Shown: piece after piece, positions 1-64,000 of the stretch
How the letters are laid out: each line of letters starts with the position of its first letter
Position numbering within the stretch: the stretch's first letter is position 1
Assembly: GCA_025362495.1 (NCBI GenBank)
Contig: JANYGI010000176.1
Span: 1 to 64,000, forward strand
DNA: 64,000 nt
DNA from: Byssovorax sp.
GTDB taxonomy: Bacteria > Myxococcota_A > Polyangia > Polyangiales > Polyangiaceae
Reading direction: 5' to 3'
Translations under genes and position numbers: made by a program
The notes under the pieces: model-generated
What the model was told of the DNA's origin: nothing
What the model saw: the letters and a program-made list of their open reading frames with translations, nothing else
Databases searched by the model: none

Positions 1-693
1 TCAGCAGGTGGGGATGGAGCAGAAGTCGGCGACCGGCTCGTAATAGGACGTGTAGAACGTCGTCGGCGGGGTGCTCATCGCGCACACGCTCGACTCGAAC
101 TGGCTCAGGCTCGTGTACGCCGGCGAGAGCGGGCTTTGCGCGCTGGTGCCCGTCGAGATGGTGTGGTTGTTCGCCCAGTATTCGCAGCTCCCGGTCGCGT
201 ACGTCCACGCGAACGGCACCGGCGGCACTCCGACGGTCGCCATCGCCGTGCGGTAGCTGCCGCTCCCGAGGAAGCTCACCGCGCCCGCAGGCGGCGCGCA
301 GGGGCCCGGCGGAAACGCGCAATCGAGCGGCGTCTCGACGTAAGTCGCCTTGTAATACGTGGCCCCCGTCCACGCCGAGCCGCTGCACACGCTGCGTTTC
401 CAGTTCGCGCAGGTCTGCCCCGCGCCGGTGAACGTGCGCGCCGCCGTCGGGCTGTAAGAGGCCTTGGAGACCCAGTATTCGACCGGGAGCCCCGCCCCGT
501 TCGGCCCCGCCCACGCGCTCGCCACGGTGATCCCCGACTGCGCGATCGTGTACTGCTTGGTCCCCGGATCGAGCTGCGCTTGGGAGGCGACTCCCACGCT
601 CTCGTCAGCGCCGGTGTCACCCGTTTGCGCGACGCAGCCGACGCCGACCAGCGTGATGGCCGTGAGCCCGAATAAAAGTGAAATCACTCTCAT
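1..693 (-). CDS. secreted lipoprotein of unknown function
   Basis: The protein has 230 residues if translation starts at the ATG at 691-693, which lies 6 nt after a GGAGG; an in-frame ATG at 697-699 directly abuts that GGAGG and is less likely. The N-terminus is a hydrophobic signal of about 19 residues ending in the lipobox VGVGC, with Cys20 as the predicted lipid-modified residue, followed by a short acidic linker. The mature part is rich in Tyr, Ser, Thr, Pro and paired Cys, as in exported proteins with disulfides. I recognise no catalytic motif or named family. The stop codon is at the very first bases of the window, so the gene is complete but its downstream context is unseen. Confidence 0.75.
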   Translation of the reverse strand: MRVISLLFGLTAITLVGVGCVAQTGDTGADESVGVASQAQLDPGTKQYTIAQSGITVASAWAGPNGAGLPVEYWVSKASYSPTAARTFTGAGQTCANWKRSVCSGSAWTGATYYKATYVETPLDCAFPPGPCAPPAGAVSFLGSGSYRTAMATVGVPPVPFAWTYATGSCEYWANNHTISTGTSAQSPLSPAYTSLSQFESSVCAMSTPPTTFYTSYYEPVADFCSIPTC

Positions 694-967
694 GTTCATC
701 CTCCGTTCGCGCGCGCGGGACACTCGCCGAGGAGAGCCGGCGCGGCGCCATTCACTGCATCGCAAGAACGGCGCCGAGCCCCGGCGCGCCGCGCGACCGC
801 GGGGCCGCATGAATGTGAAGCCCGACTGTCGCGCCGGCGGGACACTTCGTGTAGCGCTGGCGGGACACGCCCTCTCACGCTCGAAGGACCGGCCCCGCAA
901 GGGTCGCAAAGCGCCGACGGGGTCGATCTCGCCCGGATCTGCGGGACGCCGCCGGGACGCTCATCGT

Positions 968-1774
968 CTACTTCATGCGCGCGGCGAGGTGACCGTAGAG
1001 CTCGTTCGGATCATTCATCGAGAGGCCGCTCATCTGGCCATCGTTCAATTCAATCACGATCCACTCGCCGGAGATCGTCTTCGCGACATCGAGGGCGTAG
1101 AACATGACCTTCTTGCCGATCTTGCGGGTGACCTTGTCCAGGAATGCCCTCGGGACGTCGTCCACCTTCGGCGGCTCGATCCCCCGCTCGAGGAGCGTGT
1201 CGATATGGCTCGACCAGTAGTAGCCGCCGCAAAGGATCTCGCCATCGTGGACGAAGAAGCGGAATTCGTTCGTCACCGGCAGGCCGACGACATCAGGAAA
1301 GTACGTGACGAGCGGCACGTACTTCCGGATGTAGATCTGCTGCTGGCTGATGAACCCGTCCTCGCAGAGGCGCGCATGGACGTCGCACGCCGCACGCCGG
1401 TTCGCGGCATACATGTGCGTCTTCCACTGGAACTTCTTCGAGTTCGTCGCACCCTTGAGGACGAACGGCCCCTCTTCCGGGAGGTCCTCGAGGCGGCTCC
1501 AGGTCGCAGGAGTCATGTCGCCGAGGTCCGCGACCCAGTTCTGCAGGTCCGCGACGTACAGATGCTGAGAGTGCGTGTTGATCAGGCGCGCCCCGAGGGT
1601 GAGCACGTCCTGCTCGAGCTCCCGGTAGAAGGGCAGGACGCTGTAGCGCCCGATGACGAGCTGCCCCGGCTGGATGGCCAACCGCGACTCGACGACGGGG
1701 AAGTGCCGCTTCGCTGCGGCGAGCTCTTCCTGATCCATGGGTCCGCCGGCGCGATAGTAGATGACGGTGTTCAT
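968..1774 (-). CDS. ATP-grasp domain protein (DUF4343-like)
   Basis: 268 residues. The C-terminal half has the ATP-grasp layout: a Lys-containing strand (PFVLKGATNSKKFQW), a middle segment NEFRFFVHDGEI and, near residue 235, WIVIELNDGQ, which carries the Glu/Asn pair that binds Mg-ATP in this superfamily. ATP-grasp enzymes ligate a carboxylate to an amine or thiol through an acyl-phosphate; the substrate here cannot be told. The N-terminal part (YRAGGPMDQEEL) resembles DUF4343-type ATP-grasp proteins found beside peptide-modification or unknown clusters, but I see no precursor peptide next to it. The start is well supported by AAGGAG 6-7 nt upstream. The gene appears to be monocistronic. Confidence 0.75.
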   Translation of the reverse strand: MNTVIYYRAGGPMDQEELAAAKRHFPVVESRLAIQPGQLVIGRYSVLPFYRELEQDVLTLGARLINTHSQHLYVADLQNWVADLGDMTPATWSRLEDLPEEGPFVLKGATNSKKFQWKTHMYAANRRAACDVHARLCEDGFISQQQIYIRKYVPLVTYFPDVVGLPVTNEFRFFVHDGEILCGGYYWSSHIDTLLERGIEPPKVDDVPRAFLDKVTRKIGKKVMFYALDVAKTISGEWIVIELNDGQMSGLSMNDPNELYGHLAARMK

Positions 1775-2021
1775 TCGCTGCTCCTTCGTGCCTTGATCTC
1801 GACCACGTCGGCCGTCGGGGTGAGCGTGCCAGTCAGGTGAGGGCCTTCGCGGCGGGCTCGGCCAGCCTCGTCACCAGGTCTCGTAGCGTCGATGGAGCAG
1901 CTCGTTCGTTGCTTCAATCCGATGACGGCATGTCGAGGCGCCAGGCCTCGATCCCCCTGGATCACGTGGCCCGGGCGCACTGGAAATCGATGGTGCGGTC
2001 GGGCCCGAGGGGTCGCCGACG

Positions 2022-2921
2022 TCAATAGTACCAGGGGTACTTCGACCAATCCGGCGGGCGCTTTTCGAGGAAAGAGTCGCGGCCCTCCCGCGCTTCGTCC
2101 GTCATGTAGGCGAGCCGCGTCGCCTCGCCGGCGAAGATCTGCTGCCCGATGAGGCCGTCATCCACCGCGTTGAAGGCGAACTTGAGCATGCGCTGGGCCG
2201 TCGGGCTCTTGCCGCAGATCCGCTTCGCCCACGCGAGCGCCTCGCGCTCGAGCTCCGCGTGCGGCACGACCTTGTTGACCATGCCCATCCGGAACGCGTC
2301 GTCGGCGCTGTACTCGTCGCCGAGGAAGAAGATCTCGCGCGCGAACTTCTGACCCACCTGCCGCGCGAGGTACGCGGAGCCGAACCCGCCGTCGAAGCTC
2401 GCCACATCGGCGTCCGTCTGCTTGAAGCGCGCGTGCTCGCGGCTCGCGAGTGTCAGGTCCGCGACGACGTGAAGGCTGTGCCCGCCGCCCGCCGCCCATC
2501 CGGGGACGACACAGAGGACGACCTTCGGCATGAAGCGGATCAGCCGCTGCACCTCGAGGATGTGCAGCCGTCCGGTGCGCGCCGGATCGATCGTCGCGGC
2601 CGTCTCGCCCTCGGCGTACCTGTACCCGTCCTTGCCGCGGATGCGCTGGTCGCCGCCCGAGCAGAACGCCCAGCCGCCATCCTTCGGCGACGGGCCGTTG
2701 CCGGTCAGGATCACGCAGCCCACGTCCGAGCGCATGCGCGCGTGATCGAGCGCGCGGTACAGCTCATCGACGGTCTGCGGCCGGAACGCGTTGCGCACCT
2801 CGGGCCGGTTGAAGGCGACGCGCACGGCGCCGGTGTCGACGCCGCGGTGATAGGTGATGTCGGTGAAGTCGAAGCCGGCGACCGGCTCCCACGCGGCAGG
2901 ATCGAAGATCTCGGAGATCAT
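2022..2921 (-). CDS. menB: 1,4-dihydroxy-2-naphthoyl-CoA synthase (menaquinone biosynthesis)
   Basis: 299-residue crotonase-fold enzyme that closes the naphthoquinone ring of o-succinylbenzoyl-CoA in menaquinone synthesis. Diagnostic segments are visible: FCSGGDQRIRG (oxyanion hole and CoA site), a Tyr-containing loop after it, PGWAAGGGH, and SFDGGFGSAYLARQVGQKFA. In the motif QTDADV an Asp occupies the position that is Gly in bicarbonate-dependent MenB proteins such as that of E. coli, so this is predicted to be the bicarbonate-independent type, like the mycobacterial enzyme. The start at 2921 (MISEIFD) is preferred over the longer open frame, whose upstream residues are Arg-rich and unlike MenB. 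No other men genes are in the window. Confidence 0.93.
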   Translation of the reverse strand: MISEIFDPAAWEPVAGFDFTDITYHRGVDTGAVRVAFNRPEVRNAFRPQTVDELYRALDHARMRSDVGCVILTGNGPSPKDGGWAFCSGGDQRIRGKDGYRYAEGETAATIDPARTGRLHILEVQRLIRFMPKVVLCVVPGWAAGGGHSLHVVADLTLASREHARFKQTDADVASFDGGFGSAYLARQVGQKFAREIFFLGDEYSADDAFRMGMVNKVVPHAELEREALAWAKRICGKSPTAQRMLKFAFNAVDDGLIGQQIFAGEATRLAYMTDEAREGRDSFLEKRPPDWSKYPWYY

Positions 2922-3108
2922 GCGCACCCTTCTACCTCGTCTGAACCCAGAGCGCACCGGGGCGCGCGTGGCCCGACGAGCAGCGTGGCGCTGGGCGGGG
3001 CGCGGTAGGGGCCGAGACCTTCCATGATCCACCGAGGATCAGCGGGATGCCGACCGCCGCGAGCCCTGTTCGAGCGCGTCACGGCTCCGGCAGCTTCACC
3101 TGGCCTGG

Positions 3109-3151
3109 AGCCTGTCCACGGCGGGCTCGGTCCGCCCTGCCGAGACAGGCT
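3109..3151 (-). terminator. stem-loop, probable terminator of the lipoprotein remnant
   Basis: Perfect 8-bp inverted repeat AGCCTGTC (3109-3116) / GACAGGCT (3144-3151) with a nested GGCGG (3120-3124) / CCGCC (3132-3136). It lies about 25 nt after the stop of the minus-strand lipoprotein remnant at 3176. There is no T-run, so it is a terminator by structure and place only. Confidence 0.4.
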
Positions 3152-3175
3152 CTTGGCCTCTCGTTTGCGGGAGTG

Positions 3176-3440
3176 TTACGGCGCCAGCACCATCACGTCG
3201 CCCTGACCGCCGGACTGCTGGTTTCGCAGGCCGAGCAGGATATGACCACTCGCGTCTTCACCGATTCCGGTCGCCAGGTTGTCGGTCGGCGGTCCCCTGC
3301 ATGCCAGTCGAGGAGGTCGCGTCGGTCCCGGAGCTGGCGCAACCGCCCGAGGTGCTGCTGTTGCCGGTCGAAGAGGAAGAGCCACAGCCGACCACGGCGA
3401 CGACGGCGGCCGTGAGAGCGAACGAAAGAAGGGTGCGCAT
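3176..3440 (-). pseudogene. frameshifted small lipoprotein
   Basis: Translation from the ATG at 3438-3440 (GAGG 5 nt upstream) gives a classic lipoprotein start, MRTLLSFALTAAVVAVVGC, then a Ser/Gly/Thr-rich linker, but the frame stops after 60 residues at 3258. In the next frame a coding-like tail continues (PPTDNLATGIGEDASGH... ending DVMVLAP) to a TAA at 3176. The two parts join smoothly if one base is removed from the four-base C run at 3294-3297 (GGGG on the coding strand). I therefore call one gene of about 87 residues carrying a +1 frameshift, either real decay or a sequence error. The function is unknown; the tail could belong to a repeat-type surface protein fragment. Confidence 0.5.
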
Positions 3441-3777
3441 GAAGCCTCGTTTTCAGGAGCCACGGCGCCGGGGCCGAGCCCTGAAGTGCAGGAAGAAGTA
3501 AGTCGGAATCGTGCGGAGTGACCCGCAGCTCACGGCCGTCGACGACGGCGCTGCGTCCCCATCCATGGGTGTCCCGGCGATGGCGGCGCGGATCCCGTGA
3601 TTGCCGAGGCGGCGAGCACGATAACGGCATCGCGCGCGCGGCCCTGGACGGGGGGCGCCGGGGTGCGCGACGAGAATCGACGGAATCGTGCTCGATTGGC
3701 ATGGAGAGGAAGACGCCGCGACGCCGGTCTCCATGGGCCGCTCCCCTGCGCGACGGCGATCGAGCTAGGCTGAGCGC

Positions 3778-4320
3778 ATGAACCAGCGATTGCGGCCCAG
3801 GATCCTCCCCGCGCTGGCGTGCTTCGCCGCGCTCTTTGCCTCTGCGCCGTCTGCGCGCGCCGACGACACGCTGCACCCCGGTGCGCCGCTGCTCGATCCG
3901 CCGACGCTCGTGGCGCTCGGGGTCGCGCTGCCGATCACCGGCGACGACAATTTCAACGCGACCGTGACGATGCGGTATCGCCGCGCGGGCACGACCACCT
4001 GGCGCGACGCACTGCCGTTGCAGCGCGTGCACGCCGAGGTGGTGACGGGCTACGCGGTGCAACCGCAGTTCGCGGGATCGATCTTCGATCTCGCGCCCGA
4101 CACCGCGTACGACCTCGAGCTGCACGCCATCGATCCCGAGGGCGCCGTCACGTGCTGTGGACCTACGACAACACTGCGGGCGACACATGCGATGAGGCCG
4201 CAAAGACCCTCGCTGCGCACCTGCCATGCACCTGGAGGCTCGCTTCCGCGCGGCCCGCAAAGGCCCGTGAGCGGCGGACTCGCCGGCCGCTTCGGCGAGC
4301 GCCCTCCCGGCGGCGCGTGA
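3778..4320 (+). CDS. exported protein with fibronectin-III-like domain, C-terminus apparently replaced
   Basis: Residues 1-28 form a signal peptide (Arg-rich start, LPALACFAALFA core, SARA cleavage site). Residues 29-125 read as a single beta-sandwich of fibronectin-III type: TVTMRYRRAGTTTWRDALPL, then FDLAPDTAYDLELHAIDPEG, the usual strand pattern ending where such domains continue with a further strand. From about residue 126 (AVTCCGPTTTLRATHA) the composition changes to Arg/Pro/Gly-rich text without domain character. The original C-terminal portion seems to have been lost through a frameshift or rearrangement near 4150. It may be a non-functional remnant of a larger surface protein. Confidence 0.5.
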   Translation: MNQRLRPRILPALACFAALFASAPSARADDTLHPGAPLLDPPTLVALGVALPITGDDNFNATVTMRYRRAGTTTWRDALPLQRVHAEVVTGYAVQPQFAGSIFDLAPDTAYDLELHAIDPEGAVTCCGPTTTLRATHAMRPQRPSLRTCHAPGGSLPRGPQRPVSGGLAGRFGERPPGGA

Positions 4321-4733
4321 CCTGCGAGCTCGTCTCGCTGGACGAATCTCGCATTCCCCCCTGGCGTCGCGCCATGCGACCCAGCTCCACGCGATCGAAG
4401 CGCAAGGGCCTCCTGGCCGCGCCGATCGTCCTCACCGAAGCAAAGCGCGCGGTGCATGGGCACCCTTGGTAGCGCCAGGCGGCGAGGCATTCATTCCTTC
4501 GCGCCCGAGCCGCCGGCGCGGCGATCGCGGCGCCATGCCATGACCGAGAAACCCCCCGACTGCCGGGCTCCTCGACGTCAGGTTCTTTCTTCGTCTTTTT
4601 GCGCCTCCGCGTGCCCGGCGCCCTTGCGTTGAATTCCGTATCGGCACTCTGATCGGTGCCAGGTTGCTTGTTTTGCACGGAAGTCGTGGAAAGCTCCGCC
4701 GATTCGGTTCTGTGACCTTGAAAGGGGTGCCTC
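4321..4733. other. intergenic, no gene recognised
   Basis: I see no supported gene in these 413 bases. Open frames exist on both strands but are Arg/Ser/Ala-rich high-GC artefacts. The stretch may hold the decayed 3' end of the gene that stops at 4320. Confidence 0.4.
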
Positions 4734-6359
4734 TCAGGTGGGCGTGGGGATCGGCGTCGCGAACATGGAGCGGAAGGCCGATCCGAGGCTCTGCTTGCCG
4801 CGCACGGCGGACGCGGCCACCGCGCCGGAGAGCAGGGCACCGACGATCCCAGGCCCGGTGCGGCAGCTCGCGCCGGCGAGGTAAAGGCCTTGAATGTCGG
4901 TGCGCGCCGAGGGGCGGTTCCAGAGGAACTGGGCCGGGGTCACCGCGATCCCGTACGAGGTGCCGCCGGTCGAGGACGTGAAGCGCTGGTGGGTGAGCGG
5001 CGTCGCCACTTCCTGATAAGCAATCTCGTCACCGAGGGTGGGAAAGACGCGGCGCGCGGCGGAGAGCAGCGAGGCGGAGAAGGCCTCTTTCCGCGCGCGG
5101 TACGCCGCGCTCTTGCTGTAGGCGCCGCTCGCGACCTCGGCCGCGGTGGTGCCCCAGGCTTCCGGCGTCGAGGGCACGAGGCTCATGATCTGCAGGTTGG
5201 TGATCCCCTGCGGGGCGAGGTGCGAGTTGGTCGGGTCTTTCACCGACGCGATCGAGATGTACGTGGTCGGCACCTCGGAGAATTCGCCGCGCGCGACCGC
5301 CGCATAGGGCAGCTCGGCGTCGTAGCTCGGGTGAATCCAGTAGTTGGTATTCGGGTGCCCCTCGGCCCGGAGATCGCGCCGGACGCCGAGATAGAGGACG
5401 CCGAGCGCAGGCGACATCTCGAATGCGCGCGTCCGCGCGAGCACCTTCGGCTTCACGTGGGCGGGCCCCAGCAGCCTCTCCATCGTCTGCTTGAGGTCGG
5501 CGTTCGAGACGACGATCGGGGCGCGCACGATGCGCCGACCGAGATGCTTGCTCTCGATCTCGACCCCGGAGACGCGCCCTCGCTCCACCAGAATGCGCTC
5601 GACCGAGGTGCGCAGGAGGACCTTGCCGGCGTTGCGCTCGAGGGATTCCACCAGGCTGTCGGAGATGACCTGTCCGCCGCCCCTGGGGAAGTACGCGCCT
5701 GCCATGTAATGGGCGGGGAGCCCGGCGCCGATCACCAGCGAAGCGCGGCTCGGGGGGAGCCCGTAGTCGCCACTCTGAGCGCTGAGGACCGCGCGCAAGC
5801 GTGGGTTGCTGGTGCAGGTGTCGAGGAACGCGCCGAAGGTCGAGCCGACCCAGCGTAGCAGCAAGAGGGCGCCAGGGAGCGTCTGCGCCAGCGCCGCGAG
5901 GTGGCCCGCGCTCGCGCCCTGCAAAGCGACCAGCGCCTCGACGAGCGAGACGTAGCGGTCGATCCCCCGTTGTTCGTCGGGGAACTGCTCGCGAAGCCGG
6001 CGATGATAGGCAGCCGTGCCCTTCGGGACGCGAAAGGTGAAGTCGGGGAACACCAGAGTGTCGAAGCCGTCGGGATCCATCTCCTCGAAGACGACGCCCT
6101 CGGCCCCGGCGGCCCGCAAGACGCGCTGGACCGGCCCTCCGGGCTGGCAACCACCGATGTAGTGAAGCCCGACGTCGAACTCGTAGCCACGGCGCTTGAA
6201 GATGGTGGCGTTGCCACCGGCCACGTAGTGCCGATCGACGACGAGCACCCGCCGGCCCCTACGCGCGAGGATCGCCGCGGCGCTGAGGCCGCCGAGGCCA
6301 GCGCCCACGATGATGGCGTCGAAGCTTTCACGTTCCAGCGTACGAAATCGATCGGACAT
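4734..6359 (-). CDS. FAD-dependent oxidoreductase, CrtI / retinol-saturase-like
   Basis: 541 residues with an N-terminal dinucleotide-binding fold, DAIIVGAGLGGLSAAAILARRG at about residues 13-34, followed by VLVVDRHYVAGGN, the FAD ribose-binding segment of phytoene-desaturase-like amine oxidases. The text GYEFDVGLHYIGG fits the carotenoid isomerase / all-trans-retinol 13,14-reductase branch rather than true phytoene desaturases. The C-terminus has the usual second FAD motif (IQGLYLAGASCRTGPGIVGALLSGAVAA). The likely substrate is a polyene or other hydrophobic lipid, but no carotenoid genes are adjacent. The start MSDRFRT follows GGAGAGGAGCGGAG. It is transcribed divergently from the TetR gene, and the shared 186-bp spacer contains a palindrome, so it is probably the repressor's target. 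Confidence 0.82.
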   Translation of the reverse strand: MSDRFRTLERESFDAIIVGAGLGGLSAAAILARRGRRVLVVDRHYVAGGNATIFKRRGYEFDVGLHYIGGCQPGGPVQRVLRAAGAEGVVFEEMDPDGFDTLVFPDFTFRVPKGTAAYHRRLREQFPDEQRGIDRYVSLVEALVALQGASAGHLAALAQTLPGALLLLRWVGSTFGAFLDTCTSNPRLRAVLSAQSGDYGLPPSRASLVIGAGLPAHYMAGAYFPRGGGQVISDSLVESLERNAGKVLLRTSVERILVERGRVSGVEIESKHLGRRIVRAPIVVSNADLKQTMERLLGPAHVKPKVLARTRAFEMSPALGVLYLGVRRDLRAEGHPNTNYWIHPSYDAELPYAAVARGEFSEVPTTYISIASVKDPTNSHLAPQGITNLQIMSLVPSTPEAWGTTAAEVASGAYSKSAAYRARKEAFSASLLSAARRVFPTLGDEIAYQEVATPLTHQRFTSSTGGTSYGIAVTPAQFLWNRPSARTDIQGLYLAGASCRTGPGIVGALLSGAVAASAVRGKQSLGSAFRSMFATPIPTPT

Positions 6360-6469
6360 GGTCTCCGCTCCTCTCCAGCCCGAGGTCGCGCTCGGGATCA
6401 GGCCCGGCCGGGCCCCGGTCTGCGGCTGCTGGGCGTCGCGGTGCAGCGGCGCCGGAGCCTCGAATGATA

Positions 6470-6498
6470 ACGGTGTTAACATACGAGGTTGACGCCGT
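6470..6498. promoter_or_regulatory. probable TetR-family operator
   Basis: Inverted repeat ACGGTGTTAAC (6470-6480), 7-nt spacer, GTTGACGCCGT (6488-6498), with two mismatches between the 11-bp arms. A smaller perfect palindrome, TTGAC-GCC-GTCAA, occupies 6489-6501. The site lies between the divergent oxidoreductase and TetR genes, where such regulators normally bind, and the GTTAAC-type half-site is common for this family. Confidence 0.6.
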
Positions 6499-6545
6499 CA
6501 ATTCCCGCTTGTAGCGAGACGTCGGAGAGCGAAGGAAGCGAGCGC

Positions 6546-7214
6546 GTGCCGGAGGAAAAACAGCCCAAGCGGCCGCGGGCGCGGCCCGTCCAGAAAAAGC
6601 CGGTGGGGCGCTATCACCACGGTGATCTGCGGCGCGCGTTGCTCGGGGCCGCGCTCGTGCTCGTCGAGCGCGAGGGCAAGGCGGCGCTGACCTTGCGGGC
6701 GGCGGCGCGCCTGCTCGGCGTCTCCGAAGCCGCGCCCTACCGGCACTTCGCCGACAAGGAGGCGCTCCTCGTGGCCGTCGCCGAGGACGGGTTGCGGACG
6801 CTGGCCACCTTTCTGCGCGAGGCCGCCGCTCCGCACGAGGCCGAGCCGGCGCGGCGCTTTCAGGCGCTCGGGGTCGCTTACGTCACCTTCGCCACGGTCC
6901 ATCCGGCGCACTTTCGCGTGATGTTCACGGCAGTGCCGGCCGAGCAGAGCGCGTATCCCTCCCTCGCCGAAGCCTACGAGGGGGTCTTCAGCCTCCTCAT
7001 CGACGCGATCGTCGCCTGCCAGCACCGCGGTCTCGTGCGCAAGAGTGATCCTCGCGCGCTCGCGCTCGCGGCCTGGTCCACGGTCCACGGTCTCGCGGAC
7101 CTCGTCGTCGGAGGCCAGGTGCCGCGCCTGGGGCTCGATCCAGCGAACCCGGCGCAGCTCGCCGCGATGGTGACCGAGCGGCTCTTCGTGGGGCTTTCGT
7201 TGCCGGCGAAGTGA
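6546..7214 (+). CDS. TetR/AcrR-family transcriptional regulator
   Basis: 222 residues from a GTG at 6546 preceded by GAAGGAAG; the longer frame starts with a TTG at 6489 inside the probable operator and is less likely. After a basic tail (about residues 1-20) comes GRYHHGDLRRALLGAA, then the helix-turn-helix LTLRAAARLLGVSEAAPYRHF, a very typical TetR DNA-binding domain. The ligand-binding half (HPAHFRVMFTAVPAEQS, then LAAWSTVHGLADLVVGG) resembles the WHG-type C-terminal domain. It probably represses itself and the divergent oxidoreductase at 4734-6359 in response to a hydrophobic ligand. Confidence 0.88.
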   Translation: MPEEKQPKRPRARPVQKKPVGRYHHGDLRRALLGAALVLVEREGKAALTLRAAARLLGVSEAAPYRHFADKEALLVAVAEDGLRTLATFLREAAAPHEAEPARRFQALGVAYVTFATVHPAHFRVMFTAVPAEQSAYPSLAEAYEGVFSLLIDAIVACQHRGLVRKSDPRALALAAWSTVHGLADLVVGGQVPRLGLDPANPAQLAAMVTERLFVGLSLPAK

Positions 7215-7349
7215 GCGCTTCGTGAGGTGGGGCTCGACGTTGAGTCCGACCGCGCTCCGGCCCGACTCCGGGCGTGACGGTCGCGCGACTCAAGTTCAAC
7301 GGGGAGCCGTCGTCTGATTGGCGTACCCCTCGATCTTGCTAGGGAGTTT

Positions 7350-9404
7350 ATGCGGATCCCCACAAAAATCGTTCTGATGACGGGCGCGACCTGGCTCGTC
7401 GGCATCGTCACGGCGTTCGCGCTGTCAATGCAGCTCAAGTCCGTGGAGCGCTCGTACGACAGCATCCTCGCCCACGAAGTGGCGCAGCAAGATCTGGCTC
7501 GCACGGTCCAGGTGACGTTCAAGAAGCAGGTCCAGGAATGGAAAGACTTGCTGATCAGGGGCAAAGATCCCAGGGCGTTCCAGAAGCACTCCGAGGGGTT
7601 CGACGCCCAGCGCCGCGCGGTCCGCGAGAAGGCCGACGAGCTCGCGAGCCAGGTCACGGATCCTGCCGCCCGCCAGCTCGCCGTGAGCTTCGTCGTCGCG
7701 CACGCCAACCTCGCGACTCGTTATGACGACGCGCGCCGTGCCTTCGCGGCCGATCCGGCGCGCGAGGCGACGGCCGCCGACAGGATGGTCGCGGGCATCG
7801 ACCGCGAGGCGACCGGGCTCGTCGATCAGATCGTCGCCAGCATCGGTGAAAGCATCGGCCGCGCTCGCGCCGAGGAGCAGCGACATCAAGCTCGCAACGA
7901 GCGCGCGCTGCTCGTGGCCTGGTCGATACTGCTCCTTGCCGGATCAGCCCTGACGTGGGCCTTCATTCGCTCGATCACCACGCCTCTGCGCATGGTCACG
8001 GACGCCGCGGCGAGGATCGCGGTCGGCGACGTGGCGCAGCGCGTGGATCATCGCGCCTCCGACGAGATCGGTCAGCTCAGCGACTCGTTCCGCGCGATGA
8101 CGAGCTACCTGCAAGATCTATCGACCGCCGCGGACAGCATGAGTCGCGGGGATCTGTCTATCGAGGTCACCGTGAAGTCGGACCAGGATGCGCTCTCCCG
8201 GAGCTTCGGCCGGCTGGGCGACACGGTGCGGGCGCTGATCAAGGAGACCAACACCCTGATCGTCGCCGCCAAGGATGGCGCTCTTCAGGTGCGCGGGAAC
8301 GCCGGCAGATTCGCCGGTGGGTTCGGTGACTTGATCGGCGGGATCAACACGATGATGGATACCATCCTCGCTCCGGTGAACGAGGCGTCGAGCGTGCTCG
8401 GGGACCTGGCGCTGCGCGATCTCACGGTGCGAATGAAGGGTGAGTATCGCGGGGATCTCGCCGTGATGAAGGACGCGCTGAACATCGCTGCAGACAACCT
8501 GCACAATGGGTTCGTCCAGGTGGCCAGCGCCGTCGAGCAGCTCACCTCTGCCGCGGATCAGATCTCTGCCGGTAGTCAGACGGTGGCAGAGGGCGCCTCC
8601 GAGCAGGCCAGCTCGCTCGAGGAGACGTCGGCGAGCCTCGAAGAGATGTCCTCGATGACCCAGCGCAACGCCGAGAGCGCGGGGCGGGCCAGCGCGCTGG
8701 CCGGCGCGACGCGCACCGCCTCGGAGAGCGGCTCGGCGCAGATGGCGCAGCTGATCCGCGCGATGGGGCGGATCAGCGCCGCGGCGGAGGGCACGGCGAC
8801 GATCCTCCGCGACATCAATGATATCGCGTTCCAGACCAATCTGCTGGCGCTCAACGCCGCGGTCGAGGCGGCGCGCGCCGGCGAGGCGGGGCGCGGCTTC
8901 GCGATCGTCGCCGAGGAGGTGCGCAGTCTGGCGATGCGCTCCAAGGAGGCGGCGAAGAAGACGGAGGTCTTGATCAAAGACTCGGTCTCGCTGGCGCAGG
9001 AAGGCGAGCAGATCTGCTTGCGGGTCAATGTCAATCTGGACGAGATCGTCGCGTCGGCGGGCAAGGTGTCCGCGGTCGTGGAGGCCATCGCCCGGGCGAG
9101 CGACGAGCAGGCGCGGGGGATCACGCAGCTCAACCATGGTGTGGCGCAGATGGACACCGTCACCCAGCAAAACGCGGCGAGCTCCGAGGAGTCGGCGAGC
9201 GCAGCCGAGGAGCTCTCCGGCCAGGCGGAGGAGCTTCGCGCCCTGGTGGGGCAATTCCAGCTCGGGGGCGAGGCGGCGCGCCCTCCGCCCGCGGCGCGCC
9301 CGGTCGCCTCGCGGCCGGCGCGTCGAGATCTCCACTCCGCTCCTGGGCCCGCGGTCCGCCGTCGCAAGGCGTCGAAAGCAGCGGTGCCGGCGCTCTGGGG
9401 GTGA
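7350..9404 (+). CDS. methyl-accepting chemotaxis protein with repeated HAMP modules
   Basis: 684 residues. Membrane segments lie at about 7-27 and 191-210 and bracket a roughly 160-residue helical periplasmic sensor. A HAMP domain follows ([21 protein letters not shown]), then at least one and probably two more HAMP-like units ([31 protein letters not shown]) before the long coiled-coil signalling domain. The conserved hairpin tip, [21 protein letters not shown], is at about residue 490, where CheA and CheW dock. Methylation-type Glu/Gln clusters flank it ([12 protein letters not shown]). The C-terminal tail is basic with no CheR-binding pentapeptide. A GGAG lies 3 nt before the ATG. There are no che genes next to it, so it is an orphan receptor. 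Confidence 0.92.
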
Positions 9405-9676
9405 TGCCAGCAAACAGGGCGACCATGGCGGCAAGCTCTGCTGGTGCAGCGAGACAGCTCGATACCGTAGCTGTCGCTGCTCATCGAGCACTCCTTGGTA
9501 CTGCAGGCTCGCTGACGAGCCGGGCGTGAGCTGGCGCGGCGAGCGCGTCGGAGCGCAGGAGCGCGAAGCTCTTCGGGCGCTGGGCGCGCGCTCGCCGCTT
9601 GGCGCCGGAAAGAAAACGCGCCGCGAGCGTCCGGCGGGGGTGGACTTTCGCGCGAGCGGCTCCTACGCCTCCGGGG

Positions 9677-10504
9677 ATGAACAGCGTGTCGACGGCAACT
9701 CTCCCGCTGAGCTCGGGCGGCGTGATTCCCCAGGTCGGGCTCGGTGTGTGGCAATCGGGCCGGGGCGCGACGACCAGGACCGCCGTGCTCACGGCCCTCC
9801 GCGCCGGGTATCGACACATCGATACCGCGCGCATCTACGGCAACGAAGCCGACGTCGGTGCGGCGGTACAAGAGAGCGAGGTGCCGCGCGAAGAGATCTT
9901 CGTGGCGACCAAGCTCTGGAACGATGACCAGGGGTTCGACGAAGCGCAGCGCGCCTTCGACGCAAGCCTGCGGCGACTCGGCCTCGACTACGTCGATCTC
10001 TACCTGATCCACTGGCCCGTGGCCGGCAAGCGACTCGACTCCTGGCGCGCGCTCGAGCGGATCAAGGCCAGCGGGCGCGCCCGCGCCATCGGCGTCAGCA
10101 ACTTCCTCGTGCCCCACCTCGAGGAGCTCCTGGCAGCGGCAAACGAGCCTCCCGCCGTCGACCAGATCGAGATGCACCCCTTCCTGCAGCAGCGCGAGAC
10201 CCGGGCGTTCTGCGCGAAGACCGCGATCGTGGTCGAGGCGTACAGCCCGCTCACGCACGGCCGCAAGATCGATGATCCGGTGATCGCGGCGGTCGCGGCG
10301 CGCGCAGGGCGATCCCCGGCGCAGGTGCTCCTGCGCTGGGGCGTCCAGAAGGGCGTGGTGGTCCTCCCGAAGTCCACGAACGAGGGGCGAATCATCGAGA
10401 ACGCCGACGTCTTCGGCTTCACCCTCGACGGCGCGGCGATGAGTGCGCTGGACGCGCTCGACGAAGGCCTCGCCACCGGGTGGGACCCGCGCACGCAGGC
10501 CTGA
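9677..10504 (+). CDS. aldo/keto reductase
   Basis: 275 residues, NADPH-dependent carbonyl reductase with a TIM-barrel fold. The catalytic tetrad is visible: Asp and Tyr in YRHIDTARIYGNE, Lys in FVATKLW, His in YLIHWPV. The cofactor end is also conserved (LRWGVQKGVVVLPKST ... RIIENADVF). It belongs to the 2,5-diketo-gluconate reductase / methylglyoxal reductase type; the actual substrate is not readable from sequence. The ATG at 9677 is chosen because family proteins begin just before the LSSGGVIPQVGLG strand and the upstream extension is Arg-rich. Confidence 0.9.
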   Translation: MNSVSTATLPLSSGGVIPQVGLGVWQSGRGATTRTAVLTALRAGYRHIDTARIYGNEADVGAAVQESEVPREEIFVATKLWNDDQGFDEAQRAFDASLRRLGLDYVDLYLIHWPVAGKRLDSWRALERIKASGRARAIGVSNFLVPHLEELLAAANEPPAVDQIEMHPFLQQRETRAFCAKTAIVVEAYSPLTHGRKIDDPVIAAVAARAGRSPAQVLLRWGVQKGVVVLPKSTNEGRIIENADVFGFTLDGAAMSALDALDEGLATGWDPRTQA

Positions 10505-10641
10505 AATTGCCACGTGCCGGCGAGCGACACGGCCCGTCGGTTCATGTGTCACGGACCGTGGAGCACGCCGGCTCCACGTCGCTCCGCCTGGCGGCGGAAT
10601 TATCACATGCTCCAGCTCAGGGGCGGCGAGGACCCATGCGC

Positions 10642-10947
10642 CTACATCCGCCGCGCGGGCTGGACGAGCGGTTCAATCCAGGGCGGCAGGCCTGTATCCG
10701 CACAGACTTGCGTATAGATCTCCCACAGCTCCGCGCTGGCCTGGATATTACCAACACCCTCTTTCGAGTGCCCTCCGACCTGCTCCAGCACGACCTCGCG
10801 AGCACTGTAAAGCTCGCCCGCCGTCACATATTGCGTGATCAACGCGGCGCTGACGTTGCGCACCACCGAACGGTGCTGGTACTCCTTCGTCGAGCTGTCC
10901 CCCTCGCCGAGCGCCTCGAGGTTCGTCGTTCGAATCGATCTTTTCAT
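10642..10947 (-). CDS. small hypothetical protein
   Basis: 101 residues starting at an ATG with AGGAGG about 7 nt upstream, an unusually good ribosome site for this window; in-frame GTG and TTG codons just upstream are alternatives. The protein is soluble and mixed alpha in character, with no signal peptide and a single Cys in EIYTQVCADTG. It starts MKRSIRTTNLEALGEGDSST and ends in an Arg-rich tail. I do not recognise the family. It stands alone between the aldo/keto reductase (convergent) and the lipoprotein block. Confidence 0.6.
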   Translation of the reverse strand: MKRSIRTTNLEALGEGDSSTKEYQHRSVVRNVSAALITQYVTAGELYSAREVVLEQVGGHSKEGVGNIQASAELWEIYTQVCADTGLPPWIEPLVQPARRM

Positions 10948-11198
10948 CACCAACCCTCCTGTGGACGCGGATGCTAAGACAGTGACGCCTGATTCTGCAA
11001 GTCAAACCATCGTCGCTGGCGCAATGGCGACGTGAAATCCACGCCGCCGTGCCCCCGAACGCACGCGTGCGTCGGCTCCGCGGTAAAAGTACGCTCTCGC
11101 GCGTCACCCGATGCGACGGCGAGGAGGGCGCGGGAGAAGTTGCCTTGCAGGCTCGGGTTTCCTTGTATCGGCCTCTCCTCCATGGCGGCGCCGCGGGC

Positions 11199-12551
11199 TC
11201 ACTTCGTCCAGCAATCCACGGTGAGCTCGCCGACGGCGGTCGCGTTGCAGCCCAGGATTGGACCGGTGCCGCAGGCGGTGCCGGTCTCAGCGACCCAGCC
11301 GCAGCTCGGATCGCAGGCCGGCGCGTTCTTCACGCACTGCGCGCCACCCGCCGTAGTGGTGGAGCCGAGGGCGCAGATCTCCTCGCCGCGCGCGCAGGTG
11401 AGTCCGTCGGTCCCGCACGCGAAGGTGCCTGGCGTCGACGTCGCCGAGACGCACCCAACCGAGGTATCGGCGGGGCCGGCCGCGCACGGTCCGAAGCGCG
11501 TGTGCTCGACGGCGAACGAGGTGGGCCCGGACTTTGTGCGGACCCACGCGATCGAGAACTCGCGGCCGGTCCAGACCGCCGCGGCGCCATGCACGTCGGC
11601 ATCATCGTCGAGTGGTGTGGAGGTGCTCGACCCGTCGGCGGCGACGTGAACGATGGCGGATCCATTGCCAATCTCGGAGACATAGACGACGTCGTCGACG
11701 CCGAATGCCGGGGTGAAATCCTCGTAACCCGGCGGCACCAGCGGCACGTCGAGGGGGAGCCCCTGGTCGGCGAGCGAGGCGTCGAGCTCCAGAACCCGGA
11801 GCCGGTCGAAGCTCGAGTAGGTGGCCTCGAGCACGCGCACGGTGAAGCCGTCGGCGTGCGCGCGGACGTCGACGGTGGGCACGCGGCCGAGCGAGAGCGA
11901 CCGATGCGCGAGCACCTTTGTCGCCGCGCCGTCGACGAGGAAGATGTCTGCCAGCCACGGTTGGTCTGCATCGATCGCGGTCTGGGTGAAGATCGCGAGC
12001 TTGCCGTCGGTGAAGCTGGCGCTGAGCGGAGCGGATAGCCCGGCCGGCGCGCCGATCGGAAACGTGAACGCTGCGCCGGTTGGCTTTCCCAGCATGTCCA
12101 CCCGTTGAATGACGACTCCGTTCGATCCCTTGAAGCTCCCGACGATCGCGGCGCCTTCGTCGGTGGCGATCAACGTGCCGGCGAACGCGACCGGGGTCTC
12201 GGCGCTGAGCTTGTCGTCGCTGGAGAGCGTGGCGAGGGTGGCGACGTACGCGCCCTTCACCGAGCGAAGGAGGAGCAGAGTCGCGTGATCGCCGGTGCGA
12301 ACGAGCTGTATCCAGGGCTGGGTCTCGGGCGGTCCAGAGAAGATGGTGATGGGATTGGTCTTGCGCGCTCCGTCCGGCCAGAGGTGCTCGACGAACAGCT
12401 GGCCTCCGGCGCCGAAGAGGACGGCAAAGCCCGTGTCGTCGGCCCACGTGGTGGTCACGCGATCAGGCGTCCACCCGCGCGGAGTGAGGCGAATGTCCGG
12501 CGATTCGCTCCACGCGACATTGCATGCGGGCTGCGTGCCCGCCTCCTCCAC
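11199..12551 (-). CDS. surface protein with beta-propeller-like repeats, signal peptide missing
   Basis: About 450 residues from a GTG at 12549-12551 (GAGGG upstream). The body is a chain of beta-strand repeats typical of WD/Kelch-like propellers in myxobacterial lipoproteins (GWTPDRVTTTW, FAVLFGAGG, RVDMLGKPTG). The C-terminal 90 residues are Cys-rich (CGTDGLTCARGEEIC, CDPSCGWVAETGTAC). Such proteins are normally exported, yet no signal peptide or lipobox can be found: the frame is open upstream but holds no ATG before running into the neighbouring gene. Only about 70 bases separate it from the upstream lipoprotein. It is probably a 5'-truncated copy; if expressed it would stay in the cytoplasm. 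Confidence 0.55.
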   Translation of the reverse strand: MEEAGTQPACNVAWSESPDIRLTPRGWTPDRVTTTWADDTGFAVLFGAGGQLFVEHLWPDGARKTNPITIFSGPPETQPWIQLVRTGDHATLLLLRSVKGAYVATLATLSSDDKLSAETPVAFAGTLIATDEGAAIVGSFKGSNGVVIQRVDMLGKPTGAAFTFPIGAPAGLSAPLSASFTDGKLAIFTQTAIDADQPWLADIFLVDGAATKVLAHRSLSLGRVPTVDVRAHADGFTVRVLEATYSSFDRLRVLELDASLADQGLPLDVPLVPPGYEDFTPAFGVDDVVYVSEIGNGSAIVHVAADGSSTSTPLDDDADVHGAAAVWTGREFSIAWVRTKSGPTSFAVEHTRFGPCAAGPADTSVGCVSATSTPGTFACGTDGLTCARGEEICALGSTTTAGGAQCVKNAPACDPSCGWVAETGTACGTGPILGCNATAVGELTVDCWTK

Positions 12552-12619
12552 CGGCTCGACCCTCGTGGGATCTCCTCGCGAGCCTTCCGGCGTCCCCCGG
12601 GCCTGATGTGGCGAGCGCT

Positions 12620-13732
12620 TCAGAGCCCGTAGGCCGACTTCACGGCCGCGACCACGGCGCTGGGCGAGCACTGCCCGGGAGGACACGCCGCCGCCACCGA
12701 CTTGTTGGCGGTGTACGCCTTGGCGCGGAAGTGCTCGTTGGCGTCGCTCGTCCACGCGGCGACGTGGTTCGACAGGCACTCTGCGCCCCAGGCCGGGGTG
12801 TGGTTGGCCGCGCCGACCTTGGCGATGCACGCGTCGTAGCTCTCGCCGAGGCCCGCCCGGTAGCCGCACCACTCGGTGCGATGGAGGGAGTTGATCCGGC
12901 AATAGCAGCCCGTCGTGCACGGTTGAGAGACGCCGTCCTCGAACTGGTAGTTGACGTAGCCGCCGCCCATGTCCTCGATGATGCCGCCCTCGAGCGCGAA
13001 GATGCGGGACGACTGATAGAGCATGGCGAGGCCGATAGCGCCGAGGCCGCTCTCGTAAGCGCTCTGCGCCGAGCCCTTCAAGGCCTGGAGCGCGGGGATA
13101 TAGGTCGCGGCGTCGACGATCCACCGGCCCACGCGATCAGGAGAGGGGTTGGCCACCTTGACGGTGGTCGTGATCCCGCCCGACGTGTACGTGCAGGCTT
13201 GTGCGCTGTAAGGCCAGTTCTTGTATGTCGTGGGGACACAGCTTTGCTCGACGTAAGGTTTGGCGTTGAGGACGTCGATGAGCGAAGCCGGGACGACGAT
13301 GGCGCCTGGACACTGATCGGGAGTTCCGAGGGGCATCTGCTGGCAGGCTCCCTGGCAGTCCTGGAGCACCTCGAGCACGTCGTTCTTGCAGACGTAGAGG
13401 ATGCTGGGATCGCCGCCGACGCCGTTGCCGCCGCAGAAGATGCCACCGTTCTTGGGGCAGGGAATGGGCGCGCAGGCGCCGCAATCCGCGGGGCAGCTCT
13501 CGCAGGTCTCGGTGGCGGCGCAGGTGCCGTCGCCGCAGGCCGCGCTCACCCCCGTCGCGGTGCTGGCAATCGAGCTCGATGTCACCGATCCGCGATTGCC
13601 ACCGTCGCCTCCGGCGCCCACCGTCGCCGGGTGGCCGCCCGCGCCGCTCGATGTCGTACCTTTGCTGTCGGAGCAGGCGGCGGTGAGGCTCAGGACGAGG
13701 AGGGCGCTCAGGGCCAGTGCGGTTTGCGTCAT
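12620..13732 (-). CDS. Cys-rich lipoprotein of unknown function
   Basis: 370 residues. The signal MTQTALALSALLVLSLTAAC places the lipidated Cys at residue 20, followed by a Gly/Ser/Thr linker. Next comes a Cys-rich patch of a kind common in myxobacterial surface proteins (CGDGTCAATETCESCPADCGAC), a second Cys cluster (CKNDVLEVLQDCQGACQQM) and a C-terminal globular region with GLGAIGLAMLYQSSRIFALEGG and four further Cys pairs. I recognise no enzyme motif. The start at 13732 is chosen for its signal peptide although no clear ribosome site precedes it. It is divergent from the lipoprotein gene at 13910. Confidence 0.7.
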   Translation of the reverse strand: MTQTALALSALLVLSLTAACSDSKGTTSSGAGGHPATVGAGGDGGNRGSVTSSSIASTATGVSAACGDGTCAATETCESCPADCGACAPIPCPKNGGIFCGGNGVGGDPSILYVCKNDVLEVLQDCQGACQQMPLGTPDQCPGAIVVPASLIDVLNAKPYVEQSCVPTTYKNWPYSAQACTYTSGGITTTVKVANPSPDRVGRWIVDAATYIPALQALKGSAQSAYESGLGAIGLAMLYQSSRIFALEGGIIEDMGGGYVNYQFEDGVSQPCTTGCYCRINSLHRTEWCGYRAGLGESYDACIAKVGAANHTPAWGAECLSNHVAAWTSDANEHFRAKAYTANKSVAAACPPGQCSPSAVVAAVKSAYGL

Positions 13733-13909
13733 CCGACGAGTATCCACGGGGATGGAGTCGGCCGTCAACCACGCAGTTGCAGCGCTCGTCGGGCGTTTAG
13801 GGGAACGCGGTTAGCAGCGGAAATTTGCAGGCACGCTCGGCGAGCTGATTTCGTGCCGGTGTTCGCGATTGGCGCCACGATCGTGGCCACCTGTGCTCTG
13901 ATCGCGCGC

Positions 13910-15505
13910 ATGAAGACCACCGTCGCGCGCCTCGCTCTGCTCACCGTCCCTTCCCTGGCGCTCGCGGCGATGGGTGCCTGTTCCGGCGGCGAGACGCCGT
14001 CTTCCAGCGCCGCCAGCTCCGGCGCAGTCGGCGGAGGCGGGGGCGTTCCCGGGGCCGGCGGTGGTACCAGCAGCTCGGGCGCGAGCGCGGGCGGCAGCGA
14101 TGGCGCTGGTGGGGGCATGCCCGACGCGGGGGACGCGGGTTTGCCGCCGCTCACCTGGACGGTGGGTGGGGCGCGCGGCGGGGATACGCCGGTGCTCGAG
14201 CACAAGTCCTACGATTACGCCCCGTCGATCATCCATGATGGAGTCTACCGGATGTGGTGGTGCGGCGGCATCGCCGGGGATCACATCCTTTATGCCGAGG
14301 CCACCAAGCTCGACGGGCCGTGGCACTCCCATGGATCAGAGGCGGTCAACTCGTTCGACGACGTGTTCCAGCCGACGGGCGGCGCGACGGACTTCGATGG
14401 GCAACACACCTGCGATCCCTCGGTGGTCCGCGTCGATGGGACGTATTACCTCTACTACGGTGGCCTCAGCAAGACCGGATCAGCTCCGCATATCACGATG
14501 ATCGGCGTGGCCCAGAGCAGCGATGGCCGCAGCTGGACGCGGCTGAACGGGGGCAAGCCGATCCTGGTGCCGAAGCGCAACGACAGCACGCTCCCCAACA
14601 CGTACGGGGCGGGGCAGCCGAGCGCGCTCGCGCTCGGGGGCAAGCTCTACCTCATCTACACCGACACGACGGGGCTCGGTGGCAATCAGGTCAACGGCGC
14701 CGGACAATACGTGCTCCGCTCGTCGGATCCCACCTTCCAGACGGGGGTGGAGGAGCTCGGTCCGAACGGGTTCGCGCCGCGGACGGCGGAGTCGGAGACC
14801 GCCTATTCGCTGGTCGAGGCCTTCAGCGTCGACTGGCAGTACGTCGACGCGATTGACGCCTTCGCGATCGCCATCGACGGGTCTTCCGGCTTCACCAAGG
14901 TGCGCCTGTTCGATCAGGATCTCCACGCCATCGCGGGGAAGGACATCCTGCTCAAAGGGGTCTGGGCCGACGGGCCGGGGATCGTATCTCGACCCGACAA
15001 GCATGCCATTCCGGGCGATTCGTGCGATGTGATCCCGTTCGACACGTTTCACGGGGCGAGCCCGATCCCCGGCGGTGGGCCCTCGACCTGGGATCTCACC
15101 CACGATGGGGCGGACATCACCGTCAATCGCACCTGCGCCGAGGTGCCGTTGCAGCGGGTCTACGAGGGATCGCAGATCGCGGCGACCGGGCTGCCGCTCG
15201 CGGTGGTGGTCGCCGGGAAGCGGCTCCAGTTCGCGCTGGCGGCGCCCGCGGGGCGGATCGCGCGGAGTCAGTACGCGATCACCCCGGCAATGTACCAGGC
15301 GATCCCCTTCGGAGCGTCAATGAAGGCGGGTGTCGAGGTGCTCGGCGCGCCCGGGCGGCCCGCGGCGTTTCACCTCGACGATCAACACCTCTGGCCGGTG
15401 AGCTGTCTGGAGATGATCGACGACAACCAGTCTTCGATCACCTCGACCTCGGTGACCGCGTGGGACGCGATCGGGCAGTCGGCAACGCTGCGCTGCCTGA
15501 AATAA
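13910..15505 (+). CDS. lipoprotein with five-bladed beta-propeller, glycoside-hydrolase-43/62-like
   Basis: 531 residues. The signal ends in LAAMGAC (lipid Cys about residue 24) and is followed by about 55 residues of Gly/Ser/Ala linker. The catalytic-type region has the strand motifs of GH43/GH117-like propellers: DYAPSIIHDGVYRMWWCGG, ILYAEATKLDGPW, CDPSVVRVDGTYYLYYGG and IGVAQSSDGRSWTRL. The Asp before PS in both repeats is where such enzymes place catalytic or structural acids. A smaller beta-rich C-terminal domain contains three Cys. It may bind or trim an extracellular polysaccharide; the substrate and even the activity are inferred from fold only. Confidence 0.7.
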   Translation: MKTTVARLALLTVPSLALAAMGACSGGETPSSSAASSGAVGGGGGVPGAGGGTSSSGASAGGSDGAGGGMPDAGDAGLPPLTWTVGGARGGDTPVLEHKSYDYAPSIIHDGVYRMWWCGGIAGDHILYAEATKLDGPWHSHGSEAVNSFDDVFQPTGGATDFDGQHTCDPSVVRVDGTYYLYYGGLSKTGSAPHITMIGVAQSSDGRSWTRLNGGKPILVPKRNDSTLPNTYGAGQPSALALGGKLYLIYTDTTGLGGNQVNGAGQYVLRSSDPTFQTGVEELGPNGFAPRTAESETAYSLVEAFSVDWQYVDAIDAFAIAIDGSSGFTKVRLFDQDLHAIAGKDILLKGVWADGPGIVSRPDKHAIPGDSCDVIPFDTFHGASPIPGGGPSTWDLTHDGADITVNRTCAEVPLQRVYEGSQIAATGLPLAVVVAGKRLQFALAAPAGRIARSQYAITPAMYQAIPFGASMKAGVEVLGAPGRPAAFHLDDQHLWPVSCLEMIDDNQSSITSTSVTAWDAIGQSATLRCLK

Positions 15506-15571
15506 GCCGGGCCGTCGACGAGGCGGAGGCGGCGCGCCGGGCGTGAGGTGGTGTCAACCGCTCGCGCCAGG

Positions 15572-19435
<3,864 letters not shown>

Positions 19436-19646
19436 GATCTCCGGAAGAAGAGACGAGGACGCTGCGCGCGTCAATCGACGTCAATCGAGGTGGACGGCAC
19501 CGCGCGCGACCGCGAGCTGCGCGTCGAGATCGGGTATCCCGCCGACGCGAGCGCGCAAGCAAATGCGCCGAGAGGGTCGAATCCCGGAGAGGAAGCGGAG
19601 ATTCAGCCGCGAGGTCGACTCTCCGAATTCTCGGCCGCTCCGGCGC

Positions 19647-21506
19647 TCAACCGGTGGGCGCCTGCGCGCTCCGGCTGCGCTCCTGCAAGAGCGCCCGGAT
19701 CCGGGCGAAATCGATGGGCTTGTCCAGGAAGGGCGCGGTGACCTGGGCCTGGAACGCCTCGGTTCGCTCGGTGAACGAGCCGCCGCTGATGAACGCCAGG
19801 TGGGGTAACGCGTCCGGATAGAGGCGCTTCACCTCCTCGTGGACATCCATCCCCGTGAGCTCGGGCATCATCAGATCGCAGAGGATCAGATCGAATCTCC
19901 GCCCCTCGGCGAGCAGCGCGAGGCCCTCGCGACCGCTGGCGGTGACGGTCACGCGGTGAGGGCGCAGCCCGCGCGCGAGCGCCCGCGCGACCATTGGCTC
20001 GTCGTCGATCACCAGCACCTCGAAGGGCTCGTTGACAGCGGGCTTGGGCGCGGGCAGCTCCGGGGCGGCGACCGGCGCCGGCGTGGCCATCGACTCGGAG
20101 GCTCGCTCCGCGGCGGCGAGCGTCACCCGCGCGATCGTGCAGCCAGGGCGGCTGTCGAAGTACAGAGTCCCGCCCACCGACTCGAGGATACCGTGCGACA
20201 GCGCCAGTCCCAGGCCGAGCCCTTCACCGAGCTTGGTGGTGAAGAAGGGCTCCTTGACGCGAGAGAGGATATCTGCGGCCATGCCAGCTCCGCTGTCCTC
20301 CACCTCGATGACCACGCGATCGTCCGAGGCCCGGGTGCGGACCTGGATCTGGTTCTTCGACGCGTGCCCCTCGGGGATGGCCTGCGCCGCGTTGACCAGC
20401 AGGTTCAAGAACACCTGCACCAGCCGGCCCTCGTTGCCGACGACGCGCCGCGGATCGCCGAGCGCCGTGGTCACGCGCGCCCTCGGGCGGGTGTGCGGCT
20501 CGGCCATCTTGATCGCCGTCTCCAGCGCCCGCGAGAGATCGACACTGCCGATCGAGTCGTCGCCGGGCATCGCCGCGCCCTTGAGATCCTGGACGATCCG
20601 CCGGATCCGGTCGACGCCTTCGCGCGCCTCCGCGAGCACCTGCACGGCCTCGGCCTGGCCCTCGAGGAGCGCGAGGGCGCGCTGCGCGAACTCGAGGTTG
20701 TTCGACACGTACGACAGAGGGTTATTGATCTCGTGCGCGGCGGCGGCGGCGACGCGACCGAGCGACGCCAGCCGCTCCGTGCGCGCCACATGGGCCGCCA
20801 TCACCGCTTCCATCCGCTCGCGCTCGGCCGCGAGGTTGCGCGCGTCGAGCGCCGCGATCCGCGTCAGGCTGCGGTGCCGCTCGTTCTCGTAGAGCACGGC
20901 GACGAGGAACAGCGTCGCGGTGATCACCAGCAGGCCTGCGTGCTCGTTGAACAGGCGCGTCCCGGGCACCGACGTGGGCTTGACCAGGCCCGCGTGGCCG
21001 AGCAAGCCCACCGCGATGCCCGCGATCGACGCGAAGACCGCCCACACCGCGCCGACGCGGATCCCGCCGAGCAGCGTCGCGTAGATGGGGATCTCGGCGA
21101 TGGCCACCGTGGCGGGGTTCACGCCGGCACCGTGCACCAGCACCAGGCTCGTCGTGCCGGCGAAACACGCCGCGAGCACGACGTTGAGGACCACGCGGAG
21201 CGGCGCCCCGGCGCGGAGGGCGAAGGGGCCGCATCCGATCCCCAGGCCGAGCGCCACGTTGATGGCGACCTCACGGGCGTTGCCGGCGACCGCGTGGATC
21301 ACGGCGAGGACCCCGAAGACGACCACCATCGCCCAGGCGATCGCCACGTTCAGACGGAGCCGATCGAGCCCTTCGGAGGCGATCGCCTCCGCGGGGACGA
21401 ACCACTGGAGGAACGCGCTCACGGCCCCCCTGGGCGCGGGATCCAACTCGACGTCTCGTTCGCTCGATCGCACCGCGGGCGAGGGAAGGTGATCGGCGTC
21501 CATCAT
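19647..21506 (-). CDS. membrane hybrid sensor histidine kinase with C-terminal receiver
   Basis: 619 residues. The N-terminal third has about six hydrophobic segments (residues 50-210), an integral sensor without a periplasmic domain. Then come a coiled coil, the H-box AAAAAHEINNPLSYVSNNLEF and an HATPase domain (NLLVNAAQAIPEG, VEDSGAGM, GLGLGLALSHGI). The receiver domain spans about residues 500-615: VLVIDDEP, phospho-acceptor Asp in DLILCDLMMPELTG, and Lys in FLDKPID. With no DNA-binding output, it probably passes phosphate through a partner not in the window. The start is one of two adjacent ATGs (21501-21506). It is divergent from the ThrRS leader, about 100 nt away. Confidence 0.9.
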   Translation of the reverse strand: MMDADHLPSPAVRSSERDVELDPAPRGAVSAFLQWFVPAEAIASEGLDRLRLNVAIAWAMVVVFGVLAVIHAVAGNAREVAINVALGLGIGCGPFALRAGAPLRVVLNVVLAACFAGTTSLVLVHGAGVNPATVAIAEIPIYATLLGGIRVGAVWAVFASIAGIAVGLLGHAGLVKPTSVPGTRLFNEHAGLLVITATLFLVAVLYENERHRSLTRIAALDARNLAAERERMEAVMAAHVARTERLASLGRVAAAAAHEINNPLSYVSNNLEFAQRALALLEGQAEAVQVLAEAREGVDRIRRIVQDLKGAAMPGDDSIGSVDLSRALETAIKMAEPHTRPRARVTTALGDPRRVVGNEGRLVQVFLNLLVNAAQAIPEGHASKNQIQVRTRASDDRVVIEVEDSGAGMAADILSRVKEPFFTTKLGEGLGLGLALSHGILESVGGTLYFDSRPGCTIARVTLAAAERASESMATPAPVAAPELPAPKPAVNEPFEVLVIDDEPMVARALARGLRPHRVTVTASGREGLALLAEGRRFDLILCDLMMPELTGMDVHEEVKRLYPDALPHLAFISGGSFTERTEAFQAQVTAPFLDKPIDFARIRALLQERSRSAQAPTG

Positions 21507-21613
21507 GGCGAGAGTACACGACACGTGCTCGCGCGCCGGGCTCGTCTGCGGCGTTCGCGACATGGATTACGATCAGTTGTTGAGGCTGACGAGCACATTC
21601 CGGATCTGGCCTC

Positions 21614-21642
21614 TTGACAGCTCGCCTCGAACAGCAAAGACT
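21614..21642 (+). promoter_or_regulatory. tentative sigma-70 promoter of the Thr leader / ThrRS operon
   Basis: A perfect -35 hexamer TTGACA at 21614-21619 is followed 17 nt later by AAGACT, a poor -10. If used, transcription would start within a few bases of the leader ATG at 21653, so the leader could be translated from a near-leaderless mRNA. That would fit the absence of a Shine-Dalgarno there. Confidence 0.35.
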
Positions 21643-21652
21643 CCGCCCTCCC

Positions 21653-21727
21653 ATGAGCCTCGTCTCCACGACTACCACGACGACCACGACCCGCACCGGC
21701 GGGCCTGGTCGCGTGGGCACGCCGTAA
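21653..21727 (+). CDS. threonine leader peptide (attenuator ORF), 24 codons
   Basis: This ORF starts ATG AGC CTC GTC TCC and then reads eight consecutive Thr codons (21668-21691), Arg, another Thr, and after a Gly/Pro-rich stretch one more Thr before the TAA at 21725-21727. Ten of 24 codons are Thr. It precedes, by 119 bp, a gene for a threonyl-tRNA synthetase, so the amino acid matches the enzyme's product exactly as in the classical leader peptides of thr, his and trp operons. It was not found by size-limited gene calling. No Shine-Dalgarno is visible (CGCCCTCCC before ATG). The peptide is unlikely to have a function; the ribosome's speed through the Thr run is the signal. Confidence 0.7.
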   Translation: MSLVSTTTTTTTTRTGGPGRVGTP

Positions 21728-21780
21728 GTCGAACGAGCCTCACCCACGCAGCCAAGCCCCGCCGGATCGCCGGACGGGGC
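21696..21780 (+). promoter_or_regulatory. attenuator: alternative antiterminator and terminator hairpins
   Basis: Terminator candidate: GCCCCGCCGG (21756-21765), loop ATCG, CCGG-A-CGGGGC (21770-21780), ten base pairs with one bulged A. Antiterminator candidate: CCGGCGGG (21696-21703), just after the Thr run, pairs perfectly over 8 bp with CCCGCCGG (21758-21765), which is the 5' arm of the terminator; the two structures exclude each other. A third pairing, GCGTGGG (21711-21717) with CCCACGC (21743-21749), can form when the leader ribosome has left. A ribosome stalled in the Thr codons leaves 21696-21703 free, giving antitermination and ThrRS expression. The T-run after the terminator is short (TTT near 21790), so termination may be Rho-assisted. 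Confidence 0.6.
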
Positions 21781-21846
21781 AGCGCTGCATTTCGCGCAAC
21801 GAACGCTCTGTCCGGCCTCCCGCTCGAACCGCGAACGGAGACCGAC

Positions 21847-23049
21847 ATGCTCTCGAACGATCACGATCATCGCCACGTAGGCCAGCGCCTCGACCTCTTT
21901 CATCTGCAGGAAGACGCGCCTGGCATGGTGTTCTGGCACCCTCACGGCTTCACCCGCTATCGTGTCCTCGAAGAGGCGGTCCGCCGGCAGATGGCGCGCG
22001 AAGGCTATCGCGAGGTCCGCACGCCTCAAGTGCTTCGCCAGCCGATCTGGGAGGCGAGCGGCCACTGGCAGCACTTTCGCGCTGGCATGTTCGTGCTCGC
22101 CGGCGACGAGGAAGAGCGCGCGGCCGCCCTCAAGCCCGTGAGCTGCCCTGGCCACCTCCAGATCGTGGCGCGACGAGCTCCCTCGTACCGCGAGCTGCCC
22201 ATTCGCCTCGGCGAGCTCGGGCTGGTCCACCGCGACGAGCCGAGCGGCGTCCTGATGGGCCTCTTCCGGCTGCGCCAGTTCACGCAAGACGATGGTCACA
22301 TCCTCTGCGAGGAGGGCCAGGTGGACGCCGAGGTCGAGCGATTCTGTCGCTCGCTCTCCCATTTCTACGAGGCCATGGGCTTTGACGCCGTCTCGGCGGC
22401 CTTCTCGACGCGCCCCGACGAGCGCGCCGGCAGCGACGAGGCGTGGGATCGAGCCGAGTCGGTGCTCCTCGCGGCGGCGCGGCGCGCGGGGCTCGATCCG
22501 ATAATCCAGCCGGGCCAGGGCGCCTTCTACGGGCCAAAGCTCGAGTTCGTCCTGAAGGACCGGCTGGGCCGAGAGTGGCAGTGCGGGACGATCCAGCTCG
22601 ACTTCGTCCTGCCGGAGCGCTTCGGGGTTCAGTACATCGACGCGACCGGCGCGCGCCGAACCCCGGTGTTGCTCCATCGCGCCCTCCTCGGCAGCCTGGA
22701 GCGCTTCCTCGGCGTGCTCCTCGAACATCACGCCGGCGCGCTCCCCGCGTGGCTGGCCCCGGAGCAGGTCGTCGTCGCCCCCGTCGCCGAGGCACAGCAC
22801 CTCTTCGCCACTCGAGTCCTCGAACGCCTCCTCGCCGCGGGGATCCGCGCCCGCGTCGACGCGAGGGCAGAGACGCTCGCCCGCAAGGTGCAAGGCGCGC
22901 ACGAAGGCTCGGTGGCGTTCGTCGCGGTGGTCGGCCGCCGCGAGGTCGAGCGCGGCACCGTCACGCTGCGCAGCCGAGGTGGCCAGCGCGAGCTCGCGCT
23001 GGAGGAGGCCGTGCTGGAGATCCAGCGCGACTGCCATCCTCCGATCTGA
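21847..23049 (+). CDS. threonyl-tRNA synthetase paralogue lacking TGS and editing domains
   Basis: 400 residues against about 640 for bacterial ThrRS: the N-terminal TGS and second additional (editing) domains are absent, and the protein starts directly at the catalytic core (PGMVFWHPHGFTRYRVLE). Zinc and active-site residues are all present: Cys in KPVSCPGH, His in FTQDDGHILC and His in PVLLHRALLGSLERF; motif 2 is HRDEPSGVLMGLFRLRQF. The anticodon-binding domain spans about residues 300-395 (WLAPEQVVVAPVAEA). It should charge tRNA-Thr but not proofread Ser-tRNA-Thr. CGGAG lies 6 nt before the ATG. The leader and attenuator upstream imply Thr-dependent control. Roles may be starvation backup or resistance to a ThrRS inhibitor. 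Confidence 0.88.
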   Translation: MLSNDHDHRHVGQRLDLFHLQEDAPGMVFWHPHGFTRYRVLEEAVRRQMAREGYREVRTPQVLRQPIWEASGHWQHFRAGMFVLAGDEEERAAALKPVSCPGHLQIVARRAPSYRELPIRLGELGLVHRDEPSGVLMGLFRLRQFTQDDGHILCEEGQVDAEVERFCRSLSHFYEAMGFDAVSAAFSTRPDERAGSDEAWDRAESVLLAAARRAGLDPIIQPGQGAFYGPKLEFVLKDRLGREWQCGTIQLDFVLPERFGVQYIDATGARRTPVLLHRALLGSLERFLGVLLEHHAGALPAWLAPEQVVVAPVAEAQHLFATRVLERLLAAGIRARVDARAETLARKVQGAHEGSVAFVAVVGRREVERGTVTLRSRGGQRELALEEAVLEIQRDCHPPI

Positions 23050-23362
23050 CGATCTCCTCGGAAGAGGTGTTGCGCAGGCGTGTCGCGGCCCCGGAGGAGG
23101 CAGCGCGCTCCCCGCGGTCGACGCGCGATTCCCCGCCTCGGGGTGCGACGTTCGTGTGCCGGTCCGCGCGAAGAGTTGAATTCGCACCATCGCCGACCAG
23201 AGCGCCGGCCACGCCCGCCGCGGGCGACGTCAACCCCGGGTACTTCCCTCGTTCACCCGGCCGCGCGCCCGCTTCCCCGCGGGCCGCGCGGTCATCGCGG
23301 TCCATCGTCGCCCCGACGCGCGGGCCATCCCCTCTCCCAACGCTCGTGCGATACTCGCGCGC
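23050..23362 (+). other. intergenic, nothing recognised
   Basis: These 313 bases between the ThrRS paralogue and the acyltransferase contain no supported gene, repeat or strong hairpin. Confidence 0.4.
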
Positions 23363-24781
23363 ATGACGTGGTTTGAGCGCCTGAGTACGCTGGACGCGAC
23401 CTTCCTCCACCTCGAGAACCGCGCGGCGCACATGCACGTCGGCGCCCTGGCGATCTACGAGGGGCCGCCGCCCTCGTACAACGATCTCCTCGCGCTGATC
23501 GAGTCGCGCCTCTCCGCCGTGCCGCGCTACCGGCAGCGGCTGGCGTTCGTGCCGCTCGGGCAAGGGCGGCCGGTGTGGGTCGACGATGGCGAGTTCGATC
23601 TCGGCTACCACGTGCGCCACACCGCGCTGCCCGCGCCGGGCGGGGAAGAGCAGCTCAAGCGGCTCGCGGGGCGGCTGCTCTCGCAGCAGCTCGATCGCGA
23701 CAAACCGCTCTGGGAGATGTGGTTCGTCGAGGGGCTCGGCGACGGGCGGTTCGCGATCATCTCCAAGACACACCACTGCATGGTCGACGGGATCTCCGGC
23801 GTCGACATCGCCGCCGTGCTCATGGACGCCGAGCCGAACCGGGCGCCGCCTCCGCCGCCGAAGCACGCGTGGAAGCCGCGCCCCGCGCCCAGCGGCGCCG
23901 AGCTGCTCGCCGAGACCGTGCGCGATCAGCTCGGGCGCAACCCCTGGCAGCTCCTGCGCGGCGCGATCGAGCCGGGGAGCGAGGTGCGCCGCGTCGCGAT
24001 GGAGCTCGCGGGCGGCATCGCGCCGCTGGTCGGGCTCGCGCAGATGGGCAGCGCGCCGACGTCGTCGCTCAACCAGGAGCTCGGTCCCCACCGTCGGTTC
24101 GAGACGGTGGGGTTCGAGCTCGGCGAGATCAAGAAGGTGCGCGCGGGCCTCGGCGGCACCGTCAACGACGTGATCCTCGCGGTCGTCACGGGCGCTCTCC
24201 GCACGCTGCTGCTGTCGCGCGGCGAGCGACTGACCACCGATCTGCGGGTGATGGTCCCCGTCAGCGTGCGCAGCGCCGAGGCCCGCGGCGCGCTCGGCAA
24301 CCAGGTCGCCGCGGTGTTCTGTCCGCTGCCCGTGACCGAGGCGGATCCGGCGGCGCGGCTCGCGCGCGTCGGCCGCGAGATGCGCGGTCTCAAGGAGAGC
24401 AAGCAGGCCGTCGGCGCCCTCGCGCTCACGCGCCTCGGCGAGTTCACGCCCCCGACGATCCTCGCGCAGGCGGCGCGCTTGCAGGCGCGCACGCGCTTCT
24501 TCAACCTGGTCGTCACCAACGTCCCCGGGCCGCAATTCCCCCTCTATTTGCTCGGACAGAAGCTCCTCGCGGCCTACCCCGTCGTGCCCCTCGCGGCGAT
24601 GCAGACGATCGGGATCGCGCTGCTCAGCTACAACGGATCGATCGGCGTGGGCCTCGTCGGCGACGCGGATCGGGCGCGCGATCTCCACGTGCTCGCCGCC
24701 GCGATGCCCGAGGCGCTGGCCGAGCTCGTCGCCGCCGCGGCGTCACCGCGCGCCGCGGTTGCCGCCGACACCTCGGCGTGA
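23363..24781 (+). CDS. wax ester synthase / diacylglycerol acyltransferase (WS/DGAT)
   Basis: 472 residues, beginning MTWFERLSTLDATFLHLEN as in this family. The catalytic HHxxxDG motif is HHCMVDG near residue 137. The second conserved region PLWEMWFVEGL and the C-terminal NLVVTNVPGPQFPLYLLG, PVVPLAAMQTIGIALLSYNG are also present. These enzymes acylate long-chain alcohols or diacylglycerol with acyl-CoA at the inner membrane face to make storage wax esters or triacylglycerol, known lipid-body components in myxobacteria. The gene is directly followed by a cytochrome P450 remnant. It appears monocistronic. Confidence 0.92.
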   Translation: MTWFERLSTLDATFLHLENRAAHMHVGALAIYEGPPPSYNDLLALIESRLSAVPRYRQRLAFVPLGQGRPVWVDDGEFDLGYHVRHTALPAPGGEEQLKRLAGRLLSQQLDRDKPLWEMWFVEGLGDGRFAIISKTHHCMVDGISGVDIAAVLMDAEPNRAPPPPPKHAWKPRPAPSGAELLAETVRDQLGRNPWQLLRGAIEPGSEVRRVAMELAGGIAPLVGLAQMGSAPTSSLNQELGPHRRFETVGFELGEIKKVRAGLGGTVNDVILAVVTGALRTLLLSRGERLTTDLRVMVPVSVRSAEARGALGNQVAAVFCPLPVTEADPAARLARVGREMRGLKESKQAVGALALTRLGEFTPPTILAQAARLQARTRFFNLVVTNVPGPQFPLYLLGQKLLAAYPVVPLAAMQTIGIALLSYNGSIGVGLVGDADRARDLHVLAAAMPEALAELVAAAASPRAAVAADTSA

Positions 24782-24791
24782 AGTCACCTGA

Positions 24792-25025
<234 letters not shown>

Positions 25026-25044
25026 CCTCCGCTATCGTCGCGCG

Positions 25045-25497
25045 ATGACCATCAAGCTTCCCTCGCATGCGTTCGTCGCCCTCGCGGCGCTCGGCTGGGC
25101 CGACGGCACGTTCAAGCGCATCGAGTCCGCCGCGCTGATCCGCGCCGCGAAAGAGTGCGGGATCGAGGGCGAAGAGCTCGCCGAGGTCGAGCGCTCGACG
25201 AAGACCAGGGTCGAGCTCGCGAGCTTCGATCCGGGCGATCTCGGCCCGTGGGATCGGGTCATCACCTACGCGCTCGCGTCGTGGCTCGCCACGCTCGACG
25301 GCGTTGTCTCGCGCGACGAGAGCGCCGCGCTCGCGCAGCTCGGCGAGCGCCTCGGCCTCGAGGCCGGCACGCGCAAGCGGGCGGCGTCGGCGGCGTTCGA
25401 CATCTCGGTGCTCCCCGAAGGCGGACGCCCCGACCGGTACGATTTCGTCAAGCTCGTCGCGCGCCTGAAGGAGAAGCTGCCGCAGCTCGCGAAGTGA
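25045..25497 (+). CDS. TerB-like (tellurite-resistance/DUF533-type) protein
   Basis: 150 residues, all-helical, with the acidic repeats of TerB-like domains: AALGWADGTFKRIESAALIRAAKECGI in the N-terminal half and ASWLATLDGVVSRDESAALAQLGERLGL in the C-terminal half. In each, the Asp-Gly plus Glu/Ser pattern builds a metal-binding loop. TerB-like proteins are cytoplasmic and often membrane-associated; their role is ill-defined outside tellurite operons, and no other ter genes are here. The 20-bp gap from the P450 remnant and the 32-bp gap to the downstream reductase suggest co-transcription with the SDR. Confidence 0.7.
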   Translation: MTIKLPSHAFVALAALGWADGTFKRIESAALIRAAKECGIEGEELAEVERSTKTRVELASFDPGDLGPWDRVITYALASWLATLDGVVSRDESAALAQLGERLGLEAGTRKRAASAAFDISVLPEGGRPDRYDFVKLVARLKEKLPQLAK

Positions 25498-25529
25498 CCG
25501 GCGCGGCCGCGTGAAGTAAGTTGCGGGCC

Positions 25530-26327
25530 ATGAAGGACGCGTTTGCCCGCAAGTACGGCCCCTGGGCGCTGATCACCGGGGCCTCGTCCGGCATCGGCGA
25601 GGCGCTCGCGCGAAAGCTCGCGGCGCGCGGCCTCTCGCTGGTGCTCGCGGCGCGCCGCAAAGACCGCCTCGACGCGCTGGCCGCAGAGCTCGGGCGCGCC
25701 CACGGCGTCGAGGTCCGCGTCGTCGCGGTCGATCTCGCGCAGCGCGATTTCCTCCCCGCGATCGAGCAGGCCACCTCGGGCATCGAGGTCGGGCTGCTGG
25801 TGAACAACGCCGGCTTCGGCCACAAGGGTCGCTTCCTCGACAGCGATCTCGACAGACAGCTCGAGATGCTCGACGTCAACTGCCGCGCGTCGCTCGTCCT
25901 CGCGCACGCCTTCGGGCGCAAGATGGCCGCGCGGCACCGCGGCGGGATCATCTTCACGTCGTCCACCGCCGCGTTCCAGGGCACCCCCTTCACGAGCCAC
26001 TACGCGGCCACCAAGGGCTGGGGCCTCCAGCTCGCCGAAGGCCTCGCCTGCGAGCTCCGGGGCGAGGGGATCGACGTCCTCGCGCTCTGCCCCGGCCCGA
26101 CCGACACCGAGGGCCCGCGCCGCACCGGCGTCGATCCTGCGAAGATCCCGGTGAAGATGATGACCGCCGAGGCCGTGGCCGCCGCCGCGCTGAACGCCCT
26201 TGGAAAGAAGGCGATCGTCATCCCCGGCCTCGTCAATCGCCTCGCCTATGCCGCGGTTCGCCTCACGCCGCGCGGCTTCGCCGCCGAGACGGCCGGCCGG
26301 CTGATCCACCGCTCCACGGGCGGCTGA
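25530..26327 (+). CDS. short-chain dehydrogenase/reductase
   Basis: 265-residue classical SDR: cofactor motif TGASSGIGEALARKL at about residues 16-30, LLVNNAGFGHKG, catalytic Ser in IIFTSSTAAF and YxxxK as YAATK. The Arg-rich end of strand two (LAARRKDRL) suggests NADP. It is similar to the DltE/YqjQ-like reductases; the substrate is unknown. The ATG at 25530 is preferred to a TTG three codons earlier. It may be cotranscribed with the TerB-like gene upstream and the phosphoesterase 15 bp downstream. Confidence 0.9.
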   Translation: MKDAFARKYGPWALITGASSGIGEALARKLAARGLSLVLAARRKDRLDALAAELGRAHGVEVRVVAVDLAQRDFLPAIEQATSGIEVGLLVNNAGFGHKGRFLDSDLDRQLEMLDVNCRASLVLAHAFGRKMAARHRGGIIFTSSTAAFQGTPFTSHYAATKGWGLQLAEGLACELRGEGIDVLALCPGPTDTEGPRRTGVDPAKIPVKMMTAEAVAAAALNALGKKAIVIPGLVNRLAYAAVRLTPRGFAAETAGRLIHRSTGG

Positions 26328-26342
26328 GCCGCGTCGCGCCCG

Positions 26343-27617
26343 ATGCTGATCCGCTTTCTGATCTTCGCGGTGGTGCTCGCGGTCATCCTCGGGGGCGCGA
26401 GCACGTTCCTCGTTCGCCGCCTCGCGAGCGCGTTCGGCCTCGGCCCGCGCCGGCGCCGCGCGCTCGGCGTCACGCTCGGCGTGGCGGTGGCATTCGGCCT
26501 CGGTGGGCGCGTCCTCGGCTGGGTCCCGCAGCGCATCCTCGAGCCGCTGGAGACCACCGCATTCGCCGTCCTCCTCGCGGCGGTGTTCGCGGCGATGATC
26601 CTCGGGGTGATCGATCTCGCGCAGCTCGTCGCCTCGATCCCGCGGCGCTTCTCGCGTCGCCTCGCCTCGACGCCCGCGAGCCACGCCGCGCCGCCGCCGT
26701 CAGCCGCGGAGCCCGCGATCGCCGCGCCGACGCCGATCGCGGATCCCCCGCCGAACGCGCCTCTCCCCGGCCTGCCGCGGCGAACGTTCCTCGCCCAGGC
26801 GACCGCCGGATCGGCCGTGCTCGTCGGCGCGAGCGGCTCGCTCTACGGGACGCTGATCGGCCGTCACGACTACGCGCTCGTCGACGTGCCCGCGCGCGTC
26901 CCGGGCCTCTCGCGGCGCCTCGACGGGTTCACGATCGTCCAGCTCTCGGATCTCCACATCGGCACCTTCGTCGGCGAGCCCGAGCTCCGCGCCGCGGAGG
27001 ATCTGGTCCGCCGCGCCCGCCCGGATCTGCTCATTCTCACGGGTGATCTGCTCGATCACGATCCTCGCCTGGGCGACACGCTCGCTCGCTTCGTGCGCCG
27101 CCTCGGGGCGTACGCGCGGCACGGCGTCGTCGCCATCCCCGGCAATCACGACTACTACGCCGGCGTCGACGCGGTGACCGCGGCCGTGACCGGCGGCGGC
27201 GGGACGATGCTGATCAACGACGGCCGGGTGATCGGCGACGCGGGCGCGAGCTTCGCGCTCCTCGGCGTCGACGACATCTACGGCCCGCGCACCGATCCGC
27301 GCGCGGCCGGGCCCGATCTCGATCGCGCCATCGCCACGGTGCCCGTTGATCTGCCGCGCGTCCTGCTCTGCCACAACCCGCAGCTCTTCCCGCTCCTCGC
27401 GCCGCGCGTCGGCCTCCAGCTCAGCGGCCACACCCACGGCGGCCAGATCAACTTCGGCGTCCGCCCCGCGCGCCTCGTCCTCGGTCACCCGTTCATCGCG
27501 GGCGCTTATCACCTCGGCGACACGAGCCTTTACGTCAATCGAGGCTTCGGGACGACAGGTCCGCCGGCGCGCATCGGCTCCGCGCCCGAGGTGTCGCGGA
27601 TCATCTTGACTGGGTAG
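26343..27617 (+). CDS. membrane-anchored metallophosphoesterase
   Basis: 424 residues. Three N-terminal hydrophobic stretches (about residues 3-20, 38-58 and 65-95) are followed by a Pro/Ala linker, a twin-arginine-like RRTFLAQATAGSAVLVG, and a calcineurin-like phosphoesterase domain. Its metal ligands are all visible: DLHIG, LTGDLLDHD, IPGNHDYY and SGHTHGGQINF. The nearest type is the YkuE/YaeI-like lipid phosphoesterases, which act at the outer face of the inner membrane on UDP-sugar-lipid or phospholipid substrates. It starts 15 bp after the SDR stop, suggesting an operon. Confidence 0.9.
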   Translation: MLIRFLIFAVVLAVILGGASTFLVRRLASAFGLGPRRRRALGVTLGVAVAFGLGGRVLGWVPQRILEPLETTAFAVLLAAVFAAMILGVIDLAQLVASIPRRFSRRLASTPASHAAPPPSAAEPAIAAPTPIADPPPNAPLPGLPRRTFLAQATAGSAVLVGASGSLYGTLIGRHDYALVDVPARVPGLSRRLDGFTIVQLSDLHIGTFVGEPELRAAEDLVRRARPDLLILTGDLLDHDPRLGDTLARFVRRLGAYARHGVVAIPGNHDYYAGVDAVTAAVTGGGGTMLINDGRVIGDAGASFALLGVDDIYGPRTDPRAAGPDLDRAIATVPVDLPRVLLCHNPQLFPLLAPRVGLQLSGHTHGGQINFGVRPARLVLGHPFIAGAYHLGDTSLYVNRGFGTTGPPARIGSAPEVSRIILTG

Positions 27618-27727
27618 TTCCGGCGGACATCAAAGGGCCATTGATCGGGACGTTCCTGATCCAGCACCCCCGAGATCCCCGAAACGCTGGAGATGAGGGG
27701 CAAACCAGGGTAACCAAGGACCCTCCC

Positions 27728-29014
27728 ATGGCAGCCAGACTCGGCGGAACGTTCCTCGTCGGTGCAAGCGGTCCGGTCAACTATGCCGGCCAGTGCATCC
27801 TTTCGAGCCGCGTCGCCGACGGGCTGCGCGAGCTGACGCCCGACAGCCTCTACGGCGGCTTTCGCCGTGGCGTCGAGGAGAGCGCCAAGCGCGTCGGCGT
27901 GGGCACGGCCGACGTCGAGCGGCTGCTGCCGATGGATCAGGTGCGCAGCCTGGTGAACCGGTTGACGCTCTCGCAGCAGAACGCGGTCAGCGCGTGGACG
28001 ATGCACGCGGGCCACATGGGCGGCCTGCTCAAGGGCGTGGCCGACCTCACCTCCGACGGCCGCGCGCCGGACGTGGGCCTCTGCCTGGAGCGCCTGGCGA
28101 AGAAGGTCACCCGCGATCGCGAGCTCGCCGAGCCGCTGCGCTCGCTCGCCACCGACGTGAGCGAGTGGCAAGACCTCATCGCGCGCTGCCGCGATCTCCT
28201 CGACGACGGCGGCGCCCTCGAGCGCGCCTACCGCATGCGCCGCGTTCGCCGGGTGCTCGCCGTCGCGGGGCTCGCGGGGATCATCGTCGGGGCCCTCGGC
28301 GTGGTGCTGTGGGTCCGAGCGGCCCGCCTGCGCGTCGACGCCGTACTCGCCGTCGCCGATCCCTGCGCCGCCGCGGCGATCGAGCCGGGCGACACGCGCC
28401 GCGCTTCGTCGGAGCAGCGCCGGCAGATCGAGGCGCGATCGGCCGAGTGCGCGAGCGTGCGCGAGCGCGAGGCGAAGGAGCGCGAGGTCGCGCTCGCGCG
28501 CGAGGCGAAGGCCCGCGCGGAGCAGGTCCAGAAGAAGGATCTCGAGCAGAAGTGCGAGGCGCTCGCGGCCCACGTCGAGAAGCAAGCGCTCACGCCGGAC
28601 GACGTCGCGTTCGCCGGCCCGCGCGCGGCGCTGCTCCGCCGGATCTCCGCGGGCGCCCTCGACGCAGCCGACTTCGGACCCACCGATCCCGACCTTCCCT
28701 GCTCCGCGGCCCCGAGCGCCGCGCGCTTCACCGACGCCTTCACGCGCGCTGTCGTCGCGTCGCCGGCGCGCTGGGCCAACGCCGACGATCCATCGAAGCT
28801 CGTGACGGCGGCGCTGATCGCCCACGTCGACGATCTGCCGGGATCGGCCAAGCAGGTCGTGGCGCGACGCGCGGACGATCTCGCCAAGAAGGCGCTGATC
28901 ATCGGCGTACCCGGCCTGTTGCCCCGCGCGATTCGCCTCTGTCAGCTCAAGGACGCGCTCGGGATCCACGGCGGCTCGTTCTGCGCCGGCGCCCTGTTTT
29001 CGCTCAAGAAGTAG
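27728..29014 (+). CDS. hypothetical protein with one transmembrane helix
   Basis: 428 residues. The N-terminal 175 residues form a helical cytoplasmic-looking domain (LGGTFLVGASGPVNYAGQ; VERLLPMDQVRSLVNRL). One transmembrane helix (VLAVAGLAGIIVGALGVVLWV) lies at about 176-196, then comes a charged coiled coil (REREAKEREVALAREAKARAE) and a C-terminal domain with several Cys (CSAAPS, CQLKDALG, FCAGALF). No family is recognised. The gene ends 11 bp inside the convergent Cys-cluster gene. The start at 27728 is chosen by the change from non-coding composition. Confidence 0.7.
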   Translation: MAARLGGTFLVGASGPVNYAGQCILSSRVADGLRELTPDSLYGGFRRGVEESAKRVGVGTADVERLLPMDQVRSLVNRLTLSQQNAVSAWTMHAGHMGGLLKGVADLTSDGRAPDVGLCLERLAKKVTRDRELAEPLRSLATDVSEWQDLIARCRDLLDDGGALERAYRMRRVRRVLAVAGLAGIIVGALGVVLWVRAARLRVDAVLAVADPCAAAAIEPGDTRRASSEQRRQIEARSAECASVREREAKEREVALAREAKARAEQVQKKDLEQKCEALAAHVEKQALTPDDVAFAGPRAALLRRISAGALDAADFGPTDPDLPCSAAPSAARFTDAFTRAVVASPARWANADDPSKLVTAALIAHVDDLPGSAKQVVARRADDLAKKALIIGVPGLLPRAIRLCQLKDALGIHGGSFCAGALFSLKK

Positions 29015-29762
29015 CGGCCGACTCGGCGTCGCGGGCGAGCCCGAAGACCGGTAAACGCCGCCTCCAGCGCTCTCCCGCGGTCGGCCTCTCGAGCGCGATC
29101 CGCACCGCGGCGACGAGCTCCAGCAGCGCGCCGTCGAGGCCCGCGTCGCCGCACGCGAGCGCGAGGCCCGCGAGGACAGCGCCGGTGATCTCGTAGCCGA
29201 GCGCGTAGACGGGCGGGCTCGCGCCCCCGGTTTCGCTCGCGAAATGCTGCTCGCACGCGCTCACGTCGAGCGAGGTCCACCCGGCGCAGGTGAGCGGCCG
29301 GACCTCGTGGACCGAGCAGCTCCCGTCGCCTCCGAGGAGCGGACAGGCGATCTTCGCCTCGAAGCGCCGCGATCGGGTGAGCCCGCGCGTGCGCTCGTCG
29401 GCCGCGGCGATCCGCGCGCCGATCGCCGCGAGCGCGCCGGGATCGAGCGTGCTCCGCAGGTGCGCGGCGATGCGCAGGGCCTCGGGAGCCGTGAGGATCA
29501 CCTTGGACGAGCAGCAGTGCGAGCACCCTTTGGCGCAGGCGATGGGTCGACTCGGGGGCTCGCGCAGGTTCGCCGCCCGCGCGAGATCGACGGCGCGATC
29601 GAGGGCGAGCCGCGCGGCCTCGATCGCGGCGGCGTCGTCGTCGCGCGCGAGGATGGGCCCGAGCGCGCTGCGCTCTCCGGCGGCGACGCCGGCGAGGAGC
29701 TCGGGCGTCCAGCGCGAGCGCGCGGCGAGGGGGAGCAGTCGGTTCGTCCTGGAGCGATTCAC
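29004..29762 (-). CDS. YkgJ-type Cys-cluster (putative zinc/iron) protein
   Basis: 252 residues containing the Cys signature of the YkgJ family: CAKGCSHCC near residue 78, followed by ACPLLGGDGSCSVHEVRPLTCAGW, where the spaced Cys residues make the metal-binding cluster. Proteins of this family are uncharacterised metal-binding proteins, some acting with methyltransferase-like partners. Its 3' end overlaps the convergent upstream gene by 11 bp. The start MNRSRTNRLL lies at the divergent promoter region facing traA. Confidence 0.82.
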   Translation of the reverse strand: MNRSRTNRLLPLAARSRWTPELLAGVAAGERSALGPILARDDDAAAIEAARLALDRAVDLARAANLREPPSRPIACAKGCSHCCSSKVILTAPEALRIAAHLRSTLDPGALAAIGARIAAADERTRGLTRSRRFEAKIACPLLGGDGSCSVHEVRPLTCAGWTSLDVSACEQHFASETGGASPPVYALGYEITGAVLAGLALACGDAGLDGALLELVAAVRIALERPTAGERWRRRLPVFGLARDAESAATS

Positions 29763-29950
29763 GCGGCGAAAGGCTAGCGCAAGGCTCCGCCGATCGGCCG
29801 CAGGATGCTAGTGTTCGTCGCCGTTGCCAGTCGATCACCGATGCAACCATGTGGGCGTGGCACGTCACTTGCGCGTCGTCGACCGACTGTGTTAGCGTCG
29901 CCTCGTCGGGCCCGATCAGCGGTTAAATCAGGGCGGTGGGTGTGCTTGCC

Positions 29951-32044
29951 ATGCTTGGTAAACGAATTGGCGTCGCGCTCGCGGGGCTCCTTTCCTTCCT
30001 CCCGCTGCTCACCGGAACGGCCCGGGCAGCCAATACCGTCATTCCGTCGCCGATCGCCGTCCCGCTGACGGTCGACGGTACTGGCCTGTGCATCGCTTCC
30101 GCCGTCTCGTCCGACGCCAACTTCATCGCCGACTTCGGCAATCTCAACGCCGGTAACTACAACGGTTCCATGAACACGTTCATGGAAGCTCACGCCATGG
30201 ACCGGGTCGAGTCCGTCGTTCATACGCTGCTCGACCTGAGCAACAACAACGACCCGGGCGGCCCGGTCAAGGCGAGCTACGGCGACTTCACCGACGTGAT
30301 GATGCCCCTCTGCAAGACGGGCGGCTGCGACTTTTTCATCAACGACACCACGACGCACTTCGGCTCACGGCTGCGCGGCTTCTTCAACGTCACGGCCGAT
30401 CTCGTGGGCCAGCCGATCCACTTCGGCCTCTACACCGACGACGCGGTGAGCCTGACGTTCTTCGGAAAGGCGGGCGCGATTTACCCGGTCGCGGTCCGTC
30501 CGCCGCAGCTCGGCTTCCCCACCTGGCGACTGACTACCTCGGTGACGTTCTCGCAGCCGGGGCTCTACCCGCTGGAGATCCTGTACGTCGAGATCGGCGA
30601 CGACGCCGCGCTCGAAATGTCGTATTTCGTCGGGACGTTCACCGATTTCGAGATCTCGGCCAAGCAGATGCCGGTGACGAAGCTGAGCGGCGTCGGCTTC
30701 AAGCTCTTCGCGCCGAAGTCGTTCGCGATGACGGTGAGCGGCGAGGCGCCGTTCCCGGATCCCGACGTCTGCCAGCAGTGTGATCGCCAGTTCGTCAACC
30801 TGCCTGGCAACAACGGCTGCAAGCTCGGGTATTACTGCAACGAGGCGGCTCTCTGCGGGCCCTGCGACTCGGCGGCGCTCTGCGGGCCCACCTGCTCTCC
30901 CTGCGGCGGCACCACGCCGTTCTGCATCAACACCAATGGCAAGCTCGACTGCGGGAGCTGCCGCACCGACCTCGACTGCCAGGCGGGCTACACCTGCGAT
31001 CTCGTCAAGCACACCTGCAACCAGACGCACGAGTGCGAGAACGACACCCAGTGCGAACGCGGCAAGGCCTGCATCGATTACACCTGCCAGTTCTGCGACA
31101 CGCCCGATCACTGCGCCGGCGCCTCGTGCAACTGCTGCCCCAGGGGCAACTTCGCCAAGACGATGCAGTGCGCCCAGCTCGACGGCAGCGGGATCGTCGG
31201 CTCCCCGCCGCAGCACGCGCCGGTGTGCATCGAGTGCGTGACGACGGCGGACTGCGCGGCGGGCGGCGTCTGCGACAAGCTCTCTGGCCTCTGCGTCGAC
31301 AAGCTCGCCGTCCACGAGCGCGCGGACTGCTGCGGCGACGACTGCACGCCTTGCCCCACCGACGCTCCGTTCTGCCTCCCCAACCACCTCGGCGAGGCTT
31401 GCGCCGTCTGCCGCAACGATCTCGACTGCAAGAACGGCGACTACTGCCTGAGCGGGCAGTGCCAGGGCTGCATCGTCGATCAGCGCTGCGGCGAGCGCTG
31501 CGAGACGTGCGGTGGCGACAAGCCCTATTGCTTCGGTGAGCAGGTGGCGAGCACCGCGGTGTGCGTGCGCTGCACGACCGACGATCAGTGCCCCGGCGGC
31601 TCGTGCAACCCGACGACGCACGACTGCGAGCCCAAATGCGAGGCGAGCTGCTCGCCGGCCACGCCGTTCTGCTTCGGCGCGGCCTGCGTCGAGTGCTTTG
31701 CCGACACCCAGTGTCCTTGCGGCGGCACATGTGAGGCGGCCTCTCACACCTGCAGCACCTCGTGCAAGACCAACGGCGATTGCATGGGCAACGAGCACTG
31801 CCGCTGGGACGACGCGGGCACCGCGAAGGAGTGCACGCCGGGGCCGATGCTCGACAACACCGCGTGCGGGAGCACCCTCGGCTCGGCCTGCGCCGGGAGC
31901 ACGATTGGCAGCAAGGGTGTCGATCCGGTGCCGCCGACGGGGATCGCGGCCCTCGGGATCCTCACGTTCCTCATGCGTCGACGCGGGATGAAGCGCAGAG
32001 CCGCGAAGGCGTCGAAGTCGCCCCGCGCAGGAGCCTCGTCGTGA
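29951..32044 (+). CDS. traA: TraA-like outer-membrane-exchange receptor
   Basis: 697 residues. Signal peptide [26 protein letters not shown]; an in-frame GTG at 29936 would add five residues. A PA14-like lectin fold follows at about residues 110-225 ([41 protein letters not shown]). From about residue 270 to 640 there are tandem Cys-rich repeats ([39 protein letters not shown]). The end has a short hydrophobic helix ([18 protein letters not shown]) and an Arg/Lys tail, the form of a MYXO-CTERM or PEP-CTERM-like sorting signal, but with no Gly-Cys pair right before the helix. This is the layout of Myxococcus TraA, the polymorphic kin-recognition adhesin. It overlaps traB (GTGA), as expected. 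Confidence 0.82.
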
Positions 32045-33930
32045 GGCGCGTCGCGACGCTCGGAGCCGCGCTGGCGGCGCTGCTTGCCTCGGCCGGCGCC
32101 ACGGCCGAAGAGGGCCGCTTCGATGCGCAGGTGTTCCGCCCCTCGGCGGCGCCGCGCGATCTGGTGATGGTGCAGAAGTCGGAGGTGATCGGCAACCTCT
32201 CTCCGACGTTCGGCCTCTTCACCAACATTGCCCTCGATCCGCTGGTGCTCGTCAACAAGAACACCTCGCAGCGCGTCAGCGCCGTGGCCGCGAGGCTCGA
32301 GCTCACGGGCATGGCGGGGATCGGCTTCTTCAACTGGTTCGACGTCTCGGTCGCCGTGCCGTTCGTGGCCTGGCAGTCGGGCGACAACCTCCGTCCGATT
32401 GGCACCGAGGGGCCGGTGAAATCGAGCGCGATGGGCGATCTCCGCCTCTCGTCCAAGGTCGCGATCCCGTATTTCAACCGCAAGGACGAGGTCAAGAGCG
32501 GCTTCGGCATGGCGGTCGTGGGCAACGTCAACCTGCCGACCGGGAGCGTCGACGCGTTCACGAGCGACGGTGTCGTCACCTACGGCGGCTCGCTCATCGC
32601 CGATTACCGCTTCAGCTTTGGCCTGCTCGTCGCGGCCAACGGGGGCTTCTGGCTCCGCCCGGACCGGCAGCTCGCGGGCGTTCGCATCGGCAACATGGCC
32701 TCGTTCGGGCTCTCGGCCGAGGCGTATGTCATCCAGCGCTGGGGCGTGTCCGTCATCGGCGAGGTCTACGGTTACCCGTCGTTGACGACGTACCCCGACA
32801 GCATCCGGCAGATCCCGGCCGAGTTCCTCCTCGGCGCCCGCTGGCAAACCAAGCAGGGTGTCTCGGTCACCATCGGTGGCAGCTTCGGCGCGGCCTGCGG
32901 CTTCGGGGCGCCGGCCGTCCGCTTCTTCACCAGCATCACCTGGCAGCCGAAGACGTCACGCGAGCAGGACGAGATCAACCGCCTTCAAGAGGTGGACTCC
33001 GACGATCCCGATCACGACGGCCTGATCGGTGCGGCGGACCATTGCCCCACCGTGCCGGGCGCGCCCGAGAACCTGGGCTGCCCCGACAAGGACTCCGACG
33101 GCGACGGCGTGATCGACCGCGAGGACGAGTGCCCCGATCTGCCCGGCGGCCCGCGCGGGAAGCATGGCTGTCCGACGGCGTTCGTGAAGGGCGACGAGAT
33201 TGTCATCCTCGACGAGGTCCACTTCGCGACGGACAAGGACATCTTGCTCGACGAGTCGAAGCCCGTCCTGCTCGACGTGGTCGAGGTGCTGCTCGCCCAC
33301 CCCGAATTGCGCGAGGTGGTGATCGAGGGCCACACCGACATCCGCGCCACCGACGCTTACAACATGAACCTCTCGCAGCGCCGGGTGAACAGCGCCATGG
33401 CGTTCATGGTCGCGAGCGGCGTCGATCCGTCGCGGGTCACGGCCAAGGGGTTTGGCCACACGCAGCCGGTCTACGACGACACGGGCTGCCTCGGTCCCGA
33501 CGAGGGCCTGAGCCCCGATTGCAAGCGGATGACGTCCAAGAACCGCCGCGTCGTGTTCCGCATCCTCCGCCGCGGGGCGCCTCCGCCGCGGCCGATCAGC
33601 GGGACGCCGGACGGCAACGCCTCGTCGCTCCCCTCGAAGAACACGGTGCTGCCGAGCAACACCAACGTCCTGCCCACGCAGAGCAACCTGCCGAACAAGG
33701 GGCAAGGCGTGCTCGACAACAAGGGCGTGCTCCCCACGGCGCCGGACCACGCTGCGCCCGAGCAGCACGTGTTGCCGACGCAGAGTGGCACTCTCCCGAG
33801 CGGCACCGTGCTGCCGAAGTCGGGCGCGACGAAGAAGGATCCCGCGAAGAAAGACGCGCCGAAGAAGGTGGAACCGCCCAGCGACGATCCGAAAGCGCCC
33901 GTGAAGAAGGGCACTCCCAACCTGTTCTGA
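32041..33930 (+). CDS. traB: TraB-like OmpA-family outer-membrane protein
   Basis: 629 residues from a GTG overlapping the traA stop. After a signal peptide (VATLGAALAALLASAGATAEE), about 290 residues of beta-barrel strands follow. Two calcium-type thrombospondin-3 repeats (DSDDPDHDGLIGAADHCPT; DKDSDGDGVIDREDECPD) come next, then an OmpA peptidoglycan-binding domain (VIEGHTDIRATDAYNMNLSQ ... RVVFRILRRG, residues about 385-510). Position and architecture match TraB, the partner needed for outer membrane exchange. The C-terminal 115 residues are an unusual low-complexity tail with repeated VLP motifs and Lys/Pro clusters, not seen in ordinary OmpA proteins. Confidence 0.82.
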   Translation: MRRVATLGAALAALLASAGATAEEGRFDAQVFRPSAAPRDLVMVQKSEVIGNLSPTFGLFTNIALDPLVLVNKNTSQRVSAVAARLELTGMAGIGFFNWFDVSVAVPFVAWQSGDNLRPIGTEGPVKSSAMGDLRLSSKVAIPYFNRKDEVKSGFGMAVVGNVNLPTGSVDAFTSDGVVTYGGSLIADYRFSFGLLVAANGGFWLRPDRQLAGVRIGNMASFGLSAEAYVIQRWGVSVIGEVYGYPSLTTYPDSIRQIPAEFLLGARWQTKQGVSVTIGGSFGAACGFGAPAVRFFTSITWQPKTSREQDEINRLQEVDSDDPDHDGLIGAADHCPTVPGAPENLGCPDKDSDGDGVIDREDECPDLPGGPRGKHGCPTAFVKGDEIVILDEVHFATDKDILLDESKPVLLDVVEVLLAHPELREVVIEGHTDIRATDAYNMNLSQRRVNSAMAFMVASGVDPSRVTAKGFGHTQPVYDDTGCLGPDEGLSPDCKRMTSKNRRVVFRILRRGAPPPRPISGTPDGNASSLPSKNTVLPSNTNVLPTQSNLPNKGQGVLDNKGVLPTAPDHAAPEQHVLPTQSGTLPSGTVLPKSGATKKDPAKKDAPKKVEPPSDDPKAPVKKGTPNLF

Positions 33931-33954
33931 GCGAGCGGCCCGCGGGGGCTAACA

Positions 33955-33989
33955 GGTGTCGGGCCGGGCGCGCAGGCCCTCCCGACACC
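33955..33989. terminator. bidirectional terminator between convergent genes
   Basis: Perfect 9-bp inverted repeat GGTGTCGGG (33955-33963) / CCCGACACC (33981-33989) with a GC-rich inner loop that can extend the stem. It lies between the convergent traB and the minus-strand lipoprotein gene, 20-25 bp from each stop. No T-run on either side. Confidence 0.65.
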
Positions 33990-34009
33990 GGGCTCGCCGG
34001 CCGAAGCGG

Positions 34010-34549
34010 TTACTTCTTCTTGGGTGTCGTCGGCGGCTTGACGGGGGGCTTGCCGGCCTTCGCGGAGGACGTCGGGGCGGCGGGGGCGGCCGAGGGCACG
34101 GCGGTCGGCTCGGCGGTCGGCTCGGGGGCGGGCTCGGCGCTGGGCTCGGCGCTGGCTGCGCCGGCGGGGCGCTTGTTCGGGAGCTTGAGCGGGGTCGCGC
34201 CGCTGCTCGCGGGGCGGCGGAGCCAGATGATGGCGGTACCGCTCGAGACCGTCGCGTAGGTCGCGTTCTCGGCGCGGACCTCTTCGTTCACGGCCTCGAT
34301 CACCGCGTCGCCGCCCACGGCGCACGCGGCCTTGCGGAGCGACTCGAGGCGCTCGGCCTCGGTGCGGGCCTTCGGATCGCTGCTGATGGGCTGGAGGCGG
34401 TGGTACTCCGAGGCGGGATCGGTGCCCGCCGGGACGACCTGCATGTCGCTGCAGAACTCGCCCGAGGGGGTGCGTTTGTCTTTGAACGAGGCGCACGCGG
34501 CACCAGCAAAGATCGGGGCGACGAGGGCGGCGAGGAGCAGGCGACGCAT
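34010..34549 (-). CDS. small lipoprotein, DUF4156-like
   Basis: 179 residues. The signal peptide ends GAACAS, giving a lipobox AGAAC with Cys19. The mature part (VPAGTDPASEYHRLQPISSD, then ACAVGGDAVIEAVNEE and YATVSSGTAIIWL) resembles DUF4156-type outer-membrane lipoproteins, which share the C..GGDA pattern and a final YxxxSG strand. The last 50 residues are a Pro/Ala/Glu/Lys tail of the type that spans the cell wall (EPAPEPTAEPTAVPS). It is the second gene of a short minus-strand pair, 68 bp downstream of a beta-barrel protein. Confidence 0.7.
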   Translation of the reverse strand: MRRLLLAALVAPIFAGAACASFKDKRTPSGEFCSDMQVVPAGTDPASEYHRLQPISSDPKARTEAERLESLRKAACAVGGDAVIEAVNEEVRAENATYATVSSGTAIIWLRRPASSGATPLKLPNKRPAGAASAEPSAEPAPEPTAEPTAVPSAAPAAPTSSAKAGKPPVKPPTTPKKK

Positions 34550-34617
34550 CGCGAGGGTTTTAGCAGGGATGTGGGCCCCGCAGCAAGACACGCGCGGGTT
34601 CGGCCTGCGCGTCTCGG

Positions 34618-35439
34618 TCAGAAGAAGGCATAGCCGCGGAGCGCGAGGCCCGCGGTGTACACATCGAGGTTGAGCTTCTGCGCCGCGGGATCCGTCGCGC
34701 CTGGCTGCGTGAATTTCGGCCAGGTGAAGAACGGATCGATCTCCAGGATCGGGTGCTCGGTCCCGATCGTGAAGCCCGCGAAGAAGCCGAGGGGCACGGT
34801 GACCGACGTCCCCGGGCTCTTGACGTCGACGATGTAGACGCTGGTCTGCGCGCCCGCGTGGAGCGTGTCGACGAGGTTGAGCGCGAACGCGACCGGCAGA
34901 TCGAGGCCGACCAGCGTGGGCGAGCCCTTGGCGATGGTGACGGGCAGGCCGGCGCCGAAGTCGAGGCGCACCGACTTGCCGATGTGGACCGCCATCGGCA
35001 CGCTCGGCTCGGCGATCATCCCGGCCGTCGCCGACGCGGTGACGATGGTGATCTTGCCGCGGAAGCCGAGCTCGAACGCGCTGCTGATCAGGCCGAAGGT
35101 GGCGCCGAGCGTGGGGTTTCCGTAGGCCAGCTTGGGCAGGACCTGGATCTGCGCGAGCGACGCGTCGACCTCGAGCTGGCGGGTGATCCCGAACTTCGCG
35201 CCGCCCTGGATCGTGAGGTTGGTGGCGACGTCGCGCTGCGCGGCCTTGGGATCCGCGACGAAGCGCGTGATGTCGGCGGACACGTACGGCTCGAGCGACT
35301 GGGCGTGCAGCGTCAACGGTCGCTGGGCGTACTGGAGCGGATAGTCTTCCTGATCGTCGTCGTTGGCGCGCGCGGTGTGGGTGAACGACGCGAGGGCGGC
35401 GCCCGCGCAGAGGCTGGCAAGCATGATCGAACGACGCAC
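34618..35439 (-). CDS. outer-membrane beta-barrel protein, function unknown
   Basis: 273 residues with a signal peptide (MLASLCAGAALASFTHTARA) followed by an acidic stretch (NDDDQED). Alternating hydrophobic strands with aromatic ends run through the whole protein (FGITRQLEVDASLAQIQVLP; SVRLDFGAGLPVTIA), and the last residues (ALRGYAFF) give the C-terminal Phe that BamA recognises. There are no Cys. It is probably a porin-like or structural barrel. It is in the same direction and close to the DUF4156-like lipoprotein gene. Confidence 0.75.
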   Translation of the reverse strand: MRRSIMLASLCAGAALASFTHTARANDDDQEDYPLQYAQRPLTLHAQSLEPYVSADITRFVADPKAAQRDVATNLTIQGGAKFGITRQLEVDASLAQIQVLPKLAYGNPTLGATFGLISSAFELGFRGKITIVTASATAGMIAEPSVPMAVHIGKSVRLDFGAGLPVTIAKGSPTLVGLDLPVAFALNLVDTLHAGAQTSVYIVDVKSPGTSVTVPLGFFAGFTIGTEHPILEIDPFFTWPKFTQPGATDPAAQKLNLDVYTAGLALRGYAFF

Positions 35440-35660
35440 GTCGAACCTCCCGGTGAGCGCGCCCCGACCGAGGCGGCCATTGATTGTACCATGGTCGTGC
35501 GCGAGACCGGTAATGCACGCGGCTGTTGCGGCGGATCATGAGGATCTTGGCGGGGCGACTCGGCCCGATTCCGCCGTCCGGCGGGCGCACGTCGTCCTCG
35601 GGACCGTGCTACCGTCTCCGCCGCCTTGCTTCTCGCCTGAGATCTCGACCGGAGGATATC

Positions 35661-37475
35661 GTGAGCACCACGCGGAACAACCTTCCCCTCGCGATGGGGT
35701 TAGCGCTCGGATCCACGAGCATTTTTGCGACGTTCGCGTCGTGCACCGATTCGTATCGCGGCGTGGTGCCGTCGATGGGCGGCGGCGGCGGCACCCCCGC
35801 AGCCACCGTGACGAGCGGCGCCGGCGGCGAGGGTGGTCTGTTCATGGAGGGCGGGCCGCCCCAGTGCGACCTCACCTGCTCCAACGACCTCAAGACCGTC
35901 ATCGATTGCATGGGCGTCACCAAGACGACGTGCACCGTGGATCAAGGCTGCTCCAACGGCGTCTGCATCGATAATCCGTGCAAGGCGGCCGACGAGTCGA
36001 AGAGCTCGTACGGGTGTGACTACTGGGCCCTGAAGACGGCGCTCCGCCCGCAGGCCGACGGAGCGTGCTTTGCGGCGTTCGTCGCCAACACCTGGGGCAA
36101 GCCGGTTCACCTCGCGGTCGATCGCGGCGGCGTGGCCCTGCCCACCGAGACGTTCACGTACATCCCGAAGGGGCAGGGCAACACCGTCACGTACGCACCT
36201 TATGACGCCGTCGCCGGCCTCGACGTGGGGCAGGTTGCCATTCTGTTCCTGTCGCGCAAGAAGGCGGGGAGCTCGGTCATCGATTGCCCGAAGGCGGCGG
36301 CGATCAGCACCGAGACGGGCGTGGTCGGGACGGGGCGCGGATCGGCGTTCCACATCACGTCGGACTACCCGGTGGTGGCCTATCAGATTGACCCGTACGG
36401 CGGCGGCGCTGCGGCCGTCACCTCGGCGACTCTGCTCTTGCCGACGAGCGCGTGGGACACCAACTACATCGCCATCAACGCCTACAAGTCCTCCGAGGTC
36501 GACGGGTTCACGGGCGGGAATCCCTCGCTCGACATCCTCGCGTACCAGGACGGGACCGACGTGAAGATCCTCCCCAACGTGGATATCGTCGCGGGGACGA
36601 ACGTGATCGCGGGGACGGCGAACACGCCGGTGACGTACACCCTCAACAAGGGGGAGTTTCTCCAGATCACGCAGCCGGCCGAGCTGACGGGCAGCCCGAT
36701 CGAGGCCACGAAGCCCGTTGGCGTCTTCGGCGCCTCGGCGTGCATGACGGTGCCCAACGGGGTCAACGACTGCGACTCTGCGCAGCAGCAGCTCGCCCCG
36801 GTGAAGGCGCTCGGCAACGAGTACGCGGCGGTGCGTTACCGTGGCCGAGGCGGCATGGACGAGGCGCCCCCGTGGCGGCTCGTGGGCGCCGTCAAAGGCA
36901 CCAAGCTGACGTGGACGCCGTCGACGCCGGCGGGCGCGCCGACGACGCTCGACGTCGGGCAGGTGGCGGAGTTCAGCTCCACGGGGCAGTTCGTGGTGGC
37001 CAGTCAGGACGCGGATCACCCGTTCTATCTCGGCGGGTACATGACGGGCGGCGAGCCGTTCGGCGGCGAGGGAGATCCGGACTGGGTCAACGTCATCCCT
37101 CCTTCGCAGTACCTCAACAACTATGTTCTCTTCACCGATCCGACGTACCCGGAGACGAGCCTCGTCGTCGTGCGGACTCCCTCGAAGGTGGACAAGTCGT
37201 TCGCCGACGTCACCCTCGGCTGCGCGGGGAAGCTCACGGGCTGGCAGAAGGTCGGAGCCTACGAGTACACCCGCGTCGATCTCGTGACGGGGGACTTCAT
37301 GGGTGTGGGCGGCTGCACCAACGGTCGTCAAGAGATGTCGAGCGCGCTGCCCTTCGGCGTCACCGTGTGGGGCTGGGGCAACACCCAGCAGACCAAGCTA
37401 GTGTCGTACGCGTACCCCGCGGGCGCCGGCTTCCAGCCGATCAACAAAGTCGTCGTCCCCGCCATCCCGCAGTAG
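35661..37475 (+). CDS. IgGFc-binding-domain lipoprotein
   Basis: 604 residues from a GTG 7 nt after GGAGG. The start is a lipoprotein signal (LPLAMGLALGSTSIFATFASC) with a Gly linker, then a small Cys-rich segment (CDLTCSNDLKTVIDC). The large remaining part matches the IgGFc-binding N-terminal domain: GSAFHITSDYPVVAYQIDPYGG, ATLLLPTSAWDTNYIA, PVGVFGASACMTVP, EYAAVRYRGRG and VVASQDADHPFYLGGYMTGG. In myxobacteria these are abundant surface-exposed proteins of unknown binding partner; in animals they lie in mucin-like FCGBP. The OmpA gene begins 19 bp later, so co-expression is likely. Confidence 0.85.
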   Translation: MSTTRNNLPLAMGLALGSTSIFATFASCTDSYRGVVPSMGGGGGTPAATVTSGAGGEGGLFMEGGPPQCDLTCSNDLKTVIDCMGVTKTTCTVDQGCSNGVCIDNPCKAADESKSSYGCDYWALKTALRPQADGACFAAFVANTWGKPVHLAVDRGGVALPTETFTYIPKGQGNTVTYAPYDAVAGLDVGQVAILFLSRKKAGSSVIDCPKAAAISTETGVVGTGRGSAFHITSDYPVVAYQIDPYGGGAAAVTSATLLLPTSAWDTNYIAINAYKSSEVDGFTGGNPSLDILAYQDGTDVKILPNVDIVAGTNVIAGTANTPVTYTLNKGEFLQITQPAELTGSPIEATKPVGVFGASACMTVPNGVNDCDSAQQQLAPVKALGNEYAAVRYRGRGGMDEAPPWRLVGAVKGTKLTWTPSTPAGAPTTLDVGQVAEFSSTGQFVVASQDADHPFYLGGYMTGGEPFGGEGDPDWVNVIPPSQYLNNYVLFTDPTYPETSLVVVRTPSKVDKSFADVTLGCAGKLTGWQKVGAYEYTRVDLVTGDFMGVGGCTNGRQEMSSALPFGVTVWGWGNTQQTKLVSYAYPAGAGFQPINKVVVPAIPQ

Positions 37476-37494
37476 GAAATAAAGAGTCTTCGCG

Positions 37495-39030
37495 ATGATT
37501 CGATTCTCCTCCTCCTCTTCGTCCTCACGGCGCCGCGCGGGGCGCTCGCTCGCGGCGCTCCTCGCCGCCTCGTCGATTGGCCTCGTCCCGGCGCTCGCCC
37601 GGGCGCAGACCTCGACGTTCACCGTCGACCGGCTGGTGATGGCCGGCGCCCCCGACGACGGGATCGGGGTCTGGCGGCCGGAGGTGGCGCGGGATACGCG
37701 CTTCTTCGGGCAGCTCGGGCTCGGGTTTGCCGTCAATCCGTTCCGCGTCGACAACTACGTCGACGATCTCAACAAGGCCGAGAAGATTGCCGGTCCGCCG
37801 GTGTCGCGCCAGCTCATCGCGTACCTGAACGCGGGCGTGGAGCTGTTCAATCGGGCCTCGCTCCAGGTGGCGTTTCCGCTGGTGCTCAATCAGGCGGGGA
37901 GCCCGACCAACAACACCCAGGCGAACCTGCCGCAGAACTCGGTGGATCTGAAGTCGGCGGCGCCGATGGACCTGCGCCTCGAGGGGCGCTTCGTCGTCTT
38001 CCGCAACGAGGCGAAGTCGTTCAAGCTGGCGCTCTCGGCGTCGGTGTTCCTCCCGACGGGCAACAAGCTCTCGTTCGCGGGCGACGGCAGCGCGGGCGCC
38101 GCGTTCGGCTTCGCCACGGAGTACAACGCGAAATCGTTCTACGCGGTGCTCAACGCGGCCTACCGACTCCGCCCTTTCGCCAACCTGAACGAGCTCAACG
38201 TTTCGAACGAGGTGCTTTATGGCGTCGGGGCGTACGTGCCTCTCCGCAAGGGGACGCTCCGCGTCGGCGCCGAGGTCTTCGGCGCGTTTGGCGCGGGGAA
38301 GAAGAACGTCGGCGATCTCGACACGACGCCGCTCGAGTGGAACGTCAACGGGCGGATGTACTTCACGGCGCAGCGGCAGCTCTGGGCCGGGCTCTCGGCG
38401 GGGACGCGGCTCACGGGCGGATACGCGCCCGACTTTCGCTCGGTCCTGGTGCTCGGCGGGGATTTCGGGATCAAGGACACCGATCCTTCGTCGCCGAGCC
38501 CGCGGTACTCGTTCAATGTCTCCGACGACGCCGACGTCGACAAGGATGGTATCCCGGACGAGGTCGACGCGTGCCCGCGCGAGCCCGGCGAGCTCAACAG
38601 CAACCCGGACATGAACGGGTGTCCGAAGTACATCCGCCGGATCAGCGGCTCGGCCGAGATCGAGATCCTGAAGCAGGTGGAGTTCGCCTTCGACAAGTCG
38701 GAGATCCTGCCGGTGAGCTATCCCATCCTCGACGAGGTGGTGCGTTTGCTCCAGGTGAGCACCGAGATCAAGCTGGTGAGCATCGAGGGGCACACCGACA
38801 ATCAGGGCAAGGTCGACTACAACCAGAAGCTGTCGGAGGATCGGGCCAACAGCGTGATGGGGTATCTGGTGCAAAAGGGCATCGAGGCGGGTCGGCTGAC
38901 GGCGACTGGATTCGGGATGACGAAGCCGCTCGTGAGCAACGATACCGAGGCTGGGCAGCAGCGGAATCGACGGGTGGAGTTCAAGATCAAGCAGCAGGTG
39001 GCGCCGACGGAGGTGCCTGCGAAGCGCTGA
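37495..39030 (+). CDS. OmpA-family outer-membrane protein with TSP3 repeat
   Basis: 511 residues. The Ser/Arg-rich start and hydrophobic core (LAALLAASSIGLVPALARA) form a signal peptide. A beta-barrel of roughly 320 residues follows, then a Ca-binding thrombospondin-3-like loop (DADVDKDGIPDEVDACP), and an OmpA domain (VEFAFDKSEILPVSYP; VSIEGHTDNQGKVDYNQ; GQQRNRRVEFKIK) that binds peptidoglycan. It is parallel in design to the traB-like gene 5 kb upstream but shorter and without the VLP tail. It lies 19 bp behind the IgGFc-binding gene. Confidence 0.85.
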   Translation: MIRFSSSSSSSRRRAGRSLAALLAASSIGLVPALARAQTSTFTVDRLVMAGAPDDGIGVWRPEVARDTRFFGQLGLGFAVNPFRVDNYVDDLNKAEKIAGPPVSRQLIAYLNAGVELFNRASLQVAFPLVLNQAGSPTNNTQANLPQNSVDLKSAAPMDLRLEGRFVVFRNEAKSFKLALSASVFLPTGNKLSFAGDGSAGAAFGFATEYNAKSFYAVLNAAYRLRPFANLNELNVSNEVLYGVGAYVPLRKGTLRVGAEVFGAFGAGKKNVGDLDTTPLEWNVNGRMYFTAQRQLWAGLSAGTRLTGGYAPDFRSVLVLGGDFGIKDTDPSSPSPRYSFNVSDDADVDKDGIPDEVDACPREPGELNSNPDMNGCPKYIRRISGSAEIEILKQVEFAFDKSEILPVSYPILDEVVRLLQVSTEIKLVSIEGHTDNQGKVDYNQKLSEDRANSVMGYLVQKGIEAGRLTATGFGMTKPLVSNDTEAGQQRNRRVEFKIKQQVAPTEVPAKR

Positions 39031-39058
39031 GGCGGGGTGAGCGCGGCGTCCCTCGATG

Positions 39059-39180
39059 TGGGTCGGGGGGCGTGGATCGGGGCGGTGGGGCTTTGGGGGC
39101 GTCGGGGCGGCGTGGGGTGGGGATGGGAGGAGGGGCGGGGGCGGGGTGGCTCGATGGGGGTGGAGCGGCTGCGCCGGGGG
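39059..39180 (+). other. G-rich tract with multiple G-runs (possible G-quadruplex)
   Basis: Immediately 3' of the OmpA gene, about 120 bases on the plus strand hold more than a dozen runs of three or more Gs (for example GGGGGG at 39065, GGGGG at 39135) with short spacers. Such runs are expected to fold into G-quadruplexes in ssDNA or in the 3' RNA. The composition stands out even in this GC-rich genome. Confidence 0.6.
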
Positions 39181-39210
39181 CGACGTGCGACGCTCGACGT
39201 TCATGACTGA

Positions 39211-39331
39211 CCCACGTTGGAGTTCGGCGCGGGAGCGGGAGCGGGATGGACCGCGGTGGTTCGATCGCGGCGGGGGACCGCTCGTGGGCTGGCCGCCTCG
39301 GCGTCGACATTCGAAACTCACCCACGTTGGG
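39211..39331. repeat. dispersed repeat family, two diverged copies
   Basis: CCCACGTTGG at 39211-39220 and CCCACGTTGGG at 39321-39331. Similarity extends further: both are preceded by a CGTCGAC/CTCGAC-containing stretch and followed by TTCGGCGCG, so the repeat unit here is about 40 bp. They lie in the 462-bp gap between the OmpA gene and the convergent histidine kinase gene, which otherwise contains only the G-rich tract. Confidence 0.7.
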
Positions 39332-39492
39332 ATTCGGCGCGTTCTGCGAGTTGCTGGCGAGGCAGGGTTTTTTGGCGAGCGCGCTGAGGCCTCGATCTTG
39401 CTGGAGCTCTGGGTCGGAGACCGCAGTCGGGATCGTGGCCTCGGCTTCGCGCCGGGGGCCCGGCCACGTCGCCGTGCTGGGGAGGCGGTCGA

Positions 39493-40764
39493 TCAGATCG
39501 CGACAGCGGCGACAGGCAAAGCGATCGCGACGCGGGCGCCACCTTCGAGGCGGTTTTCGGCGTAGGCGCGGCCGCCGTGGGCCTCGGCGATGCGCTTGAC
39601 CAGCGAGAGACCGAGGCCGAGCGATCCCTGCTCGGATCGTCGGTAAAATGGCTCGAAGATGCGGACCTCTTCGCCGTCGGTGAAGCCCGCGCCGTGGTCT
39701 TCGACCTCGATGGCGATCTCGTCGCCGTCGCGGCGGACGCGGACGTGCTCGATGCCCCCGCCGTGCTTCTTGGCGTTGTCGACCAGGTTGGCGAGGGCGC
39801 GCGCGAGGAGCGTGGCGTCGGCCTCGACGCGCAACGGCTCGGCGTCGCCCTCGGCACCCACGTTGAGAACGCCGGCGTCGACGCCAGCGCGCTCGAGGGC
39901 GCGCGCGGTGGCCTCGACGGCGTTGATGGGGCGGCGCGAGAGGACGGCGAAATCGAGGCGCGAGCTCGCGAGGAGATCGCCGACGAGTGCGTCCATCTCG
40001 ACGACCTCGCGATCGAGATCGTCGAACGTCTTGTCAGGGACGCCCTTGTCGCGGCCGAGCTCGGTGATCAAGCGGATGCGCGCGAGCGGCGTGCGCAGCT
40101 CGTGCGAGACGGCGGCGAGGAGCTCGCGCTGCTCGGTGAGGTGCCGCTCGATGCGCGACGCCATGTTGTTGATGGTGAGCGCCAGGGCCGCCGCCTCGCC
40201 GTGATGATGATGGCGTCCGAGCTTCGCGCGGGCCGCGAAATTACCGGAGCCGAGCTCGTGCGCGACGCGGGCGAGCTCGGCCATCGGCTGCGCGAGGCGG
40301 TGGGCGATCTTGCCCGACGCCGCCCAGAGGATCGCCAGGGTGACGAAGAGGGGGAGCGCGATCTGGAAGGGGCTGGTGCGGTAGCGATCCGCGCAGAGGG
40401 AGACGCGCCCGAGCGTCTGGTCGCCACGCGTGATCGGGAGGATCATCGGCTTGCCCTCGCAGGGGCCGCCGTACGAAGCGATCGCGGCGCCGTCGCGGCT
40501 CTCGAGGATCACGGTGGCATCGAGATCCTGGCTCACGGTCCGCGCGAGGGCGTCGCGCTGTTGCGGCGAGTCCCAGGCGCTGGCGAAGACGTCGCCCGCG
40601 AGGTTGTGGGCGCGCACGGCCTCGCGTTTCCATCCGGTGGCGCCGCCCCCCGCGGCTCCCATGACGAAGGCGACGGCCATCCCGGTGAAGAGGATCGTCG
40701 CGCCGAACCACAGGAACATGCGGCGGTGAAGGCGCGCGCGGATGAAGCAGAGGACGGGGTTCAC
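39493..40764 (-). CDS. sensor histidine kinase, CpxA-like
   Basis: 423 residues: TM1 (FLWFGATILFTGMAVAFVMG), a periplasmic loop with two Cys (GGPCEGKPM; SLCADRY), TM2, HAMP (HRLAQPMAELARVAHELGSGNF), then H-box AAVSHELRTPLARIRLI, N-box LVDNAKKHGGG and G-boxes (DHGAGF, LGLGLSLVKRIAEAHGG). Its start overlaps the response-regulator stop (ATGA). With the Spy/CpxP-like gene at the head of the run, it forms a Cpx-like envelope-stress system. The His-rich cytoplasmic loop (GRHHHHGE) could bind metal. Confidence 0.92.
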   Translation of the reverse strand: MNPVLCFIRARLHRRMFLWFGATILFTGMAVAFVMGAAGGGATGWKREAVRAHNLAGDVFASAWDSPQQRDALARTVSQDLDATVILESRDGAAIASYGGPCEGKPMILPITRGDQTLGRVSLCADRYRTSPFQIALPLFVTLAILWAASGKIAHRLAQPMAELARVAHELGSGNFAARAKLGRHHHHGEAAALALTINNMASRIERHLTEQRELLAAVSHELRTPLARIRLITELGRDKGVPDKTFDDLDREVVEMDALVGDLLASSRLDFAVLSRRPINAVEATARALERAGVDAGVLNVGAEGDAEPLRVEADATLLARALANLVDNAKKHGGGIEHVRVRRDGDEIAIEVEDHGAGFTDGEEVRIFEPFYRRSEQGSLGLGLSLVKRIAEAHGGRAYAENRLEGGARVAIALPVAAVAI

Positions 40765-41456
40765 GAGGGTTCTTTCGTGAGGACGTAGCCGACTCCGCGC
40801 ACGGTCTTGATGAGGCGGGGCGAACGTGGGTCGTCTCCGAGCTTCTGGCGAAGGTGAGAGACGTGGACGTCGACGGTGCGCTCGCCGACGGTGACGTCGC
40901 TGCGGCCGGCTTCGGAGAGGAGCGCGTCGCGCGCGACGACGCGGCCCGCGCGGCGGACGAGGGCGACGAGGACGTCGAACTCGATCCCCGTGAGCTCCAC
41001 GGGCTTGCCGGCGACGGTGACGATTCGGCCGGGAACGTCGACAGCGATCTCGCCCGCGACGAGGCGCTCGCCCGTGGCGTCCGGCCGCGCTCGACGGAGC
41101 ACGGCGCGGAGGCGGGCGAGCAGCTCGCGGGGGCTGAAGGGCTTGGCGACGTAGTCGTCGGCCCCGATTTCGAGGCCGACGACCCGATCGGTTTCGTCGC
41201 CTTTGGCGGTGAGCATCACGATGGGGATGTTGCTCTTCGCCCGGATGCGCTTGCAGACCTCGATGCCGTCCATGCCGGGCATCATGACGTCCAGGAGCAC
41301 GGCGTCGAAGGTGCCGCCTTCGAGCGCTGCGAGCCCCTTTCGCCCGTCAGGCGCGACCGTCACGGTGAAGCCGTTCTGGTCGAGGTAGCTCTTCAGGAGC
41401 TCGAAGAGGCGGACGTCGTCGTCGATGAGGAGGATGCGAATGGCCATATCTGCCAT
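40761..41456 (-). CDS. response regulator, OmpR/PhoB type (CpxR-like)
   Basis: 231 residues. The receiver domain has acidic pocket DDD, phospho-acceptor Asp in AVLLDVMMPGMDG, Thr in IVMLTAKG and Lys in VAKPFSPREL. A winged-helix DNA-binding domain begins at about residue 130 (GKPVELTGIEFDVLVAL ... VDVHVSHLRQKLG). Two ATGs (41456, 41447) are possible starts. The gene lies 6 bp after the small secreted protein gene and 4 bp overlapping the kinase, so it is certainly in their operon. Confidence 0.93.
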   Translation of the reverse strand: MADMAIRILLIDDDVRLFELLKSYLDQNGFTVTVAPDGRKGLAALEGGTFDAVLLDVMMPGMDGIEVCKRIRAKSNIPIVMLTAKGDETDRVVGLEIGADDYVAKPFSPRELLARLRAVLRRARPDATGERLVAGEIAVDVPGRIVTVAGKPVELTGIEFDVLVALVRRAGRVVARDALLSEAGRSDVTVGERTVDVHVSHLRQKLGDDPRSPRLIKTVRGVGYVLTKEPS

Positions 41457-41462
41457 TCGAGC

Positions 41463-41660
41463 TTACCAGTCCCAGCGGTCTTCCTGCGAGGAAGGCGGCG
41501 CGGCGGCGGGGGAGCGGGCGGCGTCGACGCAGAGGCGGGCGACGTGGCGCTCCATGGCCGCCCGGCGAGCATGGGCGTGGCAGCTCATGCCGGCGAAGGC
41601 GGAGCCGTAGCCGCCGAGGGTGCCGAGGGCGAGCAGGGCGATGAGCAGGCGTCGTTTCAT
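41463..41660 (-). CDS. small secreted protein in the Cpx-like operon
   Basis: 65 residues: signal peptide MKRRLLIALLALGTLGGYGS, then AFAGMSCHAHARRAAMERHVARLCVDAARS and a Ser/Gln/acidic tail. It has two Cys and several His (CHAHARR, ERHV), suggesting a periplasmic metal- or copper-binding peptide. It has the same direction as the Spy-like gene upstream and sits 6 bp before the response regulator. I know no named family. The coding potential is supported by the signal peptide and the tight spacing, but not by homology. Confidence 0.6.
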   Translation of the reverse strand: MKRRLLIALLALGTLGGYGSAFAGMSCHAHARRAAMERHVARLCVDAARSPAAAPPSSQEDRWDW

Positions 41661-41683
41661 GGTGCGGATCTCCTCGAGAAATT

Positions 41684-41772
41684 CCCAACGTGGGACGGTT
41701 TTCGCCCCAACGTGGGACGGGTTTGGCTTGGCCTTTGGTCGTTGCCGTCGCTGCGAGCTCCCCCAACGTGGG
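41684..41772. repeat. three repeat copies inside the Cpx-like operon
   Basis: CCCAACGTGGG at 41684-41694, 41706-41716 and 41762-41772; the first two are spaced 22 bp and each is followed by ACGG. They fill the 183-bp gap between the Spy-like gene and the small secreted protein, so they will be transcribed as part of the operon mRNA and may form short hairpins there. Confidence 0.75.
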
Positions 41773-41843
41773 ACGGCTCGCGGCCGGAGCGGAGCGGGAG
41801 CGGGGGACGGGCGTGACGCCGCCCCCCGGGCTGGGCGCAGGGC

Positions 41844-42422
41844 TCACATGTCGTACGCGGCGTCGAACCCGCGGCGCCGGGGGGCACCGCGGCGGAAGAA
41901 CCCCGGGCCGTTCTCGATGAGGTCCGCGAGGTCGTTGCGCTGCTTTTCGTCGAGGACGACGTGGATCTTCGCCAGCGCCCCGGTGGAGGCACGCCGCATC
42001 GCTTCGATGGCGGTGTCGTGCCGCGCAAAGAGCTCGCCCAGGAGGACTTCGTCAAAGCCGGGGCTGCGCATCGCCTTGGCGATGTCAGCGCGGCTCCGGC
42101 GCATTTCTGCGCGGTTCTTGGCAGCCTCGTCGCGGACTTCGTGGAAGGCCGCGACGATCACCTTCTCCTGCTCGGGCGTGGCATCGAGCTGCTCGATGAT
42201 TGCGCGGAGAAAGAAGCCGGGACCGCCGCCCCAACCACCCCAGCCGCCGCGTCGGAAGCCGCCCTCGCTGCGCCCGAAGCCGCCCTCGTGATCGCGATGG
42301 CCGCGGAACCGCCCGCCGCCGCAACCTCCACCGCCGTAGCCGTAGCCGTAGCCGCCACGGCCGTGGCGAAGCACCTTGACCAGACCGATGAGGCAAGCCG
42401 TTCCGATGATGATTCCCAGCAT
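41844..42422 (-). CDS. Spy/CpxP-like periplasmic stress or metal-sensor protein
   Basis: 192 residues. N-terminal membrane/signal segment MLGIIIGTACLIGLVKVL, then a Gly/Tyr/Arg/His-rich low-complexity region (GYGYGYGGGGCGGG; HRDHEGGF) and a helical domain with the LTxxQ-like pattern of the family (ATPEQEKVIVAAFHEVRDEA; LIEN). This is the layout of the heavy-metal-resistance/CnrR-like branch of CpxP/Spy proteins, which bind misfolded proteins or metals and feed back on CpxA. It is the first gene of the run to the kinase. The promoter lies in the 113-bp divergent spacer shared with the ceramidase gene. Confidence 0.8.
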   Translation of the reverse strand: MLGIIIGTACLIGLVKVLRHGRGGYGYGYGGGGCGGGRFRGHRDHEGGFGRSEGGFRRGGWGGWGGGPGFFLRAIIEQLDATPEQEKVIVAAFHEVRDEAAKNRAEMRRSRADIAKAMRSPGFDEVLLGELFARHDTAIEAMRRASTGALAKIHVVLDEKQRNDLADLIENGPGFFRRGAPRRRGFDAAYDM

Positions 42423-42535
42423 GATCCGTGATCCTCCGTGGACGCCGTGTCGTGGTGTCCGACGAAGGAGAGATTGCTTCGCGGTTGTGAAGCATCTGCA
42501 CGGACTCGTGTGAAGTTCGGTTAACCTCGGTCGCT

Positions 42536-44533
42536 GTGTCGCCCCCTATCTTTTCCATTGCGCGTCCGGCCTCTGCGCCCATTCCCGAGAGTGGTGTGCT
42601 CCGCGCGGGCGCTGCATTCCACGACATCACCCCGGCCCTCGGCGGCCACCTCGCGGGGTTCGGAGCGATCCGATCCGAGGTCTCGAGGCGGGTATGGGGG
42701 CGCCTCTTCGCGACGGCGCTGGTCCTTGACGATGGGGCGGGTGGGCGCGTGGCGCTCGTCGCGATCGATTTTCATGCCGGCACCCGCTATCTGGCGGAGC
42801 TCGTCGCGAACGAGCTCGGGCCAGAGATCGGGATCGGGATCGACCGCTTGTTCCTGGCGGGAACACACACGCACTCGGGGCCGGGCCATGTGTACGGCAA
42901 TACGCTGTATGACCGGATGGCGGCTGGAGGGCAGGGGCTGGACCGGACTGGGGCCGAGCGGATCGCGCAGGGGATTGCGGCCGCGGTGCGGGAGGCGACG
43001 GCGGAGCTCCGACCGGCCAACGTGGGACACGGCGTCGCTCGGCGCTGGGGCTACTCGCAGAACCGGAGCCTTCGCGCATTCACGAATGACGGCGCGCGGC
43101 CGGAGAGGTTCGCCCGCACCCACGTTCGGGTCGAAGAACTTCCCGCGGGGCTCAGCGAGGAAGGGCTCGCCGTCGATCCGCGGGTGCAGGTGATCTGGGC
43201 CGAGGATCTCGCGGGAGCGCCGATCGGGGCCTTCGCGACCTTCGCGGCGCACGGGACAGCGATCCCGGCGGGCCAGGCGACGCTCTCCGCCGATTGGTGC
43301 GGGTGCGCGGTGCGCGCGGCCCAGGATCGAATCGAGCGGGCGCCCGGGTACTGGCCCACGGCGACGCGGCGGCGACGCATCCCGATCGGTCTCGCGGCAG
43401 GGGCGATGGGCGATGTCGATGTCGATCTGCCGGGCCTCGACATCGCCGGTATCGTCGCCCTTCAGGGGACGGCCCTCGCGGCGCGGGTCGGAGAAGCCGT
43501 GGGCGAGACGCTGGAGCGGGCAATCGCGAACGCGCGGACCGCGCTCGACACCAAGCTATCGATCGTGACGCGGTTCGCCGAGCCAGAGCCGGCCGGGGCG
43601 TGGCTCGAAGATGGGAGGAGGTTGGCGCCCTATCCCGCGTTTGGAATTCCTGCGCTCGGGGGCTCCGAGCTCGGGCGGAATTTCGCGCTCGACGCCGATG
43701 TTCTCGCGTCGTCGCTCAACCTGGAGAGCCGGCGAGGAGACTATCGTCCCGAGGATCCGCACGCCCCGAAGCTGACGTTCGAGAGCGCGATTGTCGAGGT
43801 CTTCACGGGGCGCCCTGCTCCGGTGTTGCCGATCCGCCTGGTGACGATCGAGGGCGCGTATCGAACCTTGCAGCTCGCGGGGTTGCCCGGGGAGCCGACC
43901 ACGCTGTTCGCCGCGAGGATGGAGCGTATGCTGCTGGATCGCGGCGCAACGTCGGTGATGATCGCCGGCGTGACCGGCGACTATGCCGGGTACTTCACGA
44001 CCGGGAGAGAGTACGACCGGCAGCATTACGAAGGGGCCTCGACGATCTGGGGGCGCTGTACCGGCGATTGGTTGATCGAGGAGGTCCGGGCTCTCGCAGC
44101 GGGGAACGTGGCGCCTGCAGCTGGCGAAGCATTCTTCGAAGCGGAAGGTGAATATCGGGGCGCTGGCTCGATCCAGGGGCGCGCGACCCAGCGAGCGACC
44201 CGACCCACGTTGACTTTCTCCGACGGGGAGCTGTGCGGCGTCTGGAGCGCCCCGAGCGGGGTATTGCCACCATTCGGGCCCGACCCCTGGATCTTGGTCG
44301 AGGAGCTCGACGGCAGTCAGTGGGTGCCTGTGATCCTCGGGAGCACTCCGGTGTCGGACCAGACGCGCGCGATGTTCGTGGAGCGCGGCCTGGAAGGCGA
44401 GAAGGCGATCTGGCAGTTTCGCTACGCTGTTCCCGCCGTGCTCCGGGGAAGGACGCTTCGATTCCGTCTGACCGCGCTGGGCTTCGCGCTGGCCGGCGAA
44501 GACGCCGCATCGGAGGCGGTACGCGTGGACTGA
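42536..44533 (+). CDS. neutral ceramidase homologue
   Basis: 665 residues from a GTG start. The N-terminal catalytic part has the neutral/alkaline ceramidase hallmarks: RAGAAFHDITPALGG, VALVAIDFHAG and the zinc-site segment LAGTHTHSGPGH (His-x-His), then FATFAAHGTAIP and QHYEGASTIWG. A roughly 150-residue C-terminal beta domain follows (FEAEGEYRGAGSIQGRATQ). Ceramidases cleave the amide of ceramide, giving sphingosine and fatty acid; sphingolipids occur in several myxobacteria. No signal peptide is obvious, unlike secreted relatives, so it may be intracellular. Confidence 0.88.
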   Translation: MSPPIFSIARPASAPIPESGVLRAGAAFHDITPALGGHLAGFGAIRSEVSRRVWGRLFATALVLDDGAGGRVALVAIDFHAGTRYLAELVANELGPEIGIGIDRLFLAGTHTHSGPGHVYGNTLYDRMAAGGQGLDRTGAERIAQGIAAAVREATAELRPANVGHGVARRWGYSQNRSLRAFTNDGARPERFARTHVRVEELPAGLSEEGLAVDPRVQVIWAEDLAGAPIGAFATFAAHGTAIPAGQATLSADWCGCAVRAAQDRIERAPGYWPTATRRRRIPIGLAAGAMGDVDVDLPGLDIAGIVALQGTALAARVGEAVGETLERAIANARTALDTKLSIVTRFAEPEPAGAWLEDGRRLAPYPAFGIPALGGSELGRNFALDADVLASSLNLESRRGDYRPEDPHAPKLTFESAIVEVFTGRPAPVLPIRLVTIEGAYRTLQLAGLPGEPTTLFAARMERMLLDRGATSVMIAGVTGDYAGYFTTGREYDRQHYEGASTIWGRCTGDWLIEEVRALAAGNVAPAAGEAFFEAEGEYRGAGSIQGRATQRATRPTLTFSDGELCGVWSAPSGVLPPFGPDPWILVEELDGSQWVPVILGSTPVSDQTRAMFVERGLEGEKAIWQFRYAVPAVLRGRTLRFRLTALGFALAGEDAASEAVRVD

Positions 44534-44916
44534 ACGTGGCCTGCGGCGTTGCCGCCTGCGCGCCTGCGGCGAGCGATATCGCCGACGACCACGCGAACCG
44601 ACGCGAACCGACCCACGTTGAAAGGGTGGACCGGGACCAATCGCGAACTGGGCGCACCCACCTTCGGTCGAGAAGGTCTCTCTGTTGACCACTTCGGGCA
44701 CTTCGGGCAGTGACCCACGACCCACGTTGGGCCCGGTCGCCCGGTCGCCTCGTTTCCACTCGACGAAGCCACCGCTCCCCGCTGTCTCGCTCGGGAGCAC
44801 CCACGGTCTGGCGGCCGCCAGGCGCCGACATGACGGCGCCACGCTCTCGGGCCGCGAACTCCACCAGATTCGTCGCGCCCGCGCGAAGGCACGAGATCTG
44901 TATCGCCCGACCGATC
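44534..44916. repeat. intergenic with repeat copies upstream of the RAYT gene
   Basis: The 383-bp gap holds CCCACGTTG at 44612-44620 and CCCACGTTGGG at 44721-44731, the latter preceded by a partial CCCACGA at 44713. It also carries a tandem CACTTCGGG (44690-44706) that reappears next to the repeats near 62.9 kb. No other gene is recognised. The proximity to the Y1-type transposase-like gene suggests a link. Confidence 0.65.
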
Positions 44917-45861
44917 ATGAGCCTACCGCGCCTCATCACCCCTGGAACGACGTATCTCCTGACCCGGCGCGCCTTGCGCCGTCATCTGCTGTTCCGACCG
45001 GATGCCGAGATCACGCAGCTCGTCAAGTATGCGCTCGTCGTGTCGGCTCATCGCTACGGCATCCAGGTGCACGCATTCTGCGCGATGTCCACGCACTTTC
45101 ACATCGTCGTGACTGACGTCAACGGAGTATTGCCGAGCTTCCTGAGCAGCTTTCACCGCCTTGTCGCCCTCGGAACCAAGGTACTTCGGGCCTGGGAAGG
45201 GCCGGTATGGGGACACGAGGCGACCAGCGTGGTGAGCCTCTTGACGCGCGAGGCCGTTATCGAAAAAATCGCCTACACCCTGGCAAATCCAGTAATCGCG
45301 GGCCTGGTCGATCGCGCGAGCGACTGGCCTGGCGCAAAAGTCCTGGTCGAGGAGATCGGCCGCGGAAACGTGCGGGCGGCGCGTCCCACCGTCTACTTCG
45401 ATCCCGCAAACCCTGCTTGGCCCGAGGAGGTCGCGCTGCGGATCTCCCTCCCTCCGTGCGTTGAAGCGAGCCGGGCCGGCGCATTTCGAGGCCAGATTGC
45501 TGCGGAGATCGAGCGCGTGGAAACGAACGCTCGCGCGGAGAGGACGCAGCGCGGCGCGCTCGTGCTCGGGGCCACGCGCGCCGCGACGGTATCCTGCCTC
45601 GATCGTGCCACCAGCATCGAACCGAGCGGCACGCGCAATCCCACGTTCGCGGTTGGCCGCGACAACGGTGACGCCTGGCGAGGTGCAGCCGGCGTGGTGC
45701 GCGCATTCCGTCGGGCCTATCGTTCCGCGCTCGATCGGTGGCGCAGCGGAGTTCGAAGTGTCGTGTTCCCGGCCGGAACCTGGTGGATGCGCGTACTCCA
45801 TGCCGTCGCCGTGAGCGTGGCGGACCCGATGTCGCAGGAGCGGCCCAGCACGGCGGGCTAA
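44917..45861 (+). CDS. REP-associated tyrosine (Y1/HUH) transposase-like protein
   Basis: 314 residues. The N-terminal 180 residues match Y1 transposases of the RAYT group: PGTTYLLTRRALRRHLLFRPD, the HUH pair in MSTHFHIVVTDVNG and the candidate nucleophile Tyr in IAYTLANPVIAGLVDRASDWPG. The remaining 130 residues are an extension without clear homology. RAYTs nick single-stranded DNA and are associated with short palindromic repeats they can mobilise. No insertion-sequence ends flank the gene; it appears to be a domesticated single gene. Core repeats similar to REP hairpins lie on both sides within a few kb. The ATG at 44917 is chosen because homologues start at PRLITPGTTY. Confidence 0.8.
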   Translation: MSLPRLITPGTTYLLTRRALRRHLLFRPDAEITQLVKYALVVSAHRYGIQVHAFCAMSTHFHIVVTDVNGVLPSFLSSFHRLVALGTKVLRAWEGPVWGHEATSVVSLLTREAVIEKIAYTLANPVIAGLVDRASDWPGAKVLVEEIGRGNVRAARPTVYFDPANPAWPEEVALRISLPPCVEASRAGAFRGQIAAEIERVETNARAERTQRGALVLGATRAATVSCLDRATSIEPSGTRNPTFAVGRDNGDAWRGAAGVVRAFRRAYRSALDRWRSGVRSVVFPAGTWWMRVLHAVAVSVADPMSQERPSTAG

Positions 45862-45947
45862 TCGCAGCTCGCCGCCGACCAGCGCTTGAACACCCCACGG
45901 GAGATTGGTGGCCCGCGCGGCTCTCGCGTCGATTCGACGCCTCCGCC

Positions 45948-46529
45948 TCAAAAGGCTGCTCGCTCGATCTCGCGCCGCCGAAAACACCCGGTCACGTGGT
46001 CGTTCACCATCCCCGTCGCCTGCATGAACGCATAGCAGATGGTCGAGCCCACGAATTTGAACCCGCGTTGCGACAGGGCCTTGCTCATCGCGTCGGAGGC
46101 TGGTGTTTTCGCAGGTACCTCTCCTCGCACGGCGGGCGAGCCCTCCCTCGGAACGTGCTGCTGCACGAGGCCCCGCAGAAAGGAGTCGAAAGTACCGGAC
46201 TCCTGCACTTCGAGGAACGCCCGCGCGTTACCGATCGTCGCCAGCACCTTGAGCCGATTCCGGATGATCCCGGGGTTGGCGAGCAGTGCTGCCACCTCGG
46301 TGTCTCCGTATCGCGCTATCTTCTCGGCGTCGAACCCATCGAACGCCAGCCGGTAGGATTCGCGCTTGCGGAGCACGGTGATCCAGCTGAGGCCGGCCTG
46401 GGCGCCCTCGAGGATGAGCATCTCGAAGAGCTGTCGATCGTCGTGGAGTGGTACGCCCCACTCGCGATCATGGTACTCGACATAAAGCGGCTCGGTCCCC
46501 GCCCAGTGGCATCGTCGAAGCGGCTTCAT
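45948..46529 (-). CDS. tag: DNA-3-methyladenine glycosylase I
   Basis: 193 residues, close to the E. coli Tag length and sequence: EYHDREWGVP, FEMLILEGAQAGLSWITVL, GIIRNRLKVLATIGNARAFL, RGFKFVGSTICYAFMQATGMVNDH. The zinc ligands (Cys in RRCHWAG, His in EYHD, His and Cys in NDHVTGC) are present. It removes 3-methyladenine from alkylated DNA. The ATG (46527-46529) overlaps the stop of the secreted Cys-rich remnant upstream (TGATG), so the two were translated together. Confidence 0.95.
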   Translation of the reverse strand: MKPLRRCHWAGTEPLYVEYHDREWGVPLHDDRQLFEMLILEGAQAGLSWITVLRKRESYRLAFDGFDAEKIARYGDTEVAALLANPGIIRNRLKVLATIGNARAFLEVQESGTFDSFLRGLVQQHVPREGSPAVRGEVPAKTPASDAMSKALSQRGFKFVGSTICYAFMQATGMVNDHVTGCFRRREIERAAF

Positions 46530-47190
46530 CAGAACGCGAGATCGACAGCCGTGTCCGCTCCTGCGGAGAACGGTGCGGCCTCGAAATCCATCCCCGACAC
46601 GGTGGCCGGGCTGTCGAACTGGCACCTTCCCGTCGAGTCTGGAAGGCACATGCACTGATCCGCACTGCATCCTTTCGCCGCTGTCCAGAGCCTGGCCGAG
46701 ATGGTGAGCTCGCCTCTCGGCGCGCTTTCGACCAGGCATATGTCGGCGCAGGTCGCATCGTTGAAGCAGCCCGCGGGCATCGCCCTCGCGGTGAAGATCG
46801 AACCTTGCCACGTCACGTTCAGGCTACCTTCCCGCGCGAGGTGGAAGACCGCGGAAATGGCGCCGTCGACGGCGCAGGCGCAAGAGGTCGGCTGAAGCGC
46901 CGCGCACGTGGGGCCGCAAGAACCACTGCTGGAGCGCAGGCCAGCTCCGCTGGGGTCGCTGATCGAGAAGGGATCCCCGGAGCACCTGCACCACCGACGC
47001 GGTAGTACGGTGCTTCATGGGTGTTGATGAAATGCAGCGGGATCGGAGCCCAGGCGGGCATGACCGCCGGCAGAAACGTAGAACGGTCGGTTGCACCGTC
47101 GGTGCCGCTGGCGCCGCTGGCGGCGACCTCGGGGCTACGGCCCGCGAGCGGGAGCACGCCGCGGCTCAGGAGAACGGCGAAGAGGCGCAT
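46529..47190 (-). pseudogene. frameshifted secreted Cys-rich protein
   Basis: A signal-like start (MRLFAVLLSRGVLPLAG, ATG at 47188-47190) continues in one frame to about HEAPYYRVGGAGAPG. The coding-like text then goes on in another frame, GDPFSISDPSGAGLRSS, CGPTCAALQPTSCACAVDG, CFNDATCADICLVESAPRG, CSADQCMCLPDSTGRC, to the TGA at 46529. One extra G in the four-base run at 46975-46978 would restore one frame of about 220 residues. It is therefore either a decaying gene or a base missed in the sequence. The intact protein would be a small surface protein with many disulfides, of unknown function. Confidence 0.5.
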
Positions 47191-47234
47191 CGCGCGAGTC
47201 TAGCCCAAGCGGCGGCGAAAGTGGACGAGACCCT

Positions 47235-47317
47235 CCCACGTTCGGGTTTCCCTCGCGGCCGCGCGGCGCGAGACCCGAACCCTCCCACGTTGGGGTTGAA
47301 ACCCTCCCACGTTCGGG
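47235..47317. repeat. three repeat copies 5' of the Cys-rich remnant and 3' of the ABC operon
   Basis: CCCACGTTCGGG (47235-47246), CCCACGTTGGGG (47284-47295) and CCCACGTTCGGG (47306-47317), the last two 22 bp apart. The 33 bp from 47284 match 31 of 33 positions of the reverse complement of 62961-62993, a locus 15.7 kb away. A further copy, CCCACGTTG at 47475-47483, is inside the ABC ATPase gene. Confidence 0.75.
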
Positions 47318-47328
47318 TTCCCCGAGCC

Positions 47329-48363
47329 TCACCGTGGGATCCGCTTCGTCGTCCGCGGATCAAAAAAAAGAACCCGCTCCAGCGCCAGCCGGGCCCACGC
47401 CTCGGCACCCGAGCGCGGGATGAAGTCGGCACTCGCGTGCCCGATCACCCGCTCCCCCGCGATCTCGAGAGTCACCCACGTTGAGGCACCCATCGGCTCC
47501 GCCACATAAACCCGCCCCCGCATCCCCCCCTCCGGCACCTCCCCCCCTCCCACGAAAACATCCTCCGGCCGCACCCCCACCACCACCTCCCGCCCCCCGA
47601 TCATCCCTTCCGGGATCCTCACCGTCCCCGCCCGCACCAGGTTGATTCGCGGCGATCCAATGAACCCCGCGACGAACATGTTCGCCGGCCGCTTGTAAAC
47701 CTCCCTCGGCGGAGCCACCTGCTGCACCACCCCGCTCTCCAGCACCACCATCTGATCCGACATGGTCAGCGCCTCGACCTGATCATGCGTCACATACAGA
47801 TACGTGGAGTCCCCCTCCTCGTGCAGCCTCTTTATCTCCCCGCGCATCAGCTCTCGCAACGAAGGATCCAGATTCGACAGGGGCTCATCGAACAAGCAGA
47901 GCTTCGTCCGTCGCACCAGCGCCCGCCCCAGCGCCACCCGCTGCCGCTGCCCCCCCGACAGATCCCGCGGCTTCCGGTCCAGGAACCGATCGATCTCCAG
48001 CCGCGCAGCGATCTCCCGCACCCGCGCGTCGATCTCCCCCTTGCCCACGCCCGCCACCTGCAGCGGAAACGCGATGTTCCGGTACACGTCGAGGTGCGGA
48101 TAGAGCGCATAGCTCTGGAACACCATCGCCGCGCCGCGCTCCTTCGGCGACCGATCATTGACAATCTCCCCGTTGAGCAAGATCTCCCCCGCCGTCGGCC
48201 GCTCGAACCCGGCCACCAGGTTCAGGATCGTCGACTTCCCGCACCCGCTCGGCCCGACCAGCGTGTAGAACGCCCCCGCCGGCACCTCGAGGTTGATGTC
48301 GCGCAGCACCGGCGCCCCGCGCGAGAACGACTTCTGGATCCCCGTCAGGCGCACCGAGATCAC
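47329..48363 (-). CDS. sugar ABC transporter ATP-binding protein (MalK/UgpC type)
   Basis: 344 residues: Walker A GPSGCGKST, Q-loop VFQSYALYPHLDVYRN, signature LSGGQRQRVALGRAL, Walker B LCLFDEPLSNLD, switch His in THDQ, and a C-terminal OB-fold domain (GVRPEDVFVGGGEV) that carries regulation in MalK. It is the last gene of the four-gene importer operon, 4 bp after the permease. The domain typical of MalK-type maltose/trehalose importers is intact. The coding strand of its C-terminal part is very Gly/Val-rich, so this region is G-rich on the minus strand. Confidence 0.92.
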   Translation of the reverse strand: MISVRLTGIQKSFSRGAPVLRDINLEVPAGAFYTLVGPSGCGKSTILNLVAGFERPTAGEILLNGEIVNDRSPKERGAAMVFQSYALYPHLDVYRNIAFPLQVAGVGKGEIDARVREIAARLEIDRFLDRKPRDLSGGQRQRVALGRALVRRTKLCLFDEPLSNLDPSLRELMRGEIKRLHEEGDSTYLYVTHDQVEALTMSDQMVVLESGVVQQVAPPREVYKRPANMFVAGFIGSPRINLVRAGTVRIPEGMIGGREVVVGVRPEDVFVGGGEVPEGGMRGRVYVAEPMGASTWVTLEIAGERVIGHASADFIPRSGAEAWARLALERVLFFDPRTTKRIPR

Positions 48364-48367
48364 GCGC

Positions 48368-49174
48368 TCACCGCTTCTCCGCCGAGGTGGTGATCCCCGA
48401 GACGATCCAGCGCTGAAAGATCAGCGCCACCAGGATCACCGGGAGCATCGCGATAACAGACGCCGCCGCGATCTCCCCCCACGGCTCCTTGTGGTCGCCG
48501 CCGAAGAGCCCGATCGCGACAGGCACCGTCCGCGCGCGCGCCGACGACGTCAGCGCCAGCGCATAGAGGAACTCGTTCCACGACGAGATGAAGAGCAGGA
48601 TGGCCGTCGTCCCGAGCCCCGGCGCCGCGAGCGGCAACATGATCCGTCGAAAGGCCTGGAACGGAGAGCACCCGTCGATGATCGCCGCCCGGTAAATCTC
48701 GTCCGGAATCGCCCGGAAGAAGCCGGTCAGGATCCACACCGCCATCGGCAGCGCGAACGTGGTGTACGGCAGAACCAGACCGAGCAAGTGATCGCGGAGC
48801 CCGAGCGCGCGCACCGCGAGATAAAGAGGGCTCACCACCGCGACCCCGGGAAACATCGACGCGAGCAGCGCCATCCCGAGGAAGAAGCTCCGGCCTCGCA
48901 GCTCGAGCTTGGCGAGCGCAAAGGCCGCCGTCGCGCCGAAGAACAGGCTGGTGACCGTCGTCGCCGACGCGACGATGAAGCTGTTGAGCACGCTCCGCGC
49001 AAACGGACGACCCGTGAGCACGCTGCGGTAGCTCTCGAGCGTGAGCGATCGCGGGAAATCGAGACTCGTGAGATCCCCCTCGGGTCGGAGCGACGTCAGC
49101 ACCTGCCAGAGAAATGGCCCCGCGCAGAAGAGCACCACGACTGCGACGGCGAGCGCGAGGCCAAGCCGCTTCAT
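48368..49174 (-). CDS. carbohydrate ABC transporter permease (MalG type)
   Basis: 268 residues with six hydrophobic helices and the cytoplasmic EAA loop that docks on the ATPase (DEIYRAAIIDGCSPFQAFRRIMLPLAAPG). The N-terminal helix begins at residue 5. Its ATG overlaps the TGA of the MalF-type gene (ATGA), showing translational coupling. Confidence 0.92.
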   Translation of the reverse strand: MKRLGLALAVAVVVLFCAGPFLWQVLTSLRPEGDLTSLDFPRSLTLESYRSVLTGRPFARSVLNSFIVASATTVTSLFFGATAAFALAKLELRGRSFFLGMALLASMFPGVAVVSPLYLAVRALGLRDHLLGLVLPYTTFALPMAVWILTGFFRAIPDEIYRAAIIDGCSPFQAFRRIMLPLAAPGLGTTAILLFISSWNEFLYALALTSSARARTVPVAIGLFGGDHKEPWGEIAAASVIAMLPVILVALIFQRWIVSGITTSAEKR

Positions 49175-50058
49175 CCGCGCCCCTCCGGTCCGAGCAGCCG
49201 CAGGTAGGCCAGGCTGATCACCAGCACGCAGAGGAAGGTGGCAATCGCCAGCGTCGAGCCATGCCCGAAATCCCCCGCGTCCATCAGCGTCTTGTAGGTG
49301 TAAATAGCCAGTGTCTCGGTGCTGTTGGCCGGCCCTCCCGCCGTGAGCACATAGATGGCATCGAAGACGCGAAAGGCATCCAGCGTCCGCAGCACCAGCA
49401 CCACCGCCAGCGTCGGCTTGAGCAGCGGCAGCGTGATCGATCGAAAGATCCGCCACGAGGAGGCCCCGTCGAGCTGCGCCGCGCGATAGAGATCCTCGGG
49501 AATGCGAAGCCGCGCCGCGAAGATCAGGAGCGTGACGAACGGCACCGTCTTCCAGACATCGACCACGATCGCCGCCGGCATCGCATACCCCGGCGTACCA
49601 AGCCAGTTGATCGAGCCCGGCAGAGCGCGCGTGATCAACCCATATTCCGGGTTGAAGAGCCACGCCCAGATCTTCCCCGACACCGCCGCCGGGACCGCCC
49701 ACGGAATCAGGATCGTCGCGCGGAGAAGCCGCTGCCCCGGCGCCGCCGACACCAGCAGATGCGCGAACGCGAGCCCGAGCAGAAACTCCGCCGTCACCGA
49801 GAAGACAGCGAAGTAAGCCGTGTTCCCGAGCGCGCTCCAGAACCGCGGATCGTGGAGCAGAAACCGGTAGTTCGCGAGCCCGACGAAGCTGCGCTCGCGG
49901 AGCACGAGGATCACCCGATGCAGGCTGAGCCAGGCCGCAAAGAGGATCGGGAGGACCGCGACGCCAAAGAGGAGCACCGCCGCCGGCGCCGCGAGCAGGT
50001 ACGCAGTCCGGCGATCCCGCGCCGAGAAGGGAGTCGCCCTGGCGCGCGACGGGTTCAA
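49171..50058 (-). CDS. carbohydrate ABC transporter permease (MalF type)
   Basis: 295 residues from a TTG that overlaps the stop of the binding-protein gene (TTGA at 50055-50058). Six helices and the EAA motif (PEDLYRAAQLDGASSWRIFRSITLPLLKP) are present. The P2 loop of E. coli MalF is missing, as in other trehalose/maltose-type permeases. It forms the heterodimer with the MalG-type protein. Confidence 0.9.
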   Translation of the reverse strand: MNPSRARATPFSARDRRTAYLLAAPAAVLLFGVAVLPILFAAWLSLHRVILVLRERSFVGLANYRFLLHDPRFWSALGNTAYFAVFSVTAEFLLGLAFAHLLVSAAPGQRLLRATILIPWAVPAAVSGKIWAWLFNPEYGLITRALPGSINWLGTPGYAMPAAIVVDVWKTVPFVTLLIFAARLRIPEDLYRAAQLDGASSWRIFRSITLPLLKPTLAVVLVLRTLDAFRVFDAIYVLTAGGPANSTETLAIYTYKTLMDAGDFGHGSTLAIATFLCVLVISLAYLRLLGPEGRG

Positions 50059-51329
50059 TCGTCGCCTCGCATCAGGTGATCGACCTCGGCCTGCGCGCGC
50101 CGCAGCGCCTCCGCCGGCGATCGTACGCCGGTGATCGCCGCCGAGAACTCCGCCGCGAGGGTCCCATCGATCATCGGGTAGTACGGTGTCACCGGTCGTG
50201 GCTCGGCGCGCTCGACGAGCGGCAAGAGCCCCGCGATCGCCGGCGCGCCCGCGAGCAGCCGGGGATCGCGGTACACCGCAGCGCGAGGCGGATTGCGCCC
50301 GTAGGCGAGGGCGATCGCCAGGTTGGCCTCCGCCGAGGTCAGGTGGGCGATGAAGCGGTGCGCGGCGTCGACCTTCCACGCCGGCGTGCTGGCATTGAGC
50401 GCGAGCTGGTACCCTCCGAGCGCGCCGCGCCCGATCGAGCCATCTGCCGTGGGCAGCGCCGAGAGCCCGACTCGCCCGCGGACCGCGGATCCCACGCTCT
50501 CGGCCTCCGCCCACGCATAGGGCCAGTTGCGCGTGAACACCGCATCTCCCGACTGGAACACCCGGCGCGACTCTTCCTCCGCCATCGACGTGACCGATCC
50601 CGGCGAGATCCCGCAGGCCACCAGCGCGCGCAGGTAGTCGAGCGCGCCGCGCCCCTCGGCCGTATCGAGGAGCAGCCGCCCGCCGAGCATCGATGCGCCG
50701 CCGTGCCCCCAGATCGCCTCGTACACATTGCACACCAGCCCTTCGGACTGGAGCGCTTGCCATACATAGCCGCGCATCCCCGGCCGCTGCGCCACAGCGT
50801 CGCGCGTCAGCGCCACGAGCTCACTGTACGTGCGAGGGGCCTGAGGCACGCTGTCGCTGCGGCGAAAGAAGACCCCGACGTCGACATACCAGGGCACCGC
50901 GAAGGTCGCGTCGCCGACGATCACCGCCTCGGCGGCGCCGGGTAGAAATTCGCGGCGCACGACCGCCGGCGGGAACGCCGACGATAGCTCGGCAATCCAC
51001 CCTGCGCGCGCGAACTCGGCGACCCAGATGACGTCGATGATGAACACGTCGAAGTCGCGCGAGCCGCCCTCGAGCGCCGTGAGATAATACTGGTGCACCG
51101 CGCCGGGGGCGCTCGGCAGCAGCTCGGTCGCGACGACGATCCCCTCGTTGTCGCGCTCGAAGTCCTCGAACAGCTGCCGCAGCGGCGAGGGATCTCCGAG
51201 GAACGGCTGGTGCTGGAAGACGAGGCGAATCGGCCCCGGCGGCCGCCGCTCCACCACGGGTCGCCGCCGGCACCCGCCCGCCTCGAGCGCGAGGGCGGCG
51301 AGGCCGGCGAGGAGGCGGCGACGCGGCAT
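50055..51329 (-). CDS. sugar ABC transporter solute-binding lipoprotein
   Basis: 424 residues with a lipoprotein-like signal (MPRRRLLAGLAALALEAGGC, Cys20) and the extracellular solute-binding protein family 1 fold: QLFEDFERDNEGIVVATELLPS, FDVFIIDVIWVAEFARAGW, AVPWYVDVGVFFRRSD and FTRNWPYAWAEAES. It is close to trehalose/maltose binders (ThuE/LpqY-like), but the ligand is not fixed by sequence. It heads the operon binding protein, MalF, MalG, MalK, with overlapping or 4-bp junctions throughout. There is no glycosidase or regulator beside it. Confidence 0.9.
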   Translation of the reverse strand: MPRRRLLAGLAALALEAGGCRRRPVVERRPPGPIRLVFQHQPFLGDPSPLRQLFEDFERDNEGIVVATELLPSAPGAVHQYYLTALEGGSRDFDVFIIDVIWVAEFARAGWIAELSSAFPPAVVRREFLPGAAEAVIVGDATFAVPWYVDVGVFFRRSDSVPQAPRTYSELVALTRDAVAQRPGMRGYVWQALQSEGLVCNVYEAIWGHGGASMLGGRLLLDTAEGRGALDYLRALVACGISPGSVTSMAEEESRRVFQSGDAVFTRNWPYAWAEAESVGSAVRGRVGLSALPTADGSIGRGALGGYQLALNASTPAWKVDAAHRFIAHLTSAEANLAIALAYGRNPPRAAVYRDPRLLAGAPAIAGLLPLVERAEPRPVTPYYPMIDGTLAAEFSAAITGVRSPAEALRRAQAEVDHLMRGDD

Positions 51330-51399
51330 CACACGCAACCGGATACTCCGCGGAGAACGTCAGTCAATCAGGGATGATCGTTCCGTCCTCCGCGGCGCT

Positions 51400-51876
51400 T
51401 CATTCGTCCTTTATCTCCAGCGGATAGCCGACCCGATTCGACGCCTCGTCTTGCAGCGGATCGTGGATGAACATGTCGGCTCGACGGCTGAGCGAGGACA
51501 TCGTGGACTCGCTCGGCTCGCGTGGACAGGCGATCAGGATCCGCGCCGCCGTTATCCCCTGATCGAGCAGCACCTTGCGGACCGAGCGAGCGCGCTTGAA
51601 CCCCATCTCGCGGTTGGCGTCGCTCTTCACGTGCTGATCGGCGTGCCCGACGATGAGCACGTGATAGCCGGGATTCTGGTCGAGCAGCGCGGTGACGTAG
51701 CCAATCGAGAAAAACGCGTCGCCCTGGAGATCGGTGCGATTGGGCGCGAAAAAGACGAACCGCTCGTCAGGAGCCTCGTATTTCTTCGAGGCGAGATCGC
51801 CTGTTCGTCCCCCCGCGCAGCCGAGCGCGACCGCGCAGGCGAGGACCAGCACCAGGGACCGGAGGGGGCGCGTCAT
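51400..51876 (-). CDS. OmpA-domain lipoprotein
   Basis: 158 residues: lipobox signal (MTRPLRSLVLVLACAVALGC, Cys20), then an OmpA C-terminal domain in which FFSIGYVTALLDQNPGYHVLIVGHADQHVK and KRARSVRKVLLDQGI are the conserved segments for diaminopimelate binding. It would tie the outer membrane to peptidoglycan. GGAG precedes the start. It follows the unknown protein at 51888 by 11 bp and so belongs to the three-gene ATPase operon. Confidence 0.82.
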   Translation of the reverse strand: MTRPLRSLVLVLACAVALGCAGGRTGDLASKKYEAPDERFVFFAPNRTDLQGDAFFSIGYVTALLDQNPGYHVLIVGHADQHVKSDANREMGFKRARSVRKVLLDQGITAARILIACPREPSESTMSSLSRRADMFIHDPLQDEASNRVGYPLEIKDE

Positions 51877-51887
51877 GACTGCTCCAA

Positions 51888-53471
51888 TCACCCCTTCCCG
51901 TGGCGCTTGCGCTTGCCGGACGAGGTCGTCCCGTCGCGCCGCGCCGTCGCCGTCGCGCCCGGCTCCTCACCGTCGATCGAGGCCTCCTCCGAAGGAATGT
52001 CCCAGGGATTGGTGCGCTCGTCTTCGGCCGGAATGTCGGCCAGCGCGTCGAGCAGCGTGGCCGCCGAGCCCCGCGCCGACGGCATCCCCGCGAGGACGGC
52101 CGCCGCCGCTGCGGCCCGCGTCGCCCCCTCGTTGCGCGCCGTCGCGACGCTCACCGGCGGCAGGTCGTAGCGCGCGCTCGGCGACGTCGGGCGCTCCATC
52201 GGGAGATCGATCCGCGCGCCCGACGAGCTCGGCCTGTCGGCAAGAACCGCCACTGCTTGCGCCGGGATCGCGGCGGGGACGGGGCGCGCAGTCGGCGTCG
52301 ACAGCATCGCCGACGCGGGCTGCGACACCAGCGCGGGCGGCCGCACCGAGCCAGCCCCTACCGCGTCCGCGCCCGGCGAGATCTCGCGCGGTCGCGCCTG
52401 CTGCGGAGCCGACATCGACGCGAGCGCGGGCGGCGGCGCGGACACGGCGCGTGGGCCCGAGACGGGCGCCGCCGCGAGCGCCCCCGGGGGAGGCGCGCTC
52501 GCCCGCGGCTGCGCAGCGGACAGCAGCGAAGCCGGAGCCGCCGTCGACGTCGGCGCGCCGCCCTGAGCCGCGCCGGGCGGCCCCGCGACGACGTTCCCTG
52601 TCGAGGTCGGCGGGATCGACCGGCCCGGCGCCGCGGCGTCCGTCGGGGCGCCTTCGCGAGGCTTCGGATCGAGCTGCGGGCCCGGCCGCGGCGCGGGCGC
52701 GAACCCCATGGCCCGCTCGGCCGCGGCGAAGACGGGCAGCAGATCGCGGAGCGGAATGCTCGACGCGATCGTCGCCGAGACCGCGATCGAGAGATCGCTC
52801 TCCGCGTGGAACGGCTCGCCCGATCGCTCGCGCTGCTTCTTGAAGCGGGCCTCGTCGATCGCCACGCGGATCTCGAGCGGCATCTTCGTGTGCCACACCC
52901 GCCCGTCGATCGCCGTGCGCGCGTCCCACGCCGTCAAGATCGGCTGGCGATTCACCCCGTCGACGGCGCCGTGATCCGCGAGCAGCGCGTCGAACAGCCA
53001 GGCGCAAAGCTCTTGATGGACCGGCGTGTCGTGCCCCCACGGCATCCGCTCGATGAACGTATGCCAGAAGCTCTCGACCGGCCCGTACGTCACGAGATCG
53101 CCGGGATCGTGAGCATTTTCGAACGCCCGCGCCGCGACGTCGCCCTCGTCGATCACCGAGTCGAGCAGCGCGCCCTGGAAGTCGGGCGTCTTCTTGCGCG
53201 CGGCCTTCGGCGCGAGCCCGGTGAGCGACGTCGTGATCTTCTGGCGGAGATCCGGCCGCGCGAGCAGCCAGCGCATGCGCTCCGTCGCGCTCCAGCGCTC
53301 GCGCAGCATCTCGGGCGTCCACCAGGGCAGATCGAGCGCGCGTAAGCGACCGAGGAGCTCGGCCACGAGCTGGAGGTGCGGCGTCGCGCCGAGGTGGGCG
53401 CGCGCCTCCGACCGCAGCGCCTCGTCGGTCTTGCGATCGGCGTCCTGATGCTCGAACGGTCTCGGGGCCAT
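51888..53471 (-). CDS. unknown protein with helical N-terminal domain and disordered C-terminus, ATPase operon
   Basis: 527 residues. About residues 1-255 are a helical, Trp-rich folded domain (RALDLPWWTPEMLRERWSAT; YGPVESFWHTFIERMPWGHD; DARTAIDGRVWHTKMPLEI), ending with FAAAERAMGFA. Residues about 260-500 are Ala/Pro/Ser-rich, low-complexity and presumably unfolded. The end is basic (SSGKRKRHGKG). GGAG lies before the start. It lies 101 bp downstream of a DUF2326-like ATPase, so it is a natural partner candidate. I find no named family. Confidence 0.6.
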   Translation of the reverse strand: MAPRPFEHQDADRKTDEALRSEARAHLGATPHLQLVAELLGRLRALDLPWWTPEMLRERWSATERMRWLLARPDLRQKITTSLTGLAPKAARKKTPDFQGALLDSVIDEGDVAARAFENAHDPGDLVTYGPVESFWHTFIERMPWGHDTPVHQELCAWLFDALLADHGAVDGVNRQPILTAWDARTAIDGRVWHTKMPLEIRVAIDEARFKKQRERSGEPFHAESDLSIAVSATIASSIPLRDLLPVFAAAERAMGFAPAPRPGPQLDPKPREGAPTDAAAPGRSIPPTSTGNVVAGPPGAAQGGAPTSTAAPASLLSAAQPRASAPPPGALAAAPVSGPRAVSAPPPALASMSAPQQARPREISPGADAVGAGSVRPPALVSQPASAMLSTPTARPVPAAIPAQAVAVLADRPSSSGARIDLPMERPTSPSARYDLPPVSVATARNEGATRAAAAAAVLAGMPSARGSAATLLDALADIPAEDERTNPWDIPSEEASIDGEEPGATATARRDGTTSSGKRKRHGKG

Positions 53472-53572
53472 GGTCGGAGATCTCCTCGCAGCGCTCGCGA
53501 AGCTCCCTTTTTACATGCACGCCGAGCGCGCCACCAGATCGACGACGGGCGCCGGGCGCGTGAAAGCAGATG

Positions 53573-55585
53573 CTAGAGATCTACACCGAGCAGCCGTCCA
53601 TCCGCGCGTGAAGCGTCGAGCACCGGATCGATCAGCCACGGCGCGCGCTGCAGCGACTTCGGCGGCGGCGCGGTGGTCGTGAGGATGTACTGAAAGCCAG
53701 CGTCACCGCGGAAGCGCTCTTCGAGGCTCTTGGCGTAGAGAAACAGCCGCTCGTAGATCGTTTGATCCATGTCGGCCTCGCGCGGGCCGTCGTGGATCAG
53801 GAAGCGCGGCAGCGTGCCGTGGCCCTCGATGCTCGCCGTGAGCGCGGCCAGATCGAAGGCCAGGAGCTTGATCGTCGCGACGGCGGCGCTCTCGCGATCG
53901 CCGTGCTCGTCGACGCGGAGCGCGAGGTGCCGCCCGTCGTCCTCGATCCGCCCGCCCATCGCGTCGCCGAGCAGCGCGCGCACCACGTACGCGAAGCGAT
54001 CCGAGACCTTGCCGAGCGCGGCGGCGTGGTGCTTGCGGAAGCCCTCCTGCCGATCGTAGGAGCGGCGCAGCTCTTTCTCGAGGCGCGCGAGCTCCTCCTC
54101 GGTGGCCTCGACCTCGCGTCGCGTCGCGTCGGCGTGGCCCAGCATCCGCTCGATCTGGGCGAGCGCGCCGCGCTCCCGATCGAGCGTCGCCGTCTCGGTG
54201 CGCTGCGCGTCGTGCGCGTCGGCGAAGGCGCGCTGCGCCGCGTGCTCGGCCGACTTCGCGAGATCGAGCGCCTCTTGCAGGTGTTTTCGCTGCATCTCGA
54301 GCGCGGCCAGCACCTCGTCCGTCGTCGCCCCGGCGTCGTCGATCTTGCGGCCGCGGCGCGCGCGGACCTCGGCGGGCGGGGCGCTCGCGAGCGGACAGCC
54401 TGCCTCGCGCGCCGCAGCGAGCGGCACGCTGCAGAACGCGCGGCCCGGCGGCAGCGTCGCTCCGAGCAGCGAGAGCTGCGTGCGCGGCGGCGCCCCACCG
54501 CTCTCCTCGGTCGCGGCGATGCGCTCGGCGTCGAGGCGGGCCTCGGCCTCGCGGAGATCGCGCGCGGCGTCGGCGCGCAGCGCGACGGCGGCCTCCCACG
54601 CCTCACGCAGCGGCGCGGCGCCCTCGTCGCTGCCCGCGCGCGACGCCGCTACGGCAGCCTCCAGCGCAGCGCGCCGCGTGGTGAGCAGCGCCTGCGGATC
54701 GCCTGTAAATAAAGGCCCGTTGGCCTTGCTCCGCCCGATCCCGAGCAGCTCGGCGAGCCGCTTGTCGTCGACCTCGGCCTGGTGCGCGAGCAGCGGCGCG
54801 CGCTCGGCCGCGGCCTGCTTCTTCGCCACGAGCCGCGCGTTCTTCGCCTGCTCGGCGCGCTCGTCGTCGGAGATCAGATCGAGCATCGTCCGCACCAGCA
54901 GGTGCCGATCGTCGGCCGTGAGCATCGGGCTCTCCGACTCGCTCGTGCTGTCGCGCCATTCGATGAAGCTCGCGAACCGGGCCTCCTGATCGCGTGAGAG
55001 CCACGGGAGCACGTTCTCCCAGCGGATCGGCGCGTCCTCGCCGGCGAAGCGCGTCACCGGCAACGTCGCCACCGTCGCCGCCTCGAGGGCCTCGACGAAC
55101 ACGCGGTACTCGAGGCGCTCGCCGCTCGCAAAGACGCCGTCGATGGGCGCGCCGCGCACCGCGAAAGGGTGCGGCCCGATCCCGAGCGGGCGCGCCACGG
55201 TCCAGAGCTCGCCTGCGACGAGCACCTCGCCCACCACCCACGCCGAGGGAAGCTTGGCGCGGATCCGGTGACGGCCGGCCTGCGTGGCGAACGTGGGCTC
55301 GCCGAGCACGTACCGGATCAGCCGACAAAACGTGGTCTTTCCCGCCGTGTGGCCGCTGAGACGCCCCTGGAAGAGCCGGTTGTCGACGCCGGCGTCCGTC
55401 GGCGCCGCCCAGAGGATGTTGAGCCCGCGCCGGAGATCGAGCCGCCGCACCACGTGCTCGTCGCCGGCCCGGAGCTCGCGCAAGATCCACAGGCGCCGCA
55501 CCCAGACAGTCGGCTCCGAACGATCTTCACGCGGATCGGGCGCGCTCGGGGGCGGAGCGAGCAGCAAGCTGAGCTGGATACCCAT
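53573..55585 (-). CDS. SMC/ABC-type ATPase, DUF2326-like
   Basis: 670 residues. Residues 1-150 hold the N-terminal half of an ABC/SMC nucleotide-binding domain: LRRGLNILWAAPTD and the P-loop region SGHTAGKTTFCRLIRYVLGEP, in which Ser replaces the usual first Gly of the loop and the sequence matches the pattern of DUF2326 ATPases. The middle (about 240-540) is a long coiled coil (AEARLDAERIAATEE; EATEEELARLEKELRR). The C-terminal half contains FLIHDGPREADMDQTIY and FQYILTTTAPP, the D-loop and Walker B-like regions of the same family. Such ATPases occur in ABC-three-component conflict systems. The start MGIQLSLLL follows an AGGA. Confidence 0.72.
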   Translation of the reverse strand: MGIQLSLLLAPPPSAPDPREDRSEPTVWVRRLWILRELRAGDEHVVRRLDLRRGLNILWAAPTDAGVDNRLFQGRLSGHTAGKTTFCRLIRYVLGEPTFATQAGRHRIRAKLPSAWVVGEVLVAGELWTVARPLGIGPHPFAVRGAPIDGVFASGERLEYRVFVEALEAATVATLPVTRFAGEDAPIRWENVLPWLSRDQEARFASFIEWRDSTSESESPMLTADDRHLLVRTMLDLISDDERAEQAKNARLVAKKQAAAERAPLLAHQAEVDDKRLAELLGIGRSKANGPLFTGDPQALLTTRRAALEAAVAASRAGSDEGAAPLREAWEAAVALRADAARDLREAEARLDAERIAATEESGGAPPRTQLSLLGATLPPGRAFCSVPLAAAREAGCPLASAPPAEVRARRGRKIDDAGATTDEVLAALEMQRKHLQEALDLAKSAEHAAQRAFADAHDAQRTETATLDRERGALAQIERMLGHADATRREVEATEEELARLEKELRRSYDRQEGFRKHHAAALGKVSDRFAYVVRALLGDAMGGRIEDDGRHLALRVDEHGDRESAAVATIKLLAFDLAALTASIEGHGTLPRFLIHDGPREADMDQTIYERLFLYAKSLEERFRGDAGFQYILTTTAPPPKSLQRAPWLIDPVLDASRADGRLLGVDL

Positions 55586-55710
55586 GTCCTGGTCATCCTT
55601 CCATGGACTCGACGGGGCGGGGAACCTCGGACGGCGCTTCTTTTCCAGGCTTCTCGCCCGCGCGCGACGGGGCGCGAAAAAAGGCGTCGGGTGATATCGT
55701 GTCCGGGAGC

Positions 55711-57162
55711 ATGCGAACAACTCGCGCTTTGATCGTCTCGGCTGCGTTCCTCGCGATGATCGGCGCGGGCTGCGCGCCCGCGAGCGCTCCACCGGCCGCC
55801 GCGTTCCCCGCGAGCACCGGCGCGACGATCGCCGGCGCGCCGCCCTACCGGTACGAGGTCGCCGCCGGCCCGGCCGCCGAAGAGCTGACGATCACCGTCG
55901 ATCTGCCGGCGGGTACCAGCCATCTGCGCGCTGCCCGCTCGATGCTCCCGTTCGTGCGCGACGTGAGCCTCAGCCTCAACGACGGCGTCTGGCTCCCGCT
56001 CACGGCGAGCAACGGCGGCTTCGATCTCGTCGGCTGCGACCGCGCCCCGTGCCGCGCGCGCTACCGCGTCTTGCTCGGCGATTGCGCGCGAACCCTCGAC
56101 GATCGCGACACCGCCGAGGTCCGCCGCGGCGCCGTCCTGGCGCCCTCGTCCACGTGGCTCCTCAAGCCCGGCCGGCCGCTCGCCGACGATCGCTTTCGCC
56201 TCCATGTCACGACGTCGCCGGGCGTCAACTACGTCAACGGCCTGTTCAATGCGAAGGGCGCGCCCGACACCCAGGAGGGGCACCTCGGCGATCTCGAGGG
56301 CTCGCCCTACGCGGCGTTCGGCCTCGCGACGTCGAAGCGCGTGGATCTCCCCGAGGGCGATCTCACGATCGCCATGAGCACCGGCGAGCCGAAGCTCGGT
56401 CGCGAGGCGGTCGAGCAGTGGATCGAGGTCCGCGCGCGGGCCGTCGCGTCGTATTACGGCCGCTTCCCCGCGCCTCACGCCGCGCTGCTCGTGCTGTTCA
56501 CCGAGGGCCGCGATCTCGGCGGCGGCTCGACGATGGGCTCCGGCGGCGCGTCGGTGATGGTCTCGCTCGGCGAGCGCTCCACGGCCGCGGCGCTCGCCGA
56601 CGACTGGATCCTGGTGCACGAGCTCGTCCACGTCTCGTTCCCCAACGTGGGCAGCCCGTGGGTGGAAGAGGGCCTCGCGTCCTACGTCGAGCCGCTGATC
56701 CGCGTGCGCGCGGGCCTGATCGATCCCGACGAGGTCTACCGCGATCTGATCGAGGGCCTCCCGCAGGGCCAGCCGCAGCCCGGCGATCGCGGCCTCGATC
56801 ACACCGACACCTGGGGCCGTCGCTACTGGGGCGGCGCGCTCTACTGGTTCCTCGCCGACATCGCGATCCGCAAGAGCACCAGCAACGCTCACTCGCTCGA
56901 CGACGCGCTCCGTCGTATCGTCGCGCAGGGCGGCAACGTTGGCGTGACGTGGACCGTCGATCGCACGCTGGAAGAAGGCGATCGCGACGCCGACGGCACG
57001 GTGCTGCGCGCTCTCCGGCACCAGCTCGGCGACTCGCCGGTCACCACCGATCTCGAGGCAATCTGGAACGAGCTCGGCGTCCACCTCGTCAAGGGGAAGA
57101 TCGTCTACGACGACACGGCGCCCCTCGCGGCGATCCGCAAGAGCATCAACGCGCGTCGCTGA
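55711..57162 (+). CDS. gluzincin-type metalloprotease lipoprotein
   Basis: 483 residues. Lipoprotein signal MRTTRALIVSAAFLAMIGAGC (Cys21) with an Ala/Pro linker. The catalytic region has the HExxH zinc motif in ILVHELVHVSF (His at about residue 303) followed by WVEEGLASYVEPL, where the second Glu is the third zinc ligand as in M1/M61-type gluzincins. The preceding beta domain is likely an M61-like N-terminal sandwich. It is anchored at the outer or inner membrane facing the periplasm. It is convergent with the next gene (8-bp spacing). Confidence 0.85.
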   Translation: MRTTRALIVSAAFLAMIGAGCAPASAPPAAAFPASTGATIAGAPPYRYEVAAGPAAEELTITVDLPAGTSHLRAARSMLPFVRDVSLSLNDGVWLPLTASNGGFDLVGCDRAPCRARYRVLLGDCARTLDDRDTAEVRRGAVLAPSSTWLLKPGRPLADDRFRLHVTTSPGVNYVNGLFNAKGAPDTQEGHLGDLEGSPYAAFGLATSKRVDLPEGDLTIAMSTGEPKLGREAVEQWIEVRARAVASYYGRFPAPHAALLVLFTEGRDLGGGSTMGSGGASVMVSLGERSTAAALADDWILVHELVHVSFPNVGSPWVEEGLASYVEPLIRVRAGLIDPDEVYRDLIEGLPQGQPQPGDRGLDHTDTWGRRYWGGALYWFLADIAIRKSTSNAHSLDDALRRIVAQGGNVGVTWTVDRTLEEGDRDADGTVLRALRHQLGDSPVTTDLEAIWNELGVHLVKGKIVYDDTAPLAAIRKSINARR

Positions 57163-57169
57163 AGGGCGC

Positions 57170-58855
57170 TCAGCAGATCGAGTCGATGCGCTCGATCCCC
57201 TTGCGCGACACCACCATCCGCAGGCGATGCCAGGGCGAATCGGATCCGCTCGTTGACAGGCGGTACACGACGTTGATGTTGTAGACGCGGCGCGCGGTGG
57301 CCGAGTAGACGCGGGCGTCGCCGGGATCGGCGAAGACGATCTTGCGGTTGGGATCGTCGGTGTGCGAGAGCCACCGGCGCAGGTTGAGGCGGAAGATCTC
57401 GGTCATCATGGGGAAGTCCCCGTTCTCGGCGCCCTTCGGCTGCGCGGCGACCGAGACCGTCTTGTGGTGCCAGAGGACGCGCTCGGGGCGCGCGTGCTCT
57501 TCGAGCGGGTGCTCACGAGTGACGCGGCGCCTGGCGAGGACCTCGGGCGGGAGCGTGGTGAACGGGAGGAACGCCGCTCGCTCGTGCACGCGACCGACGC
57601 GCCGCTCGCGCTCGCGGTCGAGGATCGCCCACTTGCGATCGGGGAAGCGCCGCGCGATCCAGCCGGCGAACACGTTCTGCAGGAAGGCCTTGAGGCGGTC
57701 TTTCACGGCGTAGGCGATGACGACGACGACGGCGTAACGGAAGAAGCTCTCGGTCATCGGCGTGGCGCGGAAGCCGGCCGCGAGGGCGAAGGCCATCGCC
57801 ACGGCGGCGGCGAACGCATAGAGCGTGTGCACCACCCAGGCGGCGGCCTCGTGCACTTCGAGCGAGAGCCAGAGCACCGACGAGGTGAAGCGCTTGAGCA
57901 CGTGGCGGCGGAACTCGAGGTGCTCGATGTCGCGCTCGGAGGCGTCGGCCGAGCCTACCGATCCGTAGCCGCGGGCGCGGCGGTGACGGGCCTGCTCGAC
58001 GGCGTGCGCCGCCAGCGGCTCGGCGTACCCGCGGAGGGCGGGGAAGGTCCGCGCGCGGTTCTCGACGGCGATCCCCATCGTCGCGCAGAGGGTCTCGAGG
58101 ACCATCGAGACGTCTTCGTCGGTCCACCGCGCGGCGATGCGCGCCTCTTCCGGGAGCGGCAGCGCGGCGGTCTCGTCGATCAGCGCTCGCAGCGCGCCGG
58201 CGACGGCGCTGCACGTCGCGACGAAGGGCCCGACGAGGGCGCGCAGGCGCTCGGGCGAGGGCTCGGTCGATGCGATCTCGCGCTCGATTTCTCGCATGGA
58301 TGAGACGCCGGCCGCGCGCACGAGGCACGCGTAGAGGCGGAGCCGCTGCATCGCCGCGGCGGACTCGGCCGACCCGTCGCTCGCGTCCGCCGACGCGCGC
58401 AGGGCGGCGCGGGTGCGCGCGAGCGGCCCGTCGGCGCGGCGCTCCGCGAGCTGATAGAACGGGAGCTGCGGCACTGCGTAGCGCACGTACGACCAGAGAT
58501 CGTCGTAGATGGCCTTCTTGTCGTAGCTGTCCTCGTGGAGGCGGAAGCTCTCGGGCAGGAAGAAGAACGCCTCCCACGTGTGCTCGCGCCGCGCCGCCGA
58601 CACCGGGTAATCGATGGCGAACTCGAGGTGGGTCCGATCGTGGACGCGCCACTCGACCGGCGGATCGTCGGTGGGGCTGAGCGAGGACCGGCGCCCGAGA
58701 TCACCGAAGAGAGAGGCCCAGTCGGCGACGATCTGATCGCCGGTGATCGCGCGCAGGCGCGCCTGCGGTCGTCGCTTGCTCGTCCGCGCTGCCTGGCGCG
58801 GTTCCACCGATGGCGGCGGTTGCGAGGGCGGGATGGAATCTGGCAGCACGGTCAC
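57170..58855 (-). CDS. unknown membrane protein
   Basis: About 560 residues from a GTG near 58855. The N-terminal 330 residues are soluble and helical (EHTWEAFFFLPESFRLHED; IYDDLWSYVRYAVPQLPFYQL). Two hydrophobic helices follow (residues about 340-375, TLYAFAAAVAMAFALAAGFRA; 385-400, FFRYAVVVVIAYAVK). The C-terminal 180 residues are basic and soluble (WHHKTVSVAAQPKGAENGDFPMM; YNINVVYRLS). I do not recognise the family. The start is uncertain because no ribosome site is visible upstream. Confidence 0.6.
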   Translation of the reverse strand: MTVLPDSIPPSQPPPSVEPRQAARTSKRRPQARLRAITGDQIVADWASLFGDLGRRSSLSPTDDPPVEWRVHDRTHLEFAIDYPVSAARREHTWEAFFFLPESFRLHEDSYDKKAIYDDLWSYVRYAVPQLPFYQLAERRADGPLARTRAALRASADASDGSAESAAAMQRLRLYACLVRAAGVSSMREIEREIASTEPSPERLRALVGPFVATCSAVAGALRALIDETAALPLPEEARIAARWTDEDVSMVLETLCATMGIAVENRARTFPALRGYAEPLAAHAVEQARHRRARGYGSVGSADASERDIEHLEFRRHVLKRFTSSVLWLSLEVHEAAAWVVHTLYAFAAAVAMAFALAAGFRATPMTESFFRYAVVVVIAYAVKDRLKAFLQNVFAGWIARRFPDRKWAILDRERERRVGRVHERAAFLPFTTLPPEVLARRRVTREHPLEEHARPERVLWHHKTVSVAAQPKGAENGDFPMMTEIFRLNLRRWLSHTDDPNRKIVFADPGDARVYSATARRVYNINVVYRLSTSGSDSPWHRLRMVVSRKGIERIDSIC

Positions 58856-59153
58856 GGGAACGTTACAGCTTCGTGACAAGTCGTCTTCCTGGCAAGGAAT
58901 GGAAGCGCCGGCGGGCGACATTTCTCGTCCCACCTGCGGCGCGCTGCGGCGGGGCCCGGGCCTGGATCGGGAGGTCCCTCAAGGGTCGTCGCGTCCGACG
59001 CGGCGCGGCGGCGCTCCGGGCGCGCATCCTCGGGTCATCGTCGCGACGGCGGGATCGGGTTGGAATGCGCTCGTGGCCGGGGAATGCGGCTCCGGGGCGC
59101 GCCGCGCGGCGCAGACGGCGCCATCCGCGCCGATCTGTATTACCCTCCGGCCC

Positions 59154-59786
59154 GTGCCGCGCGCCCAGGTCGCTTTCGCTGTCCTCGCCTCTGCGATCCT
59201 GGCTCTCGGCTGCGGCGCCTCGTCGATCCCCAGCCCCAGGGAGGCCGTCGCGGCCTACGCGGACGCGGCGGCGCGGGGCGACGCCGACGCCATCTACGCG
59301 CTCATGAGCGAGGACGGGCGCCGCGCGCTCTCGCCGGCCGAGGTGCGCAAGATCGTGGCGGACGAGCGGGCCGAGCTCGCGGATCAGAGCCGCGCGGTGA
59401 CGGCGCCGGGCGTGGTGGTGAAATCGAGGGCCCGCGTGCGTTACCCCGACGGCGAGGACGCGTCGCTGGTGCTCGACGATCAAGGGGTGTTTCGCGTCTC
59501 CGGCGTCGACGCGCTCCCCGCGGGCGCGCGCACGCCCGAGCAGGCCCTGGAGCAGCTCCGCCGCGTGCTCGCTCGCCGCAGCTACGCGGGGCTGATGCGC
59601 GTGCTCTCGCCCGCGACGCGGAGCGCGATCGAGACCGATCTGCGATCGCTGGTGGTCGGGCTCGAGCACCCCGAAGGCCTCGAAGTCCTGGTTGCGGGCG
59701 ACTCGGCCACGGTGCAGATCCCCGGCGGGCACGAGGTGAAGCTCAAGCGCGAAGGGACGAGCTGGCACGTGGAGGACTTCGATTGA
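59154..59786 (+). CDS. small lipoprotein, first gene of a VWA-type cluster
   Basis: 210 residues from a GTG at 59154: signal VAFAVLASAILALGC (Cys20), then a helical segment resembling NTF2/SnoaL-like or DUF4878-type domains (EAVAAYADAAARGDADAIYALMSEDGRRAL), a shorter second copy later (ARTPEQALEQLRRVLARRSYAGLMRVL) and beta strands VRYPDGEDASLVLDDQ and VQIPGGHEVKLKREG. The stop overlaps the next gene's start by 4 bp (TTGA), indicating translational coupling. Confidence 0.75.
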   Translation: MPRAQVAFAVLASAILALGCGASSIPSPREAVAAYADAAARGDADAIYALMSEDGRRALSPAEVRKIVADERAELADQSRAVTAPGVVVKSRARVRYPDGEDASLVLDDQGVFRVSGVDALPAGARTPEQALEQLRRVLARRSYAGLMRVLSPATRSAIETDLRSLVVGLEHPEGLEVLVAGDSATVQIPGGHEVKLKREGTSWHVEDFD

Positions 59787-60598
59787 AGCGGATCGCGATC
59801 GCGAACGCGGCGTGCGCGTCCTCGCCGCGCGTGAGCCGGCGCGCTGCGATCACGGCGATCTCCGCGGCCGCGGCGGCGCTCGTCACGGGGCTGCCGCGCG
59901 CGGCGCTGGCCTTCGGTGAAGAGGGCGCGTTCAACCCGCGGGTCCTGCTCACCGGCAACGCCCGCTGGGAGGGCGTGCGCACCACGGCGCCCGGCCGCTG
60001 GTCGAAGGAGCTCGCCGATCGCACCAGCGCGCCTGCGAAGCTCGGGCCCGGGACCGTGCGCGCCGACGAGCCCGCGCTGCTGGCGGAGCCCTTCGCGCTC
60101 TGGGGCGGTGACGCCGCCGTGCCCACGCTCACCGATCGCGAGGTCAGCGGGCTCAAGCGCTTCATCGCCCTCGGCGGGGTGCTGTTCGTCGACGACTTCG
60201 CCCCGGAAAACGGGGTCTTCCTTCGATCGGTCAAGCGCGAGCTCGCGCGCGTGCTGCCCGAGGGATCGCCGATCCCCATCGGCGACGAGAACGTGATCTT
60301 CAAGTCGTTCTACCTGTTGCGGCGCGCGGTCGGGCGCGTCGAAGGGCCGGCCAAGCTCGAGGCGATCATCCGCGGCGGGCTGCCGCAGGTGATCTACTCG
60401 TCGCACGATCTGCTGGGCGCGCTGGCGCGATCGCCCTCGGGGATCCAGCCGATCGCGGTGACGCCGGGCGGCGATCGCCAGCGCGAGAAGGCCGTGCGGC
60501 TCGCGGTCAACGTCGCGATGTACGTGCTCTGCTCCAGCTACAAGGACGATCAGGTCCACGCTCCTTTCCTGATGCGTCGCCGAAAGTCCACGCCGTGA
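59783..60598 (+). CDS. DUF4159-domain protein with twin-arginine-like signal
   Basis: 271 residues from a TTG at 59783. The twin-arginine-like signal is SRRAAITAISAAAAALVTGLPRAALAF. The DUF4159 domain follows: FNPRVLLTGNARWEG, LSGLKRFIALGGVLFVDDFAPENG (glutamine amidotransferase-like fold) and FLRSVKRELARVLP. These proteins form a set with von Willebrand A proteins in bacterial aerotolerance (Bat)-like or MoxR-linked clusters; no MoxR ATPase or DUF58 gene is here. It overlaps both neighbours (TTGA and GTGA). Confidence 0.85.
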   Translation: MKRIAIANAACASSPRVSRRAAITAISAAAAALVTGLPRAALAFGEEGAFNPRVLLTGNARWEGVRTTAPGRWSKELADRTSAPAKLGPGTVRADEPALLAEPFALWGGDAAVPTLTDREVSGLKRFIALGGVLFVDDFAPENGVFLRSVKRELARVLPEGSPIPIGDENVIFKSFYLLRRAVGRVEGPAKLEAIIRGGLPQVIYSSHDLLGALARSPSGIQPIAVTPGGDRQREKAVRLAVNVAMYVLCSSYKDDQVHAPFLMRRRKSTP

Positions 60599-62862
60599 AC
60601 AAGAGCTTCGCGCTCTCGGGCGATCTCGCGCAACCGTTCGTGATCCTGGCGTGCGCGCTCGCGGCGCTGAGCGCGGGGCTGCTGTTGCTCGAGCTGTGGC
60701 GGACGCGGCGCGCGCGCGGATCGGCGTGGCGGATCGGCGCGACCGGGCTCCTCGCGGTGCTCGGGTTGCTCGCGGCGGTGCTGCGTCCCGTGGGGATCGT
60801 GTCGAAGGGCAGCCTCGTCGGGCCCAAGGTGATCATCCTCGCGGATGCGTCGCGATCGATCGATTTGCCGGGGCTCGAAGGGTCGCGACGGCAGATGATC
60901 GATCGCGCCCTCGCCGAGCTCGAGAAGCGATCGGGCGAGGTGCGCTACTCGGTGCTCGCGTTCGGTGACGGGGCTCCGACGCCCGTCGACGGCGGCGGCG
61001 ATCCCGCGAAGGGCGCGGCGCCGGGCAAGGGCGCACGCGCTCCATTTCACCCGCGGGCGAGGCTGAAGTCCGATCTCGGCGCGGCGCTCGAGTCGATCGC
61101 CCGCGCCGCGGACGAGCAGCCCGCGGCGGTCGTCGTGCTCTCGGACGGGCGCCTCGATCGGCCGGGCGAGACGGGCGCCGGCGAGGCCGTGAAGGCGGCG
61201 CTCGGCGCGCTCCAGGTGCCGGTGCACACGGTGTCGCTCGCGGACACGGCGCCGCGCGACGCCAGCATTCGCCGGGTCCTCGCCGCGGGCGCCGCGGTCG
61301 CGCATCAGCCGTTTTCCCTGCGGATCGAGATCGGGTGCGACGGCGGCCTCGCCTGCGGCGACGTGCCGGTGGTGGCGCGCGAGCTGCGTGAAAAGGGCGA
61401 GCCCACCGAGCTCGCGTCGGGCACGGCGCACGTCGTCGCGGGGCGCGCCACGGTCGAGCTGCCGATGACGATCGAGCGGGCGGGCGCGCGGATCCTGGAG
61501 ATCTCGATCCAGGCGCCCGAGGGCGACGTCATCCCGGAGAACGATCGCCGCTACATCACCCTCGACGTCACGCGCGATCGCGTCCGCGTCCTCCACGTGG
61601 CGGGGCGGCCGACGTACGACGTGCGCGCGCTGCGGATGTGGCTCAAGAGCGACGCGTCGGTCGACGTCGTGGCGTTCTTCATCCTGCGGACGCCGGCCGA
61701 TCACGTGCAGGCCTCGTCGGACGAGCTGGCGCTGATCCCGTTCCCCGTCGACGAGCTCTTCAACGAGCACCTGCCGAGCTTCGACGCCGTCGTGCTGCAG
61801 GACTTCAACGCCGAGCCGTACGGGCTCACCAAGCACCTGCCGTCGCTCGCGCGCTACGTCGACAAGGGCGGCGGCTTGATCATGGTCGGCGGGCCCGACG
61901 CGTTCGGGCCCGGTCATTACGGCGGGACCAAGCTCGCCGACGTGCTGCCCGTCGAGCTCAGCCCGGATCGCGGTGAGCAGGGGGTGGACCTCGCGGGGTT
62001 CACGCCGCGCTTCACCGAGGCGGGGCGCGTGGCGCCGGTGCTCGCGCCCCTGCGCGCGCTCATCGGCGAGGATCTGCCGGAGATGCCCGGCGTCGACATC
62101 GTGGGCGACGCCCGGCGCGACGCGACGGTGCTGCTCGAGCACCCGACCCGCAAGACGGCGAGCGGCGCGCCGATGCCGATCCTGGCGCTGGGCGAGCACG
62201 GGAGCGGGCGGACGATGGCCCTCACCGTCGACGGGTCGCACCGGCTGCTCTTCAGCGCCTTCGCGGCCAGCGCGGCGGGGCGGGCGCACGGGGCGTTCTG
62301 GGACGCGATGCTCGGGTGGCTGATGCGCGATCCGCGCTTCGAGCCGGCGGTGATCGACGTGCGCGGCGGGTGTGTCGCCGGCGAGGACACGACGTTGACG
62401 CTGCGTCCTTTGCCGGGGCCGAGCGGCGAAGCGACGGTGACGATTCTGCACCTCGGCAGCGGCGAGGTCGCGGCGACGTTGAAGACGCCTGTCGACGGGA
62501 GCGGCGCGGCGATCGATCTCGGAGCGGGGAAGCTCGCGGCAGGCGGGTATTCGGCCGTCGTGGAGATCGGCAAAGGCACCACCAAAGGGCCGACGACGCG
62601 GCGTGACTTCGCCTGCGAGAGCGGCGGGGACGAGTGGGCCGACTCGCGGCCTGACGAGGATCGTTTGCGGGCCATCGCCGCCGCGACGGGCGGGGTGTTC
62701 GTGCGCGCCGGCGATGCGGGGCAGCTGCCTTTGCCGGCGGCGACGCAGGTGGCGACGGAGCGGCAGGTCGCGGCGGTGCTGCCGGTGTGGGCCTGGACGA
62801 CGATGGCGGCGCTGCTGCTGGGGTTGCACTGGATCATGCGGCGGCGGGGTGGGTTGACGTAG
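60595..62862 (+). CDS. VWA / glutamine-amidotransferase-like membrane protein
   Basis: 755 residues. Two N-terminal helices (PFVILACALAALSAGLLLLEL, TGLLAVLGLLAAVLRPV) flank a short loop, then comes a von Willebrand A domain with the MIDAS motif DASRS and LSDGR, a beta-rich region, a class I glutamine amidotransferase-like domain (VLHVAGRPTYDVRALRMWL; GGGLIMVGGPDAFGPGHYGGTKL) and a final helix near the C-terminus (VWAWTTMAALLLGLHWIM). The catalytic Cys of true amidotransferases is not visible, so this domain is probably structural. The GTG overlaps the DUF4159 stop (GTGA). Confidence 0.85.
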   Translation: MNKSFALSGDLAQPFVILACALAALSAGLLLLELWRTRRARGSAWRIGATGLLAVLGLLAAVLRPVGIVSKGSLVGPKVIILADASRSIDLPGLEGSRRQMIDRALAELEKRSGEVRYSVLAFGDGAPTPVDGGGDPAKGAAPGKGARAPFHPRARLKSDLGAALESIARAADEQPAAVVVLSDGRLDRPGETGAGEAVKAALGALQVPVHTVSLADTAPRDASIRRVLAAGAAVAHQPFSLRIEIGCDGGLACGDVPVVARELREKGEPTELASGTAHVVAGRATVELPMTIERAGARILEISIQAPEGDVIPENDRRYITLDVTRDRVRVLHVAGRPTYDVRALRMWLKSDASVDVVAFFILRTPADHVQASSDELALIPFPVDELFNEHLPSFDAVVLQDFNAEPYGLTKHLPSLARYVDKGGGLIMVGGPDAFGPGHYGGTKLADVLPVELSPDRGEQGVDLAGFTPRFTEAGRVAPVLAPLRALIGEDLPEMPGVDIVGDARRDATVLLEHPTRKTASGAPMPILALGEHGSGRTMALTVDGSHRLLFSAFAASAAGRAHGAFWDAMLGWLMRDPRFEPAVIDVRGGCVAGEDTTLTLRPLPGPSGEATVTILHLGSGEVAATLKTPVDGSGAAIDLGAGKLAAGGYSAVVEIGKGTTKGPTTRRDFACESGGDEWADSRPDEDRLRAIAAATGGVFVRAGDAGQLPLPAATQVATERQVAAVLPVWAWTTMAALLLGLHWIMRRRGGLT

Positions 62863-62960
62863 CCGGCGGCGCGGATTGGCGCGGGGGATGAGGTGGGCGT
62901 GGTGGGCCGATCTTGGCCACTTCGGGCAGGGGACGCGCGGGTGGGCGCCGCGGCTGCAAC

Positions 62961-62993
62961 CCCAACGTGGGACGGTTTCAACCCCAACGTGGG
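62961..62993. repeat. tandem pair of CCCAACGTGGG repeats, 22-bp spacing
   Basis: CCCAACGTGGG at 62961-62971 and 62983-62993, joined by ACGGTTTCAAC. In reverse complement the 33 bp match 31 of 33 positions of the pair at 47284 and 30 of 33 of the pair at 41684. A CACTTCGGGC motif shared with the 44.7-kb locus lies 40 bp upstream. Confidence 0.8.
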
Positions 62994-63310
62994 ACGGGCG
63001 GCGTCGCGATCGCCTGGTATCCTCAGGGACAGCAGGCCGTACCCTGATTCACGGCCGTGGGTATCCGCCGCCACGCGCGCCGGGGTCCCAGGTGGCAACA
63101 TGAGCCATCCCGGACCTCCACCGGCGCGGTCCCTGGCTCCAATTTCGCGTAGCCCACCTGGCTCGCGGCCCCGTCCCGCATTGCTCGCGGTCTCGTCCCA
63201 CGTGGCTCGACGGGGTGTCCGTGCCGTCTCCACCCGTCCTCCCCCCGCGGTCGGCGCAGGCACGAAGCGCCCGGCCTCGCCGCCCTTTTACGATCCCCAG
63301 GGTGCCGATC

Positions 63311-63379
63311 CCCAACGTGGGACGGTTTCCTCGGCCAACCCCAACGTGGGACGGTTTCCTCGACCAACCCCAACGTGGG
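63311..63379. repeat. triple tandem repeat, 29-bp period
   Basis: CCCAACGTGGG at 63311, 63340 and 63369, each followed by ACGGTTTCCTC; the first two units are near-identical over 29 bp (CCAAC closes each). They lie 66-134 bp upstream of the gene at 63445, within the otherwise featureless 582-bp gap after the VWA gene, and are close enough to influence its promoter. Confidence 0.8.
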
Positions 63380-63444
63380 ACGGTTTCCTCCCCGACCGAC
63401 CGCCGAACCCTCCCGCCCCCGCCCCGGTGTACCATCCCCGCCGC

Positions 63445-64000
63445 ATGCCCGAGTTCACGCGCTCCGAAGCCAAATCCCTCTCCACCTGCGTGGACCGCTT
63501 CACCGCGTCGTTCCAGCGCGACGTCGCCGAGGTCATCGCCGGCCAGTTCCGTGGCATCCAGCCGGCCGACATCGCCGAGCTCATCGGCCAGCTCAGCCTC
63601 CTCAACCGCCAGCTCGACAGCCCGCACAAGCCCGTCGCCGTCCACGACGGCCATCGCGGCCTCCTCAAGCGCGTCCTCGTCGACCAGCGCCGCGAGCAGG
63701 CCGAGGCCATCGACGTCCCGCTCCAGAAGGCCGTCGACGCTCAGCTCATCAAGCTCCTCCGCCGCGACCTCGTCTCCCTCGAGTACCTCATGGCCGCCCC
63801 CTGGTTCCAGGAAACGCAGGCCCTCCGCGTCCCCTCGCTCACGGACTACCTCTCGATTCGCCACGCCGAGGCCGCGCAGCCCTCGCCGCTCACCCTCCTG
63901 CCCCGCGAGTACGACGAGAAATTCCACATCCTCGAGGCACCGTCGCTCTTCCTCCCCGATCTCGCGCATTACCGTAAACGCGCGAGCTTTCGCGGCGCCC
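63445..64000 (+). CDS. unknown protein, 3' end outside the window
   Basis: Open without a stop from the ATG at 63445 for 185 codons to the window edge, with strong GC3 bias and plausible protein composition (SLSTCVDRFTASFQRDVAEV; LIGQLSLLNRQLDSPHKP; LLRRDLVSLEYLMAAPWF; REYDEKFHILEAPSLFLPD). It has no signal peptide and a helical, charged character. The family is not recognised. It is invisible if only closed frames are listed. A triple tandem repeat lies just upstream. Confidence 0.6.
   Translation, partial: MPEFTRSEAKSLSTCVDRFTASFQRDVAEVIAGQFRGIQPADIAELIGQLSLLNRQLDSPHKPVAVHDGHRGLLKRVLVDQRREQAEAIDVPLQKAVDAQLIKLLRRDLVSLEYLMAAPWFQETQALRVPSLTDYLSIRHAEAAQPSPLTLLPREYDEKFHILEAPSLFLPDLAHYRKRASFRGA

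Follow-up and report, generated by a model that had tools for sequence, protein, structure and literature searches.

A probable threonine-sensing leader-peptide attenuator ahead of an editing-less threonyl-tRNA synthetase paralogue in Myxococcota and Proteobacteria

In Escherichia coli, thrL (Rfam Thr_leader) encodes a Thr-rich leader peptide that is preceded by a Shine-Dalgarno (SD) sequence and attenuates the thrABC biosynthesis operon. The element described here resembles it in combining a Thr-rich leader peptide with a stall-controlled competition between antiterminator and terminator; it differs in that thrL governs threonine biosynthesis rather than a synthetase, and in the SD sequence of the thrL leader. 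Leader-peptide attenuation of an aminoacyl-tRNA synthetase is likewise annotated for the pheM leader of pheST in Enterobacteria, which differs in concerning Phe and a housekeeping enzyme. Closest in logic is trpRS1 of Streptomyces coelicolor, an auxiliary synthetase that is reportedly under ribosome-mediated attenuation and linked to inhibitor resistance; it differs in its amino acid, Trp, and in belonging to the Actinobacteria.

Second threonyl-tRNA synthetases (ThrRSs) are encoded by Bacillus subtilis thrZ, which is T-box controlled, and by Anabaena thrS2 (T2); to our knowledge, neither has a leader peptide. Both would share with the gene studied here the induction of a second ThrRS upon failure of the first. 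The Anabaena enzyme is editing-defective and is controlled by Zur and low zinc (PMC4787780). A Thr leader on a ThrRS gene was not found described in the open-access papers searched, a scope that makes its absence weak evidence.

The locus lies in a 64-kb stretch of Byssovorax DNA, the whole of which is called the window, and consists of a 233-nt leader and a short ThrRS gene (Table 1). E. coli thrS is under autogenous control and Bacillus ThrRS genes use T-boxes, and an operator of the thrS kind or a T-box might be expected here as well. No Rfam family scored above its gathering threshold in the window or in four relatives, the T-box model matched neither in the window nor in the leader scan, Thr_leader gave no match to the leader up to E 10, and the permissive leader scan returned chance hits only. 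Both modes of control would also leave the Thr leader unexplained, and we regard them as hardly probable at all.

Table 1 Features of the leader and the short ThrRS gene in the window
Feature	Positions	Strand	Basis and remarks
-35 element TTGACA, predicted promoter	21614..21619	+	sequence; TTGAC at matching distance in most relatives
-10 element AAGACT, weak	21637..21642	+	sequence; 17 nt past the -35 element
Leader peptide ORF, MSLVSTTTTTTTTRTGGPGRVGTP and stop, 24 codons	21653..21727	+	sequence; kept at 114/119 short ThrRS loci
Eight consecutive Thr codons, presumed stall site	21668..21691	+	sequence; unique in the window
Region 2, antiterminator strand CCGGCGGG	21696..21703	+	perfect complement of 21758-21765 (CCCGCCGG)
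Extended region 3:4 hairpin with lower helix GCAGC/GCUGC	21748..21788	+	predicted fold; lower helix strands 21748-21752 with 21784-21788
Terminator-like hairpin, regions 3 and 4, no U-run after it	21756..21780	+	ten pairs, one bulged A, 4-nt loop; covariation in relatives
Region 5, CUCUGUCCGG (21806-21815) and CUCC (21817-21820)	21806..21820	+	predicted folds, putative role; CUCUGUCCGG can pair with region 4, CUCC is the predicted anti-SD
SD sequence GGAG of the ThrRS gene, predicted paired	21837..21840	+	predicted fold; P(unpaired) about 0.01 with 3:4 formed
Short threonyl-tRNA synthetase, 400 aa	21847..23049	+	profile and domain match; in a clade of 46 short ThrRSs

By profile, zinc ligands and catalytic core, the product of the downstream gene is a threonyl-tRNA synthetase: it matches TIGR00418 with 436.8 bits (cut-off 383.65), and its Cys and two His zinc-ligand motifs align with those of ThrRSs in the PDB. 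It comprises the class II core and the anticodon-binding domain only; TGS and editing domains are absent. A full-length ThrRS is encoded on another contig of the same genome. The neighbours of the short gene are a hybrid histidine kinase on the opposite strand and a wax ester synthase/DGAT, indicating that the gene appears to stand alone. In ObaO-type obafluorin-resistant ThrRSs, Ser takes the place of E. coli Gly463 (PMC11252418). The short ThrRS retains Gly at the equivalent position (in GAFYGPK) and Leu at the equivalent of Leu489 (in QLDF-LP), and an ObaO-like resistant enzyme, considered as a candidate, was ruled against on these grounds.

Short ThrRSs were gathered from GTDB species genomes by E-value limits, supplemented by other loci, and their counts are thus lower bounds. 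Of 96 Myxococcus-family genomes, at least 66 encode one; among sampled genomes, the figures are at least 12 of 379 for Myxococcota, at least 45 of 399 for the Burkholderia family and roughly a dozen of 385 for Alphaproteobacteria. A maximum-likelihood tree separates all 46 short ThrRSs placed in it from 39 full-length enzymes by a single branch, supported at 100/100. The clade has a proteobacterial and a myxococcotal half and covers Myxococcota, Burkholderiaceae and Alphaproteobacteria; one tree row labelled Alpha (L118) comes from a Myxococcota genome (G257).

The sequence-only reading had proposed a leader of 24 codons with eight Thr codons in a row and ten overall, and a base-for-base reading bears this out. 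Throughout the six frames of the whole window, this ORF is the sole site with at least six Thr per nine codons, which argues that its Thr run did not arise by chance. A Thr-codon-rich short ORF, as expected of an attenuator, is also found upstream of the related genes: at least five Thr in nine codons are present at 114 of the 119 short ThrRS loci having upstream sequence (Myxococcaceae 41/41, other Myxococcota 20/20, Burkholderiaceae 45/45, alphaproteobacteria 8/13). The five loci below the threshold are alphaproteobacterial, with fewer Thr codons. Upstream of full-length ThrRS ORFs, five Thr in nine codons were reached at only 8 of the 96 loci; one of these had six, and none had seven or more. 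At the alphaproteobacterial short ThrRS loci L208, L212, L213 and L215, decay has left 3-4 codons of the Thr run, and the terminator is kept.

An SD sequence was reported as missing from the window leader, and this holds true; it can be explained by the predicted promoter directly upstream. The predicted transcript start at about 21649-21651 would give a 5' UTR of about 2-4 nt. A TTGACA-like box, a spacer of 16-18 nt and a -10 element ending 5-10 nt before the leader start were found for 40 of 46 divergent leaders, as against a mean of 10.1 and a maximum of 22 in 300 shuffled sets; TANNNT in the relatives ends mostly 6-9 nt upstream of the leader start. An SD-like 4-mer was present in none of 86 leaders from Burkholderiaceae and Myxococcaceae, and preceded all 118 assigned ThrRS starts, a count favoured by the choice of start. 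The leader start codon is mostly GTG in Myxococcaceae and ATG in the others. The leader mRNA is hence predicted to begin at, or a few bases before, the leader start codon. Precedent for a leaderless attenuator comes from Sinorhizobium meliloti trpL, whose attenuator transcript has a mapped start site at the leader ATG (PMC7298713); that system differs in serving Trp biosynthesis, and the start is only predicted for the window element.

A leader translated in this way might also act without sensing any amino acid, for instance through translational coupling or reinitiation at the ThrRS gene, and translation of an upstream ORF is reported to be able to boost that of a downstream gene by reinitiation (PMC4833913). 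We judge this explanation very improbable, as 120 nt separate the leader stop from the ThrRS start in the window and conservation concerns the Thr run, not merely an ORF.

Folding of the leader in different ribosome states offers a more detailed view of how the Thr run could be coupled to the downstream gene. The 8-bp perfect pairing, the ten-pair hairpin and its distance of 66 nt to the ThrRS start, all proposed earlier, agree with the sequence. None of 200 dinucleotide shuffles is predicted to fold as stably as the leader (z -3.1). With a ribosome masking the leader stop, P(3:4) amounts to 1.0; with the ribosome stalled in the Thr run, it is 0.0, and 2:3 takes over with a P of 0.89. State folding, hairpin covariation and antiterminator complementarity all describe mutually exclusive antiterminator and terminator-like hairpins, as in an attenuator. 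For many relatives, folding still prefers 3:4 at equilibrium despite a stalled ribosome, which means that the switch would need kinetic, co-transcriptional folding.

Conservation of the hairpins was assessed in an alignment of 36 divergent leaders, with the badly parsed loci L010, L085, L088 and L185 left out. The terminator-like helix is paired in 90.3% of cells and shows changes on both sides in 5 of 11 pairs, with a covariation of 0.211 as opposed to 0.102 (sd 0.012) in shuffled and at most 0.126 in slid alignments. The antiterminator GGYGGG:CCCGCC is paired in 94.4% of cells, versus at most 63.4% when slid. Covariation, anticipated for both hairpins, is accordingly strong for the terminator-like one and weak for the antiterminator, the strands of which are nearly invariant. 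Relative to the Thr codons, the GGYGGG motif is found in each of the three reading frames (85, 14 and 2 cases), indicating that it is conserved at the RNA level and not through the peptide. Orthologues that had lost the Thr run or the pairing would have spoken against attenuation; both features are instead retained, in the proportions given above. Judged by eye, Myxococcaceae carry a different lower helix, GCACGG/CCGUGC, at the matching place.

We consider it very likely that the element works by ribosome-mediated attenuation, in which the charging of tRNA-Thr is sensed and an auxiliary short ThrRS is regulated accordingly, with a U-run terminator as output in Proteobacteria and perhaps translation or Rho as output in Myxococcota. 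Transcription would begin at the leader ATG or GTG or up to 4 nt upstream of it, as promoter placement suggests, and the ribosome would start on a nearly leaderless transcript. When Thr-tRNA is ample, the ribosome would reach the leader stop and cover region 2, allowing the 3:4 hairpin to form, in line with the folding. When Thr-tRNA is short, the ribosome would stall in the Thr run, and region 2 (GGCGGG) would capture region 3 (CCCGCC) and thereby block 3:4. In Proteobacteria, 3:4 and the U-run would make an intrinsic terminator, and stalling would admit RNA polymerase to the gene. In Myxococcota, including the window, where the U-run is lost, the hairpin more likely acts on translation from the ThrRS start or on Rho access. 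The result would be extra editing-less ThrRS upon failure of threonylation, whether because Thr runs out or because the housekeeping ThrRS is inhibited. Such a mechanism would assign a testable regulatory role to the editing-less ThrRS paralogues, a widespread family that appears not to have been described, and extend leader-peptide attenuation to the Myxococcota.

The sensor half of this attenuator is strongly supported by the comparison of relatives and appears to be spread well beyond the myxobacteria; the output half is supported for the Proteobacteria. On average, the ten bases past the stem contain 5.8 T in Burkholderiaceae, 6.5 in alphaproteobacteria and 1.3 in Myxococcaceae. U-runs follow the hairpin at 34 of 43 burkholderiaceal and 7 of 8 alphaproteobacterial loci, and a run of three T past the stem was seen at none of the 41 Myxococcaceae loci. 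The T-run that had been flagged as weak in the window is in fact absent from the sequence after the hairpin, GGGGCAGCGCTGCATTTC. An intrinsic terminator with a U-run thus precedes the gene in Burkholderiaceae and alphaproteobacteria, and not in the window or in Myxococcaceae, and we class the window element as an attenuator, not as a transcription attenuator. Groups with and without U-runs behind one and the same sensor form a natural series between Proteobacteria and Myxococcota.

These findings bear directly on whether intrinsic termination, as in the enterobacterial thr, his and trp operons, could operate in all groups, the window included. The order of leader, antiterminator and GC-rich hairpin is the expected one, and the U-runs of Burkholderiaceae and alphaproteobacteria are clear; set against this is their absence from the window and all Myxococcaceae. 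Canonical hairpin-plus-U sites in this part of the window moreover number 1 where 5.2 would be expected; being no commoner than chance, they may be something this genome does not rely on. Termination of this kind throughout is therefore unlikely. Absence of T-runs from the window and from 41 of 41 Myxococcaceae indicates that translation or Rho may mediate the output there, and for the window either of these is likelier than intrinsic termination. Of the attenuation first proposed from the sequence, the sensing of Thr codons by a leader attenuator on the short ThrRS gene has held up (114/119 loci, covariation, frame-independent antiterminator), and a stop of transcription by the hairpin is doubtful for this locus, which has no U-run.

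The SD sequence of the ThrRS gene offers a possible target for translational control. It is predicted to be paired in nearly all groups, with the clearest excess over shuffled linkers in Burkholderiaceae (0.94 vs 0.75) and in Myxococcota other than Myxococcaceae (0.84 vs 0.69), and the models likewise predict it to be sequestered in the window. One could envisage a two-tier switch, in which stalling leads to 2:3, the freed region 4 takes the anti-SD (4:5) before the SD is made, and ThrRS translation opens; otherwise, 3:4 and 5:6 would form. Freeing region 4 raises the predicted occupancy of the anti-SD before the SD is made, in Burkholderiaceae from 0.26 to 0.86 (shuffled region 4, 0.61) and in Myxococcaceae from 0.52 to 0.93 (shuffled region 4, 0.73), and the native 4:5 and 5:6 pairings are better than swapped partners in 38 of 47 cases each. 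The window shows the opposite effect, other Myxococcota do not on average exceed the shuffles, and the SD remains closed at equilibrium, which leaves such a switch conceivable, though we would sooner bet against it. The modelled folds suggest a second tier in Burkholderiaceae and Myxococcaceae, and not in the window. There, with region 4 freed, the SD stays closed (P from 0.01 to 0.07) and the anti-SD is freed rather than occupied, and a general two-tier model with SD opening was set aside as unsupported for this locus.

A covariance model built from the 36 leaders was used to look for similar elements before other genes; many of the searched loci were training sequences too. In 59 genomes related to the window, the model gave 8 matches above 50 bits, all at short ThrRS genes; the next-best match had 30.7 bits, and two further short ThrRS loci scored low or not at all. 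Restriction of the element to short ThrRS genes, true above 50 bits in these relatives, was given up as a general view, since other genes were matched in Proteobacteria. Some weaker matches have no Thr runs, indicating that at low scores the model also catches attenuators of other specificity.

Among 33 Burkholderiaceae loci inspected for the gene behind the leader, most have Thr-run leaders before an isochorismatase-like hydrolase (L293, L294, L296, L297, L307, L308 and L310-L323 have the attenuator before a hydrolase of this family, with leaders such as MHNATTTLSTTTRTTAFGGPVRRVRARS). A small gene with an ABM (antibiotic-biosynthesis-monooxygenase) domain lies behind MQRxLIPFVT-type Thr-run leaders at four loci (L292, L295, L309, L325), an MFS transporter at L289 and L291, with only a remnant at L288, and a full-length ThrRS at L290. 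The hydrolase, monooxygenase and MFS pump genes thus probably respond to tRNA-Thr charging, which makes them candidate defence genes against borrelidin, obafluorin and other inhibitors of ThrRS. Charging of tRNA-Thr seems to be sensed for more than the supply of synthetase.

We put forward, as a doubtful extension, a modular leaderless sensor of tRNA-Thr charging that is spread over a soil-bacterial stress regulon and induced when antibiotics block ThrRS. It would comprise the editing-less ThrRS of Myxococcota and Proteobacteria and the hydrolase, monooxygenase, efflux pump and full-length ThrRS of Burkholderiaceae, its output having switched in Myxococcota from transcription termination to control of translation.

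In alphaproteobacteria, a full-length ThrRS gene (L270) and aspartate-semialdehyde dehydrogenase genes lie behind Thr or mixed Thr/Lys/Met leaders, e.g. MSKRTQTTTTMTKKTTLRGG. The dehydrogenase loci with Thr/Lys/Met leaders are L266, L267, L275, L277, L281, L282 and L284 (gene families checked for L275, L282 and L284). The mixed composition hints at an attenuator that may respond to more than one end product of the aspartate pathway.

At L288, L289 and L291, the leader MNALFVTTTTTTTTANGGPGGGCAS is almost identical to the leader of the Burkholderia short ThrRS, and the N-terminus of the MFS protein, MMDDCDRRVSGDRVDPFRQ, is reminiscent of a short-ThrRS start that has decayed. It looks as if the pump had been substituted for the synthetase behind the sensor. 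L298, also from Burkholderiaceae, has two such Thr-run leaders in tandem. The Klebsiella plasmid pAI1547P_P2 (L252) carries a thrS-infC-rpmI-rplT-pheM-pheS-pheT segment, apparently of chromosomal origin.
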